Source: Blastococcus colisei (GTDB lineage Bacteria > Actinomycetota > Actinomycetes > Mycobacteriales > Geodermatophilaceae). Taken from it: DNA of 64,000 bases. Below the pieces are notes generated by a model, which was not told the DNA's origin, made no database searches, and saw nothing but the letters and a program-made list of their open reading frames with translations. A program made the position numbers and the translations under genes. The stretch covers positions 496,001 through 560,000 of the forward strand of contig NZ_VFQE01000002.1 of NCBI RefSeq assembly GCF_006717095.1. Reading direction: 5' to 3'. Of the stretch, positions 1 through 64,000 are shown one piece after another (the stretch's first letter is position 1; each line of letters opens with the position of its first letter).

Positions 1-134
1 AGCCGGTCGATGCCGGTGCGGGCGGCGTCCGCGGCCTCGCGCACCCCCGGCAGGTCCAGCAGCGGGGCCAGGGGGTCGGGCGCGGACGAACGGGGCGCGG
101 CCGGGGCGGCTCCGGGACGGACGGGAAGACTCAC
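1..134 (-). CDS. N-terminal part of a conserved hypothetical protein (cut by window edge)
   Basis: Only the first 44 codons lie in the window. They run leftward from a GTG at 134 and read VSLPVRPGAAPAAPRSSAPD, then a DPLAPLLDLPGVREAADAAR segment. That second segment resembles the start of a conserved actinobacterial protein often labelled Fic-like or oxidoreductase; this is a weak recollection, not a domain hit. No catalytic motif is visible in the fragment. It is divergent from the histidine phosphatase at 198, with a 63-base shared upstream region. No clear ribosome binding site precedes the GTG, so the start is uncertain. Confidence 0.4.
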   Translation of the reverse strand, partial: MSLPVRPGAAPAAPRSSAPDPLAPLLDLPGVREAADAARTGIDR

Positions 135-197
135 GGGGACGACGGTACGAGGCGGCCGCGCGGTGCCGGCACGGCCCTCGCCTACTCTCCCCCTGCC

Positions 198-749
198 ATG
201 TCCCGACCTCTCACGCTGCTGCTCGTCCGCCACGGACAGAGCGAGTGGAACGCCGCCGGACTGATGCAGGGCCAGACCGCGCACGTCCCGCTCACCGCCA
301 CCGGACATGCTCAGGCCGCCGCCGCCGCTACCGAACTGGCCCACCTCGCCCCGGGCGTCCTGATCTCCAGCGACCTCCTCCGCGCCGTGCAGACCGCCGA
401 GCACTGCGCCGCGGCAACAGGGCTCCCGGTCGTGACCACCCCGGCCCTCCGCGAGCAGGGGTACGGCGAGCTGGAGGGCCGCCCCTCCCGTGAGCTGTGG
501 GACGTCGTCGACTGGACCGACCCGCACTGGGCGGCGCCCGGCGGGGAGAGCCTGACCGAGCTGTACGGGCGGGTCGAGGCGTTCCTCAAGGACCTCGGCA
601 CCGAGCCGCCCGCCGACGTGATCGCCCTCGTCACCCATGGCGACACCATCCGCGCGGCCCAGGCGGTGGTGGCCGGCCTCGGCCCTGACGCGATGCCGGT
701 GGTGACACCGCACAACGGCACGATCACGCGACTGGAGCTGATCGCGTGA
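198..749 (+). CDS. Histidine phosphatase family protein (alpha-ribazole phosphatase candidate)
   Basis: A 183-residue cytoplasmic protein of the phosphoglycerate-mutase-like histidine phosphatase superfamily. The phosphate-accepting RHG triplet is at residues 11-13, inside LLLVRHGQSEWN, and the second histidine is in VTHGD near residue 147. Length is normal for the family. The gene ends 10 bases before cobS and on the same strand, so the two are probably co-transcribed. In cobalamin clusters a phosphatase next to cobS often dephosphorylates alpha-ribazole-5'-phosphate or cobalamin-5'-phosphate (the enterobacterial CobC role). That specific role is inferred from position only; a generic sugar-phosphate phosphatase is the alternative. 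Confidence 0.85.
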   Translation: MSRPLTLLLVRHGQSEWNAAGLMQGQTAHVPLTATGHAQAAAAATELAHLAPGVLISSDLLRAVQTAEHCAAATGLPVVTTPALREQGYGELEGRPSRELWDVVDWTDPHWAAPGGESLTELYGRVEAFLKDLGTEPPADVIALVTHGDTIRAAQAVVAGLGPDAMPVVTPHNGTITRLELIA

Positions 750-759
750 GCCGGGCCCG

Positions 760-1515
760 ATGAGGCTGAGCGGGCCCCTGGAATCGGCCGCCCTGCTCAC
801 CGTCCTGCCGGTCCCCGCACGCGCTGCGGGCGCCACCCGGGGTGTGCTGCCCTGGGCGCCGCTGGTCGGGCTGGTCCTCGGCGGCATCGCGTCGGGCCTG
901 GCGGTCCTGGGCGACCGGTGGATCTCCCCCCTGGCGGGTGCCGTGCTCGCGGTTGCCGTCCTGGCGGCGCTCACGCGCGGGCTGCACCTGGACGGGCTGG
1001 CCGACACCGCGGACGGCCTCGGCCCGCTGCGCGGCCGGCAGCGCGCGCTGCAGGTGATGCACCAGAGCGACATCGGGCCCTTCGGCGTCGTCACGGTGGT
1101 GCTGACCCTGCTGCTGCAGGTCGCCTGCCTCACGGCCCTGCTGGAGACGCGGGAGGGCTGGCCGGCCCTCTGGGCCGCCGTCGTCGTCGCCCGGCTGGCG
1201 ATGGCGCGCACGGGCCTCCCCGGCGTGGCGACGGCGGAAGGATCGGCGCTGGGCACGCTCGTCGCCGGCACCGTCTCGGTGCCCTGGTTCGTCGGGTGGA
1301 TCGTCGTCGTGCTCGGTCTGCTGGTGGCGGGCACGGCCGCCGACCTGGAGCTGACCGCCCGCCTGGCGATCAGCGCACTGGCCGGCCTGCTCACGGCCGA
1401 ACTCCTGTACCGCCGAGCCCGCAGGCGGCTGGGTGGCGTGACCGGCGACGTGATGGGCGCGATGGGCGAGACGGCGACCACGGCCACCCTGCTGGTGGGC
1501 GCGATCGCCCTCTAG
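760..1515 (+). CDS. cobS: Adenosylcobinamide-GDP ribazoletransferase (cobalamin synthase)
   Basis: CobS is an integral membrane enzyme that joins adenosylcobinamide-GDP to alpha-ribazole (or its phosphate), the last assembly step of the B12 nucleotide loop. The 251-residue product is of usual length, very hydrophobic with roughly six membrane spans, and carries the family signature LHLDGLADTADGLG near residue 70 and the SDIGPFGV segment that follows. The ATG lies 10 bases after the phosphatase stop. cobT, which makes the alpha-ribazole phosphate substrate, is 20 kb away in this window, so the loop-assembly genes are not one operon here. No cobalamin riboswitch was recognised upstream. Confidence 0.93.
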   Translation: MRLSGPLESAALLTVLPVPARAAGATRGVLPWAPLVGLVLGGIASGLAVLGDRWISPLAGAVLAVAVLAALTRGLHLDGLADTADGLGPLRGRQRALQVMHQSDIGPFGVVTVVLTLLLQVACLTALLETREGWPALWAAVVVARLAMARTGLPGVATAEGSALGTLVAGTVSVPWFVGWIVVVLGLLVAGTAADLELTARLAISALAGLLTAELLYRRARRRLGGVTGDVMGAMGETATTATLLVGAIAL

Positions 1516-1541
1516 GAGCCTGCTACCCCGGGGACCGCCGA

Positions 1542-1754
1542 TCAACGGCGGCGCAGCATCCCCTGGACCAGGCGGCCGATCCCTCCGGACGAGGCGGGGG
1601 TCGCGGCGCGCCCGCGGCCCATGCCTCGGCCCATTCCCCGGCCCGCGGTGGGGCGGGCCACCCCCCGTGCCGGGCGTCCCGTCGCGCGGCCGCCACGAGC
1701 GGCGCCCCGGGCGGCGCTCTCTGCAGTTCCCATCAGCCTTCCGAGAATGCTCAT
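1542..1754 (-). CDS. Small Arg/Gly-rich hypothetical protein
   Basis: A 70-codon ORF running leftward from an ATG at 1754. Its ends look structured: MSILGRLMGTAESAARGAA at the start and GGIGRLVQGMLRRR at the end. Both are amphipathic with a GRL core and flank a low-complexity middle containing GRGMGRGMGRGR. The predicted charge is strongly positive. The gene is convergent with cobS, ending 26 bases after it. No convincing ribosome binding site is seen, and the longer in-frame ORF upstream has no protein-like character. It could be a nucleic-acid- or membrane-binding peptide, or a spurious ORF; no family is recognised. Confidence 0.45.
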   Translation of the reverse strand: MSILGRLMGTAESAARGAARGGRATGRPARGVARPTAGRGMGRGMGRGRAATPASSGGIGRLVQGMLRRR

Positions 1755-1940
1755 GGACGCATGCGTGCCCGGGACGACGCCGTGCGATCCGTCCGTGCCG
1801 GCAGGCACCCGACCGGGTCGGCGTGGCGTGACGCGCTGCGCATCGGCCTGACCCGTGAGGCAGGACGTCCGTCTCGGGTCGCTGCGGCGACCCGGGCTGG
1901 ATAGCTTTTCCCGCAACATCCGCGGCCTCCGGGAGATCCC

Positions 1941-2378
1941 GTGTCCTCGTCCATCCTCGTGGGGCTCGACGGCAGCGAGGCCAGCGTCCGCGCCGCGGAC
2001 GCGGGGGCCGAGGCCGCCCGCCGGCACGACCTGAAGCTCGTCCTGGCGTGCGTCGTCCCCTGGTCGCCCTACGCCATCACCACGGCCGAGGACAACGAGC
2101 GGCGCTCGGTCGAGAAGGCCCGGGAGGTGGCAGCGGCGCACGAGCGCGTGCTCGACCCCGTCGTCGACCGGCTCTCGATTGACGGCGACCTCCCCGTCGA
2201 GGGGGTGGTCCGGCACGGCCATCCCGCCGAGACGCTGGTGAGGCTCGCCCGCGAGCACGACGCCGCGTGGATCACCGTCGGGCGGGTCGGCCAGAGCCGG
2301 GTGCGAACCCTGCTGTTCGGGTCCACTCCGAGCAGCCTCATCCAGCTCTCCCCCGTGCCCGTCCTGGTGGTGCCGTGA
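1941..2378 (+). CDS. Universal stress protein (UspA family)
   Basis: A 145-residue single-domain Usp protein. The N-terminal SSILVGLDGSEAS strand and turn, and the C-terminal pattern GRVGQSRVRTLLFGS followed by PVPVLVVP, match the G-2x-G-9x-G(S/T) nucleotide-binding loop of ATP-binding Usp proteins. The GTG start is preceded by GGGAG at 1931-1935. The stop overlaps the ATG of the AGCS symporter gene (TGATG), so the two are probably translationally coupled, and a stress-linked or energy-linked transporter unit is plausible. The stress that induces it cannot be read from the sequence. Confidence 0.9.
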   Translation: MSSSILVGLDGSEASVRAADAGAEAARRHDLKLVLACVVPWSPYAITTAEDNERRSVEKAREVAAAHERVLDPVVDRLSIDGDLPVEGVVRHGHPAETLVRLAREHDAAWITVGRVGQSRVRTLLFGSTPSSLIQLSPVPVLVVP

Positions 2379-3883
2379 TGAGCGCCGCACCGGGCACCGT
2401 GCTGGCCGCGTCGTTCGACGAGCAGGTCGACAGCTTCTTCGCCCCGGTCTCCGAGTTCATCACCTCGATCGTCTTCTTCGCCGTTCCACTGGACTTTCTC
2501 GGGGAGGGCGTCGAGCTGCCACTGATCGTCGTCTGGCTGGTGGTCGCGGGCTTCTTCTTCACCATCTACCTGCGCGGCTTCCAGTTCCGGGCGTTCACGC
2601 ACGCCATCCGGCTCATCCGGGGCCACTACGACGACCCCGGGAATGCCGGGGAGGTCACCCACTTCCAGGCGCTGGCCACCGCGGTGTCAGGCACCGTCGG
2701 CCTGGGCAACATCGCCGGCGTCGCCGTGGCGATCTCGCTCGGCGGGCCGGGCGCGACGCTCTGGATGATCATCGCCGGGCTGGTCGGCATGTGCACCAAG
2801 GGCGTCGAGTGCACCCTCGGCGTGAAGTACCGCAACGTCTACCCCGACGGGCGGGTCTCCGGTGGGCCGATGTACTACCTCAGCCGGGGGCTGGCCGAGA
2901 AGGGCATGGGCACGCTCGGCAAGGTCCTCGCCGTCCTGTTCTGCATCTTCACCCTCGGCGGGGCCGTCGGCGGCGGCAACATGTTCCAGGCCAACCAGGC
3001 CTTCAGCCAGGCGCAGTCGGTGACCGGCGGGGACGACGGGCCGCTGGGCGGCGGTGCGGCGGGAGCGATCTTCGGCCTGGTGCTGGCCCTGCTCGTGGGT
3101 GCGGTGATCATCGGCGGCATCCGCAGCATCGCCCGGGTCACCGACAAGCTCGTGCCTTTCATGGCGGTCTTCTACGTGATCGCCTGTCTGACGGTGGTGT
3201 TCGCCAATCTCTCGGAGGTGCCCCAGGCGCTCTGGGCGATCGTCTCCCAGGCCTTCACCCCCGAGGCCGGGTACGGCGGCATCATCGGCGTGCTCATCCA
3301 GGGCTTCCGGCGGGCCGCGTTCAGCAACGAGGCCGGGCTGGGGTCCGCGGCGATCGCCCACTCCGCGGTGAAGACCGACGAGCCGGCGACCGAGGGCCAT
3401 GTCGCCGTCCTCGAGCCCTTCATCGACACCGTCGTCATCTGCACCATGACCGCGCTGGCCATCGTCATCACGGGCACCTACGCGGACGAGTCGAGCGCGC
3501 CCGGCGTGCAGACCACCTCCGCGGCGTTCGAGACCGTCGTCAGCTGGTTCCCGATCGTGCTCGCCGTGGCGGTGATCCTCTTCGCCTACTCCACGATGCT
3601 GGCCTGGAGCTACTACGGGCTGAAGGCGGCGACCTACCTGTTCGGCGAGTCGATGGTGGTCGACCGCACCTGGAAGTCGATCTTCTGCCTGTTCGTCGTC
3701 ATCGGCGCCTCGTCGGCGCTGGACGCGGTGATCGGGTTCTCCGACAGCATGATCTTCCTCATGGCGCTGCCCAACATCCTGGGCCTCTACCTCATGGCCG
3801 GGGTGGTCAAGGCGGAGCTCTTCGGCTACCGGAAGCGCCTGGCGAACGGTGAGCTCCCGACGATGGCCGAGCGGCGGGGCTGA
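2378..3883 (+). CDS. Alanine/glycine:cation symporter family protein (AGCS)
   Basis: A polytopic inner-membrane secondary transporter of 501 residues, expected to take up alanine or glycine with Na+ or H+. Family hallmarks visible are the FQALATAVSGTVGLGNIAG segment near residue 93, the GGPMYYL loop, and the FSNEAGLGSAAIAHSAV stretch near residue 315. About ten to eleven hydrophobic segments are present. The ATG overlaps the usp stop by one base. The 3' end forms half of a strong terminator hairpin (3864-3899), so the usp-AGCS pair is a closed transcription unit. The substrate is inferred from the family only. Confidence 0.93.
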   Translation: MSAAPGTVLAASFDEQVDSFFAPVSEFITSIVFFAVPLDFLGEGVELPLIVVWLVVAGFFFTIYLRGFQFRAFTHAIRLIRGHYDDPGNAGEVTHFQALATAVSGTVGLGNIAGVAVAISLGGPGATLWMIIAGLVGMCTKGVECTLGVKYRNVYPDGRVSGGPMYYLSRGLAEKGMGTLGKVLAVLFCIFTLGGAVGGGNMFQANQAFSQAQSVTGGDDGPLGGGAAGAIFGLVLALLVGAVIIGGIRSIARVTDKLVPFMAVFYVIACLTVVFANLSEVPQALWAIVSQAFTPEAGYGGIIGVLIQGFRRAAFSNEAGLGSAAIAHSAVKTDEPATEGHVAVLEPFIDTVVICTMTALAIVITGTYADESSAPGVQTTSAAFETVVSWFPIVLAVAVILFAYSTMLAWSYYGLKAATYLFGESMVVDRTWKSIFCLFVVIGASSALDAVIGFSDSMIFLMALPNILGLYLMAGVVKAELFGYRKRLANGELPTMAERRG

Positions 3884-3899
3884 CCCCGCCGCTCGGCCA
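3864..3899. terminator. Bidirectional terminator hairpin between AGCS and TPR genes
   Basis: A perfect 16-base inverted repeat (arm TGGCCGAGCGGCGGGG and its complement) with a CTGA loop that contains the AGCS stop codon. It fills the 19-base gap between two convergent genes. No T tract follows, as is usual in high-GC actinobacteria. Confidence 0.8.
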
Positions 3900-3902
3900 C
3901 GC

Positions 3903-4247
3903 TCACTTCGCGCCGAGCGCGTCCGCCATCCGGTGGTGGGAGACGGCCTCGGAGCCGCGGCTCTGCCGCTCCAGCGTCCGGGCCAGCGCCCGCCGTGCCC
4001 ACCCGTTGGCAGGGGCCAGCTCGACCAGCCGGGTCAGCGCGTCCTCGGACTTCGCCAGCTGGGCCGATCCGAAGTAGGAGCGCGCGAGCATCTCCAGCGC
4101 CGCCTCGTTGGCCGGCTCGGCCTCGACGAGGCGCTCGAGGATGCGGACCGCCTCCGTGGGCCGGCCCATGGCGAGGAAGAGGTCGGCCCGCAGGAACTCC
4201 GAGTGCATGTCGATCTCGAATCGCTGCGTCACGACCCGTGCAACCAC
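3903..4247 (-). CDS. Tetratricopeptide repeat protein
   Basis: A 114-residue helical protein with about two and a half TPR-like units: FLRADLFLAMGRPTEAVRIL, then AALEMLARSYFGSAQLAKSE, then ARRALARTLERQSRGSEAV. The alternating small and large residues at TPR positions 8, 20 and 27 are recognisable. It has no signal peptide or membrane segment, so it is probably a cytoplasmic protein-binding scaffold. GTG at 4247 is preceded by GGGGGA; GTG at 4232 is an alternative start. Partners are unknown. It is convergent with the symporter gene. Confidence 0.8.
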   Translation of the reverse strand: MVARVVTQRFEIDMHSEFLRADLFLAMGRPTEAVRILERLVEAEPANEAALEMLARSYFGSAQLAKSEDALTRLVELAPANGWARRALARTLERQSRGSEAVSHHRMADALGAK

Positions 4248-4345
4248 CGTCCCCCGCCCAGGCTTCCCGGGGGCCGGGGCCGCCGCATCCGGATGCCCGC
4301 GACGGGAGGAAGAGCAGTCATCACCCCCTCCCGCGAGGAGCTCCG

Positions 4346-5053
4346 ATGCAACTGCGCCACTTCCCCCACCGCCGGACGACGGGCAATTCCGAGCCCGCCC
4401 CGACCGGGGACGGCGCCCCGGCGTACGACGCCCGCATCTTCATCGTGCAGCGGATCGGGGCACTCGCCGTCGCCGCGGTGATCCTGCTCTTCGGCCTGCT
4501 GGGGTTCGCCGGCGGCCTGGACTTCTTCTCCACCGACGGCGAGCCGATCCTCGGGATGTCGTCGAACGGGCTCCTGTCGACGATCTCCGTGCTCACCGCG
4601 GTGGTGCTGGTCGTCGCCGCGCTGCGGAGCCCCCGCGTCGCCTCGACGGTGATGATCGTCGTCGGCACGCTGTTCCTGCTCTCCGCGCTGGCGAACCTCG
4701 CCGCCCTGCGGACGTCGTTCAACGTGCTGGCCTTCGAGATGGAGAACGTCGTCTTCTCCGTCGTCGCCGGCCTGGTGCTCCTGCTCCTGGGCGCCTACGG
4801 CCGGGTGAGCGGCAACCTGCCGGCCGACAGCCCCTACGCCCGCCCCGTTCCCGACGACGTCGACCCGCCGGAGTCCTTCCCTTCGACGCCCGCGGAGTTC
4901 GCCGCCGAGCGGGCCATGCGCGAGGCCGAGCTCGCCATGGTCAACCACGTGGCCACCGAGGACCAGCGCCGCCGGGTCGCGGCCATGGCCGAGGTGCACA
5001 GCCGGGGCGACCGCCGCCGCGTCTGGATGGAGTTCGACGGTCCGTCCTCCTGA
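4346..5053 (+). CDS. DUF4383-type membrane protein
   Basis: A 235-residue protein with a short N-terminal cytoplasmic stretch, about four transmembrane helices between residues 33 and 155 (beginning RIGALAVAAVILLFGLLGF), and a charged, Glu/Arg-rich cytoplasmic tail of about 75 residues. The membrane core, with an FFSTDGEPILGMSSNGL-type loop after the first helix, resembles the DUF4383 family common in actinobacteria. Function is unknown. The ATG at 4346 is preceded by CGAGGAG at 4334-4340, which decides against the long upstream ORF extension. Confidence 0.8.
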   Translation: MQLRHFPHRRTTGNSEPAPTGDGAPAYDARIFIVQRIGALAVAAVILLFGLLGFAGGLDFFSTDGEPILGMSSNGLLSTISVLTAVVLVVAALRSPRVASTVMIVVGTLFLLSALANLAALRTSFNVLAFEMENVVFSVVAGLVLLLLGAYGRVSGNLPADSPYARPVPDDVDPPESFPSTPAEFAAERAMREAELAMVNHVATEDQRRRVAAMAEVHSRGDRRRVWMEFDGPSS

Positions 5054-5068
5054 CCGGAGGCGCCCGGC

Positions 5069-6247
5069 TCAGTCGTCCTCGGGATCGGGCAACCGGGCTC
5101 CGGCGGCCAGCTCGCTGCCGGCATCGACCCGCGCCCGCCGCCCGACCAGCGTGACGTCGCCGTCCCCACCGACCACCGCCCGCTCCCCCACCTCCACCGC
5201 GTCGTCGAGGACCGCGCGGACCACCCGGGCGCCGGCCCGCACGTGGACGCCGGGCAGGAGCACCGAGTCCACGACGGTCGCCCCCTTCTCCACCACCACG
5301 CCGGGCGAGAGCACCGACCCACTGACCTCGCCCCCGACACGGGTCCCTCCGGAGACCAGGCTCTCGTCGACCACCGCGCCGGGCAGGATGCGCGCCGCGC
5401 TGTGCCGGCCGCCACGGGTGTGCAGCGGCCAGGCCGGGTCGTCCAGGTCGATCGGCGGTTCCGCGGCGAGGAAGTCACGGTGGGCCTGCCAGTACGCCGG
5501 CACGGTGCCGACGTCCCGCCAGTACCCCTGGAGCGGGTACGCCCGGGCCTGGCCGTCACGGGTCTGGGCGGGCAGCAGGTGGCTGCCGAGATCCTGGAGC
5601 TCCTCCTCCCCCAGCTCGTCGTCGAGCGCGTCGAGCCGGTCGAGCGTGGCGCCCGGGGTGAAGACGAAGACCTCGTTCGTCGCCGTCGTCGTCGCCGGCT
5701 CGTCCGGCTTGTACGCGTAGTCGGTCACCCGCTCGCCGTCGACCTGCACGATCCCGTACCGAGGGGCGTCGTCGGCGGCGACCTCGGTGGTCACCATCGT
5801 CACCTCCGCGCCGGAGCCGAGGTGGGACTCCACCACCTCCCGGTAGTCGAGCTTGTAGACGGCGTCGGAGCTGACGACGACGAGCGCGTCGGCGTCGTAC
5901 TGACGGATCAGGTCCGCCTGCCGCCACAGCAGGTTGGCCGTGCCGCTCACCCAGCCGCCGCGCTCGGTGCCCTGGAACGGCGGCAGCATCATCAGCCCGC
6001 CGAAGATGCGGTCGAGGTCCCACGGACGGCCGTTGGCGAGGTGGTCCGACAGCGACATCGGGTGGTGCTGCACCGACACCCAGACGTCGGCGATGGCGGA
6101 GTGCTGGCAGTTGCTGAGCGGAAAGTCGAGGAGCCGGTACACACCGGCGAAGGGGACGGCGGGCTTCGCGCGTCGCTCGGTGAGCAGCTCGAGCCGCCCT
6201 CCCGCGCCGCCGGCCAGCACGAGGACGAGGATCCGGGGAAGGGCCAT
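5069..6247 (-). CDS. glgC: Glucose-1-phosphate adenylyltransferase family protein
   Basis: A 392-residue cytoplasmic nucleotidyltransferase expected to form ADP-glucose from glucose-1-phosphate and ATP for glycogen or trehalose synthesis. The N-terminal domain shows RAKPAVPFAGVYRLLDFPL and the GYWRDVGTVPAYW motif; the C-terminal third is a left-handed beta-helix of hexapeptide repeats (VVEKGATVVDSVLLPGV). The nucleotide loop reads LAGGAGGRLELLT, where GlgC normally has GGxGxRLxPLT, so the proline is replaced. No glycogen genes adjoin it. A paralogous sugar-1-phosphate nucleotidyltransferase is possible. It is divergent from the MFS gene across 80 bases. Confidence 0.85.
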   Translation of the reverse strand: MALPRILVLVLAGGAGGRLELLTERRAKPAVPFAGVYRLLDFPLSNCQHSAIADVWVSVQHHPMSLSDHLANGRPWDLDRIFGGLMMLPPFQGTERGGWVSGTANLLWRQADLIRQYDADALVVVSSDAVYKLDYREVVESHLGSGAEVTMVTTEVAADDAPRYGIVQVDGERVTDYAYKPDEPATTTATNEVFVFTPGATLDRLDALDDELGEEELQDLGSHLLPAQTRDGQARAYPLQGYWRDVGTVPAYWQAHRDFLAAEPPIDLDDPAWPLHTRGGRHSAARILPGAVVDESLVSGGTRVGGEVSGSVLSPGVVVEKGATVVDSVLLPGVHVRAGARVVRAVLDDAVEVGERAVVGGDGDVTLVGRRARVDAGSELAAGARLPDPEDD

Positions 6248-6327
6248 GGCTGCGCCCTACCCGGGGGTGAACACGCCACGCCCCGTCCGACACGCGCAGG
6301 CGGGGAATCAGTCGGAGAGCGCGCGGC

Positions 6328-7596
6328 TTGCTGCCTGTCGTGCCCGTCTCCCGCCGTCTGCCGCGGGCCGCCGCCTTCTGGTCGGTGGCCGTCTTCCTGG
6401 TGCTGATGCTGGCCGCGTCGGGCGTGCCCTCCCCGCTGTACCGGGTGTACCAGGAGCGCTTCGGGTTCAGCGCCGGCGTGCTGACGACTGTCTTCGGCAT
6501 CTACTGCTTCGCCCTGCTCGCCTCGCTGCTGGTGGTCGGCGCGCTGTCCGACCATGTCGGACGGCGCCCCGTGCTCGTCGCCGCCTTCGTGCTCGAGGCC
6601 GCCGCGATGGCCCTGTTCCTGTTCGCCGACGGCGTCGGCTGGCTCCTGACCGCGCGGGTCGTCCAGGGTCTGGCGACCGGTGCGCTCACCAGCACGCTCG
6701 GGGCGTCCCTGCTCGACCTGCAGCACCGCGACCGGCCGCTGGGGGCGTTCATCAACAGCGCCTCCCCCGGGCTGGGCCTCTCGATCGGCGCGGCCGGCGC
6801 GGGTCTGCTCGTCCAGTTCGTCCCCTCGCCGACCGACTGGGTGTTCGGCGTCCTGACGGTGGTGTTCCTGCTGGCCGCCGTCGGCACGGTCCTGCTGCCG
6901 GAGAGCTCGCCGCGGCTGCCCGGGGCGCTGGCCTCCCTGCGCCCGCGGGTCCACGTCCCGCCCGTGCACCGCCGCGCGTTCGTCGTCGCCCTGCCGATCC
7001 TGGTCGCGTGCTGGGCGCTGGGCGGCCTCTACGCCTCGCTCGGCCCGTCGCTGGTCGCCGACGTCTTCGCCATCGACAACCACCTGGTCGGGGGGCTGCT
7101 CATCCTGGCGCTCAACGGCACCGGCATCGCCGGCTCCGTCGCGCTGCGCACCTCGCCACCGGAGCGGGCGCTGCTGGTGGGCGCGCTGGTCTTCACCGTC
7201 GGGGTCGCCGGCACCATCGGCGCGCTGTTCGCCACGTCGGCCCCGCTGCTGTTCACCGCGGCGGTCGTCACCGGGTTCGGCTTCGGGGCCGCGTTCCTCG
7301 GCGCCGTTGCCACCATCACCCACGGCGTCGCGCCGGGTTCCCGGGCCGGGCTGCTGGCCAGCGTCTTCGTCGTCGGCTATCTGGCGTTCAGCCTCCCGGC
7401 GATCGCGGCGGGCATCGCCGTCGAGGAGTTCGGCCTGACCCGGACGACCGAGGTCTACGGCGCCGTCGTCGTCCTCCTCGCGCTGCTGGCCGTGGCCGGC
7501 CTGCTGCGGGCCCGCCGGAGCGTCGGCACGCTCGCCCCCGTCGAGCGTGCCGAGGTCTTCTCCGACGCCAGGAGTCCGGCTCAGCTCCCCGGGTAG
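6328..7596 (+). CDS. MFS transporter
   Basis: A 422-residue major facilitator superfamily permease with about twelve membrane helices. The loop 2-3 motif is visible as GALSDHVGRRPVLVAA near residue 71. The start is TTG at 6328, supported by GGAGAG at 6314-6319 with 8-base spacing; the in-frame GTG at 6340 is too far from that site. N-terminal residues LPVVPVSRRLPRAAAFWSV are consistent with a cytoplasmic lead into helix 1. The gene overlaps the 3' end of the flavodoxin-like gene by 16 bases. The substrate is unknown; drug or metabolite export is typical. Confidence 0.9.
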   Translation: MLPVVPVSRRLPRAAAFWSVAVFLVLMLAASGVPSPLYRVYQERFGFSAGVLTTVFGIYCFALLASLLVVGALSDHVGRRPVLVAAFVLEAAAMALFLFADGVGWLLTARVVQGLATGALTSTLGASLLDLQHRDRPLGAFINSASPGLGLSIGAAGAGLLVQFVPSPTDWVFGVLTVVFLLAAVGTVLLPESSPRLPGALASLRPRVHVPPVHRRAFVVALPILVACWALGGLYASLGPSLVADVFAIDNHLVGGLLILALNGTGIAGSVALRTSPPERALLVGALVFTVGVAGTIGALFATSAPLLFTAAVVTGFGFGAAFLGAVATITHGVAPGSRAGLLASVFVVGYLAFSLPAIAAGIAVEEFGLTRTTEVYGAVVVLLALLAVAGLLRARRSVGTLAPVERAEVFSDARSPAQLPG

Positions 7597-8198
7597 GGGC
7601 TCGCCTTCAGCGCCCGGGCGAGATGGGCGGCGTTCGCCGCGAGGGTGGCGGTGGTGGAGGCGACCGCCTCCGGCGTCTCGTCGAGCTCCATGTAGTCGGT
7701 ACCGCCCATGGCGTGGTCGTTCCAGTAGGTGCCGCCCTGCGACGGGATGGTGAACCCGATGTCGTCGAGGCCCTGGAACAGATCGGCGATGATCTTGTGC
7801 GCGCCGTCCTCGTTGCCGACGACGGCGGCCACGGCGACCTTGCCGGCGAGCAGCGGGCGCCCGGAATCGTCGGTCTCCGACAGTTCGCCGTCCAGGCGCT
7901 CCAGCACCCGCTGGGCGACGCTGCTCATGTGCCCGACCCAGGTCGGCGTCGAGACGATCAGGATGTCGGCGGCCATCATCTGCTCGCGGATCGCCGGCCA
8001 GGCGTCACCCTCGCCCATGTCCACCTCGACGCCGGGCTTCACGTCGTGGTCCACGACGCGGACGACGTCGCCGGTCACGCCGTGCTTGCCGAGCTCCTCC
8101 AGCACCTGACGGGCCATGAGGTCACTGCTGGACGGCGCGGGCGAGGGCTTGAGGCTGCAGACGAGGGCAAGGGCACGGAGCGCTGTCGATTCGGTCAT
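7581..8198 (-). CDS. Flavodoxin family / NAD(P)H-dependent FMN reductase-like protein
   Basis: A 205-residue cytoplasmic flavoprotein of the flavodoxin-like fold. The phosphate loop region LALVCSLKPSPAPSSSD, the STPTWVGHMSSVAQRVLERL segment that cradles the isoalloxazine ring in NADPH-dependent FMN reductases, and the C-terminal AVVGNEDGAHKIIADLFQ all fit. Length is normal. It probably reduces FMN or quinone-type acceptors; the electron acceptor cannot be inferred. Its ATG at 8198 lies 38 bases downstream of the small gene at 8237-8371 on the same strand. Confidence 0.85.
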   Translation of the reverse strand: MTESTALRALALVCSLKPSPAPSSSDLMARQVLEELGKHGVTGDVVRVVDHDVKPGVEVDMGEGDAWPAIREQMMAADILIVSTPTWVGHMSSVAQRVLERLDGELSETDDSGRPLLAGKVAVAAVVGNEDGAHKIIADLFQGLDDIGFTIPSQGGTYWNDHAMGGTDYMELDETPEAVASTTATLAANAAHLARALKASPYPGS

Positions 8199-8236
8199 GC
8201 ACCGTCACATGCCCCGCGATCGACCGCCTCCACACA

Positions 8237-8371
8237 TCAGCGGCGGACGGCGTCCACGAACCCCTGCACCCGTTTCCGCAGCTCGGCCGCCCGTTCGGCG
8301 ATCACCTCGGCCGGGTTCGGGCCACCATCCTGCGCGACGACCGGCCGGCGGGTCACCCGATTCTCGCTCAC
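8237..8371 (-). CDS. Small conserved-looking hypothetical protein downstream of def
   Basis: A 44-codon ORF from GTG at 8371, seven bases after the def stop and on the same strand. The product ends in an amphipathic helix (PAEVIAERAAELRKRVQGFV) after a basic N-terminus. Position and codon use suggest a real gene co-transcribed with def, but there is no clear ribosome binding site and no recognisable family. Confidence 0.45.
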   Translation of the reverse strand: MSENRVTRRPVVAQDGGPNPAEVIAERAAELRKRVQGFVDAVRR

Positions 8372-8378
8372 GCGGGGG

Positions 8379-8936
8379 TCATGCCGGCAGGTCACCGCCC
8401 GGCCCCGCGGCCTCGGCGAGCAGCCGCTCACGGTGATCCGAGGGCAGCAGGTCGACGTACACGGTGCCGTTCAGGTGGTCCACCTCGTGCTGGAGGCAGC
8501 GCGCCGCCATGCCCGTCGCCTCGATCGACAGCGGCTCGCCCTTCACGTCGACGCCGTCCACGCGGGCGCGGAAGGCGCGGGGGAGGTCGGCGTAGGGACC
8601 GGGGACGGAGAGGCAGCCCTCCTCGGTCACCTCCTCGGCCGGCTCGTCGCCCACCGGTTCGAGGATCGTCAGCGTCGGGTTGACCACGTAACCGACGACG
8701 TCGCCACCGTCGGCGTCGGGGCAGTCGATGACGAAGACCCGGGCGTCGACGCCGATCTGGTTGGCGGCCAGCCCCACCCCGTCGGCCGCCTCCATGCTGG
8801 CGAACATGTCCAGGAGCAGGTGCCGGAGGTCGCGGTCGAACTCGGTCACCGGGGCGCACGGCCGGTGCAGGACCGGGTTGCTGCCGTAGGTGACGATCGG
8901 CCGGGCGACGCCGTCGTAACGGCCGGGCAGGCGCAT
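8379..8936 (-). CDS. def: Peptide deformylase
   Basis: Removes the N-formyl group from nascent proteins in the cytoplasm, using a Fe2+ or Zn2+ centre. All three family motifs are intact in the 185-residue product: GVGLAANQ (residues 53-60), EGCLSVPG with metal ligand Cys108, and QHEVDH with ligands His150 and His154 and catalytic Glu151. The ATG at 8936 gives normal length; an upstream extension in the same frame is low-complexity and was excluded. It is divergent from the cbiB gene across 44 bases. Whether this is the only deformylase cannot be told from one window. Confidence 0.95.
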   Translation of the reverse strand: MRLPGRYDGVARPIVTYGSNPVLHRPCAPVTEFDRDLRHLLLDMFASMEAADGVGLAANQIGVDARVFVIDCPDADGGDVVGYVVNPTLTILEPVGDEPAEEVTEEGCLSVPGPYADLPRAFRARVDGVDVKGEPLSIEATGMAARCLQHEVDHLNGTVYVDLLPSDHRERLLAEAAGPGGDLPA

Positions 8937-8980
8937 GACGACCGATCCTAGGGACGGCGTCGGCGAGGCGGGTTGGCACG

Positions 8981-9931
8981 ATGGCCCGCGTGACCGTCCC
9001 GACCGCCGTCGGGCTGGCCCTCGGCGCCGCCGCGGACCTGCTCCTGGCCGACCCACGGCGGCATCATCCGGTGGCCGGCTTCGGAACAGTGGCACTGGCG
9101 ATGGAGCGGCGGACCTGGCGCGACTCCCGCGCGGCCGGGGCCGGGCACGTCCTCGTGCTCGCCGGTGCCGCCGCCGCCCTGGGGACGACCGCGGACAGGC
9201 TCGTGCGGGGACGACCGGTGACCGCCACCCTCCTGACCGCCGCAGCCACCTGGACGGTCCTCGGCGGCACCTCCCTCGGCCGGGCCGCGACGGCGATGCA
9301 CTCCGCCCTCGCCGCCGGTGACCTCCCGGCCGCGCGGGCAGCGCTGCCCGCGCTCGCCGGCCGGGACCCCTCAGGGCTCGGGGAGGCGGAGCTGGCCCGG
9401 GCCACCGTGGAGTCGGTCGCGGAGAACACCTCCGACGCCGCCGTCGCGCCCCTGTTCTGGGGCGCGGTGGCAGGCGCGCCCGGGCTGCTGGCCTATCGGG
9501 CGGTCAACACCCTCGACGCGATGATCGGCCACCGCTCGCCGCGCTACGAACGTTTCGGCTGGGCCGCCGCCCGGCTGGACGACGTCGCCAACTGGCTGCC
9601 CGCGCGGATCACCGCCGCTCTGACGGTGGCCTGCGCCCCGGTGGCCGGCGGCTCCGCCCGCGGCGGGCTGCGCGTCTGGCTCCGGGACGGGGCGGCGCAC
9701 CCCAGCCCGAACTCCGGCCGCTGCGAGGCGGCGACCGCCGGCGCGCTGGGGCTGCGACTCGGCGGCCGCAACGTCTACGGCAGCCGGGTGGAGGTGCGCC
9801 CTCCGCTCGGGGACGGGCGAATCCCGGCCGCGGACGACATCCGCCGGGCCGTACGGCTCTCCCGCGCGGTGTGGACCGCCGCGGCGATCCTGGCGAGCGC
9901 CGGCCGGCTGGCCCGCGCCCGCCGCCGCTGA
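8981..9931 (+). CDS. cbiB: Adenosylcobinamide-phosphate synthase
   Basis: CbiB/CobD is a membrane enzyme that attaches aminopropanol (or its phosphate) to adenosylcobyric acid. The 316-residue protein shows family hallmarks: ADPRRHHPVAGFG near residue 24, the ESVAENTSDAAVAPLFWGA block near residue 147, YRAVNTLDAMIGHRSPRYE, and the SPNSGRCEAATAGALGLRL block near residue 239. It has four to five hydrophobic spans. Aminopropanol phosphate would normally come from the CobC/CobD-type decarboxylase, and the copy of that gene at 20800 here is internally deleted. It stands alone, divergent from def. Confidence 0.93.
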   Translation: MARVTVPTAVGLALGAAADLLLADPRRHHPVAGFGTVALAMERRTWRDSRAAGAGHVLVLAGAAAALGTTADRLVRGRPVTATLLTAAATWTVLGGTSLGRAATAMHSALAAGDLPAARAALPALAGRDPSGLGEAELARATVESVAENTSDAAVAPLFWGAVAGAPGLLAYRAVNTLDAMIGHRSPRYERFGWAAARLDDVANWLPARITAALTVACAPVAGGSARGGLRVWLRDGAAHPSPNSGRCEAATAGALGLRLGGRNVYGSRVEVRPPLGDGRIPAADDIRRAVRLSRAVWTAAAILASAGRLARARRR

Positions 9932-9969
9932 GCCGGGTCGAACGCGGGCGGGAGAGGACCGCCAGGCCC

Positions 9970-10013
9970 GCGAAGTGGCGCTGACTCTGCTTGCCAGGCG
10001 CGGTCCACTTCGC
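9970..10013. promoter_or_regulatory. Inverted repeat upstream of the MocR gene (candidate operator)
   Basis: GCGAAGTGG at 9970-9978 and its exact complement CCACTTCGC at 10005-10013 flank a 26-base spacer that contains a second, smaller complementary pair (TGGC/GCCA). The repeat ends 12 bases before the MocR start codon. MocR regulators usually bind their own promoter regions, so an autoregulatory site is a reasonable inference. Confidence 0.45.
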
Positions 10014-10025
10014 CATGGTGGTCAC

Positions 10026-11471
10026 ATGCCACCGGGCGCCGACCAGTCCACCGCCCACGGACTGGCCACCCTGATCGGGCCGGTGCCGGGGTTGCCCGGA
10101 CCTCTCTATGCCGGGCTGGCCCGGCGCATCCGCGACCTCGTGGCCTCCGGCTCGCTGCCGGTGGGCCACCGGCTGCCCGCCGAGCGGGAACTGGCCGCCG
10201 CGTGCGACGTGAGCCGGGTGACGGTCGCGTCGGCCTACCGGGTCCTCCGGGACGAGGGTTTCGCCAGCACGCGGCACGGCTCGGGCACGGTCACCGAGCT
10301 GCCGGAGGCCGTCTCCCGCTGGGGTCCGCCGAGCAGCTCTCCGGGGGTGCTGGACCTGGCCCACGCAGCGCCGGAGGCGGCTCCGCAACTGGCGGCCGCC
10401 TACGCAGAGGCGCTCACCGCCCTTCCCGCGCACCTGTCCGAGCACGGTTACGCCCCGAACGGCCTGCCGCAGCTGCGCGCGGCGATCGCCGACCGGTTCA
10501 CCGCCCGCGGTCTGCCCACCGAACCCGACCAGGTGGTGGTCACCGCCGGCGTCGGCGACGCCACCGCCACCGTCCTCGAGACGCTGCTCCAGCCGGGCGA
10601 CCGGGTGCTGGTCGAGCACCCCACCTATCCCGGCGTCCTCGGCATGGTGTCCGCCGCGGGGGGCCGGTGCACGCCGGTGCCGGTCGACCCCGCCGACCCC
10701 GACGGCCTCATCCGCGCGGCGCGCCTGGCCGCCCGGCAGAGCAGCCCCCGGCTGGCGTTCGTGATCCCGGACTTCTCCAACCCCACCGGTGCCCGCCTGT
10801 CGGCGACCGGGCGCCGCCGGCTGGCCGCCACCCTGTGGCAGCAGGGTGTCCTGACCGTCGTCGACGAGGTCGCCGCCGAGCTGCACCTGGACGGCGCCGG
10901 GCTGCCCCCCTTCGCCGCCGGGCTGCCGGACGCCGCGACGGTCACCGTCGGGGGCCTGTCGAAAGCGGTCTGGGGCGGGCTCCGGGTCGGCTGGTTGCGC
11001 ACCGACGCGGCGCTGGCCGCCCAGCTCGGCGCCACCCTGGTCCGCCGGCAGCTGTCGGTCGGCATGCTCGACCAGTTGGCCGCGACCGTCCTGTTCGGAC
11101 AGTTCGACGCGGTCCTCGACCAGCGGCGGGCACAGCTCCGCGAGCGCCGGGACGCGCTGGTGAGTGCGATCGGCGGCCTGCTGCCCGACTGGGAGGTGTC
11201 CTCCCCCGCCGGCGGGCTGTCCGTCTGGTGCCGGCTCCCGGCCGGGATCAGCTCCGCCGCCCTGGCCGCCGCGGCGGCTCCGCTGGGGCTCCTGCTCGCC
11301 GAGGGCCGCGCCTTCGGCACCGGGCACGCCTTCGACGACCATCTGCGGCTGCCCTTCACCCGCCCGGCCGACGAGCTGCGCCGAGCGGTCGAGGTGCTCG
11401 CCCGGGTGCAAGCGGGATTGCGCTCCGGCGCGGTGATCGGCGCCCCCGCGCGGCCGCTCGCCGTCGTCTGA
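10026..11471 (+). CDS. MocR-type regulator: GntR winged helix fused to PLP aminotransferase domain
   Basis: A 481-residue transcription factor. Residues about 15-90 form a GntR winged helix (LPAERELAAACDVSRVTVAS, then YRVLRDEGFASTRHGSGTV). Residues about 110-470 are a fold-type I aminotransferase domain with EHPTYPG, PDFSNPTG, VVDEVAAELH, and the PLP-binding lysine in GGLSKAVWGGLRVGW. A PLP adduct or PLP itself is the expected effector, and the aminotransferase domain usually acts as a sensor. The ATG at 10026 follows the inverted repeat at 9970-10013. It is YczR-like by overall look. The regulated target is unclear; cbiB upstream and the ANTAR gene downstream are on the same strand. Confidence 0.92.
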   Translation: MPPGADQSTAHGLATLIGPVPGLPGPLYAGLARRIRDLVASGSLPVGHRLPAERELAAACDVSRVTVASAYRVLRDEGFASTRHGSGTVTELPEAVSRWGPPSSSPGVLDLAHAAPEAAPQLAAAYAEALTALPAHLSEHGYAPNGLPQLRAAIADRFTARGLPTEPDQVVVTAGVGDATATVLETLLQPGDRVLVEHPTYPGVLGMVSAAGGRCTPVPVDPADPDGLIRAARLAARQSSPRLAFVIPDFSNPTGARLSATGRRRLAATLWQQGVLTVVDEVAAELHLDGAGLPPFAAGLPDAATVTVGGLSKAVWGGLRVGWLRTDAALAAQLGATLVRRQLSVGMLDQLAATVLFGQFDAVLDQRRAQLRERRDALVSAIGGLLPDWEVSSPAGGLSVWCRLPAGISSAALAAAAAPLGLLLAEGRAFGTGHAFDDHLRLPFTRPADELRRAVEVLARVQAGLRSGAVIGAPARPLAVV

Positions 11472-11678
11472 CGGGCGGCTCGTGCGCTGCACTGTTCAGC
11501 ACGTCGCACCGCGACCACGGACGGTGACGGCACGACGCCGGCCGCGGACGCCGACCTGCGCCGCTCCGTCCCGTCCGGCCCTTCGACCCCTGCGAGGTGC
11601 CGCGCCCCGTCGTACCGTCTCCGCAGCGGAGCGGCCGACCCCTCACCGGGGCCGGGGAACCACAGGGTCGACAGGCGG

Positions 11679-11694
11679 CCCGTGGCGCCACGGG
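11679..11694. promoter_or_regulatory. Perfect 16-bp palindrome upstream of the ANTAR gene
   Basis: CCCGTGGCGCCACGGG is its own reverse complement and lies 33 bases before the ANTAR start codon. It could be a protein-binding site or a leader hairpin. Nothing else was recognised in the 256-base gap 11472-11727 apart from the AGGGGGA ribosome binding site at 11715-11721. Confidence 0.35.
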
Positions 11695-11727
11695 AGCAAC
11701 GGCCCGGCTCTGACTAGGGGGAAAGAC

Positions 11728-12477
11728 ATGGCGTCACCGGCACTCTCACGTCATCGGTCGGTCACCCGACCGCCGTCTTCCACCACGGTCGCCGTCCCAT
11801 GTCCCGGCCCCGAGGCGGCGGTCGAGCCGGGCGCGCCGGGCGGGCGCGTCGCAGGCCGCTACCGGTTCGACCGGCGCAGCGGCGGCTGGTGGTGGTCGCC
11901 GGAGATGTTCACCCTGCACGGTCTGCCCGCCGGCGGAGAACCGCCGGGCACCGAGGAGTACCTGCGCTTCCAGCACGCCGAGGACCGGACCCGCATCCTC
12001 GAGGCGCTCGCGCGGGCCTGCGCCGACGGGCGGGCCTTCGCGCTGGAGACGCGCATCGTCCGGGCCGACGGGCGCGATCGCACGGTCGTCCTCGTGGGCG
12101 AACCGCAGCGGGACGCGGCCGGTGAGGTCACCGTCATCGAGGGCATCTGCGTCGACATCACCGAGGGTCTCCCCCGCGGTCACGACCGCGGCGGCGTGGA
12201 CCGTGCCAGCGCGCTGGAGGCCGAGGTCGAGCAGATGCGCGCCGCGATGGCCAGCCGCGCCGCCATCGAGCAGGCCAAGGGCATCCTGATGCTGCTGACC
12301 AACTGCGGGGACCAGGTCGCCTTCGACCTGCTGGCCCACATCTCCAGCCACACCCACCGGAAGGTGCGCGACGTCGCGGAGGTCATCACCCGGTCGGCGG
12401 CCGGGCAGAGCCGGCTCCCCGACGACGTCCGCGCGATCATCCGGGACGCCTGCCCACCCAGCCAGCCGCTGCGGTGA
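11728..12477 (+). CDS. PAS and ANTAR domain-containing protein
   Basis: A 249-residue predicted RNA-binding antiterminator with a sensor domain. Residues about 45-150 form a PAS fold (WWWSPEMFTLHGLPAG, then a PAC-like VIEGICVDITE end). Residues about 165-235 match ANTAR (RAAIEQAKGILMLLTNCG, then AFDLLAHISSHTHRKVRDVA), which binds paired stem-loops in nascent RNA and prevents termination. ATG at 11728 has AGGGGGA upstream with good spacing; the longer upstream ORF is a low-complexity extension. The signal sensed is unknown and no two-component partner adjoins. Confidence 0.9.
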   Translation: MASPALSRHRSVTRPPSSTTVAVPCPGPEAAVEPGAPGGRVAGRYRFDRRSGGWWWSPEMFTLHGLPAGGEPPGTEEYLRFQHAEDRTRILEALARACADGRAFALETRIVRADGRDRTVVLVGEPQRDAAGEVTVIEGICVDITEGLPRGHDRGGVDRASALEAEVEQMRAAMASRAAIEQAKGILMLLTNCGDQVAFDLLAHISSHTHRKVRDVAEVITRSAAGQSRLPDDVRAIIRDACPPSQPLR

Positions 12478-12584
12478 TCGGGCCTGGGTGACCTCTCCTC
12501 CGGGCCGTTCGGGAGAATGCCGGAGCCACGCGCCGACGATCGTCGACGGCGTGCACCCCGACGGCCCGAGGAGGCAAGCGCGGC

Positions 12585-13229
12585 GTGGTCTACCTCATCT
12601 CGCGGCTGATCCTGCGACCCCTGTTCCTGCTCGTCTTCCGGCCGCACGTGGTCGGCCGGCAGAACGTTCCGGCCACCGGCCCCTTCATCATCGCCAGCAA
12701 CCACCTGTCGTTCATCGACAGCATGGCCATCCCCCTCATGTCTCCCCGGCGGGTGGGCTACCTGGCGAAAGCGGAGTACTTCACCGGATCGGGCATCAAG
12801 GGCTGGTTCATCAAGACCTGGTTCACCGCACTCGGCGCCCTGCCGGTCGAGCGGCAGACCCACCGGGCCGCCCAGGAGGCGCTCGACACGGCGATGACCG
12901 TGCTCCGCGCCGGGGGCGGGTTCGGCATCTACCCCGAGGGGACCCGCTCGCGCGACGGCCGGCTGGCCCGCGGCAAGACCGGAGTGGCCTGGCTGGCGCT
13001 CACCGCCGACTGCCCCGTCGTCCCGGTGGCGATCATGGGCACCGACCGCATCCAGCCCATCGGTGCCGGGTGGCCGCGGCCGCACCGCTTCACCGTCGTC
13101 TTCGGCAAGCCCCTGACCTTCCCCGAGCACCAGGGCAAGGCCGGGAGCAACCGCTCCCGCCGAGAGGTGACCGACACGATCATGGAGGCGATCGCCGAGC
13201 TCTCCGGTCAGGAGAAGGCCGGCTGGTGA
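12585..13229 (+). CDS. plsC: 1-acyl-sn-glycerol-3-phosphate acyltransferase family protein
   Basis: A 214-residue membrane-associated acyltransferase of phospholipid synthesis that transfers an acyl chain to lysophosphatidic acid. The catalytic HX4D motif is in SNHLSFIDS (near residue 42) and the glycerol-phosphate site in IYPEGTRSRDGRL (near residue 115), followed by VPVAIMGTDRIQP. An N-terminal hydrophobic segment may anchor it. The GTG at 12585 follows GAGGAGG at 12568-12574. Its stop overlaps the cobQ start (GTGA), a coupling without obvious metabolic logic. Confidence 0.9.
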   Translation: MVYLISRLILRPLFLLVFRPHVVGRQNVPATGPFIIASNHLSFIDSMAIPLMSPRRVGYLAKAEYFTGSGIKGWFIKTWFTALGALPVERQTHRAAQEALDTAMTVLRAGGGFGIYPEGTRSRDGRLARGKTGVAWLALTADCPVVPVAIMGTDRIQPIGAGWPRPHRFTVVFGKPLTFPEHQGKAGSNRSRREVTDTIMEAIAELSGQEKAGW

Positions 13230-14725
13230 AAGGCGCCCTCCTGGTCGCGGGGACGACGTCGGACGCCGGGAAGTCCGTCGTCACCGCCGGGATCTGCCGC
13301 TGGCTGGTGCGCCAGGGCGTCTCCGTGGCGCCGTTCAAGGCGCAGAACATGAGCAACAACTCGATGGTCACCCCGGACGGCGCCGAGATCGGACGGGCGC
13401 AGGTGATGCAGGCCGCCGCCGCTCGGGTGCAGCCCGAGGCGGCCATGAACCCCGTCCTGCTCAAGCCCGGGGGCGCACACTCCAGCCAGGTCGTCGTCCT
13501 CGGCCGGCCGGTCGGCGAGGTGACCGCGCTGTCCTACGGCCCGATGAAGGCCGCGCTCCTGGAGCAGGCCCTCGCGAGCCTGGCCGATCTGCGGCGCCGG
13601 TTCGACGTCGTCGTGTGCGAGGGCGCGGGTTCCCCCACCGAGATCAACCTGCGCGCCGGTGACATCGTCAACATGGGGCTGGCCACCGCCGCGGACCTGC
13701 CGGTGGTCGTCGTGGGCGACATCGACCGCGGCGGCGTCTTCCCCGCGCTGTACGGCACCGTCGCGCTCATGCCGCCCGGGGACCAGCGGCTGGTCGCCGG
13801 CTTCCTGGTGAACAAGTTCCGCGGCGACGTCCGCCTGCTCACCCCGGGACTGACCGAGCTCACCCGGCTCACCGGCCGGCCGACCCTGGGGGTCCTCCCC
13901 TGGCTGGACGGCCCCGCCATGGACGTCGAGGACTCCCTCGGCCTGCCGACCGGCGTGGTGCCCGGGCTCCCGCCCCGCGGGGAGGACGTCCTGCGCGTGT
14001 CCGTGGCGCGGTTCCCGCGGCTGTCCAACGTCACCGACCTCGACGCACTGGCCGCCGAGCCCGGCGTCCTCGTCCGCTACGCCACCCGCCCCGAGGAGCT
14101 CGCCGACGCCGACCTCGTGGTGCTGCCGGGCACGCGCGCCACCGTGGCCGACCTCGGCTGGCTGCGGGAGACCGGACTGGACCGGGCGGTCCTCCGCCGG
14201 GCCGCCGACGGCTGCCCGGTGCTCGGCATCTGCGGCGGCGCCCAGATGCTGGCCCGGAGCATCACCGACGAGGTGGAGTCGGCGGCCGGCACGGTCGACG
14301 GGCTCGGGCTGCTGCCGACCGACGTCCGCTTCGCCCGGGAGAAGACGCTCGGCCGGCCGGTGGGGCAGGCGCTGGGCGAGCCGGTGCACGGTTACGAGAT
14401 CCACCACGGCATCGCCGCGGTCGACGAGGGCGCCGAGCAGTTCCTGGACGGCGCCCGGGCCGGCGCGGTCTTCGGGACGACGTGGCACGGGGCGCTGGAG
14501 AACGACGGCTTCCGCCGGGCGTTCCTGACCGAGGTGGCCGCCATCAGCGGACGGCGGTTCGTGGCCGCACCGGACACGGACTTCGCCGCGCTCCGCGAGG
14601 CGCGGCTGGACCGGCTCGGCGACCTGGTGGCCGAGCACGCCGACACCGACGCCCTGTGGCGGCTGATCGAGGACGGCCCGCCCGGTGACCTGCCCCTGCT
14701 CCCGCCCGGCGTCAGCGGTCGGTGA
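13226..14725 (+). CDS. cobQ: Cobyric acid synthase
   Basis: Uses glutamine and ATP to amidate four side-chain carboxylates of adenosylcobyrinic a,c-diamide in the cytoplasm. The 499-residue protein starts MKGALLVAGTTSDAGKS (P-loop-like ATP site), continues with KAQNMSNNS and the CEGAGSPTEINL block near residue 133, and ends with a class I glutamine amidotransferase domain in which Cys lies in GICGGAQML near residue 335 and His in YEIHHG near residue 391. GTG at 13226 overlaps the plsC stop by four bases and gives the canonical N-terminus. It overlaps the convergent thioesterase gene by 14 bases. Confidence 0.95.
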   Translation: MKGALLVAGTTSDAGKSVVTAGICRWLVRQGVSVAPFKAQNMSNNSMVTPDGAEIGRAQVMQAAAARVQPEAAMNPVLLKPGGAHSSQVVVLGRPVGEVTALSYGPMKAALLEQALASLADLRRRFDVVVCEGAGSPTEINLRAGDIVNMGLATAADLPVVVVGDIDRGGVFPALYGTVALMPPGDQRLVAGFLVNKFRGDVRLLTPGLTELTRLTGRPTLGVLPWLDGPAMDVEDSLGLPTGVVPGLPPRGEDVLRVSVARFPRLSNVTDLDALAAEPGVLVRYATRPEELADADLVVLPGTRATVADLGWLRETGLDRAVLRRAADGCPVLGICGGAQMLARSITDEVESAAGTVDGLGLLPTDVRFAREKTLGRPVGQALGEPVHGYEIHHGIAAVDEGAEQFLDGARAGAVFGTTWHGALENDGFRRAFLTEVAAISGRRFVAAPDTDFAALREARLDRLGDLVAEHADTDALWRLIEDGPPGDLPLLPPGVSGR

Positions 14726-15101
14726 GCAGCGCCCGGACGTCGTCCGGCCACGGAACGGCCCGGCCGTCGTCGACGGCCACGTAGGTGTTGCGGACGACGC
14801 AGCACGTCCGCCCGCCCACGCGCACGGTGTAGCGGACCGTCACGCTGGTGCGGCCGACCTTCTCCGTCTCGGCGTCGACGACGACCGTGTCGCCCCAGCG
14901 GGCCGACGACGTCCACTCCAGCGTGCTGGCCTTGACCACGGGATCGATCCGCCGCTCGACGAGGACGTCCCACGGCAGGCCGTGCGCGGCCCACCATGCG
15001 TTGGAGGCCTCGTCGGCCCAGGTCAGGTAGTGGGCGTTGAAGACGACCCCCTGCTGGTCGCACTCCACGTATCGGACGGGCGAACTCCACTGTGCCGGCA
15101 C
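14712..15101 (-). CDS. Acyl-CoA thioesterase, 4HBT hot-dog family
   Basis: A 129-residue single hot-dog-fold protein. The motif RYVECDQQGVVFNAHYLTW near residue 10 carries the aspartate typical of the 4-hydroxybenzoyl-CoA thioesterase family (D-x-x-G-V/I-V-x-x-x-x-Y), and the rest follows the usual strand pattern. It probably hydrolyses an acyl-CoA; the substrate is unknown. GTG at 15101 is the only reasonable start. It is divergent from the flavin oxidoreductase-like gene at 15143 and convergent with cobQ. Confidence 0.85.
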   Translation of the reverse strand: MPAQWSSPVRYVECDQQGVVFNAHYLTWADEASNAWWAAHGLPWDVLVERRIDPVVKASTLEWTSSARWGDTVVVDAETEKVGRTSVTVRYTVRVGGRTCCVVRNTYVAVDDGRAVPWPDDVRALLTDR

Positions 15102-15142
15102 GGGGCAGCAGGCTATCGCCGGTCGCCGTCTACGGTCGGCGC

Positions 15143-15787
15143 GTGGATTCCGTCGCCGTCCCCGCTCCCGGCCCCCGCACCGGCCCGGGGGCCGGCTCTT
15201 CCGAGGTGCTGGCCGGCTACCGCACTCCTGGCGGACTGGTGCTGGACAAGGTGATCGACCGCCTCGACGTGCACTGCCGGGAGTTCATCGCCCACTCCCC
15301 GTTCGCCACGCTGGCCACCGCCGACGCCGAGGGCTGGCCGGACATCTCCCCGCGCGGCGGCGACCCGGGCTTCGTGCACGTCCTCGACGAGCACCGGCTG
15401 GCCCTGCCGGACCGCCCTGGCAACAACCGGGTGGACAGCCTGCGCAAGCTGACCGTCAACCCCCGGGCCGCGCTGATGTTCCTGGTCCCCGGCGTCGAGC
15501 AGACGCTGCGCGTCTACGGGACGACGACGCTGCTGCGGCCCGACGAGCTCGACATCGACCTCACCGAGTTCGGCCGGCCACCGCTGTCGGTCGTGCTGAT
15601 GCACGTGCAGCGGGCCTACTTCCAGTGCCCGAAGTCGGTGATGCGCTCGGGCCTCTGGGATCCTGCCCGACAGGTCGCGCGGGGAACCCTGACGCCTTTC
15701 GGCCGGGTGCTCAAGGACCACTGCGCGCTGGAGACCGACCTGCCGGACGACGCGACGATCCGGGCGGACCTCGCGCAGGAGCTCTGA
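15143..15787 (+). CDS. Pyridoxamine 5'-phosphate oxidase family (flavin split-barrel) protein
   Basis: A 214-residue split-beta-barrel flavoprotein. The core SPFATLATADAEGWPDISPRG and VLDEHRLALPDRPGNNRVDS are characteristic of the FMN-dependent PPOX-type subgroup named after MSMEG_1061. The C-terminal CPKSVMRSGLWDP also fits that subgroup. It is likely a cytoplasmic oxidoreductase with unknown substrate. GTG at 15143 gives the expected length; an in-frame upstream start (15092) adds residues that overlap the divergent thioesterase promoter. Confidence 0.85.
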   Translation: MDSVAVPAPGPRTGPGAGSSEVLAGYRTPGGLVLDKVIDRLDVHCREFIAHSPFATLATADAEGWPDISPRGGDPGFVHVLDEHRLALPDRPGNNRVDSLRKLTVNPRAALMFLVPGVEQTLRVYGTTTLLRPDELDIDLTEFGRPPLSVVLMHVQRAYFQCPKSVMRSGLWDPARQVARGTLTPFGRVLKDHCALETDLPDDATIRADLAQEL

Positions 15788-15824
15788 GGACTGCCGGACC
15801 GTCGGTGCCCTGTCCGGGAGGGCT

Positions 15825-16022
15825 TCAGCCGGCGCGCAGGTCCCGCTGCAGCTTCCGGTCGGCGACGGCGCGCTCGGCCATGACGCGCGACCGCCGCCGG
15901 CGGGGTCGACGGTCGCTGCCGAGGTAGCGGGCGTCCTCGACGAGCTGGAAGGCGGCGAGGACGCTCGCCCGCACCTCCCGCGCGCGGGGAACCGCCGGGC
16001 GCACCGGTTCGAACGTCGTCAC
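15825..16022 (-). CDS. Small basic hypothetical protein
   Basis: A 65-codon ORF from GTG at 16022. The product has a helical middle (ASVLAAFQLVEDARYLG) followed by the arginine cluster RRPRRRRSR and a second helix, giving a high positive charge suited to nucleic acid or membrane binding. It is divergent from the PemK-like gene, with a palindrome (16123-16136) between them. No family is recognised; actinobacterial codon bias is the main support. Confidence 0.5.
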   Translation of the reverse strand: MTTFEPVRPAVPRAREVRASVLAAFQLVEDARYLGSDRRPRRRRSRVMAERAVADRKLQRDLRAG

Positions 16023-16122
16023 TGCGAACCCCCGTCTCCCGGGGCTCCGCCGAGCACCCGTGGGTCCATGGTGCCCGGCTGTCGCCGGATCCAACCCCCT
16101 CCGTCACCATTCGGTACCGATG

Positions 16123-16136
16123 TGTCACACGTGACA
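16123..16136. promoter_or_regulatory. TGTCAC-AC-GTGACA inverted repeat in divergent promoter region
   Basis: Six-base perfect arms around a 2-base centre lie in the 182-base gap between the small basic gene (leftward) and the PemK-like gene (rightward). It has the shape of a dimeric regulator site. No regulator is assigned. Confidence 0.35.
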
Positions 16137-16204
16137 GCCGGGGCGGATGGGACCAGCCACCGGGTCCGCCGGTCAGGCGGACGGCGACGTCGTACGGTGC
16201 CGGG

Positions 16205-16720
16205 ATGGCGCGCGACGCAGGCATCCTCCGGCTCGTCGGCCGGGCCGCCGGCCTGGTCCGCGGCGCAGTCGGCACGGGAAGGGCAACGCGTCCGCCGCCC
16301 GGGCGTCGCGCTCGACGCAGCGCGGCCATGTCGGAGGCTCCCGACGTGGCGTACCGGCCGCACGCGGACGGCCGGCCCGACCCGGGCGAGATCGTGTGGA
16401 CCTGGGTGCCCTACGACGAGGGCGACGGCCGCGGCAAGGACCGGCCTGTCCTCGTCATCGGCCGGCGCGGGGCGCACCTGCTGGGGCTGATGCTCACCAG
16501 CAGGGACCACGACCGCGACACCGCGGACGAGGCCCGGCACGGGCGGGTGTGGACCGACATCGGCACCGGCTCCTGGGACTCGCGGGGCCGGCCGAGCGAG
16601 GTCCGCCTGGACCGGCTCCTGGAGCTGGACCCGGCCGCCGTCCGCCGCGAAGGCGCCGCACTCGACCGGGCGCGGTTCGATCGCGTCGTGGCCGAGGCCC
16701 GGCGGGTCCAGGGCTGGTGA
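16205..16720 (+). CDS. PemK/MazF-like protein without a visible antitoxin partner
   Basis: A 171-residue protein whose residues about 60-170 resemble the PemK/MazF fold: PGEIVWTWVPYDEGDGRGKD followed by RPVLVIGRRG, and a strand pattern ending EVRLDRLLELDP. In toxin MazF proteins this fold is an endoribonuclease. An N-terminal basic stretch of about 45 residues is not part of the fold; an internal ATG at 16328 (MSEAPDVAYRP) is an alternative start that would remove it. No antitoxin-like gene precedes it: the 182 bases upstream hold no co-oriented ORF. A solitary housekeeping PemK-like protein is therefore likelier than an active toxin module. Confidence 0.75.
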   Translation: MARDAGILRLVGRAAGLVRGAVGTGRATRPPPGRRARRSAAMSEAPDVAYRPHADGRPDPGEIVWTWVPYDEGDGRGKDRPVLVIGRRGAHLLGLMLTSRDHDRDTADEARHGRVWTDIGTGSWDSRGRPSEVRLDRLLELDPAAVRREGAALDRARFDRVVAEARRVQGW

Positions 16721-16723
16721 GGC

Positions 16724-17167
16724 TCAGGCAGCGACCGGCAGGGGCGCGGCCGCATGCAGCCGCCGCTTGGCGATCGCGATGGGGAGCTGACCGACGACCG
16801 CCGGGAACAGCCAGAAGATGGGGTTGCCCGTCCCGGCCACGAGGACGCCGGTCACGAGGGCGATGTAGGAGCCGCCGAGGAGGTGCGGCTGCCACGTCCG
16901 CCACCCGGGCCAGTTCCGCCTGCGGGCGAGTGAGCCCGTGACGAGCAGGACCTCGGTGAGCGCCCCGAAGGGCAGGAGCCACCACAGGCCCGGGGCGCTG
17001 ACCGCCAGGTACGCCGAGCTCGCGACGACCACCGCGACCGCGCCGTGATACGCCCGGGCGGAGGTGCGACCTGGACTCCCGCGGCGTCGCGAGAGGAGCC
17101 AGGCGGGCCCGAGGAGCAGTCCTGCGGTCCCGGCGACGACGTGCAGGGCGAGGATCGTGTCACGCAT
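16724..17167 (-). CDS. Small integral membrane protein coupled to a TetR regulator
   Basis: A 147-residue protein with four hydrophobic helices (ILALHVVAGTAGLLLGPAWL, then segments near residues 45, 65 and 105) and a basic C-terminal end. No catalytic motif is visible; it looks like the small DUF2306-like membrane proteins, but this is a weak match. Its ATG at 17167 overlaps the stop of the upstream tetR gene by eight bases, so it is translated from the same message and is the probable target of that regulator through the operator at 17765-17792. Confidence 0.75.
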   Translation of the reverse strand: MRDTILALHVVAGTAGLLLGPAWLLSRRRGSPGRTSARAYHGAVAVVVASSAYLAVSAPGLWWLLPFGALTEVLLVTGSLARRRNWPGWRTWQPHLLGGSYIALVTGVLVAGTGNPIFWLFPAVVGQLPIAIAKRRLHAAAPLPVAA

Positions 17168-17756
17168 GTCCGGTGCCTCCCTCCGGTGATCCGTAGAGCA
17201 TTCCGGCCGCCCGTCGCGCGAGCTCCAGCAACGCCTCCCTGCCCGGCGGTGGCGCGAGGCCGGCGCCGGACAGGTTGCCGGTGGCGGCGAGGACGGCCAG
17301 ACCGTGGACGAGGGACCACGCCGCGACGACGGCCGCCCGCGCATCCTCGATGCGCCCCTCGACGGCGAGGGCGTCCACACCCGCCGCCAGCACGCTGAAC
17401 GTACGAGCCCGCGCCGCGGCGAGCTCGGGGTCGTCCTCGTCGAGTGCGTCCGGGGCGAACATCACGGCGAAGTGGCCGGGGTGGTCGTGGGCGAAGGCCA
17501 CGTAGGCAACGCCGACGTCGAGGAAGGACGTGGTCGCCGCTTCCTCGAGAGCACCGGCGAGCATCCGGTGCCCCTCCGCGGCCAGGGCGGACAGGAGCCC
17601 GCTCCGGGAGGCGAAGTGGTAGCGGTGAGCCGCATGGGAGACACCCGCGGCCCGCGCCAGCGCCCGGACGGAGACCTCACCGACGCCCGACTCCGTCACC
17701 ACCTCGGCGGCGACCCGCAGCAGCGTCGCCCTGAGGTCTCGTGCCGGAGCCGTCAT
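17160..17756 (-). CDS. TetR/AcrR family regulator with WHG-type C-terminal domain
   Basis: A 198-residue repressor. The N-terminal helix-turn-helix is VSVRALARAAGVSHAAHRYH followed by FASRSGLLSAL; the C-terminal half with AAWSLVHGLAVLAATGNL resembles the TetR C-terminal WHG domain. It shares a transcript with the four-helix membrane protein downstream. Three nested palindromes sit 9 bases upstream of its start codon, the expected place for autorepression. The ligand is unknown. Confidence 0.9.
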   Translation of the reverse strand: MTAPARDLRATLLRVAAEVVTESGVGEVSVRALARAAGVSHAAHRYHFASRSGLLSALAAEGHRMLAGALEEAATTSFLDVGVAYVAFAHDHPGHFAVMFAPDALDEDDPELAAARARTFSVLAAGVDALAVEGRIEDARAAVVAAWSLVHGLAVLAATGNLSGAGLAPPPGREALLELARRAAGMLYGSPEGGTGHA

Positions 17757-17764
17757 GCGAGCAT

Positions 17765-17792
17765 CTTGTCAGTGACAAGTTGTCACCGACAA
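17765..17792. promoter_or_regulatory. Nested palindromic operator upstream of tetR
   Basis: Three overlapping dyads share half-sites: CTTGTCAGTGACAAG at 17765-17779, GTGACAAGTTGTCAC at 17772-17786 and TTGTCACCGACAA at 17780-17792. Arms are perfect in all three. The spacing of TTGTC/GACAA half-sites suits two TetR dimers, as in QacR-like operators. It begins 9 bases before the tetR start codon, so binding should block its own transcription. Confidence 0.65.
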
Positions 17793-17830
17793 GGGTCTTC
17801 GTACCCGCGAGATCTGGCGTCGCGGTCCAC

Positions 17831-18586
17831 TCAGAACGGGACCTGCTGGCTCAGCAGGCCCGCCGCATCGCCGCGCCCGGAGAGCAACCGGCAGAACTCC
17901 ACGGCATCCAGTTCCAGCTCCTCCCCACCCGCGCCGGACGACCAGCTGCCACCGGCCGGGCCGGTGAGCGCCAGCCGGTAGGGACGGCCGTGCCGGTCCG
18001 CCCACTCCGCGACGACGTCGGCGACCAGCACCGCGTCGTGCTCGGGCGCGAGGTGGGGCTGCCGTCCGGTGGCGCGGGCGATGTCCATGCGGTGCATCCA
18101 GACGTCCCGGGTCAGGACGACGTCGAAGAGGAAGCCGAACCGCCAGCGCTCGACCCGGCCTCCGACGTCCTGGTCCTCCGGCAGCGTCAGCCCCCCGATC
18201 ACCCCCGAGAGCCGGCGACGTCCGCGCACCGCGCGGGGCGCGACCGCGGCGAAGCGCTCGACGAGCTCCTCCGCGGAGAGCGCCGCCGTCCGCCGCACCT
18301 GCACGGCGGTGAGGGCATCGATCCCCCCGCCGGCCCGGGAGGCGGCCGCGTTCTGTCCGACGACGCCGCGGACCGACGCCACCATCTCCGCCATCCCCAG
18401 CACGTGGCCGGCCATCGCGCGGACATCCCACGCCGGGCAGTCGGTGGGCCGGGCCCAGTCGGAGGGGTCCAGCGACCTCAGGAGCTCCTCGAAGCGGCCG
18501 TACTCCGTGGCCGCCAGCCGCACGGCGGTGGAGCGCTCCAGGGCACCCCTGCGGACGGCGGGACGGGCGGTGGTGCTGGCGGTCAT
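17831..18586 (-). CDS. Maleylpyruvate isomerase family (DinB-like, mycothiol-dependent type) protein
   Basis: A 251-residue cytoplasmic protein. The N-terminal part has the family pattern LAATEYGRFEELLRSLDPSD followed by W-x-R-P-T-D-C-P-A-W-D-V-R, then the metal-site histidine in AMAGHVLG and the later VWMHRMDIARATG. These match the mycothiol-dependent maleylpyruvate isomerase/DinB_2 group common in actinobacteria. The C-terminal part resembles an SCP2-like small domain. The exact thiol-dependent reaction is unknown. It follows the tetR gene at 18606 by 19 bases and is probably regulated by it. Confidence 0.82.
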   Translation of the reverse strand: MTASTTARPAVRRGALERSTAVRLAATEYGRFEELLRSLDPSDWARPTDCPAWDVRAMAGHVLGMAEMVASVRGVVGQNAAASRAGGGIDALTAVQVRRTAALSAEELVERFAAVAPRAVRGRRRLSGVIGGLTLPEDQDVGGRVERWRFGFLFDVVLTRDVWMHRMDIARATGRQPHLAPEHDAVLVADVVAEWADRHGRPYRLALTGPAGGSWSSGAGGEELELDAVEFCRLLSGRGDAAGLLSQQVPF

Positions 18587-18605
18587 CGGCGTGCCTCTCC
18601 GGTAG

Positions 18606-19256
18606 TCAGTCCGACGTTCGGTTCCGGGCCCCGCCGTGGTGCGCCAGCCACATGGCGACCACGTCGGGCAGCGTCGAGGTGAAGGACCCGCTCTCGAACG
18701 GGTCCTGTGGTGCGTTGGCCAGCTGCTGGGTGATGACGCCGCTGACCACCGCGGTCTGCGTGCGGTAGACCAGGTCGAGATCGGCGTCGGACGGCAACAG
18801 CCCGGCGTCGCGCAGCCGGGCCAGGAAGGCCCGGCTCTGCCGCTCCAGTTCGAGGGCCGGCGCATAGGCCTGCGACGACGGGACGAAACCCGGCACCGGG
18901 CGCCAGAACATGAGCGGGGCGTATGCGGGGTGCTCCACGGCCCAGCGCACGAACGCGGTTTCCATGACGAGCAGGTCCGCCGCCAGGTCGACGCCGTCGC
19001 AGGCCGCGTCCGTCTCTCGCATCACCGCGAGGAGTTCCCGCCAGCCGCGCTCGAAGAGTGCGTCGTACAGGGCGTTCTTGCCGTCGAAATAGCTGTAGAG
19101 CGACGGCGGTCGGATTCCCATCCTGCGGGCGACCTCGCCCAGGGTCAGCCCGGCGACGCCCTGGTCCGCCATGACCTCGACGGCGACGTCGAGCACCTGC
19201 TCGATCGTCTCCTGCCGCCGCCGCTGCCGACGGTCGAGCGGCACCGTCCCGGTCAC
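18606..19256 (-). CDS. TetR/AcrR family transcriptional regulator
   Basis: A 216-residue repressor with an N-terminal TetR helix-turn-helix (LTLGEVARRMGIRPPSLYSY, then FDGKNALYDALFERG) and a TetR_C_33-like ligand domain with FWRPVPGF. GTG at 19256 is the start. The TCCTAA-N5-TTAGGA dyad at 19271-19287 lies 14 bases upstream. The downstream DinB-like gene is in the same unit. The ligand cannot be predicted. Confidence 0.9.
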   Translation of the reverse strand: MTGTVPLDRRQRRRQETIEQVLDVAVEVMADQGVAGLTLGEVARRMGIRPPSLYSYFDGKNALYDALFERGWRELLAVMRETDAACDGVDLAADLLVMETAFVRWAVEHPAYAPLMFWRPVPGFVPSSQAYAPALELERQSRAFLARLRDAGLLPSDADLDLVYRTQTAVVSGVITQQLANAPQDPFESGSFTSTLPDVVAMWLAHHGGARNRTSD

Positions 19257-19270
19257 GCCGGGCAGTGTTC

Positions 19271-19287
19271 TCCTAATACCGTTAGGA
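19271..19287. promoter_or_regulatory. TCCTAA-N5-TTAGGA dyad upstream of tetR (operator)
   Basis: TCCTAATACCGTTAGGA has perfect 6-base arms and a 5-base centre. It is unusually AT-rich for this genome and lies between the tetR start and the next gene upstream, where the promoter must be. Autoregulation by the TetR at 18606 is inferred. Confidence 0.6.
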
Positions 19288-19315
19288 AGTCAAGCGGGTC
19301 GTAGGCGCCTAGTTC

Positions 19316-19582
19316 TCAGCCGGCGGCCGGCTCGTCCTTCGCCGCATCGCGGACGCGTGGGCGCAGGTTGTAGACGCCGACACCCGCCGTGAGCGGCTCG
19401 AGGTCGTAGCGGTGCACGACCTTCGGGCCGTCGTGCAGGTGCACGTGCGTCACCGTCGGCAGCGGCTCGCCGTGCCGCGCCGCGCGGATCTCCACCCGGC
19501 CGTCGAGGGGGCCGCCGACGAAGAGGAGCACGGCGTCGTCGTCCGTGCTCGTGCCGGTCGCGGCCCGTGCGTCCCCGGCCAT
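19316..19582 (-). CDS. Conserved-looking hypothetical protein, 88 residues
   Basis: A small soluble protein: VLLFVGGPLDGRVEIRAARH, then VTHVHLHDGPKVVHRYDLEP and VGVYNLRPR. The order FVGGPLDG ... Y-x-L resembles small proteins often found in actinobacteria and phages with a GGPxDG turn, function unknown. It is on the same strand as the AbrB permease gene upstream, 72 bases away, and ends 29 bases before the tetR operator dyad. Confidence 0.65.
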   Translation of the reverse strand: MAGDARAATGTSTDDDAVLLFVGGPLDGRVEIRAARHGEPLPTVTHVHLHDGPKVVHRYDLEPLTAGVGVYNLRPRVRDAAKDEPAAG

Positions 19583-19654
19583 CGCGTCCTCGGACAGTTC
19601 TGCCTCCCTGTGGTTCCGCCCGATCGCCAGGGTAGGCGCGCAGAGGCCTCCGGG

Positions 19655-20725
19655 TCAGCCCCCGGCCGGTCTGTGCAGCCATCGGGCGACCAGCGGTGCG
19701 CTCAGGAGCATCACGAACAGCCGCAGCACCTGGACCGACAGCACGAACGTGACGTCCGCGCCGATGTCGCTCGCCGTCGCCAGGACGGCGTACAGACCGC
19801 CCGGCGTCGTGGCGAGATAGCCGTCCAGCGCACTCGCGCCGGTCGTCGCCGCCAGTACGGCACCCAGTCCGGCCGAGGTCAGGATCAGTCCGAGGATGGC
19901 GCCGAGCGCCAGGGGCAGGGCACGGCCGACGGTCCGCAGGCTGTCCCGGGTGAAGCTGACGCCGACCTGGAGGCCGATCACCAGGAACGCGGCGCTCTCG
20001 ACCAGGCCGGGCACCTCGGCGCCGCGCCCCATCCCGGTGAGGTCGACGACGGCGGCGGCCACCATCGGGCCGAGGAGTGCGGCCACGGGCAACCGCACGA
20101 GCCGCCCGACGACGACGCCGGCCAGCGAGCAGCCGGCCGTGAACAGCAGCCCGGCCGGCCAGCCGGGCCCGGCGTCCAGCGAATCCGGTGCGCCCCCACC
20201 GGACGCGGCGCCGTAGGCCACGGTCGCCACGACGGGCATGAGGATGACGATCAGCAACACCCGCAGGTACTGCAGGACCGCGACCATGCGCTCGTCGGCG
20301 CCCAGGTCGCGGGCCATCACGATGATTCCCGAGGCGCCCCCGGCGATCAACGCGAAGGCGCCGGTCACCGGGCTGATCCCGGGCTGGAGCCGCAGCAGCA
20401 GCCCCGCACCGAGGCTGAGGGCCAGCGTTCCGACGGTCACCAGCAGGACGGCCAGCCAGTTCTCGGCCACCGACCGGAGCGTCTCGAGGTCGACGAGCGA
20501 CCCCATCGCGACACCGATGACGGTCTGGCCCGCCGTGGCGGCGACGCCGGGGACGGCTGCCGATCCCGGGAACCCCAGCGCGCGCACCAGCCCGGCGAGC
20601 AGACCACCGAACAACGCCGGCGAGGGCAGGCCCAGGACGGCGAACCCGTAGCTCGCCACCACCGCTGCGGCGACGACCGCGGCGAGGTCGAGCAGCTTCC
20701 GGCCCCGGTTCCCCACAGGGGCCAC
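19655..20725 (-). CDS. AbrB family membrane transporter-like protein
   Basis: A 356-residue integral membrane protein with about ten helices arranged as two similar halves: the AALFGGLLAG-like motif (PALFGGLLAGLVRAL near residue 36) is echoed by VAALLGPMVAAAVVDLTG near residue 218. This inverted-repeat layout and the motifs fit the AbrB (putative ammonia monooxygenase, DUF4311-like) family of unknown transport activity. It has nothing to do with the AbrB DNA-binding protein. It is divergent from the cobC remnant at 20800. Confidence 0.85.
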   Translation of the reverse strand: MAPVGNRGRKLLDLAAVVAAAVVASYGFAVLGLPSPALFGGLLAGLVRALGFPGSAAVPGVAATAGQTVIGVAMGSLVDLETLRSVAENWLAVLLVTVGTLALSLGAGLLLRLQPGISPVTGAFALIAGGASGIIVMARDLGADERMVAVLQYLRVLLIVILMPVVATVAYGAASGGGAPDSLDAGPGWPAGLLFTAGCSLAGVVVGRLVRLPVAALLGPMVAAAVVDLTGMGRGAEVPGLVESAAFLVIGLQVGVSFTRDSLRTVGRALPLALGAILGLILTSAGLGAVLAATTGASALDGYLATTPGGLYAVLATASDIGADVTFVLSVQVLRLFVMLLSAPLVARWLHRPAGG

Positions 20726-20799
20726 TCTGCCGGGCAGGCTCCCGTGATCCGCCGCAGTTCGGCGACGTGCGCGTCGAAGGCCGTGACGGCCGTGCTCTC

Positions 20800-21480
20800 A
20801 TGCCTGTCGTGACCGACCTGCGCCACCACGGGGACGTCGAGCTCGCGCCCGGCCTCGCGGACCTCGCCGTCAACGTGCGGGCCGGCACCGGGCCGGCCTG
20901 GCTGCGGACCGTGCTGCACGAGGCGATCGACGACAGCGCCGCCTATCCCGACGCCGGGCCGGCCCGGGCCGCGGTGGCGGCGGCCCACGGACGGGACCCG
21001 GCCGAGGTGCTCCTCACCGCCGGCGCGGCGGAGGCCTTCACGCTGCTCGCGCGAGCCCTGCGTCCGCGCCGCGCCGTCGTCGTCCACCCGTCGTTCACCG
21101 AGCCGGAGGTCGCGCTGCGGGCGGCCGCCCACCCGGCGACCCGGCTGCTGCTCCGGCCCGAGGAGGGCTACCGGCTGGACCCGGCCGCGGTTCCGGAGGA
21201 CGCCGACGACCGGCGGGCCCTGCTCGCTGCCCTTCCTCCCGGCGTCGAGCCGGTGGGCGAGCCCCGTTCCTCGTTCGTCCTGCTGCGGGTTCCCGACGGC
21301 GGCCGGGTGCCCGAGGCCCTGCGCGACCGGGGCTGGGCGGTGCGTCGCGCCGACACCTTCCCCGGCCTCTCCCGAGACCACCTGCGGGTCGCGGTGCGGG
21401 ATCCGGAGACCTCCCGCGCGTTCACCGCGGCCCTCGCTGGGATCCTGTACGGAGGACCTGCTGCCGAGGAGACGCACTGA
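20800..21480 (+). pseudogene. cobC: CobC-type threonine-phosphate decarboxylase with large in-frame internal deletion
   Basis: The full enzyme is a fold-type I PLP protein of about 340-360 residues that makes aminopropanol phosphate for the B12 nucleotide loop. Here only 226 residues remain. The N-terminal part is typical (HHGDVELAPGLADLAVNVR, AYPDAGPARAAVAAAHGRDP, EVLLTAGAAEAFTLLARALR) and so is the C-terminal part (SSFVLLRVPDGGRVPEALRD, RRADTFPG, LRVAVRD). The middle, about 110-120 residues holding the NPTNPT segment, the conserved aspartate and the PLP-binding lysine, is missing between VPEDAD and DRRALLAAL near base 21205. The reading frame is preserved. Without the lysine the product should be inactive. 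An assembly collapse is the alternative. ATG at 20800 or GTG at 20809. Confidence 0.8.
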
Positions 21481-22565
21481 GCACCGACCCGAACCCGTTC
21501 GCCGGCACCCTGCTGGGAAGCACCATCGACGCCGTGATGCCCCGGGACGCCGCGGCCGAGCAGGCCGCCCGGGAGCGGCTGGACCGGATGACCAAGCCGC
21601 CGGGCTCCCTCGGCGTGCTCGAGGACGTCGCCGCGCAGCTGGCCGGCATCGCCGGCAGCTGCCCCGCTCCGCTGCCGGTCCCCGCGGTCGTCGCCGTCTT
21701 CGCCGGGGACCACGGGGTGCACGCCCAAGGGGTCACACCCTGGCCGCAGGAGGTGACCGCCCAGATGGTGGCCAACTTCCTGGCCGGCGGCGCGGTGGTC
21801 AACGCCTTCGCCGCCGAGCTGGGTGCCGAGGTGGTGGTGGTGGACGTCGGTGTGGTCGCGCCCCTGGATGCCGCGGACGGGCTGCTGGACCGGAAGATCC
21901 GCTCCGGCACGGCCGACCTCGCCGAGGGCCCGGCCATGACGCTCGACGAGGCCCGCCGGGCGGTGGAGGCCGGCATCGAGGTGGCCACCCGGCTGGCCAC
22001 CGCCTCGCCCTGCCTGATCACCGGCGACATGGGGATCGCCAACACCACGGCGTCCGCCGCGCTGGTGTGCGCCTTCACCGGCGCCTCCCCCGTCGCCGCG
22101 ACCGGGCGGGGAACCGGCGTGGACGACGCCACGCTGGCCCGCAAGGTGGATGTCGTCAGCCGCGCCGTCGGCCGGGTGCCGTCCCGGCCCGCGACGCCGG
22201 CCGCGGCGCTGGCCGTCCTGGCCGAGGTGGGCGGGCTCGAGCACGCGGCACTGGCCGGGTTCGTCCTCGGCGCCGCGGCCGCGCGCGTGCCGGTGCTGCT
22301 GGACGGCGCGATCGCCGGGTCCGCCGCACTGGTGGCCGCCGCACTGTGCCCCACCGCCGTGGAGTACGCGCTCGCCGGGCACGCGTCCGTCGAACCCGGG
22401 CACGCCATCGCCCTGGAGTCGCTGGGCCTGCGCCCGCTGCTCCGCCTCGACCTCCGGCTCGGCGAGGGCACCGGCGCCCTCCTGGCCCTGCCGCTGGTGG
22501 CGAGTGCAGCCCGGGCGCTCCGCGACGTCGCCACGTTCGACGCCGCCGGCGTGACCCAGAAATGA
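21477..22565 (+). CDS. cobT: Nicotinate-nucleotide--dimethylbenzimidazole phosphoribosyltransferase
   Basis: Makes alpha-ribazole-5'-phosphate from nicotinate mononucleotide and dimethylbenzimidazole. Motifs include RLDRMTKPPGSLGVLED, FAGDHGVHAQGVTPWP, the ITGDMGIANTTASAAL block, and the glutamate in HASVEPGHAIALESLGL. The usual product is about 350 residues. Family-like sequence (FAGTLLGSTIDAVMPRD) extends upstream of the first GTG (21534) and ATG (21537) to a CTG at 21477, which overlaps the cobC stop (CTGA) and has GAGGAG at 21466-21471 with 5-base spacing. That supports a CTG start and 362 residues. The stop overlaps cysG by four bases. Confidence 0.9.
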   Translation: MSTDPNPFAGTLLGSTIDAVMPRDAAAEQAARERLDRMTKPPGSLGVLEDVAAQLAGIAGSCPAPLPVPAVVAVFAGDHGVHAQGVTPWPQEVTAQMVANFLAGGAVVNAFAAELGAEVVVVDVGVVAPLDAADGLLDRKIRSGTADLAEGPAMTLDEARRAVEAGIEVATRLATASPCLITGDMGIANTTASAALVCAFTGASPVAATGRGTGVDDATLARKVDVVSRAVGRVPSRPATPAAALAVLAEVGGLEHAALAGFVLGAAAARVPVLLDGAIAGSAALVAAALCPTAVEYALAGHASVEPGHAIALESLGLRPLLRLDLRLGEGTGALLALPLVASAARALRDVATFDAAGVTQK

Positions 22566-23845
22566 ACGCCACCCCCGTCCCCCCCGAGAGCGGGGTCGTC
22601 TACCCCGTCGGGCTGCGGCTGCACGACCGCTCCGTCGTGGTGGTGGGCGGGGGGCAGGTGGCCCACCGGCGGGTGGCCGGCCTGCTGGCGGCGCGCGCCC
22701 GGGTCACCGTGGTCTCCCCGGCGGTCACCCCGGCACTGGAGGCCCTGGTCGAGCCGGGGTCGCTGACCTGGATACGACGCCGGTACGCGACCGGCGACCT
22801 CGACGGCGCCTGGTACGCGGTGGCCGCCACCGACGACCCCGCGGTGAACGCTGCCGTGGCCGAGGAGGCCGAACGCGCCCGGATCTTCTGCGCGCGCGCC
22901 GACGACCGGTCGGCCTCCAGCGTCTGGACCCCCGCCGTGGGTCGGCACGGCGAACTGGTCGTCGGTGTGCACGGGGGCGGGGATCCGCAGCGGGCGATCG
23001 GCGTGCGGGACGCCGTCGTCGCCGGGCTCACCGACGGCAGCATCGCCGACCGCGCCGCCCGCACACCCACGGTGGCCCGCCCGGGCAGCGTCGTCCTGGT
23101 CGGCGGCGGGCCCGGGGACCCCGGGCTGATCACCGTCCGCGGCCGGCAGGCGGTCGCCCAGGCCGACGTCGTCGTGGCCGATCACCTGGCACCGCTGACC
23201 CTGCTGGAGACCCTGCCTCCGCACGTGGAGGTCGTCGACGCCGCCAAGCTGCCCCGCGGGCGGTCGATGGCCCAGGAGCAGATCAACGCCCTGCTGGTCG
23301 AGCGCGCCCTCGCCGGGAAGCGCGTGGTGCGACTCAAGGGCGGGGACCCGTTCGTGTTCGGCCGCGGGATGGAGGAGCTCGAGGCCTGCACGGCGGCCGG
23401 CGTCCCGGTGGAGGTCGTGCCCGGCGTCACCAGCGCCATCGCCGTCCCGGGGCTGGCCGGGATCCCGGTCACCCACCGCGGGCTCACCCACGAGTTCGTC
23501 GTGGTGTCCGGGCACCTGCCGCCCGGGCATCCGAAGTCGCTCGTCGACTGGGCGGCGATCGCGCGGCTGCGCGGCACCGTCGTCGTCCTCATGGGCGTGG
23601 ACACCGCGCCGGCCATCGCCGCCGCGCTCGTGGAGCACGGGCGGGCACCGGACACCCCGGTCGCGGTGGTCAGCGACGGCTCCACGCCGTCCCAGCGCAC
23701 CCTCCGGACCACGCTCGCGGCGCTCCCGCGCACGGTGACCGAGGAGAACGTCCGCCCGCCCGCCGTCTGGGTGGTCGGCGCGGTGGTCGGGCTCGACGGA
23801 CCCCATGACGACCCGCCGCCGGACGACGACGCCGATCTGGACTGA
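22562..23845 (+). CDS. cysG: Siroheme synthase fusion: Met8-like dehydrogenase/ferrochelatase plus uroporphyrinogen-III C-methyltransferase
   Basis: A 427-residue bifunctional cytoplasmic enzyme. Residues about 10-165 are a Rossmann NAD-binding precorrin-2 dehydrogenase domain (VVVVGGGQVAHRRVAGLLAA, then AATDDPAVNAAV). Residues about 175-410 are a SAM-dependent methyltransferase (VVLVGGGPGDPGLITVRG, VVVADHLAP, VVRLKGGDPFVFGRG, VEVVPGVTSAIAVPGLAGIP, VVLMGVDT). It makes precorrin-2 and siroheme from uroporphyrinogen III, feeding both B12 and sulfite/nitrite reductases. The ATG overlaps the cobT stop by four bases. The C-terminal tail DDPPPDDDADLD is acidic and dispensable. Confidence 0.93.
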   Translation: MNATPVPPESGVVYPVGLRLHDRSVVVVGGGQVAHRRVAGLLAARARVTVVSPAVTPALEALVEPGSLTWIRRRYATGDLDGAWYAVAATDDPAVNAAVAEEAERARIFCARADDRSASSVWTPAVGRHGELVVGVHGGGDPQRAIGVRDAVVAGLTDGSIADRAARTPTVARPGSVVLVGGGPGDPGLITVRGRQAVAQADVVVADHLAPLTLLETLPPHVEVVDAAKLPRGRSMAQEQINALLVERALAGKRVVRLKGGDPFVFGRGMEELEACTAAGVPVEVVPGVTSAIAVPGLAGIPVTHRGLTHEFVVVSGHLPPGHPKSLVDWAAIARLRGTVVVLMGVDTAPAIAAALVEHGRAPDTPVAVVSDGSTPSQRTLRTTLAALPRTVTEENVRPPAVWVVGAVVGLDGPHDDPPPDDDADLD

Positions 23846-23934
23846 GCCGCCTCGAAAGCACGTGTACTGCTGATGCAGCACTCCTTCTATCCGCGGCATC
23901 GATCCAAGACCCTTCCCAGGGACGGTGTCGGCGG

Positions 23935-24141
23935 ATGAGTCCGCAGCTCGAGCCGGTGGTCCGGGTCACCGGCCTCCGGATGACCTACGGCACGCACGAC
24001 GTCTTCACCGGCGTCGACTTCGATGTCCACCCCGGCGAGGTGGTCCGCCTGCTCGGGCCCAACGGCGCCGGCAGGACGACGACGATCGAGATCGTGGAGG
24101 GCTTCCGGATGCGCTCGGGGGGCGACGATCGGGTCACGTGA
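23935..24141 (+). pseudogene. Truncated ABC transporter ATP-binding fragment
   Basis: A 68-codon remnant covering only the first strand-to-Walker A region of an ABC ATPase of the multidrug/CcmA-like group: VVRVTGLRMTYGTHDVFTGV, then GPNGAGRTTTIEIVEGFRMR. The Walker A lysine is arginine (GAGRTT instead of GAGKTT) and the protein stops right after RSGGDDRVT, so the Q-loop, signature, Walker B and switch histidine are absent. It cannot be a functional ATPase. The stop overlaps the GTG of the damaged XRE gene; pairs of this kind normally form an ABC-plus-regulator unit, so both are remnants of one locus. Confidence 0.8.
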
Positions 24142-24401
24142 GTACGGACCGCTCCGGCGACGCCGTCTACAACCGGATCGCGCTGCTCCGGGCTGCGCAG
24201 GGGGTGACCCGGCGGCAGCTCGCTGACGCCCTCGGCGTCCACTACCAGACCGTCGGTCTACCTGGAGCGGTACGAGTACAACCCGGGCCTGCGCCTCGCG
24301 CTGCGGACGCCGGCTTCTTCGGGCTGCCCGTGGAGACGATCTTCTCGACGGATCCCTTCCTGCGGATCCGCGACCTGCCGCGCGCCGCGGACCCGGACTA
24401 G
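24138..24401 (+). pseudogene. XRE-type regulator with two compensating frameshifts
   Basis: The open frame gives 87 residues: a good N-terminal helix-turn-helix (RIALLRAAQGVTRRQLADAL, then GVHYQTV), a middle stretch with no protein logic (LPGAVRVQPGPAPRA), and a good C-terminus (AGFFGLPVETIFSTDPF). The middle, read one base later, becomes YLERYEYNPGLRLALR, which is exactly what follows the helix-turn-helix in small XRE regulators. So one base was gained near 24254-24258 and one lost near 24303-24312. The gene stays open but about 18 residues, including the end of the DNA-binding domain, are garbled. It is probably inactive. Sequencing error is the alternative. Confidence 0.8.
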
Positions 24402-24435
24402 GGCCAGCGGTCGAGCCGCACCGCCTGAGGAGGAC

Positions 24436-24649
24436 GTGCACAACGACCACCGGAAGACCCTCGAGCACGACGACGAGGACCTCGCCCTGTCCTTCATGGA
24501 CAGGACGGACGTGGAGCTCCCGTTCTCCCCCGACGCCGCCCTCGAGGTCGACGGCCGGAGCTGCACCGTCCGGCGGGTGTCGTTCTCGGCACACGACGCG
24601 GCCGCCGCCGTCGCCCTGCTCCGCGAACGGGTGGCGAGTGCGCGGGTGT
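24436..24649 (+). other. Possible 5' remnant of a gene cut by the HNH element
   Basis: From GTG at 24436, two bases after AGGAGG, the frame reads an acidic, protein-like stretch (HRKTLEHDDEDLALSFMDRT, LPFSPDAALEVDGRS, AAVALLRERVASARVW) up to the left 19-bp palindrome at 24650. The frame then stays open into the HNH gene, but no HNH/DUF222 protein starts like this, and a much better start with its own AGGAGG lies at 24751. The stretch may be the start of a resident gene whose remainder was lost or displaced. No family is recognised. The 350 bases 24402-24750 hold nothing else. Confidence 0.35.
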
Positions 24650-24668
24650 GGCGTTCCCGCGGGAACGT
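24650..24668. repeat. Left 19-bp palindromic repeat of the HNH unit
   Basis: GGCGTTCCCGCGGGAACGT, with the perfect 16-bp palindrome CGTTCCCGCGGGAACG at 24652-24667. Identical to the copy at 26332-26350, in the same orientation. Confidence 0.85.
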
Positions 24669-24750
24669 CCCGCCGACGGCCGTGCCTCTGACGTGCAGTT
24701 TCTGTCGGTGGCCGCCGCTATTCTTCGAACACGCATTCGAAGGAGGTCCC

Positions 24751-26352
24751 GTGCCCGATCACCCGACTGCCCAGCACCGGCCCGGCGGTCCACTGCCCGA
24801 ACTGGCGGCCGCCATCACTGCCGGAGCGGTCCGCCTCGCCGCCGCGACCGCGGCGTGGCTCCGTCTGATCGCCGAATTCGACGAGCGGGACGGTTGGCAC
24901 GGCTACGGCATCGCGTCGTGCGCGCACTGGCTGTCGTGGCAGTGCGGGCTCTCCCCGGGGGCGGCCCGCGAGCACGTGCGGGTCGCACGAGCGCTGACAT
25001 CGCTGCCGTTGATCGAGGCGGCGTTCGCGGCGGGTCGGCTGTCCTACTCGAAGGTGCGTGCGCTCACCCGGATCGCCGAGCCGGATAGCGAGGCAGCGCT
25101 GCTGGAGCTGGCCGTGGAGCTCACGGCCTCGCAGGTCGAGCGGACGGTCCGCCAGTGGCGCCGAGCGGACATCCTGAACGCCGGCGACCCGCCGCCGGAG
25201 GCGCGGCCGTCGTTCGACCACTGGTGGGACGAGTCAGGCATGTTGACGGTGAAGATCCGCATGGCCCCCGAGGAGGGCACCGGTTTCATGGCGGCGATCG
25301 ACTCGGTGGCCGAGCGCACCGCCCGTCGGGAACGCGCCGAGGCGACCCGGACCGCGGGGGCGCCGAGGGCCGCCGAGGCCCCACCTGCCGACGACGAGGA
25401 CGGTCCGGCGCCCGGCCGCCTCGCCGCCCGCCGGCTGGCAGCGCTGTCGGTCCTGGCGGAGGCCGCCGCGGACATCGGCCGCCGCGCGGGTGATCCGCCG
25501 CGCCGTGAGGTGGTGGTGCACGTCGACGCCGCCGTCCTGGCCGACGACGCCGCGGCCGGACGCGCCTACGTCGAGGGCGGCCCGGCGCTGACCCCGTCCG
25601 TCGTCCGCCGGATGCTCTGCGAGGCCTCGGTGGTCGGCATGATCGAGAGGGACCGCGAGCCCCTCGCCGTGGGCCGCCGGAAGCGGCGCGCCACCCGGGC
25701 ACAGCGCACGGCACTGCTCCGCCGGGACGGCGGCTGCGCGCGTCCGGGCTGCCTGGAGTCCCGGGTCGAACGACTGCACGCCCATCACCTGCGGCACTGG
25801 CTCTTCGGTGGGCGGACGGACCTGTCGAACCTCGTGCTGCTGTGCGACCGCGACCACGGACTCGTGCACGAACTCGACCTGGTGATGAGCCGCGCCGACG
25901 GACGCCTCGTCGTCACAGCTCCGGACGGCCGTCGGGTGTGGGGAGTGGCGGACGCGGCCTTCACCGGAGGTCTCCCAGGGCTCTCCGACACATCGCCCGC
26001 CCGGGACGAGTGGGCCGGGGTGCATCCAGTTGACCTGCAGATGGAACGGCGCCCGAGCGCAGCGGATCCGGTCGCGACCGCAGCGTCCCGGCCGGTCCGT
26101 GCTCGCCCCGGGTCGCGGCGGCCGGGCAGACGCCGCGACCGGCACAACGCCAGCAAGCGGTTGCGGCCCACCTGCCCGGCCGTCCCCATCGGAGCCACGC
26201 TCTTCCCCGACGGAGAGCCGCCGCTTCCCGACGCCATGCCGACCGGCGGAGAGCGCATGGACGTCCGCTACGTCGTCGGGGTGCTCATGGGCAACCGCGA
26301 TCTGGTCCGCCGCCTGGAGACCGAGGCCACCGGCGTTCCCGCGGGAACGTAG
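24751..26352 (+). CDS. HNH endonuclease domain protein, DUF222/13E12 repeat family
   Basis: A 533-residue protein. Residues about 20-330 are the helical DUF222 region (ASCAHWLSWQCGLSPGAARE, HVRVARALTSLP, LSYSKVRALTRIAEPDSEA). Residues about 322-370 form the HNH nuclease finger: RRDGGCARPGC, then RLHAHHLRHW, then TDLSNLVLLCDRDHGLVHE, with paired cysteines and the HH/N residues intact. The C-terminal 100 residues are low-complexity and basic. GTG at 24751 with AGGAGG at 24741-24746 is preferred over the open upstream frame. DNA nicking or homing activity is expected from the fold; no target is known. It is flanked by 19-bp repeats. Confidence 0.9.
   Translation: MPDHPTAQHRPGGPLPELAAAITAGAVRLAAATAAWLRLIAEFDERDGWHGYGIASCAHWLSWQCGLSPGAAREHVRVARALTSLPLIEAAFAAGRLSYSKVRALTRIAEPDSEAALLELAVELTASQVERTVRQWRRADILNAGDPPPEARPSFDHWWDESGMLTVKIRMAPEEGTGFMAAIDSVAERTARRERAEATRTAGAPRAAEAPPADDEDGPAPGRLAARRLAALSVLAEAAADIGRRAGDPPRREVVVHVDAAVLADDAAAGRAYVEGGPALTPSVVRRMLCEASVVGMIERDREPLAVGRRKRRATRAQRTALLRRDGGCARPGCLESRVERLHAHHLRHWLFGGRTDLSNLVLLCDRDHGLVHELDLVMSRADGRLVVTAPDGRRVWGVADAAFTGGLPGLSDTSPARDEWAGVHPVDLQMERRPSAADPVATAASRPVRARPGSRRPGRRRDRHNASKRLRPTCPAVPIGATLFPDGEPPLPDAMPTGGERMDVRYVVGVLMGNRDLVRRLETEATGVPAGT
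26332..26350. repeat. Right 19-bp palindromic repeat of the HNH unit
   Basis: Exact copy of 24650-24668. It encodes the last residues of the HNH protein (GVPAGT) and its final base is the first base of the stop codon. It also sits 14 bases beyond the convergent DODA stop, so the hairpin could double as a terminator. Confidence 0.85.
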
Positions 26353-26364
26353 AGAGCCGGGCGA

Positions 26365-27216
26365 TCAGATGTTGGCTCCGTCGGCCGGCGGGCCCTCGGG
26401 CAGGGGCGCGGCGAAGCCCGACCCGGACACCGCGGGCGCATCCATGCCGACCGTGTACGCCGTCATCGAGAGGGATCCATAGCTGTAGCCGTCCACGAGC
26501 ACCTCTGCCGGCGTCCCCGTCGCCCCGGCCACGCCGGCGACGTAGAGCAGGGGCAGGAAATGGTCCGGGGTCGGCACGGCCAGGTCGTAGTCGCGGTGAC
26601 CGTCGAGCCGGCCGACCTCGGTGGGATCGGTGAGCATCAGCTGCTTGGCCTCCTGGTCGAACCGCTGCGCCCAGTCGAACCCCGCGTCGGGCAGCGCGCG
26701 ACTCACCCCGCCCAGGTTGTGCACCACGTTGCCGCTCCCGATCACCAGGACGCCGTCCTCCCGCAACGGGGCGAGCGCGGCGCCCAGTTGCAGGTGGTAG
26801 TCGAAGGACTTGAGCGCATTGATCGACAACTGGACGACGGGGATGTCGGCGTCGGGGAAGGCGTGCAGAAGCACCGACCAGGCCCCGTGGTCGATCCCCC
26901 AGCTGTCGAGGTCGGCGCCGACCCACGTCGGATGCACCACGTCAGCGACCTCCTCGTACAGCTCGGGCAGGCCTGGCGGCTGGTAGTCGACCTCGAAGAG
27001 CTCGCGCGGGAAGCCGAAGAAGTCGTGGATGGTGCGCGGTCGCGGCATGGCGGTGACCGCGGTGGCCTGCACGTACCAGTGGGCGGAGACGACGAGGATC
27101 GCCCGGGGACGCGGCACGGCCTGGCCGAACGCCCGCCAGGCCTCGGTGTACCGGTTCTTCTCGAGCGCGTTCATCGGGTTGCCATGACCGAAGAACGCGG
27201 CGGGCATGACGGGCAT
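26365..27216 (-). CDS. ygiD: 4,5-DOPA dioxygenase extradiol-like protein (LigB type)
   Basis: A 283-residue cytoplasmic extradiol ring-cleavage-type enzyme. Conserved pieces are [15 protein letters not shown] at the N-terminus, [15 protein letters not shown] near residue 40 (metal-binding His), [21 protein letters not shown] near residue 110, [13 protein letters not shown] near residue 155 and [13 protein letters not shown] near residue 215. This matches YgiD-type enzymes that can cleave L-DOPA in vitro; the physiological substrate is unknown. It is convergent with the HNH gene. Confidence 0.9.
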
Positions 27217-27324
27217 GCGGCTCTCCCTCTGTCGTCATCGACTCAGCCGATCATCGCCCCGCCCGCGACGGAGTGCGAGGCCGTCCGACCGGGCGCGGAT
27301 CGCCGCCGCGGTACCGGACGCCGG

Positions 27325-28071
27325 TCACTCGCGCGAGCCCGCTCCCCTGACGCCACCCGTCAGGCGCTCCAGCAGGCGGCGGCGCTCGGCGGGCGGGCGG
27401 CGCGGGCACGACGTGCAGGTGGGCCCGCCGGGTGTCCGATCCAGCAGGCAGCAGGAGGCCCGCCGGACGAACCGCCGTCCCGCGACGTCCTCGTACCGCG
27501 GCGACGGGAGCGGCGGCCCCACGGACGCGGCCAGCGGCACCGCCAGCCCGGTGGCCCGGTCCGTCTTCCCCGTGGCCTGCCCGAGGGCGAGCAGCCGGTT
27601 GGCGAGCGAGTCGGTGGCGATGGCCCACAGCGGTCGCTCGCGCATCCGGCCGGCCTCGGCCACGGCGGCGATCACGGCCCCCAGCGAGTCGCGCAGGTCC
27701 GCTGCCAGATCGCCCGACCCCGCCGCGCCCGCCTCCGCCGCTGCCGGCAGGGGGCCCGGCAGCATCGCCACCGACAGGTCGGCGAGCCGGGCCGAGAGCG
27801 GGATGCCGGTGACCAGGCCCGCCAACGGCGGAGTGAGCAGCACCGAGGACGCCGAGTACCACCACACGGTGGCCAGGACGCGGCGGTCGGCGCTGCCGAA
27901 CCGGCGGGCGCGACGCTCGAGCACCCCGGCGGTCCACTCGAGGTCGGCGAACGAAACCGCGGGGACGACGTCACCCGACGGCGGCAGCACCAACCCGAGC
28001 GCGTCGGCGCCGAGCAGCCGCGCGACCACCGCGTCGGAGTTCCCCGTCGCCACCTGGCCAGTCTCGCTCAT
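27325..28071 (-). CDS. FhuF-like (2Fe-2S)-binding protein
   Basis: A 248-residue protein whose C-terminus carries the FhuF-type iron-sulfur ligand pattern CC-x10-C-x2-C (SCCLLDRTPGGPTCTSCP). The rest is helical and resembles siderophore ferric reductases, which release iron from imported ferric siderophores at the cytoplasmic face. ATG at 28071 gives normal length; a longer upstream frame overlaps the acs promoter region. It is divergent from acs. No siderophore transporter adjoins, so the partner siderophore is unknown. Confidence 0.82.
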   Translation of the reverse strand: MSETGQVATGNSDAVVARLLGADALGLVLPPSGDVVPAVSFADLEWTAGVLERRARRFGSADRRVLATVWWYSASSVLLTPPLAGLVTGIPLSARLADLSVAMLPGPLPAAAEAGAAGSGDLAADLRDSLGAVIAAVAEAGRMRERPLWAIATDSLANRLLALGQATGKTDRATGLAVPLAASVGPPLPSPRYEDVAGRRFVRRASCCLLDRTPGGPTCTSCPRRPPAERRRLLERLTGGVRGAGSRE

Positions 28072-28140
28072 CGACACCTTTGCACCGTTCGGCTCAGCAT
28101 CCGTCCCGGGGCAGACGCTCAGGCCGCGTGGGCCATACGG

Positions 28141-28156
28141 TGTGGCGGGACCCACA
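28141..28156. promoter_or_regulatory. CRP/Glp-like site upstream of acs
   Basis: TGTGG-CGGGAC-CCACA has perfect 5-base arms and a 6-base spacer, the geometry of CRP-family sites (TGTGA-N6-TCACA). It lies 43 bases before the acs ATG. A CRP/FNR regulator is encoded at 36314 and has a near-identical site in front of it (36179-36194). Regulation of acs by CRP-type proteins is known in other bacteria. Confidence 0.5.
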
Positions 28157-28199
28157 CTGCGTCGCCGCATTCCGCGACGCCGGAACCGGGAGGTAGTGC

Positions 28200-30164
28200 A
28201 TGAGCGAGACCGCCAGCGGCACCAGCACGACGGAGGGCCGGAGCTTCGAGCCGCCTCAGCAGCTCGCCGCCCACGCCAACGTCGGCCCCGACGTCTACGA
28301 CGAGGCGTCGGCCGACCGGCTCGCGTTCTGGGCGAAGCAGGCCCGCCGGCTGACCTGGACGCAGGAGTGGGACGAGGTGCTCGACTGGAGCAACCCGCCC
28401 TTCGCCAAGTGGTTCGTCGGCGGGAAGCTCAACGTCGCCTACAACTGCGTGGACCGGCACGTCGAGGACGGGCACGGTGACCAGGTCGCCTACCACTGGG
28501 AGGGCGAGCCGGCCGACGACACCCGGACGATCACCTACGCCCAGCTGAAGGACGAGGTCTGCAAGGCCGCGAACGCGCTGATCGAACTCGGCGTCCGAGC
28601 AGGCGACCGCGTCGCCATCTACATGCCGATGATCCCGGAGACGGTGATCTCGATGCTGGCCTGCGCCCGCATCGGCGCCGTCCACATGGTGGTCTTCGGC
28701 GGCTTCTCCGCCGACGCCCTCGCCAGCCGTCTCGACGACGCCGGCGCCGTCCTGGTCATCACCTCCGACGGTGGCTACCGCCGGGGCGCCCCCAGCGCCC
28801 TCAAGCCCGCGGTGGACGACGCCGTGGGCCGCAGCCCCGGCGTCCGCAACGTCGTCGTCGTGAAGCGCACCGGCCAGGACGTCGAGTGGACGGAGGGTCG
28901 CGACCTCTGGTGGGACGATGTCGTCGAGCGGCAGTCGACCGAGCACGAGCCGGAGTCCTTCGACGCCGAGCACCCGCTCTACATCATGTACACGTCCGGG
29001 ACGACGGCGAAGCCCAAGGGCATCCTGCACACCACCGGCGGCTACCTCACCCAGGTCAGCTTCACGCACTGGGCGAGCTTCGACCTCAAGGCCGACGACG
29101 ACGTGTTCTGGACCGCGGCCGACGTCGGCTGGGTCACCGGCCACAGCTACATCGTCTACGGCCCGCTCTCCAACCGGGCGACGTCGGTCATGTACGAGGG
29201 CACCCCGGAGACCCCGCACCGCGGCCGCTGGTGGGAGATCATCCAGAAGTACGGCGTGACGATCCTGTACACCGCGCCCACCGTGATCCGCACGTTCATG
29301 AAATGGGGCGAGGACGTCCCCGCCGGCTTCGACCTCTCCAGCCTCCGCGTGCTCGGCTCGGTCGGGGAGCCGATCAACCCCGAGGCCTGGCTCTGGTACC
29401 ACAAGAACATCGGGGGCGGCCGCTGCCCGATCGTGGACACCTGGTGGCAGACCGAGACCGGCGGCCACATGATCAATCCCCTCCCGGGCGTGACCAGCCT
29501 GGTCCCCGGCTCGGCCCAGCACCCGTTCCCGGGCATCTCGGCCAAGGTCGTGGACGACGAGGGCAACGAGCTCACGAACGACTCCACCGGACTGCTGGTG
29601 CTCACCGAACCGTGGCCGTCGATGCTGCGCACCATCTGGGGCGACGACGACCGCTACGTCGACACGTACTGGTCGCGGTTCGGGAAGAACGTCTACTTCG
29701 CCGGCGACGGGGCGAAGAAGGACGCCGACGGCAACATCTGGCTGCTCGGCCGGGTGGACGACGTCATGAACGTGTCCGGGCACCGCATCTCCACCACCGA
29801 GGTCGAGTCCTCCCTCGTCGGGCACCCCGCGGTCGCCGAGGCGGCGGTCGTGGGCGCCAGCGACCCGACCACGGGGCAGGGCATCGTCGCGTTCGTCATC
29901 CTCCGCGAGAGCGGTACGGACTCCGGGGACGAGCTGGTGCAGACGCTGCGCAACCACGTGGCCCGAGACATCGGCCCCATCGCCAAGCCGCGTCAGATCA
30001 TGGTCGTCCAGGAGCTGCCCAAGACCCGATCCGGGAAGATCATGCGCCGGCTGCTCCGCGACATCGCCGAGAACCGCGAGCTCGGCGATGTCACCACGCT
30101 GACCGACTCGTCCGTGATGAACCTGATCAAGGAGAAGTTGCCGGCCGCCCCGTCGGAGGACTGA
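28200..30164 (+). CDS. acs: Acetyl-CoA synthetase
   Basis: Activates acetate with ATP and CoA via acetyl-AMP in the cytoplasm. The 654-residue length is standard. Motifs: [20 protein letters not shown] (AMP loop, near residue 263), the [10 protein letters not shown] motif near residue 412, the [19 protein letters not shown] hinge near residue 515, and the acetylatable lysine in [12 protein letters not shown] near residue 612. ATG at 28200. Upstream is a CRP-like dyad (28141-28156), consistent with catabolite control. A strong hairpin (30170-30206) follows the stop. It corresponds to Rv3667 by gene order. Confidence 0.97.
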
Positions 30165-30169
30165 TCGAG

Positions 30170-30206
30170 CACCCCGTGCAGGCGCGCGGCCGACCTGCAC
30201 GGGGTG
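30170..30206. terminator. Terminator hairpin after acs
   Basis: A perfect 13-base inverted repeat (CACCCCGTGCAGG and complement) with an 11-base loop begins six bases after the acs stop. No T tract follows. Confidence 0.75.
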
Positions 30207-30291
30207 GTCCGACGGGGGGCCGCAGCGCGCGGGCCGCCGTCGTGCGGCACGATTCCCCTGACCAGCCGAATCGAAGAGAAGGAGGAGCCCC

Positions 30292-30792
30292 GTGGCCCAC
30301 AGTGTGTCGCCGGCCCACCGCGACGCGGCGACCGCCGCCGAGGAACCCTCCGTCGGGACTCTCGTCCAGAGCGCCATGGCCGACATGTCGACGCTGGTCC
30401 GTGCCGAGGTCGAGCTGGCCAAGGCGGAGATCGGCCGGGCGGCCAAGAAGGCCGGGATCAGCGTCGGCCTGTTCGGCGCCGCCGGCGTGCTGGCCGCTTT
30501 CGCCGGCATCTACCTGTTCGTCACGGTCGCCGAAGCGCTGACCGCCCTGGGCCTCCCTCGCTGGGTGTCCTACGGCATCGTCACGCTCTTCCTGCTCGTC
30601 CTCGCCGGCATCTGCGCACTCATCGGGAAGCGGATGATCTCGAAGATCGAGAAGCCGGAGCGGACGCTGGAGACCCTCTCCGACCTGCCCGAGGTGCTGC
30701 ACCGCGAGGCGCCGGGCCAGCGCCGCCGCGCCGTGCCCGAGGTGAGCGACGGCCGGGTCGCCCTGCGCGGCAACGAGTCCTACAAGGTCTGA
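30292..30792 (+). CDS. Phage holin-like (DUF1469 family) membrane protein
   Basis: A 166-residue protein with an N-terminal amphipathic region (MSTLVRAEVELAKAEIGRAA) followed by two adjacent transmembrane helices (residues about 55-82 and 88-115) and a basic cytoplasmic tail. This is the Phage_holin_3_6/DUF1469 architecture; chromosomal copies are housekeeping membrane proteins, not lysis holins. GTG at 30292 follows GAAGGAGGA. It is followed after 7 bases by the hydrolase gene, so they are co-transcribed. It corresponds in position to Rv3669. Confidence 0.88.
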   Translation: MAHSVSPAHRDAATAAEEPSVGTLVQSAMADMSTLVRAEVELAKAEIGRAAKKAGISVGLFGAAGVLAAFAGIYLFVTVAEALTALGLPRWVSYGIVTLFLLVLAGICALIGKRMISKIEKPERTLETLSDLPEVLHREAPGQRRRAVPEVSDGRVALRGNESYKV

Positions 30793-30799
30793 GCGGCCG

Positions 30800-31735
30800 G
30801 TGACCGTCCCCCCGGACGGCCCGCCCGACGCGACCAGCGTCCTCCTGCCCGGGCCCTGGACCCACCGGGACATCTCCGCCAACGGCGTCCGGCTGCACGC
30901 GGCCGAGGCCGGCCGCGGTCCGTTGGTCCTGCTGCTGCACGGCTTTCCCCAGTTCTGGTGGACGTGGCGCTCGCAGCTGACCGATCTGGCCGCCGCCGGT
31001 TTCCACGTCGTCGCTCCGGACCTCCGGGGTTACGGCGCCAGCGACAAGCCTCCCCGCGGCTACGACCTGCCCACGCTGTCGGCGGATGTCGCCGCGCTGG
31101 TGCGGGCGCTCGGCGAGCAGGACGCGGTGGTGGTCGGTCACGACTGGGGCGGGCTGCTCGGCTGGACCATGGCGGCGCTGCACCCGCGCTCGGTGCGCCG
31201 GCTCGTCGTCCTCTCCATGGCCCATCCACGGCGCCTGCGCGCCGGCATGGCGCACCCCGCCCAGCGGCGCGCGTCGCGGTACGCGCTGGGCTTCCAGGTC
31301 CCCCGCCTGCCCGAGCGCCGGCTGACGCGGGCCGACGACGACCCGGTGGCCGACCTGATGCAGCGGTGGTCGGGGCCCGCCTGGTCGCGCACCCCCGACT
31401 TCGCGGCGGCCGTCGACCGGTACCGCGCGGCCGCCCGGATCCCCCAGGCGGCGTACGGGGCCATGGAGTACCACCGCTGGGCCGCCCGCTCGCAGCTGCG
31501 GCCGGACGGGCTGCGCTACGCGCGGCGGATGTCTGCTCCCGTGACCGCCCCCACGCTGCAACTGCACGGCACCCTGGACTCCTGCGTGCTCGTCGACACC
31601 GCGCGGGGCTCGGCACGCTACGTCGCCGGCGCCTACGAGTTCCGCGAGCTCCCCGGGATCGGGCACTTCCCCCAGGAGGAGGCCCCGGCCGAAATCAGCC
31701 AGGCGATCGCCGACTTCGCAGCTCCGCTGGGGTGA
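30800..31735 (+). CDS. Alpha/beta hydrolase, epoxide hydrolase-like (EphE position)
   Basis: A 311-residue soluble hydrolase. The oxyanion-hole motif is LLLHGFPQFWWTWR (near residue 49), the nucleophile is the aspartate in VVVGHDWGGLLGW (near residue 115), the late acid lies near LHGTLDSCVL and the catalytic histidine in LPGIGHFPQEE (near residue 290). The HGFP and Asp nucleophile are those of epoxide hydrolases rather than serine esterases. Gene order matches ephE (Rv3670) next to marP. The substrate is unknown. It is convergent with marP across 85 bases. Confidence 0.88.
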   Translation: MTVPPDGPPDATSVLLPGPWTHRDISANGVRLHAAEAGRGPLVLLLHGFPQFWWTWRSQLTDLAAAGFHVVAPDLRGYGASDKPPRGYDLPTLSADVAALVRALGEQDAVVVGHDWGGLLGWTMAALHPRSVRRLVVLSMAHPRRLRAGMAHPAQRRASRYALGFQVPRLPERRLTRADDDPVADLMQRWSGPAWSRTPDFAAAVDRYRAAARIPQAAYGAMEYHRWAARSQLRPDGLRYARRMSAPVTAPTLQLHGTLDSCVLVDTARGSARYVAGAYEFRELPGIGHFPQEEAPAEISQAIADFAAPLG

Positions 31736-31820
31736 CGGACCGGCTCCGCCGGGCTGTCAGGCACTCCGAGGATGGCCTTCGGCCCACCCCGACCGAATGC
31801 GCGTCGCGGATTCGTCGGGG

Positions 31821-33002
31821 TCACTCGCAGGGGCCGGTGCCGACCTCGGTCGTCGCGGTGCTGCCCACGTTCGCGGCCTGCGCGACCTGGGGCCCGGTGA
31901 GTGCGTAGCCGGTGTCGGGGTCGTCGATCGCGGAGGCGAACACCACGCCGAGGACGCTGCCGTCCGGCCCGAACAGCGGCCCGCCGGAGTTCCCCGCACG
32001 GACGGTCCCGTACAGCGCATAGACGTCGCGGACGACGGTCTGCGTGTTCCGGAAGTCCGGTCCGCTGATCTCCCCGCGGTCGCGCACGCGCGCCGGGCCC
32101 ACGAAGAACGGGCCGCCACCGGGATAGCCCATGATCAGCGCGTCGTCGCCCGCCTCGGCCGGCGTCTGCGCGAACGACAGCGGCAGGGTCTCCAGCCCCG
32201 GGACGGCGAGCACCGCGACGTCGAGTTCCTCGTCCACGTAGACCGAGGTGGCGTCGTACTCCTCGCCCTCGGCCAGCACGACCGGATCGGTGACGCCGGC
32301 AAGCACGTGCGCGTTGGTCATCACCCGTTCCGGAGCGTAGACGAAGCCCGAGCCGTCGATCTGCCGCGAGCAGGACGGCGCGACGCCGCTGATCTTCACC
32401 ACCGATCCCTGCACCGACGCGACCACCGGGCTGTTCAGCAGCGCCGGGTCGGGCGCTGCGACCTCCGGCACCTGAGTGGGAGTGAGCGGGTCGAGGACGT
32501 CGGGCAGGCCGCGGCGGTCGATGGCGTCGCGGAGGTTGTCGTAGACCGTGCGCACCCCGTCGGGCACCGCCCGGTCGACGGCCTGCACGAGCGCGGACTG
32601 CCGCACCTGGCTGGCGACCTGCGGGAACGGCGAACTCGCCAGCGGGGAGGCCACCATCCAGGCCACCAGCAGGACCGCCGTCGCCGAGACCACCGCCCCG
32701 GCCACCGAGTCGACCATCTTGGCCGGCTCCCACGTGACCTGTCCGCGGACCGCGCGACCGATCGCACCCGCGAGGATCTGCCCGAGCAGCGCCCCCGCGA
32801 GCACGACGACCAGCGCCGCGAACACCCGGGTGACGCTGGAGCCGTCGATCCGCTCGGCGACCGGCTCGGACAGCTGCGCACCCACGACGGCGCCGCCGAG
32901 GAAGCCGAAGAGCGAGGCCGACGAGACCAGCAGGCCCTGCCGGAAACCCGACAGCGCGAACACCAGGGCCAAGACGATCAGCACCACGTCGACGAGGGAC
33001 AT
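31821..33002 (-). CDS. marP: MarP-type periplasmic serine protease with CvpA-like membrane domain
   Basis: A 393-residue membrane protease required in mycobacteria for acid resistance. Residues 1-125 hold four transmembrane helices of the CvpA type; residues about 185-385 are a chymotrypsin-like domain facing the periplasm. The catalytic triad is visible: His in VMTNAHVLAG, Asp in ELDVAVLAVPG, Ser in RAGNSGGPLFG. Two cysteines (CSRQ and the terminal GPCE) probably form the redox-active disulfide known in MarP. It is the last gene of the nth-tlpA-nudix-cupredoxin-marP unit; a repeat (33006-33070) separates it from the gene before. Confidence 0.93.
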   Translation of the reverse strand: MSLVDVVLIVLALVFALSGFRQGLLVSSASLFGFLGGAVVGAQLSEPVAERIDGSSVTRVFAALVVVLAGALLGQILAGAIGRAVRGQVTWEPAKMVDSVAGAVVSATAVLLVAWMVASPLASSPFPQVASQVRQSALVQAVDRAVPDGVRTVYDNLRDAIDRRGLPDVLDPLTPTQVPEVAAPDPALLNSPVVASVQGSVVKISGVAPSCSRQIDGSGFVYAPERVMTNAHVLAGVTDPVVLAEGEEYDATSVYVDEELDVAVLAVPGLETLPLSFAQTPAEAGDDALIMGYPGGGPFFVGPARVRDRGEISGPDFRNTQTVVRDVYALYGTVRAGNSGGPLFGPDGSVLGVVFASAIDDPDTGYALTGPQVAQAANVGSTATTEVGTGPCE

Positions 33003-33005
33003 CGG

Positions 33006-33070
33006 TCAGTAACCTCGCTCGACTCCGGGCGCGATCCGCTCCTCGGTCGCTGGCGCTCCCTGCGATGCTC
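33006..33070 (-). repeat. GAGCATCGCAG-type intergenic repeat, copy 1
   Basis: On the minus strand the gap between the cupredoxin gene and marP begins GAGCATCGCAGGGAG, continues with an AGCGA core and GAGGAGCGGA, then a CGCCCGGAG/CGAGCGAG region. The same order appears at 39614-39677 between the two ArsA genes. Both copies fill a gap between co-directional genes, beginning just after one stop and ending at the next start. Confidence 0.6.
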
Positions 33071-33082
33071 CCGCACCTGTCG

Positions 33083-33622
33083 TCATCGGCCGCGCACCGT
33101 CATCGTGCCGACCTGGCCGAGCTGGGTGTGGAAGGTGCAGGTGAAGGGGTGGTCCCCGGGCACGGTCACCGTGAACTCGATCGTCTTCTGCTCACCCGGA
33201 GCCAGCAGCGAGATGCCCGCGTCGATCGGCTCGGGCCCCTCGCCGTCGTCGAACTCGAGGTTGTGGGTCATCTCCTCGGCCACGTTGACCACGGTCAACC
33301 GCACCGTTCCCGGGTCCACCGTGAAGCTGTCGGGCAGGAAGACGTAGTCGTCCTGGGTCTGCAGGGTGATCTCCTGGACGCCGTCGGGCGCCGTCGTCAC
33401 CTCCCCCACGCCTGGCGCGGTGGACGGTGCGGCAGCGGAGCCGGAACCCGGGGACTCCTCGCCACCGCAGCCGGCAAGCAGGACCAGCGCGGCGGCGACC
33501 ACAGCGGCCTTCTTGCAGGGGCCCCGGCCGCCTCCCCGGTTCCGCCCCGAGCCTGCGAGGAGCGGGGAGGAGGTGGTCCTTCTACGAGTGGTGGGGGGCA
33601 AGGAGGTCCTTCTGCCGTTCAT
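33083..33622 (-). CDS. Cupredoxin-domain lipoprotein with repeat-derived N-terminus
   Basis: A 179-residue predicted lipoprotein: hydrophobic core AAVVAAALVLLAGC with a lipobox cysteine near residue 52, a Ser/Pro linker, then a cupredoxin fold with copper ligands His in EEMTHNLEF and Cys/His/Met in CTFHTQLGQVGTM. It may carry electrons or store copper outside the membrane. The ATG at 33622 overlaps the nudix stop (ATGA). Unusually, residues 2-36 (rich in Arg, Thr and Pro) are encoded by a nested copy of the genome repeat at 33505-33612. A later start is possible but no good codon precedes the hydrophobic core. Rv3671c-Rv3674c lacks this gene. Confidence 0.8.
   Translation of the reverse strand: MNGRRTSLPPTTRRRTTSSPLLAGSGRNRGGGRGPCKKAAVVAAALVLLAGCGGEESPGSGSAAAPSTAPGVGEVTTAPDGVQEITLQTQDDYVFLPDSFTVDPGTVRLTVVNVAEEMTHNLEFDDGEGPEPIDAGISLLAPGEQKTIEFTVTVPGDHPFTCTFHTQLGQVGTMTVRGR
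33505..33612. repeat. 67-bp hairpin repeat, nested double copy inside the cupredoxin 5' end
   Basis: The outer copy has its 5' arm at about 33503-33524 (GGCCTTCTTGCAGGGGCCC) and its 3' arm at about 33589-33612 (GGGGGGCAAGGAGGTCCTTC). Between them lies an inner copy (about 33521-33582) with arm pair GGCCGCCTCC / GGAGGTGGTCC and the core CGAGCCTGCGAGG. Core and ends match the copies at 38525 and 62794. Each arm pair is complementary with its own sequence, so one copy appears to have inserted into another. Confidence 0.6.
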
Positions 33623-34392
33623 CGGGGCGGAACCGTACGCGCCGGAGGGCCGTCGGGTGCGGGATCGGCCACCGTCGGCGCGGCGGCGTCCTCCTCGCCA
33701 CCCGCGCCGACGGCGCCCGGCAGGGCGTACGGGCGCACGACGGACGTGGGCAGGGGGCGCACGTCGCGGGTGTCCCACGGCTGCGCGAGGCCGGCGGCGT
33801 CCAGGATCGCGTCCAGGAGGCCGGCGGTGAAGCCCCAGACCAGCATGTCGGCCACGGCGAAGGCCGGGCCGATGTACCCGGACGGATGGCTCACGCGGAA
33901 CCGGTTGCCGGGATCGGTGAGCTCGGCCAGTGGCACCCGGGCGACCCGGGCGACCTCGTGCGGATCGCCGATGCTCACGTCCCGCGGGTCGTCCCACCAG
34001 GCGACCACGGGGACGACGAGGTTGTCCGAGGGCCCGAGGAAGAGCTCCTGCAGGGTGGCGAGCACCCGGACGCCGTCGGGGTCGATGCCGGCCTCCTCCT
34101 CCGCCTCGCGGAGCGCCGTCCCGATCGGGTAGTCGTCCGTCGGATCGGCCTGGCCCCCCGGGAAGGCCGGCTGACCGGCGTGGCTGCGCAGGTGCGCGGA
34201 CTTCTCGATCAGGAGCACGTCGGGGCCCGCGGGGCCCTCGCCGAAGAGGATGAGCACGGCCGAGCGCCGCGCGGTCGCCGTCGCCCGGGGCATCCGGTGC
34301 CGCAGCGGCAGGTCGTCGGCGGCGTCCAGCAGCCGGTGCAGGTACCCGGGCAGTCCGTCGAGATCGCCGGCCCCGTCCCCGGCGGGGCTCAC
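33619..34392 (-). CDS. NUDIX hydrolase, CoA pyrophosphatase-like
   Basis: A 257-residue cytoplasmic hydrolase of nucleoside-diphosphate-linked compounds. The Nudix box reads GGQADPTDDYPIGTALREAE followed by EEAGI, and the preceding HLRSHAGQPAFPGG matches the CoA-pyrophosphatase (NUDT7/NudL) group. The C-terminal 40 residues are a disordered tail. It overlaps tlpA upstream by four bases and the cupredoxin gene downstream by four bases. Position corresponds to Rv3672c. Confidence 0.9.
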   Translation of the reverse strand: MSPAGDGAGDLDGLPGYLHRLLDAADDLPLRHRMPRATATARRSAVLILFGEGPAGPDVLLIEKSAHLRSHAGQPAFPGGQADPTDDYPIGTALREAEEEAGIDPDGVRVLATLQELFLGPSDNLVVPVVAWWDDPRDVSIGDPHEVARVARVPLAELTDPGNRFRVSHPSGYIGPAFAVADMLVWGFTAGLLDAILDAAGLAQPWDTRDVRPLPTSVVRPYALPGAVGAGGEEDAAAPTVADPAPDGPPARTVPPR

Positions 34393-34991
34393 AGCTGGAC
34401 CCCGAGGTGCTCGGCGGCCAGGGCACGGAGCTCGTCGACCGAGGCGACGTCGCCGACCTCGGTGTGCACCAGCGCGCCGTCGGCGTCCAGGAAGTAGGTG
34501 AACGGCAGCGCGTTGATGCCGAGCTCGGCCATGAGCGCACCCTCCCCGTCGAACGCCCCGGGAAACGTGACCTCGGCGTCGTCGGCGAAGGAGTCGGCCT
34601 GCGGGACGCCGTCCTTGCTGATGACGCCCACCACGCGCACCCGGTCACCCGCCACGTCCGCGAACTCCTGCAGGAGCGGCAGCTCGGCTCTGCACGGCGG
34701 GCACCAGCTGCCCCAGAGGTTGACCAGGGTCGGAACGCCGGGTGCCCGCGCGAGGTCCAGTACTCCGCCGCCGACGCAGTCGAACGACAGCGGCGGCAAC
34801 GTCTGCGCGCCGGCCGCCGCCTGCTCCGGCTGCTCGGGGCAGGGCTCCAGGACGGTGTCGTACCCCTCGACGTCCAGGGACGGCGCTTCGGAATTCGTCG
34901 TCCCGGAGTTCGCCGTCCCGGAGTTCGTCGGCTCGGCTGTGCAGGCCGAGAGGAGGACGAGCGCCATCAGCCCGAGCAGCGACCGCCGCAT
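34389..34991 (-). CDS. TlpA/ResA-like thioredoxin-fold lipoprotein
   Basis: A 200-residue predicted lipoprotein. Signal peptide with lipobox LLSAC (Cys near residue 16), then a short linker with near-tandem TNSGTANSGTTNSE units, then a thioredoxin fold with the redox motif WGSWCPPCRAELP near residue 97 and cis-proline in INALPFTYF. It likely reduces extracytoplasmic disulfides, perhaps for cytochrome maturation or MarP redox state. The ATG shares a base with the nth stop (TGATG). Position corresponds to Rv3673c. Confidence 0.9.
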   Translation of the reverse strand: MRRSLLGLMALVLLSACTAEPTNSGTANSGTTNSEAPSLDVEGYDTVLEPCPEQPEQAAAGAQTLPPLSFDCVGGGVLDLARAPGVPTLVNLWGSWCPPCRAELPLLQEFADVAGDRVRVVGVISKDGVPQADSFADDAEVTFPGAFDGEGALMAELGINALPFTYFLDADGALVHTEVGDVASVDELRALAAEHLGVQL

Positions 34992-35803
34992 CACTCGGTG
35001 TCCGACGCTGCGGGGGTCTTGACCAGCGTGAGGGCCACGTCCGGGTCGACCGGGCCGATGCCGAACGAGGGGCACCACCTGGCCAGCCCGCAGGCACCGC
35101 AGGCGGCCTTCTTGGCGTGGCAGACCCGGCGACCGTGGAAGATCACGCGGTGACTGAAGTCGGTCCACTCCTTCTTCGGGACCAGCGCGGCGATCTCGGC
35201 CTCGACCTTCACCGGGTCCTCCTCCGCCGTCCAGCCGAACCGGCGGACCAGCCGGCCGAAGTGCGTGTCGACGGTGAGGCCGGGCACTCCGAACGCGTTC
35301 CCGAGCACGACGTTGGCGGTCTTGCGGCCCACGCCGGGCAGCGTGACCAGATCGGCCATCCGGCCGGGCACGTCGCCGTCGAACCGCTCGACCAGCGCCT
35401 GGCTGAGCCCGAGCACCGAGTTGGCCTTGGCCCGGAAGAAGCCGGTGGGCTTGAGGATCGTCTCGAGCTCCTCGCGGTCGGCACCGGCGAGCGCGACCGC
35501 GTCGGGGTACCGGGCGAACAGCGTGGGCGTCACCTTGTTGACCATCTTGTCCGTCGTCTGCGCCGACAGGACCGTGGCGACCAGCAGCTCGAAGGCGTTG
35601 GTGAAGTCCAGCTCGCAGTGCGCGTCGGGGTGGATGAGCGCGAGCTCCCGGGCCATCCGCCGGGCCCGGCGGGTGCGCGACAGCGGCGTCTCACCGGGGT
35701 CGTAGGGGGAGGCGCCGGTGCGCGCCGCCTGCGTGGGACGGCGCGGCGGTGCGGGGCGGGCGTAGGCCGGCTCGGTCGCGAGCTCCGACTCGGGCAGGGA
35801 CAC
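34991..35803 (-). CDS. nth: Endonuclease III
   Basis: A 270-residue bifunctional DNA glycosylase/AP lyase of base excision repair that removes oxidised pyrimidines. The helix-hairpin-helix [14 protein letters not shown] carries the catalytic lysine, the catalytic aspartate is in [12 protein letters not shown], and the 4Fe-4S ligands follow C-x6-C-x2-C-x5-C ([17 protein letters not shown]). A 50-residue Pro/Arg-rich N-terminal extension precedes the fold, as in other actinobacteria. It is the first gene of the leftward unit ending in marP and is divergent from the small membrane gene at 35920. Confidence 0.95.
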
Positions 35804-35919
35804 GCGGTCGAGGGTAGGCGGCCAGGCTGACGACTTCCGGCCGTGTCATCCTTGAGCAGGGATGGGCTCCCGCGCCGCAGCGGTCCGGGGAACACGCAGG
35901 CGAGGCGAAGGAGGTCGAC

Positions 35920-36159
35920 GTGGTCGCACTCAGCGTCATCTTGTTCCCACCCCTGCTGATCGCCTTCCTGCTGGTCATGGAGCGCGTCGAAGAGCCGCTG
36001 CGGCGGCCGGCCGGCCCACGGGAGGTCACCGAGTTCCTCAGCACGGCGACGCCGGGAGAGGTCGACACGCTCGCCTCCTCGGGCATCCGGCGAGCGCTGG
36101 CCCGCTGGCGGCGCCGCCGTCACACGGGCGGTCGCACATCCAACCCTCCGATGGTCTGA
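35920..36159 (+). CDS. Small membrane protein (Rv3675 position)
   Basis: A 79-residue protein with one N-terminal transmembrane helix (ALSVILFPPLLIAFLLVMER) and a basic cytoplasmic tail ending in a WRRRR cluster. GTG at 35920 is preceded by GAAGGAGG with good spacing. No family motif is seen. Its place between nth and crp matches a small membrane protein gene in M. tuberculosis. Confidence 0.75.
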   Translation: MVALSVILFPPLLIAFLLVMERVEEPLRRPAGPREVTEFLSTATPGEVDTLASSGIRRALARWRRRRHTGGRTSNPPMV

Positions 36160-36178
36160 ACTGCACGTCCGTGGGCGC

Positions 36179-36194
36179 TGTGGCCCGGACCACT
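36179..36194. promoter_or_regulatory. CRP/Glp-like site upstream of crp
   Basis: TGTGG-CCCGGA-CCACT: five-base arms with a single end mismatch and a 6-base spacer, almost identical to the site before acs (28141-28156). It lies 119 bases before the crp GTG, in its 154-base upstream gap, and suggests autoregulation. Confidence 0.45.
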
Positions 36195-36313
36195 CGCTCG
36201 GAGGGGGGACGCGGGCAACCACCGATCGGGTGACCGACGGCACAGCCGCCTAGACTCCCTCCGGACACGGACGCCTCTGCGTCCTATCGCGAACGGCAGT
36301 GAGAGGACGTGCA

Positions 36314-36988
36314 GTGGACGAGGTGCTGGCCCAGTCCGGGATCTTCCAGGGGCTCTCGGAGGACGCGGTGCACCCGGTCGCCAGTCGGTTGGAGATGATC
36401 ACGCTGCCGCGCGGCCGGGTGATCTTCAACGAGGGCGAACCCGGCGACAGCCTGTACATCGTCGCCACCGGCAAGATCAAACTGTCCCGCCGGTCGCCCG
36501 ACGGCCGGGAGAACGTGCTGGCCGTCATGGGCCCGTCCGACCAGTTCGGCGAGCTCTCGGTCTTCGACCCGGGCCCGCGGACGGCGACGGCGACCGCGGT
36601 GACCGACGTGAAGCTGGCCAAGATGCCGCAGTCGGTGCTGCGTCCCTGGATCGAGGCGCACCCCGAGATCGGGGAGCAGCTGCTGCGGGTCCTGGCCCGG
36701 CGACTGCGCCGTACCAACGACTCGGTCGCCGACCTGATCTTCACCGACGTCCCCGGCCGCGTGGCCAAGGCGCTGCTGCAGATGGCCGATCGCTTCGGCA
36801 GCCGCGAGAGCGACGGCCTGCGCGTCAAGCACGACCTCACGCAGGAGGAGCTGGCCCAGCTGGTCGGCGCCTCCCGCGAGACGGTGAACAAGGCCCTGGC
36901 CGACTTCGTGCACCGCGGCTGGATCCAGTTGCAGGGCAAGTCGGTCGTCGTCCTCGACGAGGACCGCCTCCGCCGCCGCGCCCGCTGA
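36314..36988 (+). CDS. crp: CRP/FNR family regulator (Glp/Rv3676-like)
   Basis: A 224-residue cAMP-receptor-type activator. Residues about 10-125 form the cyclic-nucleotide beta-roll with [20 protein letters not shown] and the phosphate-binding cassette [18 protein letters not shown] (E, R and TA residues present). The C-terminal winged helix has [19 protein letters not shown], with the R-E-T-V-N-K recognition helix typical of actinobacterial Glp. GTG at 36314 follows GAGAGGAC and gives the usual N-terminus. It probably controls acs and itself through the TGTGG-N6-CCAC dyads. Position corresponds to Rv3676. Confidence 0.95.
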
Positions 36989-36997
36989 CCCTCCCCG

Positions 36998-37075
36998 ACG
37001 ATCAGGGTTCCTGATCGAACCGGGTCCTCCCTCGGCGTCGACCGCGTGGGAGGACCCAGAACCGTGAGGTAGGAC
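36998..37075. repeat. Two-hairpin repeat, copy 1, between convergent crp and nudix genes
   Basis: Hairpin I: CGATCAGG-GTT-CCTGATCG (36998-37016). Hairpin II: GGGTCCTCCC (37021-37030) with GGGAGGACCC (37047-37056) and a loop containing GTCGAC. The tail is GAACCGTGAGGTAGGA. The same order recurs at 60827-60905. It fills the gap between two converging genes and should terminate both. Confidence 0.75.
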
Positions 37076-37078
37076 CGT

Positions 37079-37876
37079 TCAGGACGGCAGCGGCACGACC
37101 AGGCGGACGCGCGTCCCGTCCGGAAGGACCGCCCACTTTCCGTCGGGGGTCTCCTCGAACGTCGGGCTGATCGGGTGCAACGGCTCCGGCGGTGACCCGG
37201 CGAGCGCCGCCGCGACGTCGGGGAACACCCCCAGCTGGCCCAGCGTGTGAGTGGTCGGCGGCATCATCGGGCGCGCGCCCGAGGTGAGCTCGTCCAGCGC
37301 CGCCGAGGGGGTCAGCCAGGCCGCCTCGTCCGCCTCGCCCGAGACGTGCCGCGCCTCCTGGCCCACCGGCAACGCCGCGACGAAGAACTTGGTGTCGTAG
37401 CGCCGGGGCTCCACGGGCGGGGTGATCCAGTGCGCGAACGGACGCAGCAGGTCCGAGCGCAGCGCCAGCCCGCGGCCGGCCAGCAGCTCGGACAGCGAGA
37501 GCTCCCGCGCCAGCAGCGCCTGACGCTGCTCCTCCCAGTCGTCACCCGAGACGTCCGGCACGACGGCGCCGCCCTCCGGATCGCCGGCCAGCAGGACGCC
37601 GGCCTCCTCGAACGTCTCGCGCACCGCGGCGCAGACGAGCTCGCGGGCCATGCGCTCGTCGCAGCCGAACGCGCTCGCCCACTCGGCGGGCGCCGGGCCG
37701 TGCCAGGCGATCTCGGTGTCCCCGTCGCGCGGGTCGACGCCACCACCGGGATAGGCCGTCATGCCGCCGGCGAACGGCATGCCCCTGGTCCGCCGGAGCA
37801 GGTAGACCTCGAGGCCGGGCTCGCCGTCGCGCAGCAGCAGGACGGTGGCCGCCTGCTTGGGCGTGGCCGGCGTCAC
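37079..37876 (-). CDS. NUDIX hydrolase
   Basis: A 265-residue cytoplasmic protein with an extended Nudix domain. The region AYPGGGVDPRDGDTE and then RELVCAAVRETFEEAGVLL carries the REx2EExG core, with an insertion of about 28 residues between the glycines and the catalytic helix. This spacing is found in the NUDT19-like/actinobacterial group. Substrate unknown. GTG at 37876 overlaps the ridA stop (GTGA). In M. tuberculosis this place holds an MBL-fold hydrolase (Rv3677c). Confidence 0.88.
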   Translation of the reverse strand: MTPATPKQAATVLLLRDGEPGLEVYLLRRTRGMPFAGGMTAYPGGGVDPRDGDTEIAWHGPAPAEWASAFGCDERMARELVCAAVRETFEEAGVLLAGDPEGGAVVPDVSGDDWEEQRQALLARELSLSELLAGRGLALRSDLLRPFAHWITPPVEPRRYDTKFFVAALPVGQEARHVSGEADEAAWLTPSAALDELTSGARPMMPPTTHTLGQLGVFPDVAAALAGSPPEPLHPISPTFEETPDGKWAVLPDGTRVRLVVPLPS

Positions 37877-38328
37877 CGCAGCTCGACGGTCAGCTCGACC
37901 TCGACGGGTGCGCCCAGCGGCAGCTCGGCCACCCCGACGGCGCTGCGCGCGTGCTGCCCGGCCTCCCCGAAGATCTTGCCCAGGAGCTCGCTCGCGCCGT
38001 TCACCACCCGCGGCTGCCCGCTGAAGCCCTCGGCGCTGGCCACGTAGCCGACGACCCGCACGATCCGGGCCACCGAGTCCAGGCCGACGAGCTCGTCGAT
38101 GGCCGCCAGCGCGTTGAGGGCGCACACCTTGGCGTCGGCCGCAGCGGCCTCGATGTCGACCGATCCCCCCACCTTGCCGGTACGGCGCAGCCCGCCGTCG
38201 ACGAAGGGCAGCTGCCCGGAGGTGAAGACCAGGTTCCCGGTGCGGACGGCGGGGACGTAGGCGGCCACCGGCGCGGCGACCGACGGCAGGCGGATGCCCA
38301 GCTCGGCCAGGCGGGCGTGCCAGCTCAT
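37873..38328 (-). CDS. RidA family protein
   Basis: A 151-residue RidA/YjgF-like protein, probably a cytoplasmic homotrimer that deaminates reactive enamine/imine intermediates from PLP enzymes. Matching features are the VPAVRTGNLVFTSGQLPFVD strand, the CALNALAAIDELVGLDSVAR helix, and the C-terminal RSAVGVAELPLGAPVEVELT, which includes the conserved arginine. It is of the longer YjgH/Rv3678c-type. Overlaps by four bases with both neighbours on its strand. Confidence 0.9.
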   Translation of the reverse strand: MSWHARLAELGIRLPSVAAPVAAYVPAVRTGNLVFTSGQLPFVDGGLRRTGKVGGSVDIEAAAADAKVCALNALAAIDELVGLDSVARIVRVVGYVASAEGFSGQPRVVNGASELLGKIFGEAGQHARSAVGVAELPLGAPVEVELTVELR

Positions 38329-38495
38329 GCCGGGCGCTTGAGGTAGGCGACGAGCTGGTCGGAGCCGCCGGGACCGGGGAGGACGGTCACCAGCTCCCAC
38401 CCGTCGACGCCCCAGGAGTCGAGGATCGCCTTGGTGTTGTGGATGAGCAGCGGGATGGTCGCGTACTCCCACTTCTGGCGGGCCGGTTGGGTCAT
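38325..38495 (-). CDS. DUF4177 domain-containing small protein
   Basis: A 56-residue protein: WEYATIPLLIHNTKAILDSW then GVDGWELVTVL and VAYLKRP. The WEY...GxxGWELV pattern is that of DUF4177. Function unknown. The stop overlaps the ridA ATG (ATGA). It is divergent from the first ArsA gene; a 67-bp hairpin repeat lies in the 115-base intergenic region. Confidence 0.85.
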   Translation of the reverse strand: MTQPARQKWEYATIPLLIHNTKAILDSWGVDGWELVTVLPGPGGSDQLVAYLKRPA

Positions 38496-38524
38496 GGCGA
38501 GGACGCTAGCCCCCCTGGTGACGT

Positions 38525-38591
38525 GCTGGAACGGCCACCCTGCAGGGGCCCGCGCCGAGCTTGCGAGGCGTGGGGGGCAGGGTGGTCCTTC
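38525..38591 (+). repeat. 67-bp hairpin repeat, copy between DUF4177 and ArsA genes
   Basis: Begins GCTGGAACGGCCACCCTGC and ends GCAGGGTGGTCCTTC; the two ends pair (CCACCCTGC with GCAGGGTGG). The middle is GCGCCGAGCTTGCGAGGCG. It aligns without gaps to 62794-62860 with 59 of 67 positions identical. Here it sits in a divergent promoter region, so it cannot be only a terminator. Confidence 0.85.
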
Positions 38592-38610
38592 GACTTCTAC
38601 GCTGGTGCAG

Positions 38611-39615
38611 GTGAGCCCCGACCCGTCCCCCGTGCGCCTGCACGTCGTCACCGGCAAGGGCGGCACCGGCAAGACCACCGTCGCCGCCGCGCTGGCACTC
38701 GCCCTGGCCGTCGACGGCCGGTCGGTGTTGCTCGTCGAGACCGAGGGCCGGCAGGGGGTCGCCCAGCTCTTCGACACCCCGCCCCTCCCGTACGAGGAGC
38801 GCCGCGTCGCGGTCACCCGCGGTGGCGGCGAGGTGAAGGCGCTGGCGATCGACGTCGAGGAGGCCCTCCTCGACTACCTGGACATGTTCTACAACCTGCG
38901 GCGGGCCGGGCGGGCGCTGCGGAAGATGGGGGCCATCGACTTCGCCACGGCCATCGCGCCGGGTCTGCGCGACGTGCTGATCACGGGCAAGATCAAGGAG
39001 GCCGTGACCCGCCGTCACGACGGTCGGCAGGTCTACGACGCCGTCGTCGTGGACGCCCCGCCGACCGGCCGGATCACCCGCTTCCTCGGCGTGACCGCCG
39101 AGATGTCGCAGCTGGCCCGCTCCGGCCCGATCAAGACCCAGAGCGACGGCGTCATGGCCGTGCTCCGTTCGCCGCAGACCGCCGTGCACCTGGTCACGCT
39201 GCTCGAGGACATGCCGGTCCAGGAGACGGCCGACGCCATCGCCGAGCTGACCAAGGCGGGGCTCCCGGTCGGCTCCGTCGTGGTCAACATGGCCGCTGAG
39301 CAGGTACTGCCGGTCGACGGGCTGTCCCGAGCCGCCGCGGGCGGTCTCACCGGGGACGAGCTGGCGCCGGCCCTGGCCGCCGCCCACCTGCCCGGCGGTC
39401 CCGACCTCGCCGAGGCGCTGGCCGCCGAGGTCACCGAGCACGCCCGCCGGTGGGCCGGCCAGGACGCCCTGCGCGACGAGGTGGAGGCGCTGGGCAGGCC
39501 GACCGTGGAGCTGCCCCTGATGACCGGGACGATGGACCTCGGGTGCCTCTTCGAGCTGGCCGGCCGCCTCGAGGACCACCTGCGCAGCGAGGTAGAGGAG
39601 CGGACGGGGGCGTGA
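38611..39615 (+). CDS. ArsA/GET3-like ATPase, first of pair
   Basis: A 334-residue P-loop ATPase. The deviant Walker A LHVVTGKGGTGKTTVAAALA near residue 14 and switch I/II segments (VVVDAPPTGRITRFL near residue 147) are characteristic of the ArsA/GET3/MinD superfamily. The length and lack of arsenite ligands speak for the Rv3679-like actinobacterial pair rather than arsenic export. GTG at 38611 is chosen because it directly precedes the conserved start; GTG at 38605 is possible. The second ArsA follows after a repeat of about 60 bases. Confidence 0.88.
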   Translation: MSPDPSPVRLHVVTGKGGTGKTTVAAALALALAVDGRSVLLVETEGRQGVAQLFDTPPLPYEERRVAVTRGGGEVKALAIDVEEALLDYLDMFYNLRRAGRALRKMGAIDFATAIAPGLRDVLITGKIKEAVTRRHDGRQVYDAVVVDAPPTGRITRFLGVTAEMSQLARSGPIKTQSDGVMAVLRSPQTAVHLVTLLEDMPVQETADAIAELTKAGLPVGSVVVNMAAEQVLPVDGLSRAAAGGLTGDELAPALAAAHLPGGPDLAEALAAEVTEHARRWAGQDALRDEVEALGRPTVELPLMTGTMDLGCLFELAGRLEDHLRSEVEERTGA

Positions 39616-39677
39616 GCATCGCAGCGAGGAACGAGCGAGGAGCGGAGCGTCCCGCGGGAGCGACGGGGGACATCGCG
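39614..39677 (+). repeat. GAGCATCGCAG-type intergenic repeat, copy 2
   Basis: Starts GAGCATCGCAGCGAG immediately at the stop of the first ArsA gene and ends at the GTG of the second. The AGCGA, GAGGAGCGGA and CCCGCGGGAG blocks match the copy at 33006-33070 in order. Confidence 0.6.
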
Positions 39678-40915
39678 TGAGTGCCGCCCCCCAGCCGGAG
39701 GAGCGCCCGGCCCGCCCCGCCCGCCCGTCCCGCCCGGGTCCGGTCGCCCTGCCGATGGACCTGCACGACCTGATCACCGATGCGCAGACGCGGATCGTCG
39801 TCTGCTGCGGCGCGGGTGGGGTGGGCAAGACGACGACGTCGGCGGCCCTGGCGCTCGCCGCGGCCGAGGCCGGCCGGACGGTCGTCGTCCTCACCATCGA
39901 CCCGGCCCGGCGGCTCGCGCAGTCCCTCGGCCTGGTGGAGCTGGACAACGAGCCCCGGCGGGTGGACGTACCAGGGGCCGACGGCGAGCTGCACGCCATG
40001 ATGCTGGACATGAAGCGCACGTTCGACGATGTCGTCGTCGCGCACTCCACGCCGGAGCGGGCCGAGCAGATCCTGGCCAACCCCTTCTACCAGTCGCTGT
40101 CGTCCTCCTTCGCCGGGACGCAGGAGTACATGGCGATGGAGAAGCTCGGCCAGCTGCGGGCCAGCGACCGGTGGGACCTGATCATCGTCGACACCCCGCC
40201 GTCCCGGTCGGCGCTGGACTTCCTGGACGCCCCGAACCGGATGAGCCGGTTCCTCGACGGCACGATGATCCGGCTGCTCACCGCCCCCAGCCGGACCGGC
40301 TTCAAGATCGCCAGCGCCGGCTTCGTGTTCTTCAGCCGGATCATCAGCAAGATCCTCGGTGGGCAGCTGCTACGGGACATCTCCGCGTTCGTCGCGGCAC
40401 TGGACACCATGTTCGGCGGCTTCCGCGAGCGGGCGACGGCGACCTACGAGCTGCTCCGGCGCCCGGGCACCTGGTTCGTCGTCGTCGCGACGCCGGAGCC
40501 CGATGCCCTGCGCGAGGCCTCGTACTTCGTCGACCGGCTGTCGGCCGAGGAGATGCCGCTGGCCGGCCTGGTCGTGAACCGGACCCACCCGCCGGCGACG
40601 ACGACGCTGTCGGCGACCCGGGCCGAGGGCGCGGCCGAGGAGGTCCTCGAGGCCGGTGCGCCGGGTGCCGAGCTCGCCGCGGCCGCCCTGCGCGTGCACG
40701 CCGAGCGGATGCTGCAGGCGACCCGCGAGCAGCACCTGGCCGACCGGTTCACCAGCGCCCACCCGGAGGTCGCCGTCCGGACGGTGCCGGCGGCCGCCGG
40801 TGACGTGCACGACCTCGACGGGCTCCGTGGGATGGCCGAGGAGCTCACCGGCCCGGACGCGGACACGCCGACCGGCACGCCCCGCACCCGGATCCTGCCC
40901 GCGCGCCGCGGCTGA
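39677..40915 (+). CDS. ArsA/GET3-like ATPase, second of pair
   Basis: A 412-residue ATPase with Walker A VVCCGAGGVGKTTTSAALAL near residue 38, DPARRLAQSLG after it, and the switch II segment LIIVDTPPSRSALDFLDAP near residue 172. The 30-residue Pro/Arg-rich N-terminus is not conserved. In M. tuberculosis the equivalent (Rv3680) helps tolerate nitric oxide and glycerol stress and forms a complex with its partner. The pair is followed directly by the class A PBP gene; the whiB4 gene expected between them is absent. Confidence 0.9.
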   Translation: MSAAPQPEERPARPARPSRPGPVALPMDLHDLITDAQTRIVVCCGAGGVGKTTTSAALALAAAEAGRTVVVLTIDPARRLAQSLGLVELDNEPRRVDVPGADGELHAMMLDMKRTFDDVVVAHSTPERAEQILANPFYQSLSSSFAGTQEYMAMEKLGQLRASDRWDLIIVDTPPSRSALDFLDAPNRMSRFLDGTMIRLLTAPSRTGFKIASAGFVFFSRIISKILGGQLLRDISAFVAALDTMFGGFRERATATYELLRRPGTWFVVVATPEPDALREASYFVDRLSAEEMPLAGLVVNRTHPPATTTLSATRAEGAAEEVLEAGAPGAELAAAALRVHAERMLQATREQHLADRFTSAHPEVAVRTVPAAAGDVHDLDGLRGMAEELTGPDADTPTGTPRTRILPARRG

Positions 40916-40956
40916 CCCCGGGCTCCGGGACATCCGGCCACGTACATTCGACGCCG

Positions 40957-43149
40957 ATGTCGGAGAACGCTCAACTCAGGTCCAGAACACTCGCGAAGCT
41001 CGCCGCGACGGTCGTCGTCGCCGGGGCGCTGCTCGCCGGATTCCTCTTTCCCTGGGTCGGGGGCACCGGGCTGGTGGCGCGGAACTCCGCATCGCTGCTC
41101 GACGCGCTGCCCGTGGAGCTGACCGACAAGACCCCGGCCGGCAACACCCGGGTGCTCGCCGCCGACGGCTCGCTGATCACGAATCTCTACACCAACAACC
41201 GCACCCCGGTGACGCCCGACCAGATCTCGCCGATCATGAAGCAGGCGCTGGTCGACATCGAGGACTCCAGGTTCTACGACCACAACGGCCTGGACGTGCA
41301 GGGCACGGTGCGCGCGCTGGTCACCAACGTGGCGGCGGGCTCGGTCCAGGAGGGTGGCTCGACGCTCACCCAGCAGCTGGTCAAGCAGACGCTGCTGCAG
41401 ACCGCGGAGACGCCGGAGGCCCGACAGGCGGCCACCGAGCAGAACGTGGGCCGCAAGCTGCGCGAGGCCCGGCTGGCGATGGCCCTGGAGGAGACCTACT
41501 CCAAGGACGAGATCCTCACCCGGTACCTGAACCTCGTGTACTTCGGTCAGGGCGCCTACGGCATCCAGTCCGCCGCCCAGAAGTACTTCAGCGTGAACGC
41601 CATCGACCTCACGCTGCCGCAGGCCGCGATGCTCGCCGGCCTGGTGCAGAGCCCGGCCAACGACGACCCGATCACCAACCCGGAGAACGCCCAGATCCGC
41701 CGCAACCAGGTGCTGCAGCGGATGTTCGACCTCGGGCACATCACCGAGCAGGAGTTCACCGAGATCTCGGCGCAGCCCGTGGCCGTCGCCCCGGGCCAGG
41801 ACCCCGCGAACGGCTGCATCGACGCCACGATCGGCGGCTTCTTCTGCGCCTACGCGCTGCAGTACGTCACCGGCACGCTGGGCCTCTCGCAGCAGGAGAT
41901 CGACAGCGGCGGCTACACCATCCAGACGACGCTGCGCCCCGACCTCCAGGCGTACGGCGACCAGGCGGTGCTCGACACCCTGCCCATGGGCGCTGACCTC
42001 GCGGGCATGTTCACCGCGGTGGAGCCGGGCACCGGGCACGTGCTGGCGATGAGCACCAACCGCCGGTACGGCTGCTCCGACCCCGACTGCGAGTCCGTCG
42101 TCCTCAACACCGTGGCCAGCAAGGGCGCGGGGTCGACCTACAAGGTCTTCACCGCCGCGGCCGCGCTCGATGCGGGCATCGGGGCCGGCACCACGATCAG
42201 CACGCCCGGCAACCGCTACACGTCACGGGTGTTCCGCGGCCCCTCGTGCGGTGACGACAGCCGGAGCGGTCGGAGCATGTACTGCGTCGAGAACGCCGGC
42301 AACTACCCCGACACCCTCGACATGGTCGGCGCGCTGGTCCGCTCCTCGAACACCTACTTCCTGGCGCTGGAGGACCGGCTCGGCAGCGTCGAGGGCCCGG
42401 TGCGCATGGCCGAGCGCATGGGCATGGAGTTCGACCAGCCCAACCAGACACCGGCGCAGCAGATCATCGACGAGAACCGGGGGTCGTTCACCCTCGGCGC
42501 CGAGGCGACGAGCCCCCTCGACCTCGCGAACGCCTACGCCACCCTCGGTGCCCAGGGCACCCGGTGCACCCCCACGCCGGTGGTGCAGGTGCTCGACCGT
42601 GCGGGTCAGCCGGTCACCGGCGAGGACGGCCAGCCCCTCGTGACCGGCGACAACTGCACCCCGGACGCCGTCCCTGCGGCGATCGCCAACACGCTGAGCC
42701 AGATCCTGGTCGGCGACATCGCCCGCCCGGATGGCACCGGCACCAGGGCCGCGATCGCCGGCCACGAGATCGCCGGCAAGACCGGAACCTCGCAGGGCCG
42801 GGACTCGGTCGCCTTCGTGGGCTTCATGCCCGAGTACGCGGCCAGCGTGATGGTGTTCAACCCGAAGACGAAGCAGGACGTCGGAGGCTTCGGCGGTAAC
42901 ATGCCGGCGACCATCTGGCGCAACGCGATGGCGCCGTTCCTGGCCGACAAGCCGACGTCCCCCTTCCCACCGGCCGACCAGGGGCTGCTGAACGGCGGCC
43001 GGCCCGCTCCGCGGCCTGAACCGCGGCCTGCACCGGCACCGGAACCTGCTCCGGCCCCGGCACCCGCCCCGGCGCCGGAGCCCGTACCGGCCCCCGCACC
43101 GGCGCCGGAGCCCGCACCGGCGCCGCCACCGCCAGCGCCCGGGGGCTGA
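40957..43149 (+). CDS. Class A penicillin-binding protein (PonA2-like)
   Basis: A 730-residue membrane-anchored peptidoglycan synthase. One N-terminal transmembrane helix (residues about 15-35). Glycosyltransferase GT51 domain with catalytic Glu in DIEDSRFYDHNGLD and the EGGSTLTQQLVKQ motif. Transpeptidase domain with SxxK (STYK, in KGAGSTYKVF), SxN (SSN in LVRSSNTYFL) and KTGTS near residue 608. The C-terminal 60 residues are a Pro-Ala-Glu repeat (PAPEPAPAP), likely a wall-spanning or disordered tail. No PASTA domain is seen. ATG at 40957. Confidence 0.95.
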   Translation: MSENAQLRSRTLAKLAATVVVAGALLAGFLFPWVGGTGLVARNSASLLDALPVELTDKTPAGNTRVLAADGSLITNLYTNNRTPVTPDQISPIMKQALVDIEDSRFYDHNGLDVQGTVRALVTNVAAGSVQEGGSTLTQQLVKQTLLQTAETPEARQAATEQNVGRKLREARLAMALEETYSKDEILTRYLNLVYFGQGAYGIQSAAQKYFSVNAIDLTLPQAAMLAGLVQSPANDDPITNPENAQIRRNQVLQRMFDLGHITEQEFTEISAQPVAVAPGQDPANGCIDATIGGFFCAYALQYVTGTLGLSQQEIDSGGYTIQTTLRPDLQAYGDQAVLDTLPMGADLAGMFTAVEPGTGHVLAMSTNRRYGCSDPDCESVVLNTVASKGAGSTYKVFTAAAALDAGIGAGTTISTPGNRYTSRVFRGPSCGDDSRSGRSMYCVENAGNYPDTLDMVGALVRSSNTYFLALEDRLGSVEGPVRMAERMGMEFDQPNQTPAQQIIDENRGSFTLGAEATSPLDLANAYATLGAQGTRCTPTPVVQVLDRAGQPVTGEDGQPLVTGDNCTPDAVPAAIANTLSQILVGDIARPDGTGTRAAIAGHEIAGKTGTSQGRDSVAFVGFMPEYAASVMVFNPKTKQDVGGFGGNMPATIWRNAMAPFLADKPTSPFPPADQGLLNGGRPAPRPEPRPAPAPEPAPAPAPAPAPEPVPAPAPAPEPAPAPPPPAPGG

Positions 43150-43160
43150 CGACGGGGAGA

Positions 43161-43613
43161 TCAGCCGAGCTGCCGGCGGACCTCCGCCGCGACCCGGCCA
43201 CCCTCGGCCCGGCCGGCGACCGCTCCCTGCACGGCACCCATGACCTTCCCCATGTCCTTCATGCCCGAGGCACCGGTGCGGGTGACGACGTCGGCGACGA
43301 TCGCCACGAGGTCGGCGTCGTCGAGCTGGGCCGGCAGGTAGTCGGCCAGCACGCCGCCCTCGGCCTCCTCCCGCGCGGCCTGCTCGGCCCGGCCGGCCCC
43401 GGCGAAGGCCTCCGCGGCCTCCCGGCGCTTCTTCGCCTCCCGGCGCAGGACTCCCATCACCTCGTCGTCGGAGAGCTCCCGGGCCTCCTTGCCCGACACC
43501 TCCTCGGCGCTGACGGCGGAGAGCACCATGCGGAGCGTCGCCGTCCGCAGCTCGTCCCGGGCCTTCATGGCGGTGGTCAGGTCGTCGCGCAGACGGTTCT
43601 TCAGGGCAGCCAC
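43161..43613 (-). CDS. GatB/YqeY domain-containing protein
   Basis: A 150-residue soluble protein homologous to the tail domain of GatB. The N-terminal MAALKNRLRDDLTTAMKARD and LRTATLRMVLSAV and the C-terminal GASGMKDMGKVMGAVQGAVA GRAEG pattern are typical YqeY. A tRNA-related role is suggested by the family but unproven. It is convergent with the PBP gene; the 11-base gap and both stops lie in a small GGCTGA/TCAGCC hairpin. Confidence 0.9.
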   Translation of the reverse strand: MAALKNRLRDDLTTAMKARDELRTATLRMVLSAVSAEEVSGKEARELSDDEVMGVLRREAKKRREAAEAFAGAGRAEQAAREEAEGGVLADYLPAQLDDADLVAIVADVVTRTGASGMKDMGKVMGAVQGAVAGRAEGGRVAAEVRRQLG

Positions 43614-43666
43614 CCACCCAGCCTGGCACGGTGCCCGGCCGGTCGGCGCACGTAGGCTCTGCGACC

Positions 43667-44578
43667 GTGCGCTGGTACACCGCTCTCCCCACGGCCGTCG
43701 TCACCTCAGGTCTGGCGGGAACGGCCTACGCGAGCCTCTATGAACGCACTCGATGGACGCTGCGCCGCTTCGACGTCCCGGTGCTGGCCCCGGGGTCGGA
43801 ACCGCTGACCGTGCTGCAGATCTCCGACCTGCACATGACCGCCGGGCAGCGCTCGAAGCAGCGGTGGGTCGCCGGGCTCGCCGCGCTCGAGCCCGACCTG
43901 GTGATCAACACCGGCGACAACCTGGCCGGCTTCGACGCCGTCCCCGGCACGCTGCGCGCGCTGGACCCGCTGATGGACCGTCCGGGCGCGTTCGTGCTGG
44001 CCAGCAACGACTACTACGCCCCGCGGCCGAAGAACCCGTTGAAGTACTTCTGGCCCGACCACAAGCGGGTGCACGGGAACGAGCTGCCCTGGCGCGACCT
44101 GCGGGACGGCATGCTCGCCCGTGGCTGGCTCGACCTCACGAACGCGGCCGGTGAGCTGACCGTCGGCGGACGACGGATCGCCTTCGCCGGAGTGGACGAC
44201 TCCCACCTCGGGCGCGACCGCTACGACGACGTCGCCGGCCCGGCCGATGCCACCGCCGACGTGCGGATCGGGCTGGCCCACTCCCCCGAGCCGCGGGTGC
44301 TCGACCGGTTCGCCGCCGACGGCTACGACCTGCTGCTCTGCGGCCACACGCACGGCGGCCAGCTGCGGGTGCCGTTCTACGGCGCGCTCGTGACCAACTG
44401 CGGCATCGACCGGGACCGGGTGCGCTGGCTGCACCGCTGGACCGAGCCCGCCCCGGCCCACCCGAACGGCACCTGGCTGCACGTCTCCGCGGGCCTGGGT
44501 ACCAGTCCCTACGCCCCGGCGCGCTTCGCCTGCCCACCGGAGGCGACGCTGCTCACGCTCACCGCCCGGGACGACTGA
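43667..44578 (+). CDS. Metallophosphoesterase (Rv3683-like)
   Basis: A 303-residue calcineurin-like phosphoesterase, probably membrane-anchored by an N-terminal hydrophobic stretch. Metal-site motifs: LQISDLHMTAGQ (D-x-H), NTGDNLAGFD (GD), ASNDYYAPR (the usual GNHD is replaced by SND), and LLCGHTHGGQLRVPF (GHTHGGQ). The substitution at GNHD to SND is seen in the YkuE/Rv3683 type. GTG at 43667 gives the usual start. It could act on phosphorylated lipids such as UDP-diacylglucosamine, as some relatives do; this is inference. Confidence 0.88.
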   Translation: MRWYTALPTAVVTSGLAGTAYASLYERTRWTLRRFDVPVLAPGSEPLTVLQISDLHMTAGQRSKQRWVAGLAALEPDLVINTGDNLAGFDAVPGTLRALDPLMDRPGAFVLASNDYYAPRPKNPLKYFWPDHKRVHGNELPWRDLRDGMLARGWLDLTNAAGELTVGGRRIAFAGVDDSHLGRDRYDDVAGPADATADVRIGLAHSPEPRVLDRFAADGYDLLLCGHTHGGQLRVPFYGALVTNCGIDRDRVRWLHRWTEPAPAHPNGTWLHVSAGLGTSPYAPARFACPPEATLLTLTARDD

Positions 44579-44610
44579 GGGCCGCTGCCGGAGGCCGCCC
44601 GAGCGGGCGC

Positions 44611-44616
44611 TAGACT
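44611..44616 (+). promoter_or_regulatory. -10 element of the tRNA-Pro promoter
   Basis: TAGACT lies 13 bases before the first tRNA base. It is one of the few AT-rich hexamers in this stretch and fits the housekeeping sigma factor -10 box. No convincing -35 box is seen. Confidence 0.4.
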
Positions 44617-44629
44617 CGTCGGCGGACCT

Positions 44630-44706
44630 CGGGGTGTGGCGCAGCTTGGTAGCGCGCGTCGTTCGGGACGACGAGGCCGCAGGTTCAAATCCTGTCACCC
44701 CGACCA
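44630..44706 (+). tRNA. tRNA-Pro, anticodon CGG, CCA encoded
   Basis: A complete cloverleaf: acceptor CGGGGTG pairs with CACCCCG; D arm GCGC-AGCTTGGTA-GCGC; anticodon stem CGTCG/CGACG around loop TTCGGGA (anticodon CGG, reads CCG); T arm with GTTCAAAT. Discriminator A at 44703 and CCA at 44704-44706. A terminator hairpin follows at 44711. No integrase or attachment-site duplication adjoins it. Confidence 0.95.
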
Positions 44707-44710
44707 CCAG

Positions 44711-44740
44711 CTCAGGGGCCGCCACATGGCGGCCCCTGAG
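44711..44740. terminator. Terminator after tRNA-Pro
   Basis: A perfect 13-base inverted repeat (CTCAGGGGCCGCC and complement) around an ACAT loop, followed by TCGTTCTCC. It begins five bases after the tRNA CCA end and lies before the peptidase gene, separating the two units. Confidence 0.85.
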
Positions 44741-44770
44741 TCGTTCTCCGGTCCTGGGAGGATGGTGGCC

Positions 44771-46564
44771 GTGACCACCGACGCCGCCGCCCCCGCTCTC
44801 TCCCCCGAGGTCACCGCCCGCTGGCAGGCCCGCTTCCGCGCCCCGCGGGTGTCGTTGCCCGACTGGGCACAGGACGCCCCCCACCGGAACATCTACTCCT
44901 CCGACCTCAGCGGCGTCGTCGAGCAGTACGCCTGGGACCGGGAGACCGGGCAGCACCGCAAGGTGACCGACCGGCCCAACGGCACGCTGATCAGCACGCT
45001 CAGCCCCGACGGCGAGACGATCTGGTGGTTCGCCGACACCGACGGCGACGAGTTCGGCATCTGGATGACCCAGCCCTTCGGCGGCGGCACGGACAGCGCC
45101 GCCGTCGCGGGGGTGGAGCCGGCCTATCCGGCGGGTCTGGAGGTCGGCCGCACGCTGGTCGCGATCGGGCGGTCGACCGACGACGGCAGCGAGCTGTGGC
45201 TGGCGTCCCACGGCGGGACACCCCGGGTCGTCTACCGGCACAGCGACCCCGCGTCGGTCGACGCGCTCACCCAGGACGACCGGCTGCTGGTGATCTCGCA
45301 CTCCGAGCACGGCGACCCGCGCTACCCCGCACTGCGGGTGCTGCGCACCGATGACGACTCGGTGGTCGCGGAGAAGTGGGACGGCGACGGTCTGGGCCTG
45401 CACGCGCTGGAGTTCGGGCCGCTGCCCGACGACCGGCGTCTGCTGGTGAGCCACGAGCGCCGGGGCCGCGACGAGCTGCTCATCTGGGACGTCGACGCCG
45501 ACACCGAGACCGAGATCGTGCTGGACCTGCCCGGCGACGTGACCGCGGGCTTCTACCCGGACGGCTCCGCGCTGCTGGTCGGGCACGACCACGCCGCCCG
45601 CAGCGAGATCTACCGCTACGACCTGGCCACCGGGTCGCTGGAGAAGCTGGAGACCCCGCCGGGCGTCGTGCGCGGCGCCACGGCGCGGCCCGACGGCACC
45701 GTGGAGCTGGCGTGGTCGTCGGCCGCGCTGCCGCCGGTCATCCGCCGCGCCGACGGACCGGTGGTGCTGTCGGTCGCCGACGAGGAGCCGCCCGCGGCCT
45801 ACCCGGTGGAGGACCGCTGGATCCCCGGGCCGGGCGGCGACGTGCACGCCCTCGTCGTCCGCCCCGAGGGGCCGGCGCCGTACGCGACGGCGTTCCTCGT
45901 CCACGGCGGACCCGAGGCCGCGGACGACGACTCCTACCGTGCCCGCCGGGCCGCCTACGTGGACGCCGGCTACGCCGTGGTGCACGTCAACTACCGCGGG
46001 TCCACCGGATACGGATCGGCCTGGCGGGACGCGCTCACCGGCCGGCCCGGGCTCACCGAGCTGGAGGACATCGCAGCGGTCTACGACGCCCTGCTGGCCG
46101 AGGGGTTCCTCGACCGCGAGCGGGTGCTGCTCACCGGCGGCTCGTGGGGCGGCTTCCTCACCCTGCTGGGGCTCGGGACCCAGCCGGAGCGGTGGTCAGC
46201 GGGCATCGCCGAGGTGCCGGTGGCGGACTACCTGGCCGCCTACGAGGACGAGATGGAGGGCCTGCGGGCCTACGACCGGGCGCTGTTCGGCGGCTCACCG
46301 GAGGAGGTGCACGACGTGTACGTGCGCTCCTCGCCGATCACCTACGTGGACGCCGTCGCCGCGCCCGTGCTGGTCGTCGCAGGCGCCAACGACCCGCGCT
46401 GTCCGATCCGGCAGATCGACAACTACCTCGGCCGCCTCGAGGAGCTCGGCACGGAGCACGAGGTCTACCGCTTCGACGCCGGGCACGGGTCGCTGGTCAT
46501 CGAGGAGACCATCCGCCAGGTCGAGGTCGCCCTCGACTTCGCGCTGAGGCACATGAAGCCCTGA
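44771..46564 (+). CDS. S9 family peptidase (prolyl oligopeptidase type)
   Basis: A 597-residue cytoplasmic serine peptidase. Residues about 40-330 form a WD/beta-propeller of TolB/DPP IV type (LSPDGETIWWFADTDGDEFG and similar blades). Residues about 345-597 are an alpha/beta hydrolase with nucleophile Ser in LTGGSWGGFLTLL, acid Asp in AGANDPRCPIRQ and His in FDAGHGSLV. It cleaves short peptides or acyl-amino acids. GTG at 44771 is preferred, 9 bases after GGAGG (44757-44761); the ATG at 44762 abuts that site. It is convergent with asd, across a 20-bp inverted repeat. Confidence 0.9.
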   Translation: MTTDAAAPALSPEVTARWQARFRAPRVSLPDWAQDAPHRNIYSSDLSGVVEQYAWDRETGQHRKVTDRPNGTLISTLSPDGETIWWFADTDGDEFGIWMTQPFGGGTDSAAVAGVEPAYPAGLEVGRTLVAIGRSTDDGSELWLASHGGTPRVVYRHSDPASVDALTQDDRLLVISHSEHGDPRYPALRVLRTDDDSVVAEKWDGDGLGLHALEFGPLPDDRRLLVSHERRGRDELLIWDVDADTETEIVLDLPGDVTAGFYPDGSALLVGHDHAARSEIYRYDLATGSLEKLETPPGVVRGATARPDGTVELAWSSAALPPVIRRADGPVVLSVADEEPPAAYPVEDRWIPGPGGDVHALVVRPEGPAPYATAFLVHGGPEAADDDSYRARRAAYVDAGYAVVHVNYRGSTGYGSAWRDALTGRPGLTELEDIAAVYDALLAEGFLDRERVLLTGGSWGGFLTLLGLGTQPERWSAGIAEVPVADYLAAYEDEMEGLRAYDRALFGGSPEEVHDVYVRSSPITYVDAVAAPVLVVAGANDPRCPIRQIDNYLGRLEELGTEHEVYRFDAGHGSLVIEETIRQVEVALDFALRHMKP

Positions 46565-46567
46565 GCA

Positions 46568-46640
46568 GCAGTTATGGCCATAAACGCTGTTCGTGCCCGA
46601 CCGCCGGCTGGTCGCGGTCGGCGTTTATGGCCATAACTGC
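46568..46640. repeat. 20-bp inverted repeat built from TTATGGCCATAA palindromes
   Basis: GCAGTTATGGCCATAAACGC at 46568-46587 has its perfect reverse complement at 46621-46640, with a 33-base spacer. Each arm itself contains the perfect palindrome TTATGGCCATAA, and the spacer carries an inner CCGACCGC/GCGGTCGG stem. The element fills nearly the whole gap between the S9 peptidase stop and the asd stop and should act as a bidirectional terminator. Confidence 0.8.
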
Positions 46641-46646
46641 CGCTCT

Positions 46647-48964
<2,318 letters not shown>

Positions 48965-49038
48965 GGGTCCACAGGCTACCGACGTACCGCGGAGCACCGG
49001 TGGTTGCGTCCCCGGCACGACCGCGTTGTGATCATGGG

Positions 49039-50631
49039 ATGGACGACCCCGAGCAGTGGCTCCTCACGGCCGAGGAGCGCGGCAACCCCGCCACAGCGCT
49101 GCCCGCGTGGACGGCCGGCAACCTCGCGGAACCGCTGTTCCACGGCGTCGCCTACTTCGACCGGCTGGTCCAGGAGGTCGATGCGCTCGACGAGGGCGAC
49201 CACCTGTTCTTCACCGACTGGCGGGGCGATCCCGACGAGCGGCTGCGCGAGGACGGACCGACGGTGGCCGAGCTGTTCGAACGTGCGCTGCACCGCGGCG
49301 TCGTCGTGCGTGGCCTCGTCTGGCGGTCGCACATCGACGCGCTGACGTTCAGTGCGGACGAGAACCGGGCTCTGGACCGGGAGGTCGAGAAGGACGGCGG
49401 GCAGGTGGTCCTGGACCAGCGGGTACGCCGTGGCGGCAGCCACCACCAGAAGTTCGTCGTCCTCCGCCACCACGACGATCCCCGGCGGGACGTCGCCTTC
49501 GCCGGCGGCATCGATCTCTGCCACAGCCGGCGGGACGACGCCGCGCACGGCGGCGACCCGCAGACACTCGCGATGGCGCGCGCCTACGGTGAACGCCCGC
49601 CCTGGCACGACGTCCAACTGCAGGTTCGCGGGCCGGCGGTGCACGCGCTGGACACGGTGTTCCGCGAGCGCTGGGAGGACCCGACCAACGCCGACTCCGG
49701 GAACCCCCTCGCGTACATGGTGGACCGGTTCCGGCACGCGCGGCTGGACCCGCCGCCGTTGCCGCCGCAGTTGCCGCCGCCCCCGGAGTGCGGCCCGCAT
49801 CTGGTGCAGACCCTGCGCACCTATCCCGCGATCCGGCCGGCCTACGACTTCGCCCCACGGGGAGAGAGGTCGATCGCCCGGGGCTACTCGAAGGCGGTCA
49901 AGCGGGCGCGACGGCTGATCTACCTGGAGGACCAGTACCTGTGGTCCTCCGAGGTCGCCCAGCTGTTCGCCGATGCACTCACCGACCAGCCGGACCTGCA
50001 CCTGGTGGTCGTGGTGCCGCGCGTGCCCGACCAGGAGAACGCATTCGGGGAGCGCCCGCAGCACGTGGGACGCCGACAGGCGATCGAGATGTGCCAGCGC
50101 GCCGGCCGGGACCGCGTGCACGTCTTCGACGTGGAGAACCACGCGGGGACGCCGGTCTACGTGCACGCCAAGGTCTGCGTGATCGACGACGTGTGGGCCA
50201 GCGTGGGCAGCGACAACTTCAACCGACGTTCGTGGACGCACGACAGCGAGCTCTCCTCCGCCGTGCTCGACACCACCCTCGATTCGAGGGAACCGCGCGA
50301 CCCGGCCGGGACCGGCGAGGACGCCCGCGTGTTCGCCCGGGACCTACGGCTGCACCTGGTCCGCGAGCACCTGGACCTCGCCGAGGACGGCGGTGAGGAC
50401 CACGCCGTGCTGGCCCCCGAATGTTTTGTCACCACGCTGGCGGAGCGGGCCACCGCGCTGGAGGCCTGGCACGAGGGCGGCCGGCGGGGACCTCGCCCGC
50501 CCGGCCGGCTGCGGCCGCACCGGCCGGAGAAGCTCTCTCGGCTCACCCTGCTGTGGGCTACCCCCGTCTACCGACTCCTGGTCGACCCCGACGGCCGCCC
50601 TCTCAGGCTGCGTCTGCGGAAGAGCTTCTGA
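49039..50631 (+). CDS. Phospholipase D-like protein with two HKD motifs
   Basis: A 530-residue protein of the PLD superfamily. HKD motif 1 is [12 protein letters not shown] near residue 136, in the H-x-K-x4 form, and motif 2 is [20 protein letters not shown] near residue 375, so both halves of the active site are present. A Pro-rich linker ([12 protein letters not shown]) separates the domains. No signal peptide is seen. It may act on phospholipids (cardiolipin synthase-like) or nucleic acids. ATG at 49039. It is divergent from lysC across 74 bases. Confidence 0.9.
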
Positions 50632-50690
50632 CGTCACTGCCCGACCAGCCGCCCCACGCCGCCGGTTCCCCACGGTCTTCCGAGCACCAT

Positions 50691-50784
50691 CGGCCTCTGC
50701 ATCGCCTCGTAAGCAGAAGCCGAGCGTTCGGGCGAGGTGTGCCGCGCACGCTCGGTCTCTGCTTCCAGGGGTAAGCAGAGACCG
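50691..50784. repeat. Alternating AAGCAGAGACCG half-sites upstream of the XRE gene
   Basis: Four related half-sites alternate in direction: CGGCCTCTGC (50691-50700), GCAGAAGCCGAGCGT (50713-50727), ACGCTCGGTCTCTGCTT (50748-50764) and AAGCAGAGACCG (50773-50784). The last two make a perfect 12-bp inverted repeat with an 8-base loop; the middle two pair over 15 of 17 positions. The 241-base gap 50632-50872 holds no gene. An operator array or structured leader is possible. Confidence 0.65.
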
Positions 50785-50872
50785 ACTGTCCAGAGCACTA
50801 CATCCACCGAGACGGGCGGTGTCCACAGACCAGTCCGTGGACCTCTACCGACCACTGGCCGGCCGGATCCTC

Positions 50873-51517
50873 ATGTCCGTGGCGGACGTCTTCGATCTTT
50901 GCGGCGTACTGCGCCGCATCCGGCGGATAGCCGACGTCTCACAGCGACAGCTCGCAGCGGCGGCCGGGCTGAGTGTCTCCGCTGTCGCGCACGCCGAGGC
51001 GGGCACGCGCGACCTGCCCGTCACGGCGTTGGCTCGCGCCGCCGGTCTCGCTGGGCTGCGGATCGCTCTGCTGGACGACCACGGCGACGAGGTGGGGGGC
51101 ATGCATCCCGGTGCCGTCCGGGACCGGGGCGGCCGCCGCTTCCCGGCGCACCTCGACACCATGCTGAGCGAGGAACGTAGCTCGCGGTGGGACCACCGGC
51201 CGCGTCTGGACCGGCCGACCTACACCTTCGACCGGCGCCGCACGCGGGAGGGCCCCGGGCGCCGCACCACGGGGCGGGCAGACGACCACCTGCTCCCCCA
51301 GCCCGGAGATGCGCCGGAGGAGCGCGCCGCCAGACGTCGGGCGGAACAGTGGCGCAGGCGGACGGAGGAGCGCGAGCGTCGCTACCTGGCCGGCGAGGTC
51401 GCCGGCCGTGGGGACGTGTTCACCTGCACCTGCCCGCCCCGGTGCGACGAGCTGGACGACCGGAGCGGCCCACCCGTGCACGCCGAGGACTGCCCGTGTT
51501 CCTGCGACCTGGCGTGA
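50873..51517 (+). CDS. Helix-turn-helix (XRE-like) protein with Cys-rich C-terminus
   Basis: A 214-residue protein. Residues about 5-65 contain an XRE helix-turn-helix: RRIRRIADVSQRQLAAAAGL then SVSAVAHAEAGTRDLPV. The middle is charged and probably disordered (RRRAEQWRRRTEERERR). The C-terminus has seven cysteines, CTCPPRCDE ... HAEDCPCSCD, suggesting a zinc or iron-sulfur site. ATG at 50873 is chosen; GTG at 50837 is in frame but has no better ribosome binding site. It is preceded by an array of inverted half-sites it may bind. Function unknown. Confidence 0.8.
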   Translation: MSVADVFDLCGVLRRIRRIADVSQRQLAAAAGLSVSAVAHAEAGTRDLPVTALARAAGLAGLRIALLDDHGDEVGGMHPGAVRDRGGRRFPAHLDTMLSEERSSRWDHRPRLDRPTYTFDRRRTREGPGRRTTGRADDHLLPQPGDAPEERAARRRAEQWRRRTEERERRYLAGEVAGRGDVFTCTCPPRCDELDDRSGPPVHAEDCPCSCDLA

Positions 51518-51537
51518 TCCGCTGCTACCGTGGGGGC

Positions 51538-51585
51538 GTGCGCGGCAGCCTCCTGCTTATGAGCCGCGGCGAGGCCCTCTCCTAG
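51538..51585 (+). CDS. leuL: leuA leader peptide
   Basis: A 15-codon ORF from GTG: VRGSLLLMSRGEALS. It contains three consecutive leucine codons (CTC CTG CTT) and ends 106 bases before leuA. A perfect 11-bp hairpin (51564-51604) starts within its coding sequence downstream of the Leu run, so ribosome position would decide whether it forms. This is the layout of a transcription attenuator. Leader peptides with Leu runs before leuA have been predicted comparatively in actinobacteria. Confidence 0.65.
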   Translation: MRGSLLLMSRGEALS

Positions 51586-51604
51586 GTCGGCCCCCTCGCC
51601 GCGG
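51564..51604 (+). promoter_or_regulatory. Attenuator hairpin in the leuA leader
   Basis: CCGCGGCGAGG (51564-51574) and its exact complement CCTCGCCGCGG (51594-51604) with a 19-base loop that contains the leader stop codon. A ribosome stalled at the Leu codons (51550-51558) would leave the 5' arm free, while one that reaches the stop would cover it. Which fold terminates cannot be decided by eye; a leader with a pseudoknot is also possible. Confidence 0.6.
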
Positions 51605-51661
51605 TGATCTGCCGTGACCGAGTGCGTTCCCGGCGCCTGCTGACCGCCCCACCGGAGCTGA

Positions 51662-53431
<1,770 letters not shown>

Positions 53432-53446
53432 AAGTGCAGCGGCGAC

Positions 53447-53477
53447 GGTCACGGCGCGGGAAGATCGCGCCGTGACC
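53447..53477. terminator. Hairpin after leuA that overlaps the next start codon
   Basis: GGTCACGGCGCG (53447-53458) and its perfect complement (53466-53477) with a 7-base loop. The 3' arm covers the GTG start (53472) of the VOC gene and the 5' arm covers its ribosome binding region. It can end the leuA transcript, and in read-through RNA would hide the VOC start. Confidence 0.6.
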
Positions 53478-54200
53478 GCGCAGCTGATCCCCTACCTCGT
53501 CGTCCGCGACGCCCGCGCCGCCATCAACTGGTACGCCGAGGCCTTCGGTGCGCACACCGTCGGCGACCCCTACCTCGACGGCGACCGCATCGGCCACGCC
53601 GAGCTCGAGGTGGCCGGCGCGACCCTCTATCTCGCCGACCCCTACCCGGAGTACGGCCTCGACGGGCCGGGAGACGGCAAGCCGCCGGTATCGCTGCACC
53701 TCTCGGTGCCCGACGTCGACGCCGCGATGGCCCGCGCCGAGGACGCCGGGGCGACCGTCGAGCGTCCGGCGACCGACGCCCCCTACGGCCGCACCGGCGT
53801 GATCGCGGACCCCTACGGCCACCGCTGGCTGCTCCAGAGCGCCCCGACCACCGCCACCCCCGCCCCGAAGCCCGGCGACGCGGTGTACCTGACGCTGCAG
53901 GTGCCCGACGGTGCCCGCGCCCGTGACTTCTACGAGGCGGTGCTGGGCTGGTCGCTGAGCCCCGGCCGGGTGGACGACGGCTGGGAGACCCAGGAGCAGA
54001 CCCCGATGGTCGGGATCGGCGGCGGCAGCAGCGAGCCCGGCACTGTCCCGATGTACGTCGTCGACGACATCGAGGTGGCGGTGGCCGCCGTCCGTACCGC
54101 CGGAGGCCGGGCCGGCGAGATAGCGCGGCAGTCCTACGGGCTGTCGGCCCTCTGCCGCGACGACCAGGGCCTGCCGTTCTGGCTCGGTCAGCTGTCCTGA
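53472..54200 (+). CDS. VOC family protein, two glyoxalase-like domains
   Basis: A 242-residue soluble protein made of two vicinal-oxygen-chelate modules: residues 1-125 (PYLVVRDARAAINWYAEAFG, GHAELEVAGATLYLADPYPE, VIADPYGHRWLLQ) and residues about 135-242 (VYLTLQVPDGARARDFYEAV LGWS, ending LPFWLGQLS). The first resembles PhnB-like proteins and the second glyoxalase/bleomycin resistance proteins. The two half-domains could form one metal site. Substrate unknown. It overlaps the convergent mrpG gene by 13 bases. Confidence 0.88.
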   Translation: MTAQLIPYLVVRDARAAINWYAEAFGAHTVGDPYLDGDRIGHAELEVAGATLYLADPYPEYGLDGPGDGKPPVSLHLSVPDVDAAMARAEDAGATVERPATDAPYGRTGVIADPYGHRWLLQSAPTTATPAPKPGDAVYLTLQVPDGARARDFYEAVLGWSLSPGRVDDGWETQEQTPMVGIGGGSSEPGTVPMYVVDDIEVAVAAVRTAGGRAGEIARQSYGLSALCRDDQGLPFWLGQLS

Positions 54201-54646
54201 GGCCCCGCCTCCCGGTCCTCCCTGCGGCTCTCGGCGAGCGCCTCGGCCGGCAGCTCCGGCGGCGCGTCGGCCGGCTCGTCGCCGCGGTAGACGCTGTCCC
54301 GCACGTCGCCACCGGTGTTCAGCTCGTCGACCAGCAACCGGTCCCGGCGCACGTGTCGGCGGCGGTAGGCGACCCGGCTGATCATGTGCGCGCTCACCGG
54401 AGCCGTGAGCATCTGGAACGCCGCCACGAGCAGCAGCATCCAGGTGGCCGACCAGCCCTGGAGCCGGATGGCCGCCCCCACCATGATCAGCAGGACGCCC
54501 AGCACCTGGGGCTTGGTCCCGGCGTGCATCCGGGTGAGGACGTCCGGGAAGCGCACCAGGCCCAGGCCCGCCGTGAGGCAGAGGAACGCACCCAGCAGCA
54601 GCAGGACGACGGCGATCGCGTCGCCGACGGCGGACATCGCGCTCAC
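54188..54646 (-). CDS. mrpG: Monovalent cation/H+ antiporter subunit G
   Basis: A 152-residue membrane subunit of the Mrp Na+/H+ antiporter with three transmembrane helices (residues about 8-28, 42-62, 65-85), typical GLGLVRFPDVLTRMHAGTKP loop, and a longer than usual cytoplasmic tail of about 60 charged residues. It is the last gene of the mrp operon and overlaps mrpF by four bases. Confidence 0.93.
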   Translation of the reverse strand: MSAMSAVGDAIAVVLLLLGAFLCLTAGLGLVRFPDVLTRMHAGTKPQVLGVLLIMVGAAIRLQGWSATWMLLLVAAFQMLTAPVSAHMISRVAYRRRHVRRDRLLVDELNTGGDVRDSVYRGDEPADAPPELPAEALAESRREDREAGPQDS

Positions 54647-54954
54647 GTGTCCGCACCGCCCAACCGGTCGTCGCGGCCCTCGCCCGGCGTCGCGTGCACG
54701 AGCATCCCGCCGATGTAGCGGGCGACCGAGACCGAACCGACGAAGGCCAGCAGGGACACGACCACGAGCACGGGGACGACGGTCGGGTCCCGCTCCAGCC
54801 CGGCGTAGACGGCCAGCCCCGCCGAGATGATGACGAGCAGCGTGTCGGTGGCCACCACCCGGTCCAGCAGCGACGGCCCGCGGCCCAGCCGGACCAGCGC
54901 CAGCAACGCCCCGCCGCCGAGCATCCCGTAGACCAGCCAGTCGACGACGGTCAC
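54643..54954 (-). CDS. mrpF: Monovalent cation/H+ antiporter subunit F
   Basis: A 103-residue membrane subunit with three helices and the family motif RLGRGPSLLDRVVATDTLLV near residue 23. The start is GTG at 54954, overlapping the mrpE stop (GTGA). ATG-type starts further in would remove helix 1. It works only as part of the Mrp complex. Confidence 0.92.
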   Translation of the reverse strand: MTVVDWLVYGMLGGGALLALVRLGRGPSLLDRVVATDTLLVIISAGLAVYAGLERDPTVVPVLVVVSLLAFVGSVSVARYIGGMLVHATPGEGRDDRLGGADT

Positions 54955-55544
54955 GGCGTCCTCTGTCCCGCCCCGCGGACCGGCTCCCCGGGCGCGAGAC
55001 CGAGCGCCGCGACCTCGTCCGCCGTCCCGAAGGCCCGCACGACCCGCTCCTCCTCGGCCAGGACGGACGCCCGCTGCCGCTCGACGTCGTCCTCGTCCCG
55101 CACGTGCAGGATGTGCAGCGCGAGAATGCGCCGCTCGCGGTCCAGGTCGAGCACCATCGAGCCGGGCACCAGGGTGACCGACTCGGACAGGATGGTCAGC
55201 AGCAGGTCGGAGTCGGTGCGCATCTGCACCCGGATGATCGCGCTCCGGTCGATGCCGCGCGGCCGGATGGTCTGCCAGGCGACGAGGGCACCGGAGCTGA
55301 CCAGGTCGACGAGGAAGTGACCCAGGAAGACCAGGAGGGCCACGGGGCGGACCCGGGTGCCACCGACCACCGGGGGCAGCGGCAGCAGCCAGGTGACCGC
55401 GAGCGCGAGGGCGATGCCACCGAGCAGGTTCGCCCACGACCAGGTGCCCCACAGCAGGTTCCAGACCAGAACCAGCCAGACGAGGAGGGGCAACTGGTGC
55501 CGCAACCGGTGCCCGAATCCCGGGGTGACCGCGTCGCCGGTCAC
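54951..55544 (-). CDS. mrpE: Monovalent cation/H+ antiporter subunit E
   Basis: A 197-residue membrane subunit with an N-terminal two-to-three helix region (LLVWLVLVWNLLWGTWSWAN) and a cytoplasmic domain with LLLTILSESVTLVPGSMVLD and LHILHVRDEDDVERQ, both diagnostic of MrpE. It overlaps mrpD and mrpF by four bases each. Confidence 0.93.
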   Translation of the reverse strand: MTGDAVTPGFGHRLRHQLPLLVWLVLVWNLLWGTWSWANLLGGIALALAVTWLLPLPPVVGGTRVRPVALLVFLGHFLVDLVSSGALVAWQTIRPRGIDRSAIIRVQMRTDSDLLLTILSESVTLVPGSMVLDLDRERRILALHILHVRDEDDVERQRASVLAEEERVVRAFGTADEVAALGLAPGEPVRGAGQRTP

Positions 55545-57277
55545 GGCAGGTCCTCCCCGCCCAAGACCGCCGAGAGATAGGGGCTCCGGTCCCGGAGATC
55601 CCCGGCAGCCCGCTCGGCCACCCCGTACAGCGGCCCGGCCACGGCGGTCAGCCCGACCGTCACCGCCACCATCGCGGCGGCGGACCCGACCATCACCCGC
55701 GGCAGCGGTCGCAGCGGCCGCTCCCGCGCGGCCTCGTCGCCGAGTCCGTCCGTGACCGGCGTGGTCGCCGTCGCGACGGCGGTGTGCCGCTCCCAGGCCG
55801 CCCGCCGGGCCTCGGCGCGGCCGTCGAGGGCGGCGGCCGGCTCCTTCTCCCCCGCCGGCTGGTGCTGCTCGGCCGGGTCGGGCTCCGGTCCGGGTGAGAG
55901 GTCCGGGCCGGCGTCGGCCGCCGCGGCGTCGTCCGTGTCATCGGCCGGGGCCTGGGTCGCGGGCCGCCAGAAGGCCCGGCCCCAGACGCGGGAGATGGCC
56001 AGCAGGGTCAGCAGGCTGGTCACGGCTCCGCCGCCCACCAGGACGATCGGCAGCCACCCGCCGTCGGCGATGCCCGCCTGGAGCAGGCCGAGCTTCCCGA
56101 TGAACCCGGAGAACGGTGGGATCCCCGCCAGGTTCATCGCCGGGACGAAGAACAGGATCGCCAGCAGGGGGGACGCCGTCGCCAGCCCGCCGAGCCGGTC
56201 GACGGCGGTCGAGCCGCCCTGTCGCTCGACGAGGCCGGCGACGAGGAACAGCGTCGTCTGGATGGCGATGTGGTGGACGACGTAGAAGATCGCCCCGGCC
56301 AGGCCCGCCTGCGAGGCCAGCGAGATGCCGAACACCATGTAACCGATGTGGCTGACCAGCGTGAAGGACAGGATCCGGCGGATGTCGGTCTGCGCGACCG
56401 CGCCCAGGATGCCGATCAGCATGGTCGCCAGCGCAGCCCACATCAGCACCTGGTCCAGCACGCCGCCGGGGAACAGCAGCGTCTGCGTGCGGATGATCGC
56501 GTAGACGCCGACCTTGGTCAGCAGGCCGGCGAACACCGCGGTGACCGGGGCCGGCGCGGTCGGGTAGCTGTCGGGCAGCCACGCCGACAGGGGGAATACC
56601 GCCGCCTTGATGGAGAAGGCGATCAGCAGCATCGACTGGAGCAGCAGCTGGGTGCCCTCGGGGAGCTCCGCCAGGCGCACGGCCAGCTGCGCCATGTTCA
56701 CCGTGCCGGTGGCGCCGTACACCAGGCCGATCGCGGCGAGGAACAGCAGGGAGCTCAGCAGGCTCACGATGATGTAGGTGATGCCGGCCCGGATGCGCGC
56801 CGCCGATCCCCCGAGCGTCAGCAGGACGTAGCTCGCGGTCAGCAGGATCTCGAAGCCGACGTAGAGGTTGAACAGATCGCCGGCCAGGAAGGCGTTGGCC
56901 ACACCGGCGATCAGCACCAGGAACGTCGGGTGGAAGATCGAGATCGGCGTCTCCTCGTCGCCGTCGGCCGCACCCTGGCCCACGGCGAAGATCAGCACCC
57001 CGAGGGCCACGGTCGCGGCGACGACGAGCATCAGCGCCGACAACCGGTCGACGACCAGCACGATGCCCAGCGGCACCGGCCACCCCCCGACGGAGATGGC
57101 GTCCGCACCGTCGGCGTCGGCGATCAGCAACAGCGCGACCGACACGGTGAGCACGGCGCCCAGCACCACGATGCTCAGCGTCCGCTGCACCCGCGGGTGC
57201 CGGCCGCCGACCAGCAGCGCGGCCGCCGCGCCGAGCAGCGGCAGCAGCACCGGCAGGGGCGTGAGGACGCGGATCAC
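55541..57277 (-). CDS. mrpD: Monovalent cation/H+ antiporter subunit D
   Basis: A 578-residue NuoN-like proton-channel subunit with about fourteen transmembrane helices. The lysine-bearing helices are visible in AFSIKAAVFPLSAWLPDSYP and FTLVSHIGYMVFGI, and IPPFSGFIGKLGLLQAG is near residue 385. A large cytoplasmic insertion rich in Asp, Pro and Ala (residues about 440-515) sits before the last helix and is unusual in length. It overlaps mrpC and mrpE by four bases each. Confidence 0.95.
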   Translation of the reverse strand: MIRVLTPLPVLLPLLGAAAALLVGGRHPRVQRTLSIVVLGAVLTVSVALLLIADADGADAISVGGWPVPLGIVLVVDRLSALMLVVAATVALGVLIFAVGQGAADGDEETPISIFHPTFLVLIAGVANAFLAGDLFNLYVGFEILLTASYVLLTLGGSAARIRAGITYIIVSLLSSLLFLAAIGLVYGATGTVNMAQLAVRLAELPEGTQLLLQSMLLIAFSIKAAVFPLSAWLPDSYPTAPAPVTAVFAGLLTKVGVYAIIRTQTLLFPGGVLDQVLMWAALATMLIGILGAVAQTDIRRILSFTLVSHIGYMVFGISLASQAGLAGAIFYVVHHIAIQTTLFLVAGLVERQGGSTAVDRLGGLATASPLLAILFFVPAMNLAGIPPFSGFIGKLGLLQAGIADGGWLPIVLVGGGAVTSLLTLLAISRVWGRAFWRPATQAPADDTDDAAAADAGPDLSPGPEPDPAEQHQPAGEKEPAAALDGRAEARRAAWERHTAVATATTPVTDGLGDEAARERPLRPLPRVMVGSAAAMVAVTVGLTAVAGPLYGVAERAAGDLRDRSPYLSAVLGGEDLP

Positions 57278-57801
57278 CGGTTTCTCCGCCGGGTCGGCGG
57301 GAGGTCGACGTCGTCGGACGGGATGCCGGAGTACTGCCGCGCCAGGCCGCGCTCGACCTCGTTGTCGGCGGCGAAGGTGTCGGCGTGCATGGCCGGCCGG
57401 TCGTCGGGCGCCAGGTCGTCGGGATCGATGTCGTCGGCGTCGGTGTCCGACCGGCGGGCGACCCGGCGGTCCTCCTCGTCCACCTCGATCACCTCCTGCC
57501 GCACCAGACGCCAGGACCGGTAGATGATCGCCAGCACGAACGCCGCGATGCCGAAGGTGATGACGATCGCGGTCAGGATCAGCGCCTGCGGCAGCGGATC
57601 GCTCATCTCCTCCGGCTCGGCGTACCCCAGGATCGGCGCCAGGCCGGCGGGGCCGCCGGCGGACAGCAGCAGCAGGTTGGTCGCGTTGCCCAGGAGCAGG
57701 AAGCCCAGCAGCACGCGGGTGAGGCTCCGGTCGAGCAGCAGGTAGACCCCGGCGGCGTACAGGCCGCCGATGATCACCGGCAGGACGACGGTGGGCGTCA
57801 T
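57274..57801 (-). CDS. mrpC: Monovalent cation/H+ antiporter subunit C
   Basis: A 175-residue NuoK-like subunit with three helices (the middle one GFLLLGNATNLLLLSAGG) and an acidic cytoplasmic tail of about 70 residues (DTDADDIDPDDLAPDD). ATG at 57801 overlaps the mrpA stop. The tail is longer than in Bacillus MrpC. Confidence 0.93.
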   Translation of the reverse strand: MTPTVVLPVIIGGLYAAGVYLLLDRSLTRVLLGFLLLGNATNLLLLSAGGPAGLAPILGYAEPEEMSDPLPQALILTAIVITFGIAAFVLAIIYRSWRLVRQEVIEVDEEDRRVARRSDTDADDIDPDDLAPDDRPAMHADTFAADNEVERGLARQYSGIPSDDVDLPPTRRRNR

Positions 57802-60683
57802 CGGGCGATCACCTCTCCGGGCGTGGCGTCGATCGGGTCGTCCTCGTCGGCCTCGCGGTCCAGCTCGGCGCCGAGGCTGCGCAGGATGTCGAGCACCAGC
57901 CCCACGACGATGAGGTAGACCCCCATGTCGAAGAACAGCGAGGTGACCAGCTTGACGTCGCCGAGCACCGGCAGCGTGGTCTCCAGGATCGCCGTCTGGA
58001 GGACCTCGGCGCCCAGCGCCAGCCCGACGACGCCGGTGCCGCCGGAGAACAGCAGGCCGACGCCGAGCAGCAGGCCGGGATCGACCGGGGCGGCCTCCCC
58101 GAGTTCGTAGCGGCCGCCGGCCAGGTAGCGCAGCACCAGCGCCAGTCCCGCGACGAGGCCACCGGCGAAGCCTCCGCCGGGTTCGTTGTGACCGCTGAAC
58201 AGGAGGAAGACCGAGAAGACCAGGATGGTGTGGAACAGGATCCTGGTGATGACCTCGAGGATCACCGAGCGCCGCTCGGGTCTCAGCGCCGCCGAGGCGG
58301 ACAGCCACTGGCCGCGGGGCGCCCGCGCGGAGCGGCGCTCCTGCTGCGCCAGCTGCACGGGGTCCAGGCGGTCGACGGCACCGGTCCGCCGGCGCAGGAA
58401 CACGAGGCTGGCCACCCCCGTGGCGGCGACGACGAGCAACGAGATCTCGCCGAGGGTGTCCCAGGCGCGGATGTCGACCAGGGTGACGTTGACGATGTTC
58501 TGCCCGCCGCCGAACTCGTAGGCGGCCTCCGGGTAGTCCACCGAGACCGGCGTCGCGGTGCGCGCGCTCATCGCCACGGCGCCGGCCGCCGCCATCAGGG
58601 CCCCCACGGCGACGGCGATCACGCCCCGGCCGGCCCGCTCCCGGGGCCGGTGCCGCTCGGTGATGTCCTTGGGCAGCTTCCGCAGCACCAGCACGAAGAC
58701 GACCAGGGTCAGCGTCTCGACCAGGAACTGGGTGAGGGCCAGGTCGGGGGCACCGTGCAGGGCGAAGAGCACCGCGAGCGCGTAGCCGGTGACGCCGACG
58801 ACCAGCACCGCGGACAGCCGCTGGTGGATGCGCAGCGCCAGCCCGGCGGCGATGAGCGCGACCGCGCCGACCAGCGCCTGGATCGGGCTGTCCCACGCCC
58901 GCCACTCGCCCGGCCAGGGTGCCCGGAACAGCAGCACCGTTCCGGGGAGGGCCAGCACGACGACCAGGATCGTGCCGAGGTAGGCCGGCAGCGAGCCGCG
59001 CTGCGTCGTCCCGGTCACCAGGACGGCCAGGCGGTCGAGGGTCTGCAGGGTGTTCCAGTAGCCCTCGTCCGCGGAGGCGCCGACGGCCAGCCGCCGCTGG
59101 GTCCGGAAGACCGCCGTCCGGGCGAGGAAGAGGAGGGCGCCGCCGACCAGGGTGAGAGCCGACAGCAGCAGGGCCGGCTGCAGGCCGTGCCACAGCGCCA
59201 GCTTCTCCGCCTCCGGTGCCAGCAGCGGCATGGTGTCGGCGTACCCGGCGACCAGCGGCTCCAGCAGCGGGCTGAACGGCCCGGCCAGCAGGCCGGTGAG
59301 GGCCAGCGCCGCGGGGGCGGCGAGGAAGAGCGCCCGCGGCGGGTGGATCAGCTCGGCAGGCTCGGTCGGGTCGAGGCCCGGCTTGCGGGCGAAGGCACCC
59401 CAGAGGAAGCGGGCGGTGTAGCCGGCCGTGAGGACCGAGCCGAGCACCAGGCCGACGAGGACGACGACGGCGGCGGTGCGGTCGGGCAGCCCGCCGTCCC
59501 ACAGCGCGGTGAAAGCCGCCTCCTTGCCGACGAAACCCAGCAGGGGCGGCAGCCCGGCCATGGAGGCCCCTGCCAGCCCACCGATCGCGGCGAGTGCCGG
59601 CAGCCGCCGTCCCAGACCGGACAACCTGCGCAGGTCGCGGACTCCGGTCGCGTGGTCGATGACGCCGACGGTGAGGAAGAGCGTGGACTTGAACAGGGCG
59701 TGCGCGAGCGTCATCGCCAACCCGGCGGCGGCCAGCTCCCGGCTGCCGCCGCCGACGAGCACCATGAGGAAGCCCAGCTGGCTGACGGTGCCGAACGCCA
59801 GGAGGAGCTTCAGGTCGCTCTGCCGCAGGGCCCGGTAGCCGCCGACCAGCATCGTCGCGAGGCCGAGCCCGAGGACCACCGGCCGCCACCCGGGCACCTC
59901 GGCGAAACCGGGCGCGAGCCGGGCCACCAGGTAGATGCCCGCCTTCACCATCGCGGCGGCGTGCAGGTAGGCGCTGACCGGTGTCGGCGCCTCCATGGCG
60001 GCCGGCAGCCAGAAGTGGAACGGGATCATCGCCGACTTGGTCAGCGCGCCCGCCAGGACGAGCATCGTCCCCGCGACCAGGAGCGGGCCGCTGCCCGGAT
60101 CGGCGACGACCTCCGACAGCAGGTAGCTGCCGCTGGTCTCGCCCAGCATGATCAGGCCGACCAGCATGGCCAGCCCGCCGGCCGTGGTGAGGATCAGCGC
60201 CTGGCTGGCCGCCCGCCGTGCGGCCAGCTTCGTCCCCGCACCGCCGATGAGCAGGAAGGAGAAGACGGTGGTGAGCTCCCAGAACACGTAGAGCATCAGC
60301 AGGTCGTCGGCCAGGACCAGGCCCAGCATCGAGCCGGCGAACGCCGTGAGGTTCCCGGCGAACCGGGCGGTTCCCTCGTCGTCGGGCTCGAAGTACCGCG
60401 CGCAGTAGACGAGCACCAGGGCGCCCACACCGGTGACCAGCAGCGCGAACGTGAGCGACAGGGCGTCCAGCCGCAGGGCCACGTCGAGGTTCAGCGCCGG
60501 CACCCAGGGGACGCTCTCGGTGACCTCTCCACCCCCGGTCACCGCCGCCAGCCGGGTCAGCACCCAGACGAAGCCGGCGGTGGGCACCAGGGCCAGCACG
60601 AGGAACGCGTTCCGCCCCCACCACCGCACCCCAACGGGCGCCAGCACGGCGGCCACCAGGTGGAGGAGCAGAACTGCGAGCAC
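57798..60683 (-). CDS. mrpA: Monovalent cation/H+ antiporter subunit A fused to B
   Basis: A 961-residue NuoL-like subunit with about twenty-one or more helices. Proton-path motifs include the PTPVSAYLHAAAMVKAGIYL segment and the MIPFHFWLPAAMEAPTPVSA region near residue 230. The C-terminal part after residue about 800 (ILFHTILVFSVFLLFSGHNE, then PGGGFAGGLVAGLALVLRYL) is the MrpB domain, so A and B are one polypeptide. The GTG at 60683 with GGAG upstream matches the usual start; a longer in-frame ATG at 60737 adds non-conserved residues. It is the first gene of the mrpA-C-D-E-F-G operon. Confidence 0.95.
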   Translation of the reverse strand: MLAVLLLHLVAAVLAPVGVRWWGRNAFLVLALVPTAGFVWVLTRLAAVTGGGEVTESVPWVPALNLDVALRLDALSLTFALLVTGVGALVLVYCARYFEPDDEGTARFAGNLTAFAGSMLGLVLADDLLMLYVFWELTTVFSFLLIGGAGTKLAARRAASQALILTTAGGLAMLVGLIMLGETSGSYLLSEVVADPGSGPLLVAGTMLVLAGALTKSAMIPFHFWLPAAMEAPTPVSAYLHAAAMVKAGIYLVARLAPGFAEVPGWRPVVLGLGLATMLVGGYRALRQSDLKLLLAFGTVSQLGFLMVLVGGGSRELAAAGLAMTLAHALFKSTLFLTVGVIDHATGVRDLRRLSGLGRRLPALAAIGGLAGASMAGLPPLLGFVGKEAAFTALWDGGLPDRTAAVVVLVGLVLGSVLTAGYTARFLWGAFARKPGLDPTEPAELIHPPRALFLAAPAALALTGLLAGPFSPLLEPLVAGYADTMPLLAPEAEKLALWHGLQPALLLSALTLVGGALLFLARTAVFRTQRRLAVGASADEGYWNTLQTLDRLAVLVTGTTQRGSLPAYLGTILVVVLALPGTVLLFRAPWPGEWRAWDSPIQALVGAVALIAAGLALRIHQRLSAVLVVGVTGYALAVLFALHGAPDLALTQFLVETLTLVVFVLVLRKLPKDITERHRPRERAGRGVIAVAVGALMAAAGAVAMSARTATPVSVDYPEAAYEFGGGQNIVNVTLVDIRAWDTLGEISLLVVAATGVASLVFLRRRTGAVDRLDPVQLAQQERRSARAPRGQWLSASAALRPERRSVILEVITRILFHTILVFSVFLLFSGHNEPGGGFAGGLVAGLALVLRYLAGGRYELGEAAPVDPGLLLGVGLLFSGGTGVVGLALGAEVLQTAILETTLPVLGDVKLVTSLFFDMGVYLIVVGLVLDILRSLGAELDREADEDDPIDATPGEVIAR

Positions 60684-60826
60684 GGGTCTCCGGGAGTCAA
60701 AAGGGCTCGGGGACGACCACAGACGTCGGGGAGACACCGGCGGCGGTGCTCCCAGATTACCGGTCAGGCGTCAGCGGCCGCCCGGCGTGACCAGCCCGCT
60801 CTCGTAGGCGAACGCGACCGCCTGAT

Positions 60827-60905
60827 GATGATCAGGTGACCTGGTCATCAGGGGTCCTCCCTCACGGTCGACGATGAGGGAGGACCCCGAACGGTGAGGG
60901 AGGAG
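60827..60905. repeat. Two-hairpin repeat, copy 2, downstream of the ABC-F gene
   Basis: Hairpin I: GATGATCAGG-TGA-CCTGGTCATC (60827-60849, one G-T pair). Hairpin II: GGGGTCCTCCCTCA (60851-60864) with TGAGGGAGGACCCC (60875-60888), 14 perfect pairs, loop containing GTCGAC. The tail is GAACGGTGAGGGAGGA. The order matches copy 1 at 36998-37075. It lies after the ABC-F stop (60920, leftward) and before mrpA. The 236-base gap 60684-60919 holds no gene. Confidence 0.8.
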
Positions 60906-60919
60906 GCCGATCCGCCGGG

Positions 60920-62740
<1,821 letters not shown>

Positions 62741-62793
62741 CGCCTCCAGTATTACCGGCCCCCTGAACGGGCCCGCCGCGAGCTGGTGACGGG

Positions 62794-62860
62794 GCTGGAA
62801 CGGCCGCCCTTCTGGGACCCGCGCCGAGCACGCGAGGCGTGGGGGGAAGGGCGGTCCTTC
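62794..62860 (+). repeat. 67-bp hairpin repeat, copy between ABC-F and transglutaminase genes
   Basis: Begins GCTGGAACGGCCGCCCTTC and ends GAAGGGCGGTCCTTC. The ends pair (CCGCCCTTC with GAAGGGCGG). Compared with 38525-38591 the two arms have changed together at two positions, keeping pairing. It ends one base before the transglutaminase stop triplet (62862-62864, leftward gene). Confidence 0.85.
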
Positions 62861-62861
62861 T

Positions 62862-63755
62862 TCAGGCGAGACGGGTGACCTCCACCGTCACCGTGTGGCC
62901 CTCGCTCCTCGGCCCCGAGAAGAGTCCCTTGAACGGCGGGACGTCGCCGTAGTCGCGCCCCCGGCCGAGGGTGACGTGCCGGGTGCCGATCTCGACGGAG
63001 TTGGTCGGGTCGAAGGCGTTCCACCCGCCGTCCCACCACTCCACCCAGGCGTGGCTCTCCCCGGTGACCGGCTGGCCGATCTCGGCGCCGGGAGTCGGGT
63101 GCAGGTAGCCGGAGACGTAGCGCGCCGGTAGCCCCAGTGCGCGCAGCAGGCCGACGGTGACGTGCGAGATGTCCTGGCAGACGCCCTGACCCTTGGTCCA
63201 GGCCTGCATCGCGTTGGTCTTCACGTTCGTCGACCCGGAGAGGTAGTCCATGTGGTCGCGCACGAACCGGCAGATCAGCGGCCCGGCCTCGTGCGGATGG
63301 GTCTCGCCGACCGCCGTCCGCGCCTGGACCACCACGTCGTCGTCCATGGCGGTGAGCGGCGTCGGACTGAGCAGCTCCCCGAACTGCTGCCGCACCTCGC
63401 GGGCGCGCAGCCCGCTCCACCCCACCCGGTCGTGGCCGCCGAGCTCGGGCCCGGCCTCCACGATCGACGTCCCGGTGACCACCAGCTCCGCATGCGGGCT
63501 GTGCAGGTCGAACGCGGTGACCGTGGACCCCCAGTAGTCACGGTAGGCGTAGGCGGTCGCGACCGGCTCGATCTCGACCTTGGAGCGCAGCGTCGTCTGC
63601 CGGTTGCTGCTCTCCGGCGTCAGCCGCGCCTCGTTGTAGCTGGAGCGCACCGGGCCGGTGTAGTGGAAGCGGGTGCGGTGCACGACCTGCAGCCGCCACC
63701 GGTGCGCGGCCGGGCGCGCCGCCGTCGTCGGCTCGAACGTCTGCGCCTGCGACAT
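62862..63755 (-). CDS. Transglutaminase-like protein
   Basis: A 297-residue protein with an N-terminal beta-sandwich (YTGPVRSSYNEARLTPESSN) and a transglutaminase/protease-like core: Cys in WTKGQGVCQDISHV near residue 176, His in TGESHAWVEWW near residue 219 and Asp in WNAFDPTNSV near residue 235. The family often pairs with circularly permuted ATP-grasp and alpha-E proteins, as here, where the alpha-E gene overlaps its ATG (TGATG). The unit probably makes or cleaves a peptide-like linkage; the substrate is unknown. Confidence 0.92.
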   Translation of the reverse strand: MSQAQTFEPTTAARPAAHRWRLQVVHRTRFHYTGPVRSSYNEARLTPESSNRQTTLRSKVEIEPVATAYAYRDYWGSTVTAFDLHSPHAELVVTGTSIVEAGPELGGHDRVGWSGLRAREVRQQFGELLSPTPLTAMDDDVVVQARTAVGETHPHEAGPLICRFVRDHMDYLSGSTNVKTNAMQAWTKGQGVCQDISHVTVGLLRALGLPARYVSGYLHPTPGAEIGQPVTGESHAWVEWWDGGWNAFDPTNSVEIGTRHVTLGRGRDYGDVPPFKGLFSGPRSEGHTVTVEVTRLA

Positions 63756-64000
63756 CACCCGGCCTCCTCCGGCACCCACACCTGCGGCGCCTGCTCGGTG
63801 AAGAAGCGGTGGGTGACCGCGGCGCTGGCCGCCGAGCAGGTGCGCTGGAGCTCCTCCAGCCGCGACGGCAGCTGGGCCAGCAGCTCGGGCGGGCTCATGA
63901 ACTCCAGCATGGTGCGGGCGCGGCCGACGATCCGGTGCGCCTCACCGGCCACGCCGATGCGGGCGGCGTCGCGGACCGTGGAGCGCTCCAGCTCGGCCAG
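63755..64000 (-). CDS. Alpha-E domain-containing protein (C-terminal part; window edge)
   Basis: The last 81 residues of a helical protein: LAELERSTVRDAARIGVAGE, ARTMLEFMSPPELLAQLPSR, LEELQRTCSAASAAVTHRFF, ending WVPEEAG. These match the C-terminus of the alpha-E family usually encoded between a circularly permuted ATP-grasp gene and a transglutaminase gene. The start lies beyond the window. The stop overlaps the transglutaminase ATG. Confidence 0.85.
   Translation of the reverse strand: MAELERSTVRDAARIGVAGEAHRIVGRARTMLEFMSPPELLAQLPSRLEELQRTCSAASAAVTHRFFTEQAPQVWVPEEAG

Follow-up and report, generated by a model that had tools for sequence, protein, structure and literature searches.

Within a 64,000-nucleotide stretch of the Blastococcus colisei genome (hereafter the window), one gene encoding a DUF222-HNH protein is enclosed by two copies of a palindrome which, among related genomes of soil and rock actinobacteria, stands beside genes of one DUF222-HNH subfamily, changes with the nuclease lineage and also occurs as dispersed gene-less copies. 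Judging from sequence comparison, we consider it probable that an SOS-controlled, palindrome-recognising nuclease and its dispersed palindromic repeats form an HNH analogue of the REP/RAYT systems, a partnership which fits the observations better than a simple homing gene.

The palindrome pair and its DUF222-HNH gene

The sequence-only reading had described an identical 19-bp repeat at both borders of the gene, and the window does contain exactly two copies of the 19-mer GGCGTTCCCGCGGGAACGT, which lie at 24650-24668 and 26332-26350 in the same orientation and with a spacing of 1682 bp. When up to three mismatches were allowed, four strand-wise matches were obtained in the window, all at these same two places, compared to a mean of 0.13 matches in 100 shuffles of the window. 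The perfectly palindromic part is the 16-mer CGTTCCCGCGGGAACG (24652-24667 and 26334-26349), which lies at both ends of the gene within a left (GGCGTTCCCGCGGGAACGTC, 24650..24669, TTC type) and a right palindrome (GGCGTTCCCGCGGGAACGTA, 26332..26351). The end of the right palindrome overlaps the stop codon, its 19-bp copy finishing on the T of TAG (26350-26352). The DUF222-HNH gene itself (24751..26352, plus strand, GTG start, TAG stop) encodes 533 amino acids and nearly fills the 1.7-kb unit, and the palindromes enclose a single HNH gene.

Genome-wide, the 14-bp core of the palindrome has 10 copies in 5.16 Mb, whereas its reversed control has 0, and 0.05-0.09 copies per genome are predicted by Markov models (order 1-5) for which about 258 kb of the same genome served as training sequence. 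Two of these copies are the pair at the gene, three belong to near-identical copies (99.5-99.7%) of a single insertion sequence, and one falls within a 60-bp stretch that is 90% alike to part of this insertion sequence. A chance repeat, already judged improbable in the earlier reading, can be rejected, as window shuffles, reversed control and Markov expectation all fall far below the observed numbers.

Pfam assigned residues 31-326 of the window protein to DUF222 (80.1 bits) and residues 329-373 to HNH (30.9 bits), both above cut-off; these were the only Pfam domains, with no transposase domain in the gene, and the unit ends are the palindromes. Both domains recur among 47 aligned members (47 and 46, respectively, at E <= 0.01), in which H345, H346 and H369 are invariant and N360 is nearly so. 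Searches with the protein returned only 7 weak heparanase matches among solved structures (E about 0.5), one resemblance of the HNH region far below cut-off in NCBIfam, six HNH endonuclease families in PHROGs, through the HNH part alone, and no match among the PADLOC defence models at E <= 0.1. DUF222 is listed as a domain of unknown function, and DUF222/13E12 genes can be abundant in actinobacteria. As anticipated, the family is multicopy here, with 18 matches in the genome, among which the window gene alone matches the window protein at E <= 1e-50; the nearest orthologues are found in Blastococcus, Geodermatophilus and Modestobacter.

Directly before the start codon lies a LexA/SOS-box-like site (CGAACACGCATTCG, 24726..24739, plus strand), which has one mismatch to the LexA box consensus CGAACN4GTTCG. 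With no more than two mismatches allowed, 31 of 33 relatives have such a box at the start or a little ahead of it, compared to 148 of 897 control windows; it was found at no more than one mismatch in 27 of the 33 and was perfect in 10. In M. tuberculosis, five putative HNH endonucleases are named among RecA-dependent damage genes in the available text of PMC8151990. The nuclease gene of the window is probably under SOS (DNA-damage) control. The five damage-responsive HNH endonucleases of M. tuberculosis are presumably 13E12 proteins.

Linkage and palindrome type across the subfamily

The association of palindrome and gene was followed in a genome set with one genome per species, of which 112 Geodermatophilaceae genomes were scanned for palindrome types. 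Among 30 loci chosen by protein similarity, the window gene included (match ±1.5 kb), a palindrome copy with at most two mismatches was present in 29, with runs of eight in two of them; the exception (L179) has the CTT variant CGCTTCCGCGGAAGCG, in five exact copies and two near ones. A second set was formed by the window and 29 loci at >46% identity, leaving out more distant loci as well as L047 and L053, which are without a single ORF, and discounting two chance hits with other outer bases (L052 and L071). In these 30 loci, an upstream copy within 600 bp was found in 25, a copy at or after the stop in 13 and copies on both sides in 12; five orthologues, one of them at a contig edge, had no upstream copy. 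Ten further Modestobacter genes of this set combine an upstream copy with a second one towards the 3' end of the ORF; this second copy is exact in 3 of the genes, and the other 7 show one or two changes in it.

Similar results were obtained de novo: of 63 loci, 10 had recurrent perfect palindromes of at least 14 bp, every one of them belonging to the 29 nearest, compared to 0 of 248 control window pairs. With other settings, the 30 family loci yielded 15 (strict) or 24 (loose) positives against a background of 0 or 1 of 77. The nine g12 genomes which contain the gene and have a complete site list hold 60 palindromes together, 16 of which, counted by hand, lie <1 kb from the gene, where about 0.05 would be expected by arithmetic.

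The 17 other DUF222 genes of the genome displayed no recurring palindrome pair and only scattered CCGCGG hits in different surrounding sequence, and 35 more distant DUF222 loci, mostly mycobacterial, yielded recurrent palindromes at 0 (strict) or 1 (loose). A general property of all DUF222 genes is rejected on these two grounds. The genome search proposed with the sequence-only reading identifies a rare palindrome strongly linked to one subfamily. As a mark of gene borders, it does stand beside most Geodermatophilaceae orthologues at several genomic places, but it is not confined to gene borders.

Several individual arrangements were recorded in the course of this survey. Eight asymmetric copies, CGTCTCCGCGGGAACG, follow each other at 26-bp steps upstream of one gene (L222 4638-4835), and eight copies, six of them exact, extend across about 600 bp upstream of another (L223 6245-6870). 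The genes of B. tunisiensis (L064, about 6027) and G012 (L210, about 6071) are split by a frame change, and the split genes keep their palindromes, four upstream (two exact) and one downstream.

The variant palindromes share the CCGCGG core and keep their symmetry, both arms changing together. Modestobacter orthologues (genus g7, identified by identical proteins) carry the GTT type CGGTTCCGCGGAACCG, exact copies of which occur in 18 of the 112 family genomes, all within the 23 of this genus, and one Klenkia orthologue has a single upstream CGTCTCCGCGGAGACG. The CTT type was found in 4 of the 112 genomes, at the gene in three congeners (5 of 6 copies in G002, 2 of 6 in G010 and 4 of 7 in G015) and as a single copy away from the gene in G101. 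No common-type copy is present in G010, where CTT copies flank the gene on both sides.

Paralogues within one genome behave in the same manner. Eighteen Modestobacter loci of two paralogues comprise nine with only GTT or close types and nine with only the TTC type, one of the GTT-type loci also having an unrelated CCGCGG hit, and in the 7 genomes which hold both paralogues, each is accompanied by its own palindrome type or close variants only. On a nuclease tree of 83 rows, a count which leaves out 10 rows without a perfect palindrome and in which one state is a tie at L297, the palindrome type has 6 states and undergoes 5 changes, the smallest number possible. Since the types are paralogue-specific within one genome and change minimally on the tree, the palindrome tracks the protein and not the genome. 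The alignment columns which separate the types include residues 68, 70, 74 and 96, a correspondence which reflects one or two events in the phylogeny and is to be taken as a lead. Recognition of the palindrome by the nuclease, as initially proposed, gains strong indirect support from these compensatory changes by lineage and from the types proper to each paralogue, whereas cleavage is a predicted activity. Many subfamily members would each be paired with a cognate palindrome, which in the present case has the form CG-NNN-CCGCGG-N'N'N'-CG.

A palindrome was also observed in the middle of the ORF in 8 of 9 loci of Modestobacter paralogue B (L291, L292, L294, L296, L299, L303, L305 and L306).

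Empty, solo and filled loci, and gene-less copies

In the window, the unit lies between a siroheme/cobA-type gene (22562..23845, plus strand), the left neighbour of the locus in relatives, and a DODA-type dioxygenase gene (26365..27216, minus strand), which served to find empty sites; these and the following gene names were assigned by eye. Between cobA and the left palindrome are a decayed XRE-family gene (24153..24377, plus strand), an operon remnant which is whole or nearly so in G013 and G012, and the 3' remnant of a PH-like membrane protein gene (24433..24642, plus strand), which corresponds to residues 126-195 of the 197 of the G013 protein and stops 8 bp short of the left palindrome. 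The gene order in relatives is cobA, then ABC, permease, XRE and PH-like genes, partly or wholly, then DODA. The broken genes noticed on the left flank are real and are the decayed XRE/PH-like part of an operon present in relatives, where the remnants are longer.

Comparison of this region among relatives, a check suggested at the outset, revealed three states of one locus. The unit is absent in G013, G008 and G015; a single palindrome without the gene is present in G011, where it has one mismatch and separates the stops of the PH-like and DODA genes, and, between cobA and DODA, in G007 and G014; palindrome-gene-palindrome is found in G000, G006, G009 and G012, the gene being broken in the last. 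In addition, G095 and G085 carry the gene beside cobA in the opposite orientation, in G095 adjoining an XRE gene that is cut off at its start, and G017, from another branch of the tree, carries it beside cobA in the orientation of the window. These arrangements indicate that members of different lineages have settled in the region, facing either way, which would be possible if the target is symmetric. As for the solo palindromes, they may be landing sites or scars or may have been inserted independently.

Other synteny groups of the gene have other neighbours. The Modestobacter loci that were compared have it at one fixed place, which counts against movement. Among pairs at different places drawn from 33 chosen loci, upstream homology ended within 8 bp of the palindrome edge in both members in 42 of the 96 pairs with different left flanks; the remaining 54 had another end point, which more often fell in the interval separating palindrome from gene. 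A conserved operator would likewise produce homology that stops at the palindrome. The gene is not syntenic in all relatives, and the initial view of a mobile unit is supported by the different loci, the empty, solo and filled states and the two orientations. A closed minimal transposon is too narrow a description, as the palindrome is also a dispersed repeat, partly in gene-less hairpin doublets, with copies inside genes.

Gene-less copies were surveyed at 60 unlinked loci of other genomes and 8 loci of this genome. By eye, many lie inside genes, often in a VPAGT frame, and are conserved between species; because of this conservation, the dispersed coding copies look old rather than active. 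Judged by eye, ten genomes retain the exact palindrome at one and the same coding position, the translation of which is V-P-A-G-T or similar (L001, L232, L233, L239, L241, L243, L253, L270, L277 and L287).

Other gene-less copies are intergenic doublets, which can be 56 bp long. Doublets account for 20 rows in 88 loci (three being copies of one insertion sequence), 14 of them with exactly 40 bp between copies. Their 24-bp spacer commonly resembles GTCAAG-N8-CTTGAC; both TTC and GTT types occur, one GTT-type doublet sharing the same plan. Three doublets folded as single strands gave long hairpins (z -8.3 to -9.3), compared to a weak fold (z -1.6), with a possible 7-bp stem, for the single palindrome. 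One doublet of this genome (L147 4497-5057) sits with a block of about 500 bp between two genes; the same flanking genes are only 9 to 91 bp apart in four relatives, and the block matches another place in three relatives.

Per genome, the common type has 0-18 exact copies. Palindrome copies have a median of 4 in the 70 genomes with the subfamily versus 1 in the 42 without it (p 3e-5, ignoring relatedness). At least one palindrome is held by 26 of the 42 genomes without the subfamily, and 11 of the 70 genomes with it are without the common type, suggesting that the repeats can outlive or precede the gene.

The insertion sequence mentioned above is present in this genome as three near-identical (99.5-99.7%) 1.13-kb copies (L002 1421-2553, L005 and L006), with a 320-aa transposase-like ORF, terminal repeats of about 24 bp and a palindrome doublet near one end. 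A similar-looking insertion sequence end was seen by eye beside the palindrome at L285, in another species.

Proposed mechanism, alternative readings and known systems

These patterns are compatible with a model in which the nuclease, probably as a homodimer, binds the palindrome, as suggested by covariation which preserves symmetry and by the specificity of the paralogues. The intact HNH domain would then allow it to nick or cut the palindrome, or a hairpin formed by it. Palindromes next to the gene and elsewhere would be cut and repaired by copying, which would let the palindrome-gene-palindrome unit move into and out of loci whichever way round and would also disperse palindromes without the gene, as well as 56-bp doublets of them; spread by such cutting and repair is suggested by the doublets, solo sites and occupied loci. 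We infer binding, cleavage, movement and SOS induction alike from comparison of the sequences, and the upstream copy may have an operator role in addition.

Of the alternatives, one in which the palindromes are operators survives best, although we regard it as unlikely. The DUF222 protein or a co-evolving regulator would bind them and regulate the gene together with LexA, the dispersed copies would be other regulated sites, and nothing would be mobile. The upstream copy, often at about -60 to -170 and not far from the SOS box, is indeed the most constant feature (25 of 30), and covariation and paralogue specificity would suit any dimeric DNA-binding partner. Operators would, however, not lead one to expect copies at or after the stop and inside the ORF, arrays that reach 8 copies, doublets which occur at unrelated loci and form hairpins around a 24-bp spacer, copies within coding sequence, or solo copies where the gene is absent.

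The SOS boxes would equally suit a damage-induced nuclease for self-targeting or defence, which cuts the flanking palindromes to destroy or diversify its own locus, and the REP13E12 regions of M. tuberculosis are described as gene-conversion hot spots in the available text of PMC13061034. This reading is improbable, given that no PADLOC model matched and that the dispersed doublets and occupied or empty loci point to spread.

The near-identical insertion sequence copies with a palindrome doublet by one end, and the similar-looking end at L285, seen by eye, raise the thought that an insertion sequence transposase or phage integrase recognises the palindrome and moves the unit, with the DUF222 gene as passenger. 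We hold this to be quite improbable, as the palindrome type follows the DUF222 lineage and not the genome, and as the 1.7-kb unit is nearly filled by one gene. Ordinary hairpins, such as terminators, near the gene by accident are scarcely credible and are rejected on the sequence specificity of the palindrome types: several copies do lie between convergent genes, as here before DODA, and a 7-bp stem is possible, but the single palindrome folds weakly and such a role needs a hairpin, not one exact rare sequence (10 copies) that changes with nuclease lineage within one genome.

The favoured nuclease-repeat partnership resembles, but does not belong to, known systems. RAYTs are HUH/Y1 enzymes of the IS200/IS605 kind, and REPs are imperfect, tagged and of high copy number. 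Free-standing HNH homing endonuclease genes, in turn, usually destroy their own site when they insert and occupy a single cognate site. Like the latter, the subfamily would be a selfish nuclease gene found at some loci and missing at others, its recognition site lying where it inserts, whereas here full sites remain at either end and also occur dispersed.

As regards REP/REPIN and RAYT (TnpA_REP), the likeness lies in a low-copy nuclease gene flanked by short genome-dispersed palindromes, according to the available text of PMC3116915 and PMC8266576, in paired palindromes which form long, REPIN-like hairpins, and in a repeat type that follows enzyme lineage, the RAYT side of this comparison being partly from general knowledge. 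Both hallmarks, a nuclease flanked by dispersed short palindromes and a repeat type tracking the enzyme lineage, were found in the DUF222-HNH case. The differences are the DUF222-HNH protein, the SOS box, the symmetric CCGCGG-core palindromes and the small number of exact common-type copies (0-18 per genome). The Pfam search of the nuclease, which gave DUF222 and HNH-type domains only, detected no HUH/Y1 (IS200/IS605-type) domain, and the imperfect hairpin tagged with GTAG/CGTC, as given for REPs in the available text of PMC3733652, was not encountered here, the palindrome being symmetric and of different sequence. As its enzyme is of another class, the subfamily is not a member of REP/RAYT.

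The 13E12/REP13E12 genes of mycobacteria belong by name to the same DUF222-HNH protein family (available text of PMC10589994, PMC13061034 and PMC8151990). Flanking palindromes go unmentioned for them in the available parts of these sources (PMC10589994, PMC8151990), the string 'palindrom' occurring 0 times in that of PMC13061034. The REP13E12 gene-conversion hot spots described there (PMC13061034) would fit a nuclease which provokes copying. A nuclease-palindromic repeat partnership of this kind is apparently undescribed; no link between DUF222 and palindromic repeats was found in the titles and abstract openings of the literature searched, which was thin on subscription journals.

We give about even chances to the wider proposal that the subfamily is a second, independently evolved enzyme class maintaining and spreading palindromic repeats with a readable protein-DNA code, in which 3 bp on each side of the constant CCGCGG core would change with the protein and the type-separating residues 68, 70 and 74, in one N-terminal segment, and 96 would be candidate specificity residues. 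If true, part of the DUF222 family would acquire a concrete substrate, REP/RAYT-like repeat systems would have arisen more than once with different nuclease chemistry, natural specificity variants of a long-site palindrome-recognising HNH enzyme would be available, two per cell, and the SOS response would be tied to a repeat-spreading enzyme.

Beyond Geodermatophilaceae, a Ruania protein used as query against 394 genomes of the class matched in 25 genomes at 27 loci, 25 of which lie outside the family. Eighteen of these 25 relatives had no recurrent palindrome, and CCGCGG-core recurrent palindromes were found at 5 (strict) or 7 (loose) of the 25, compared to a background of 0 or 1 of 77. Upstream of the Ruania gene itself lies GGTGCTCCCGCGGGAGCATC, with a near copy on the downstream side. 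G038 and G053, of another family, carry the common-type palindrome at DUF222-HNH genes, partly inside the open frame, and a mid-ORF palindrome was likewise seen in relatives of another family (L125-L127).
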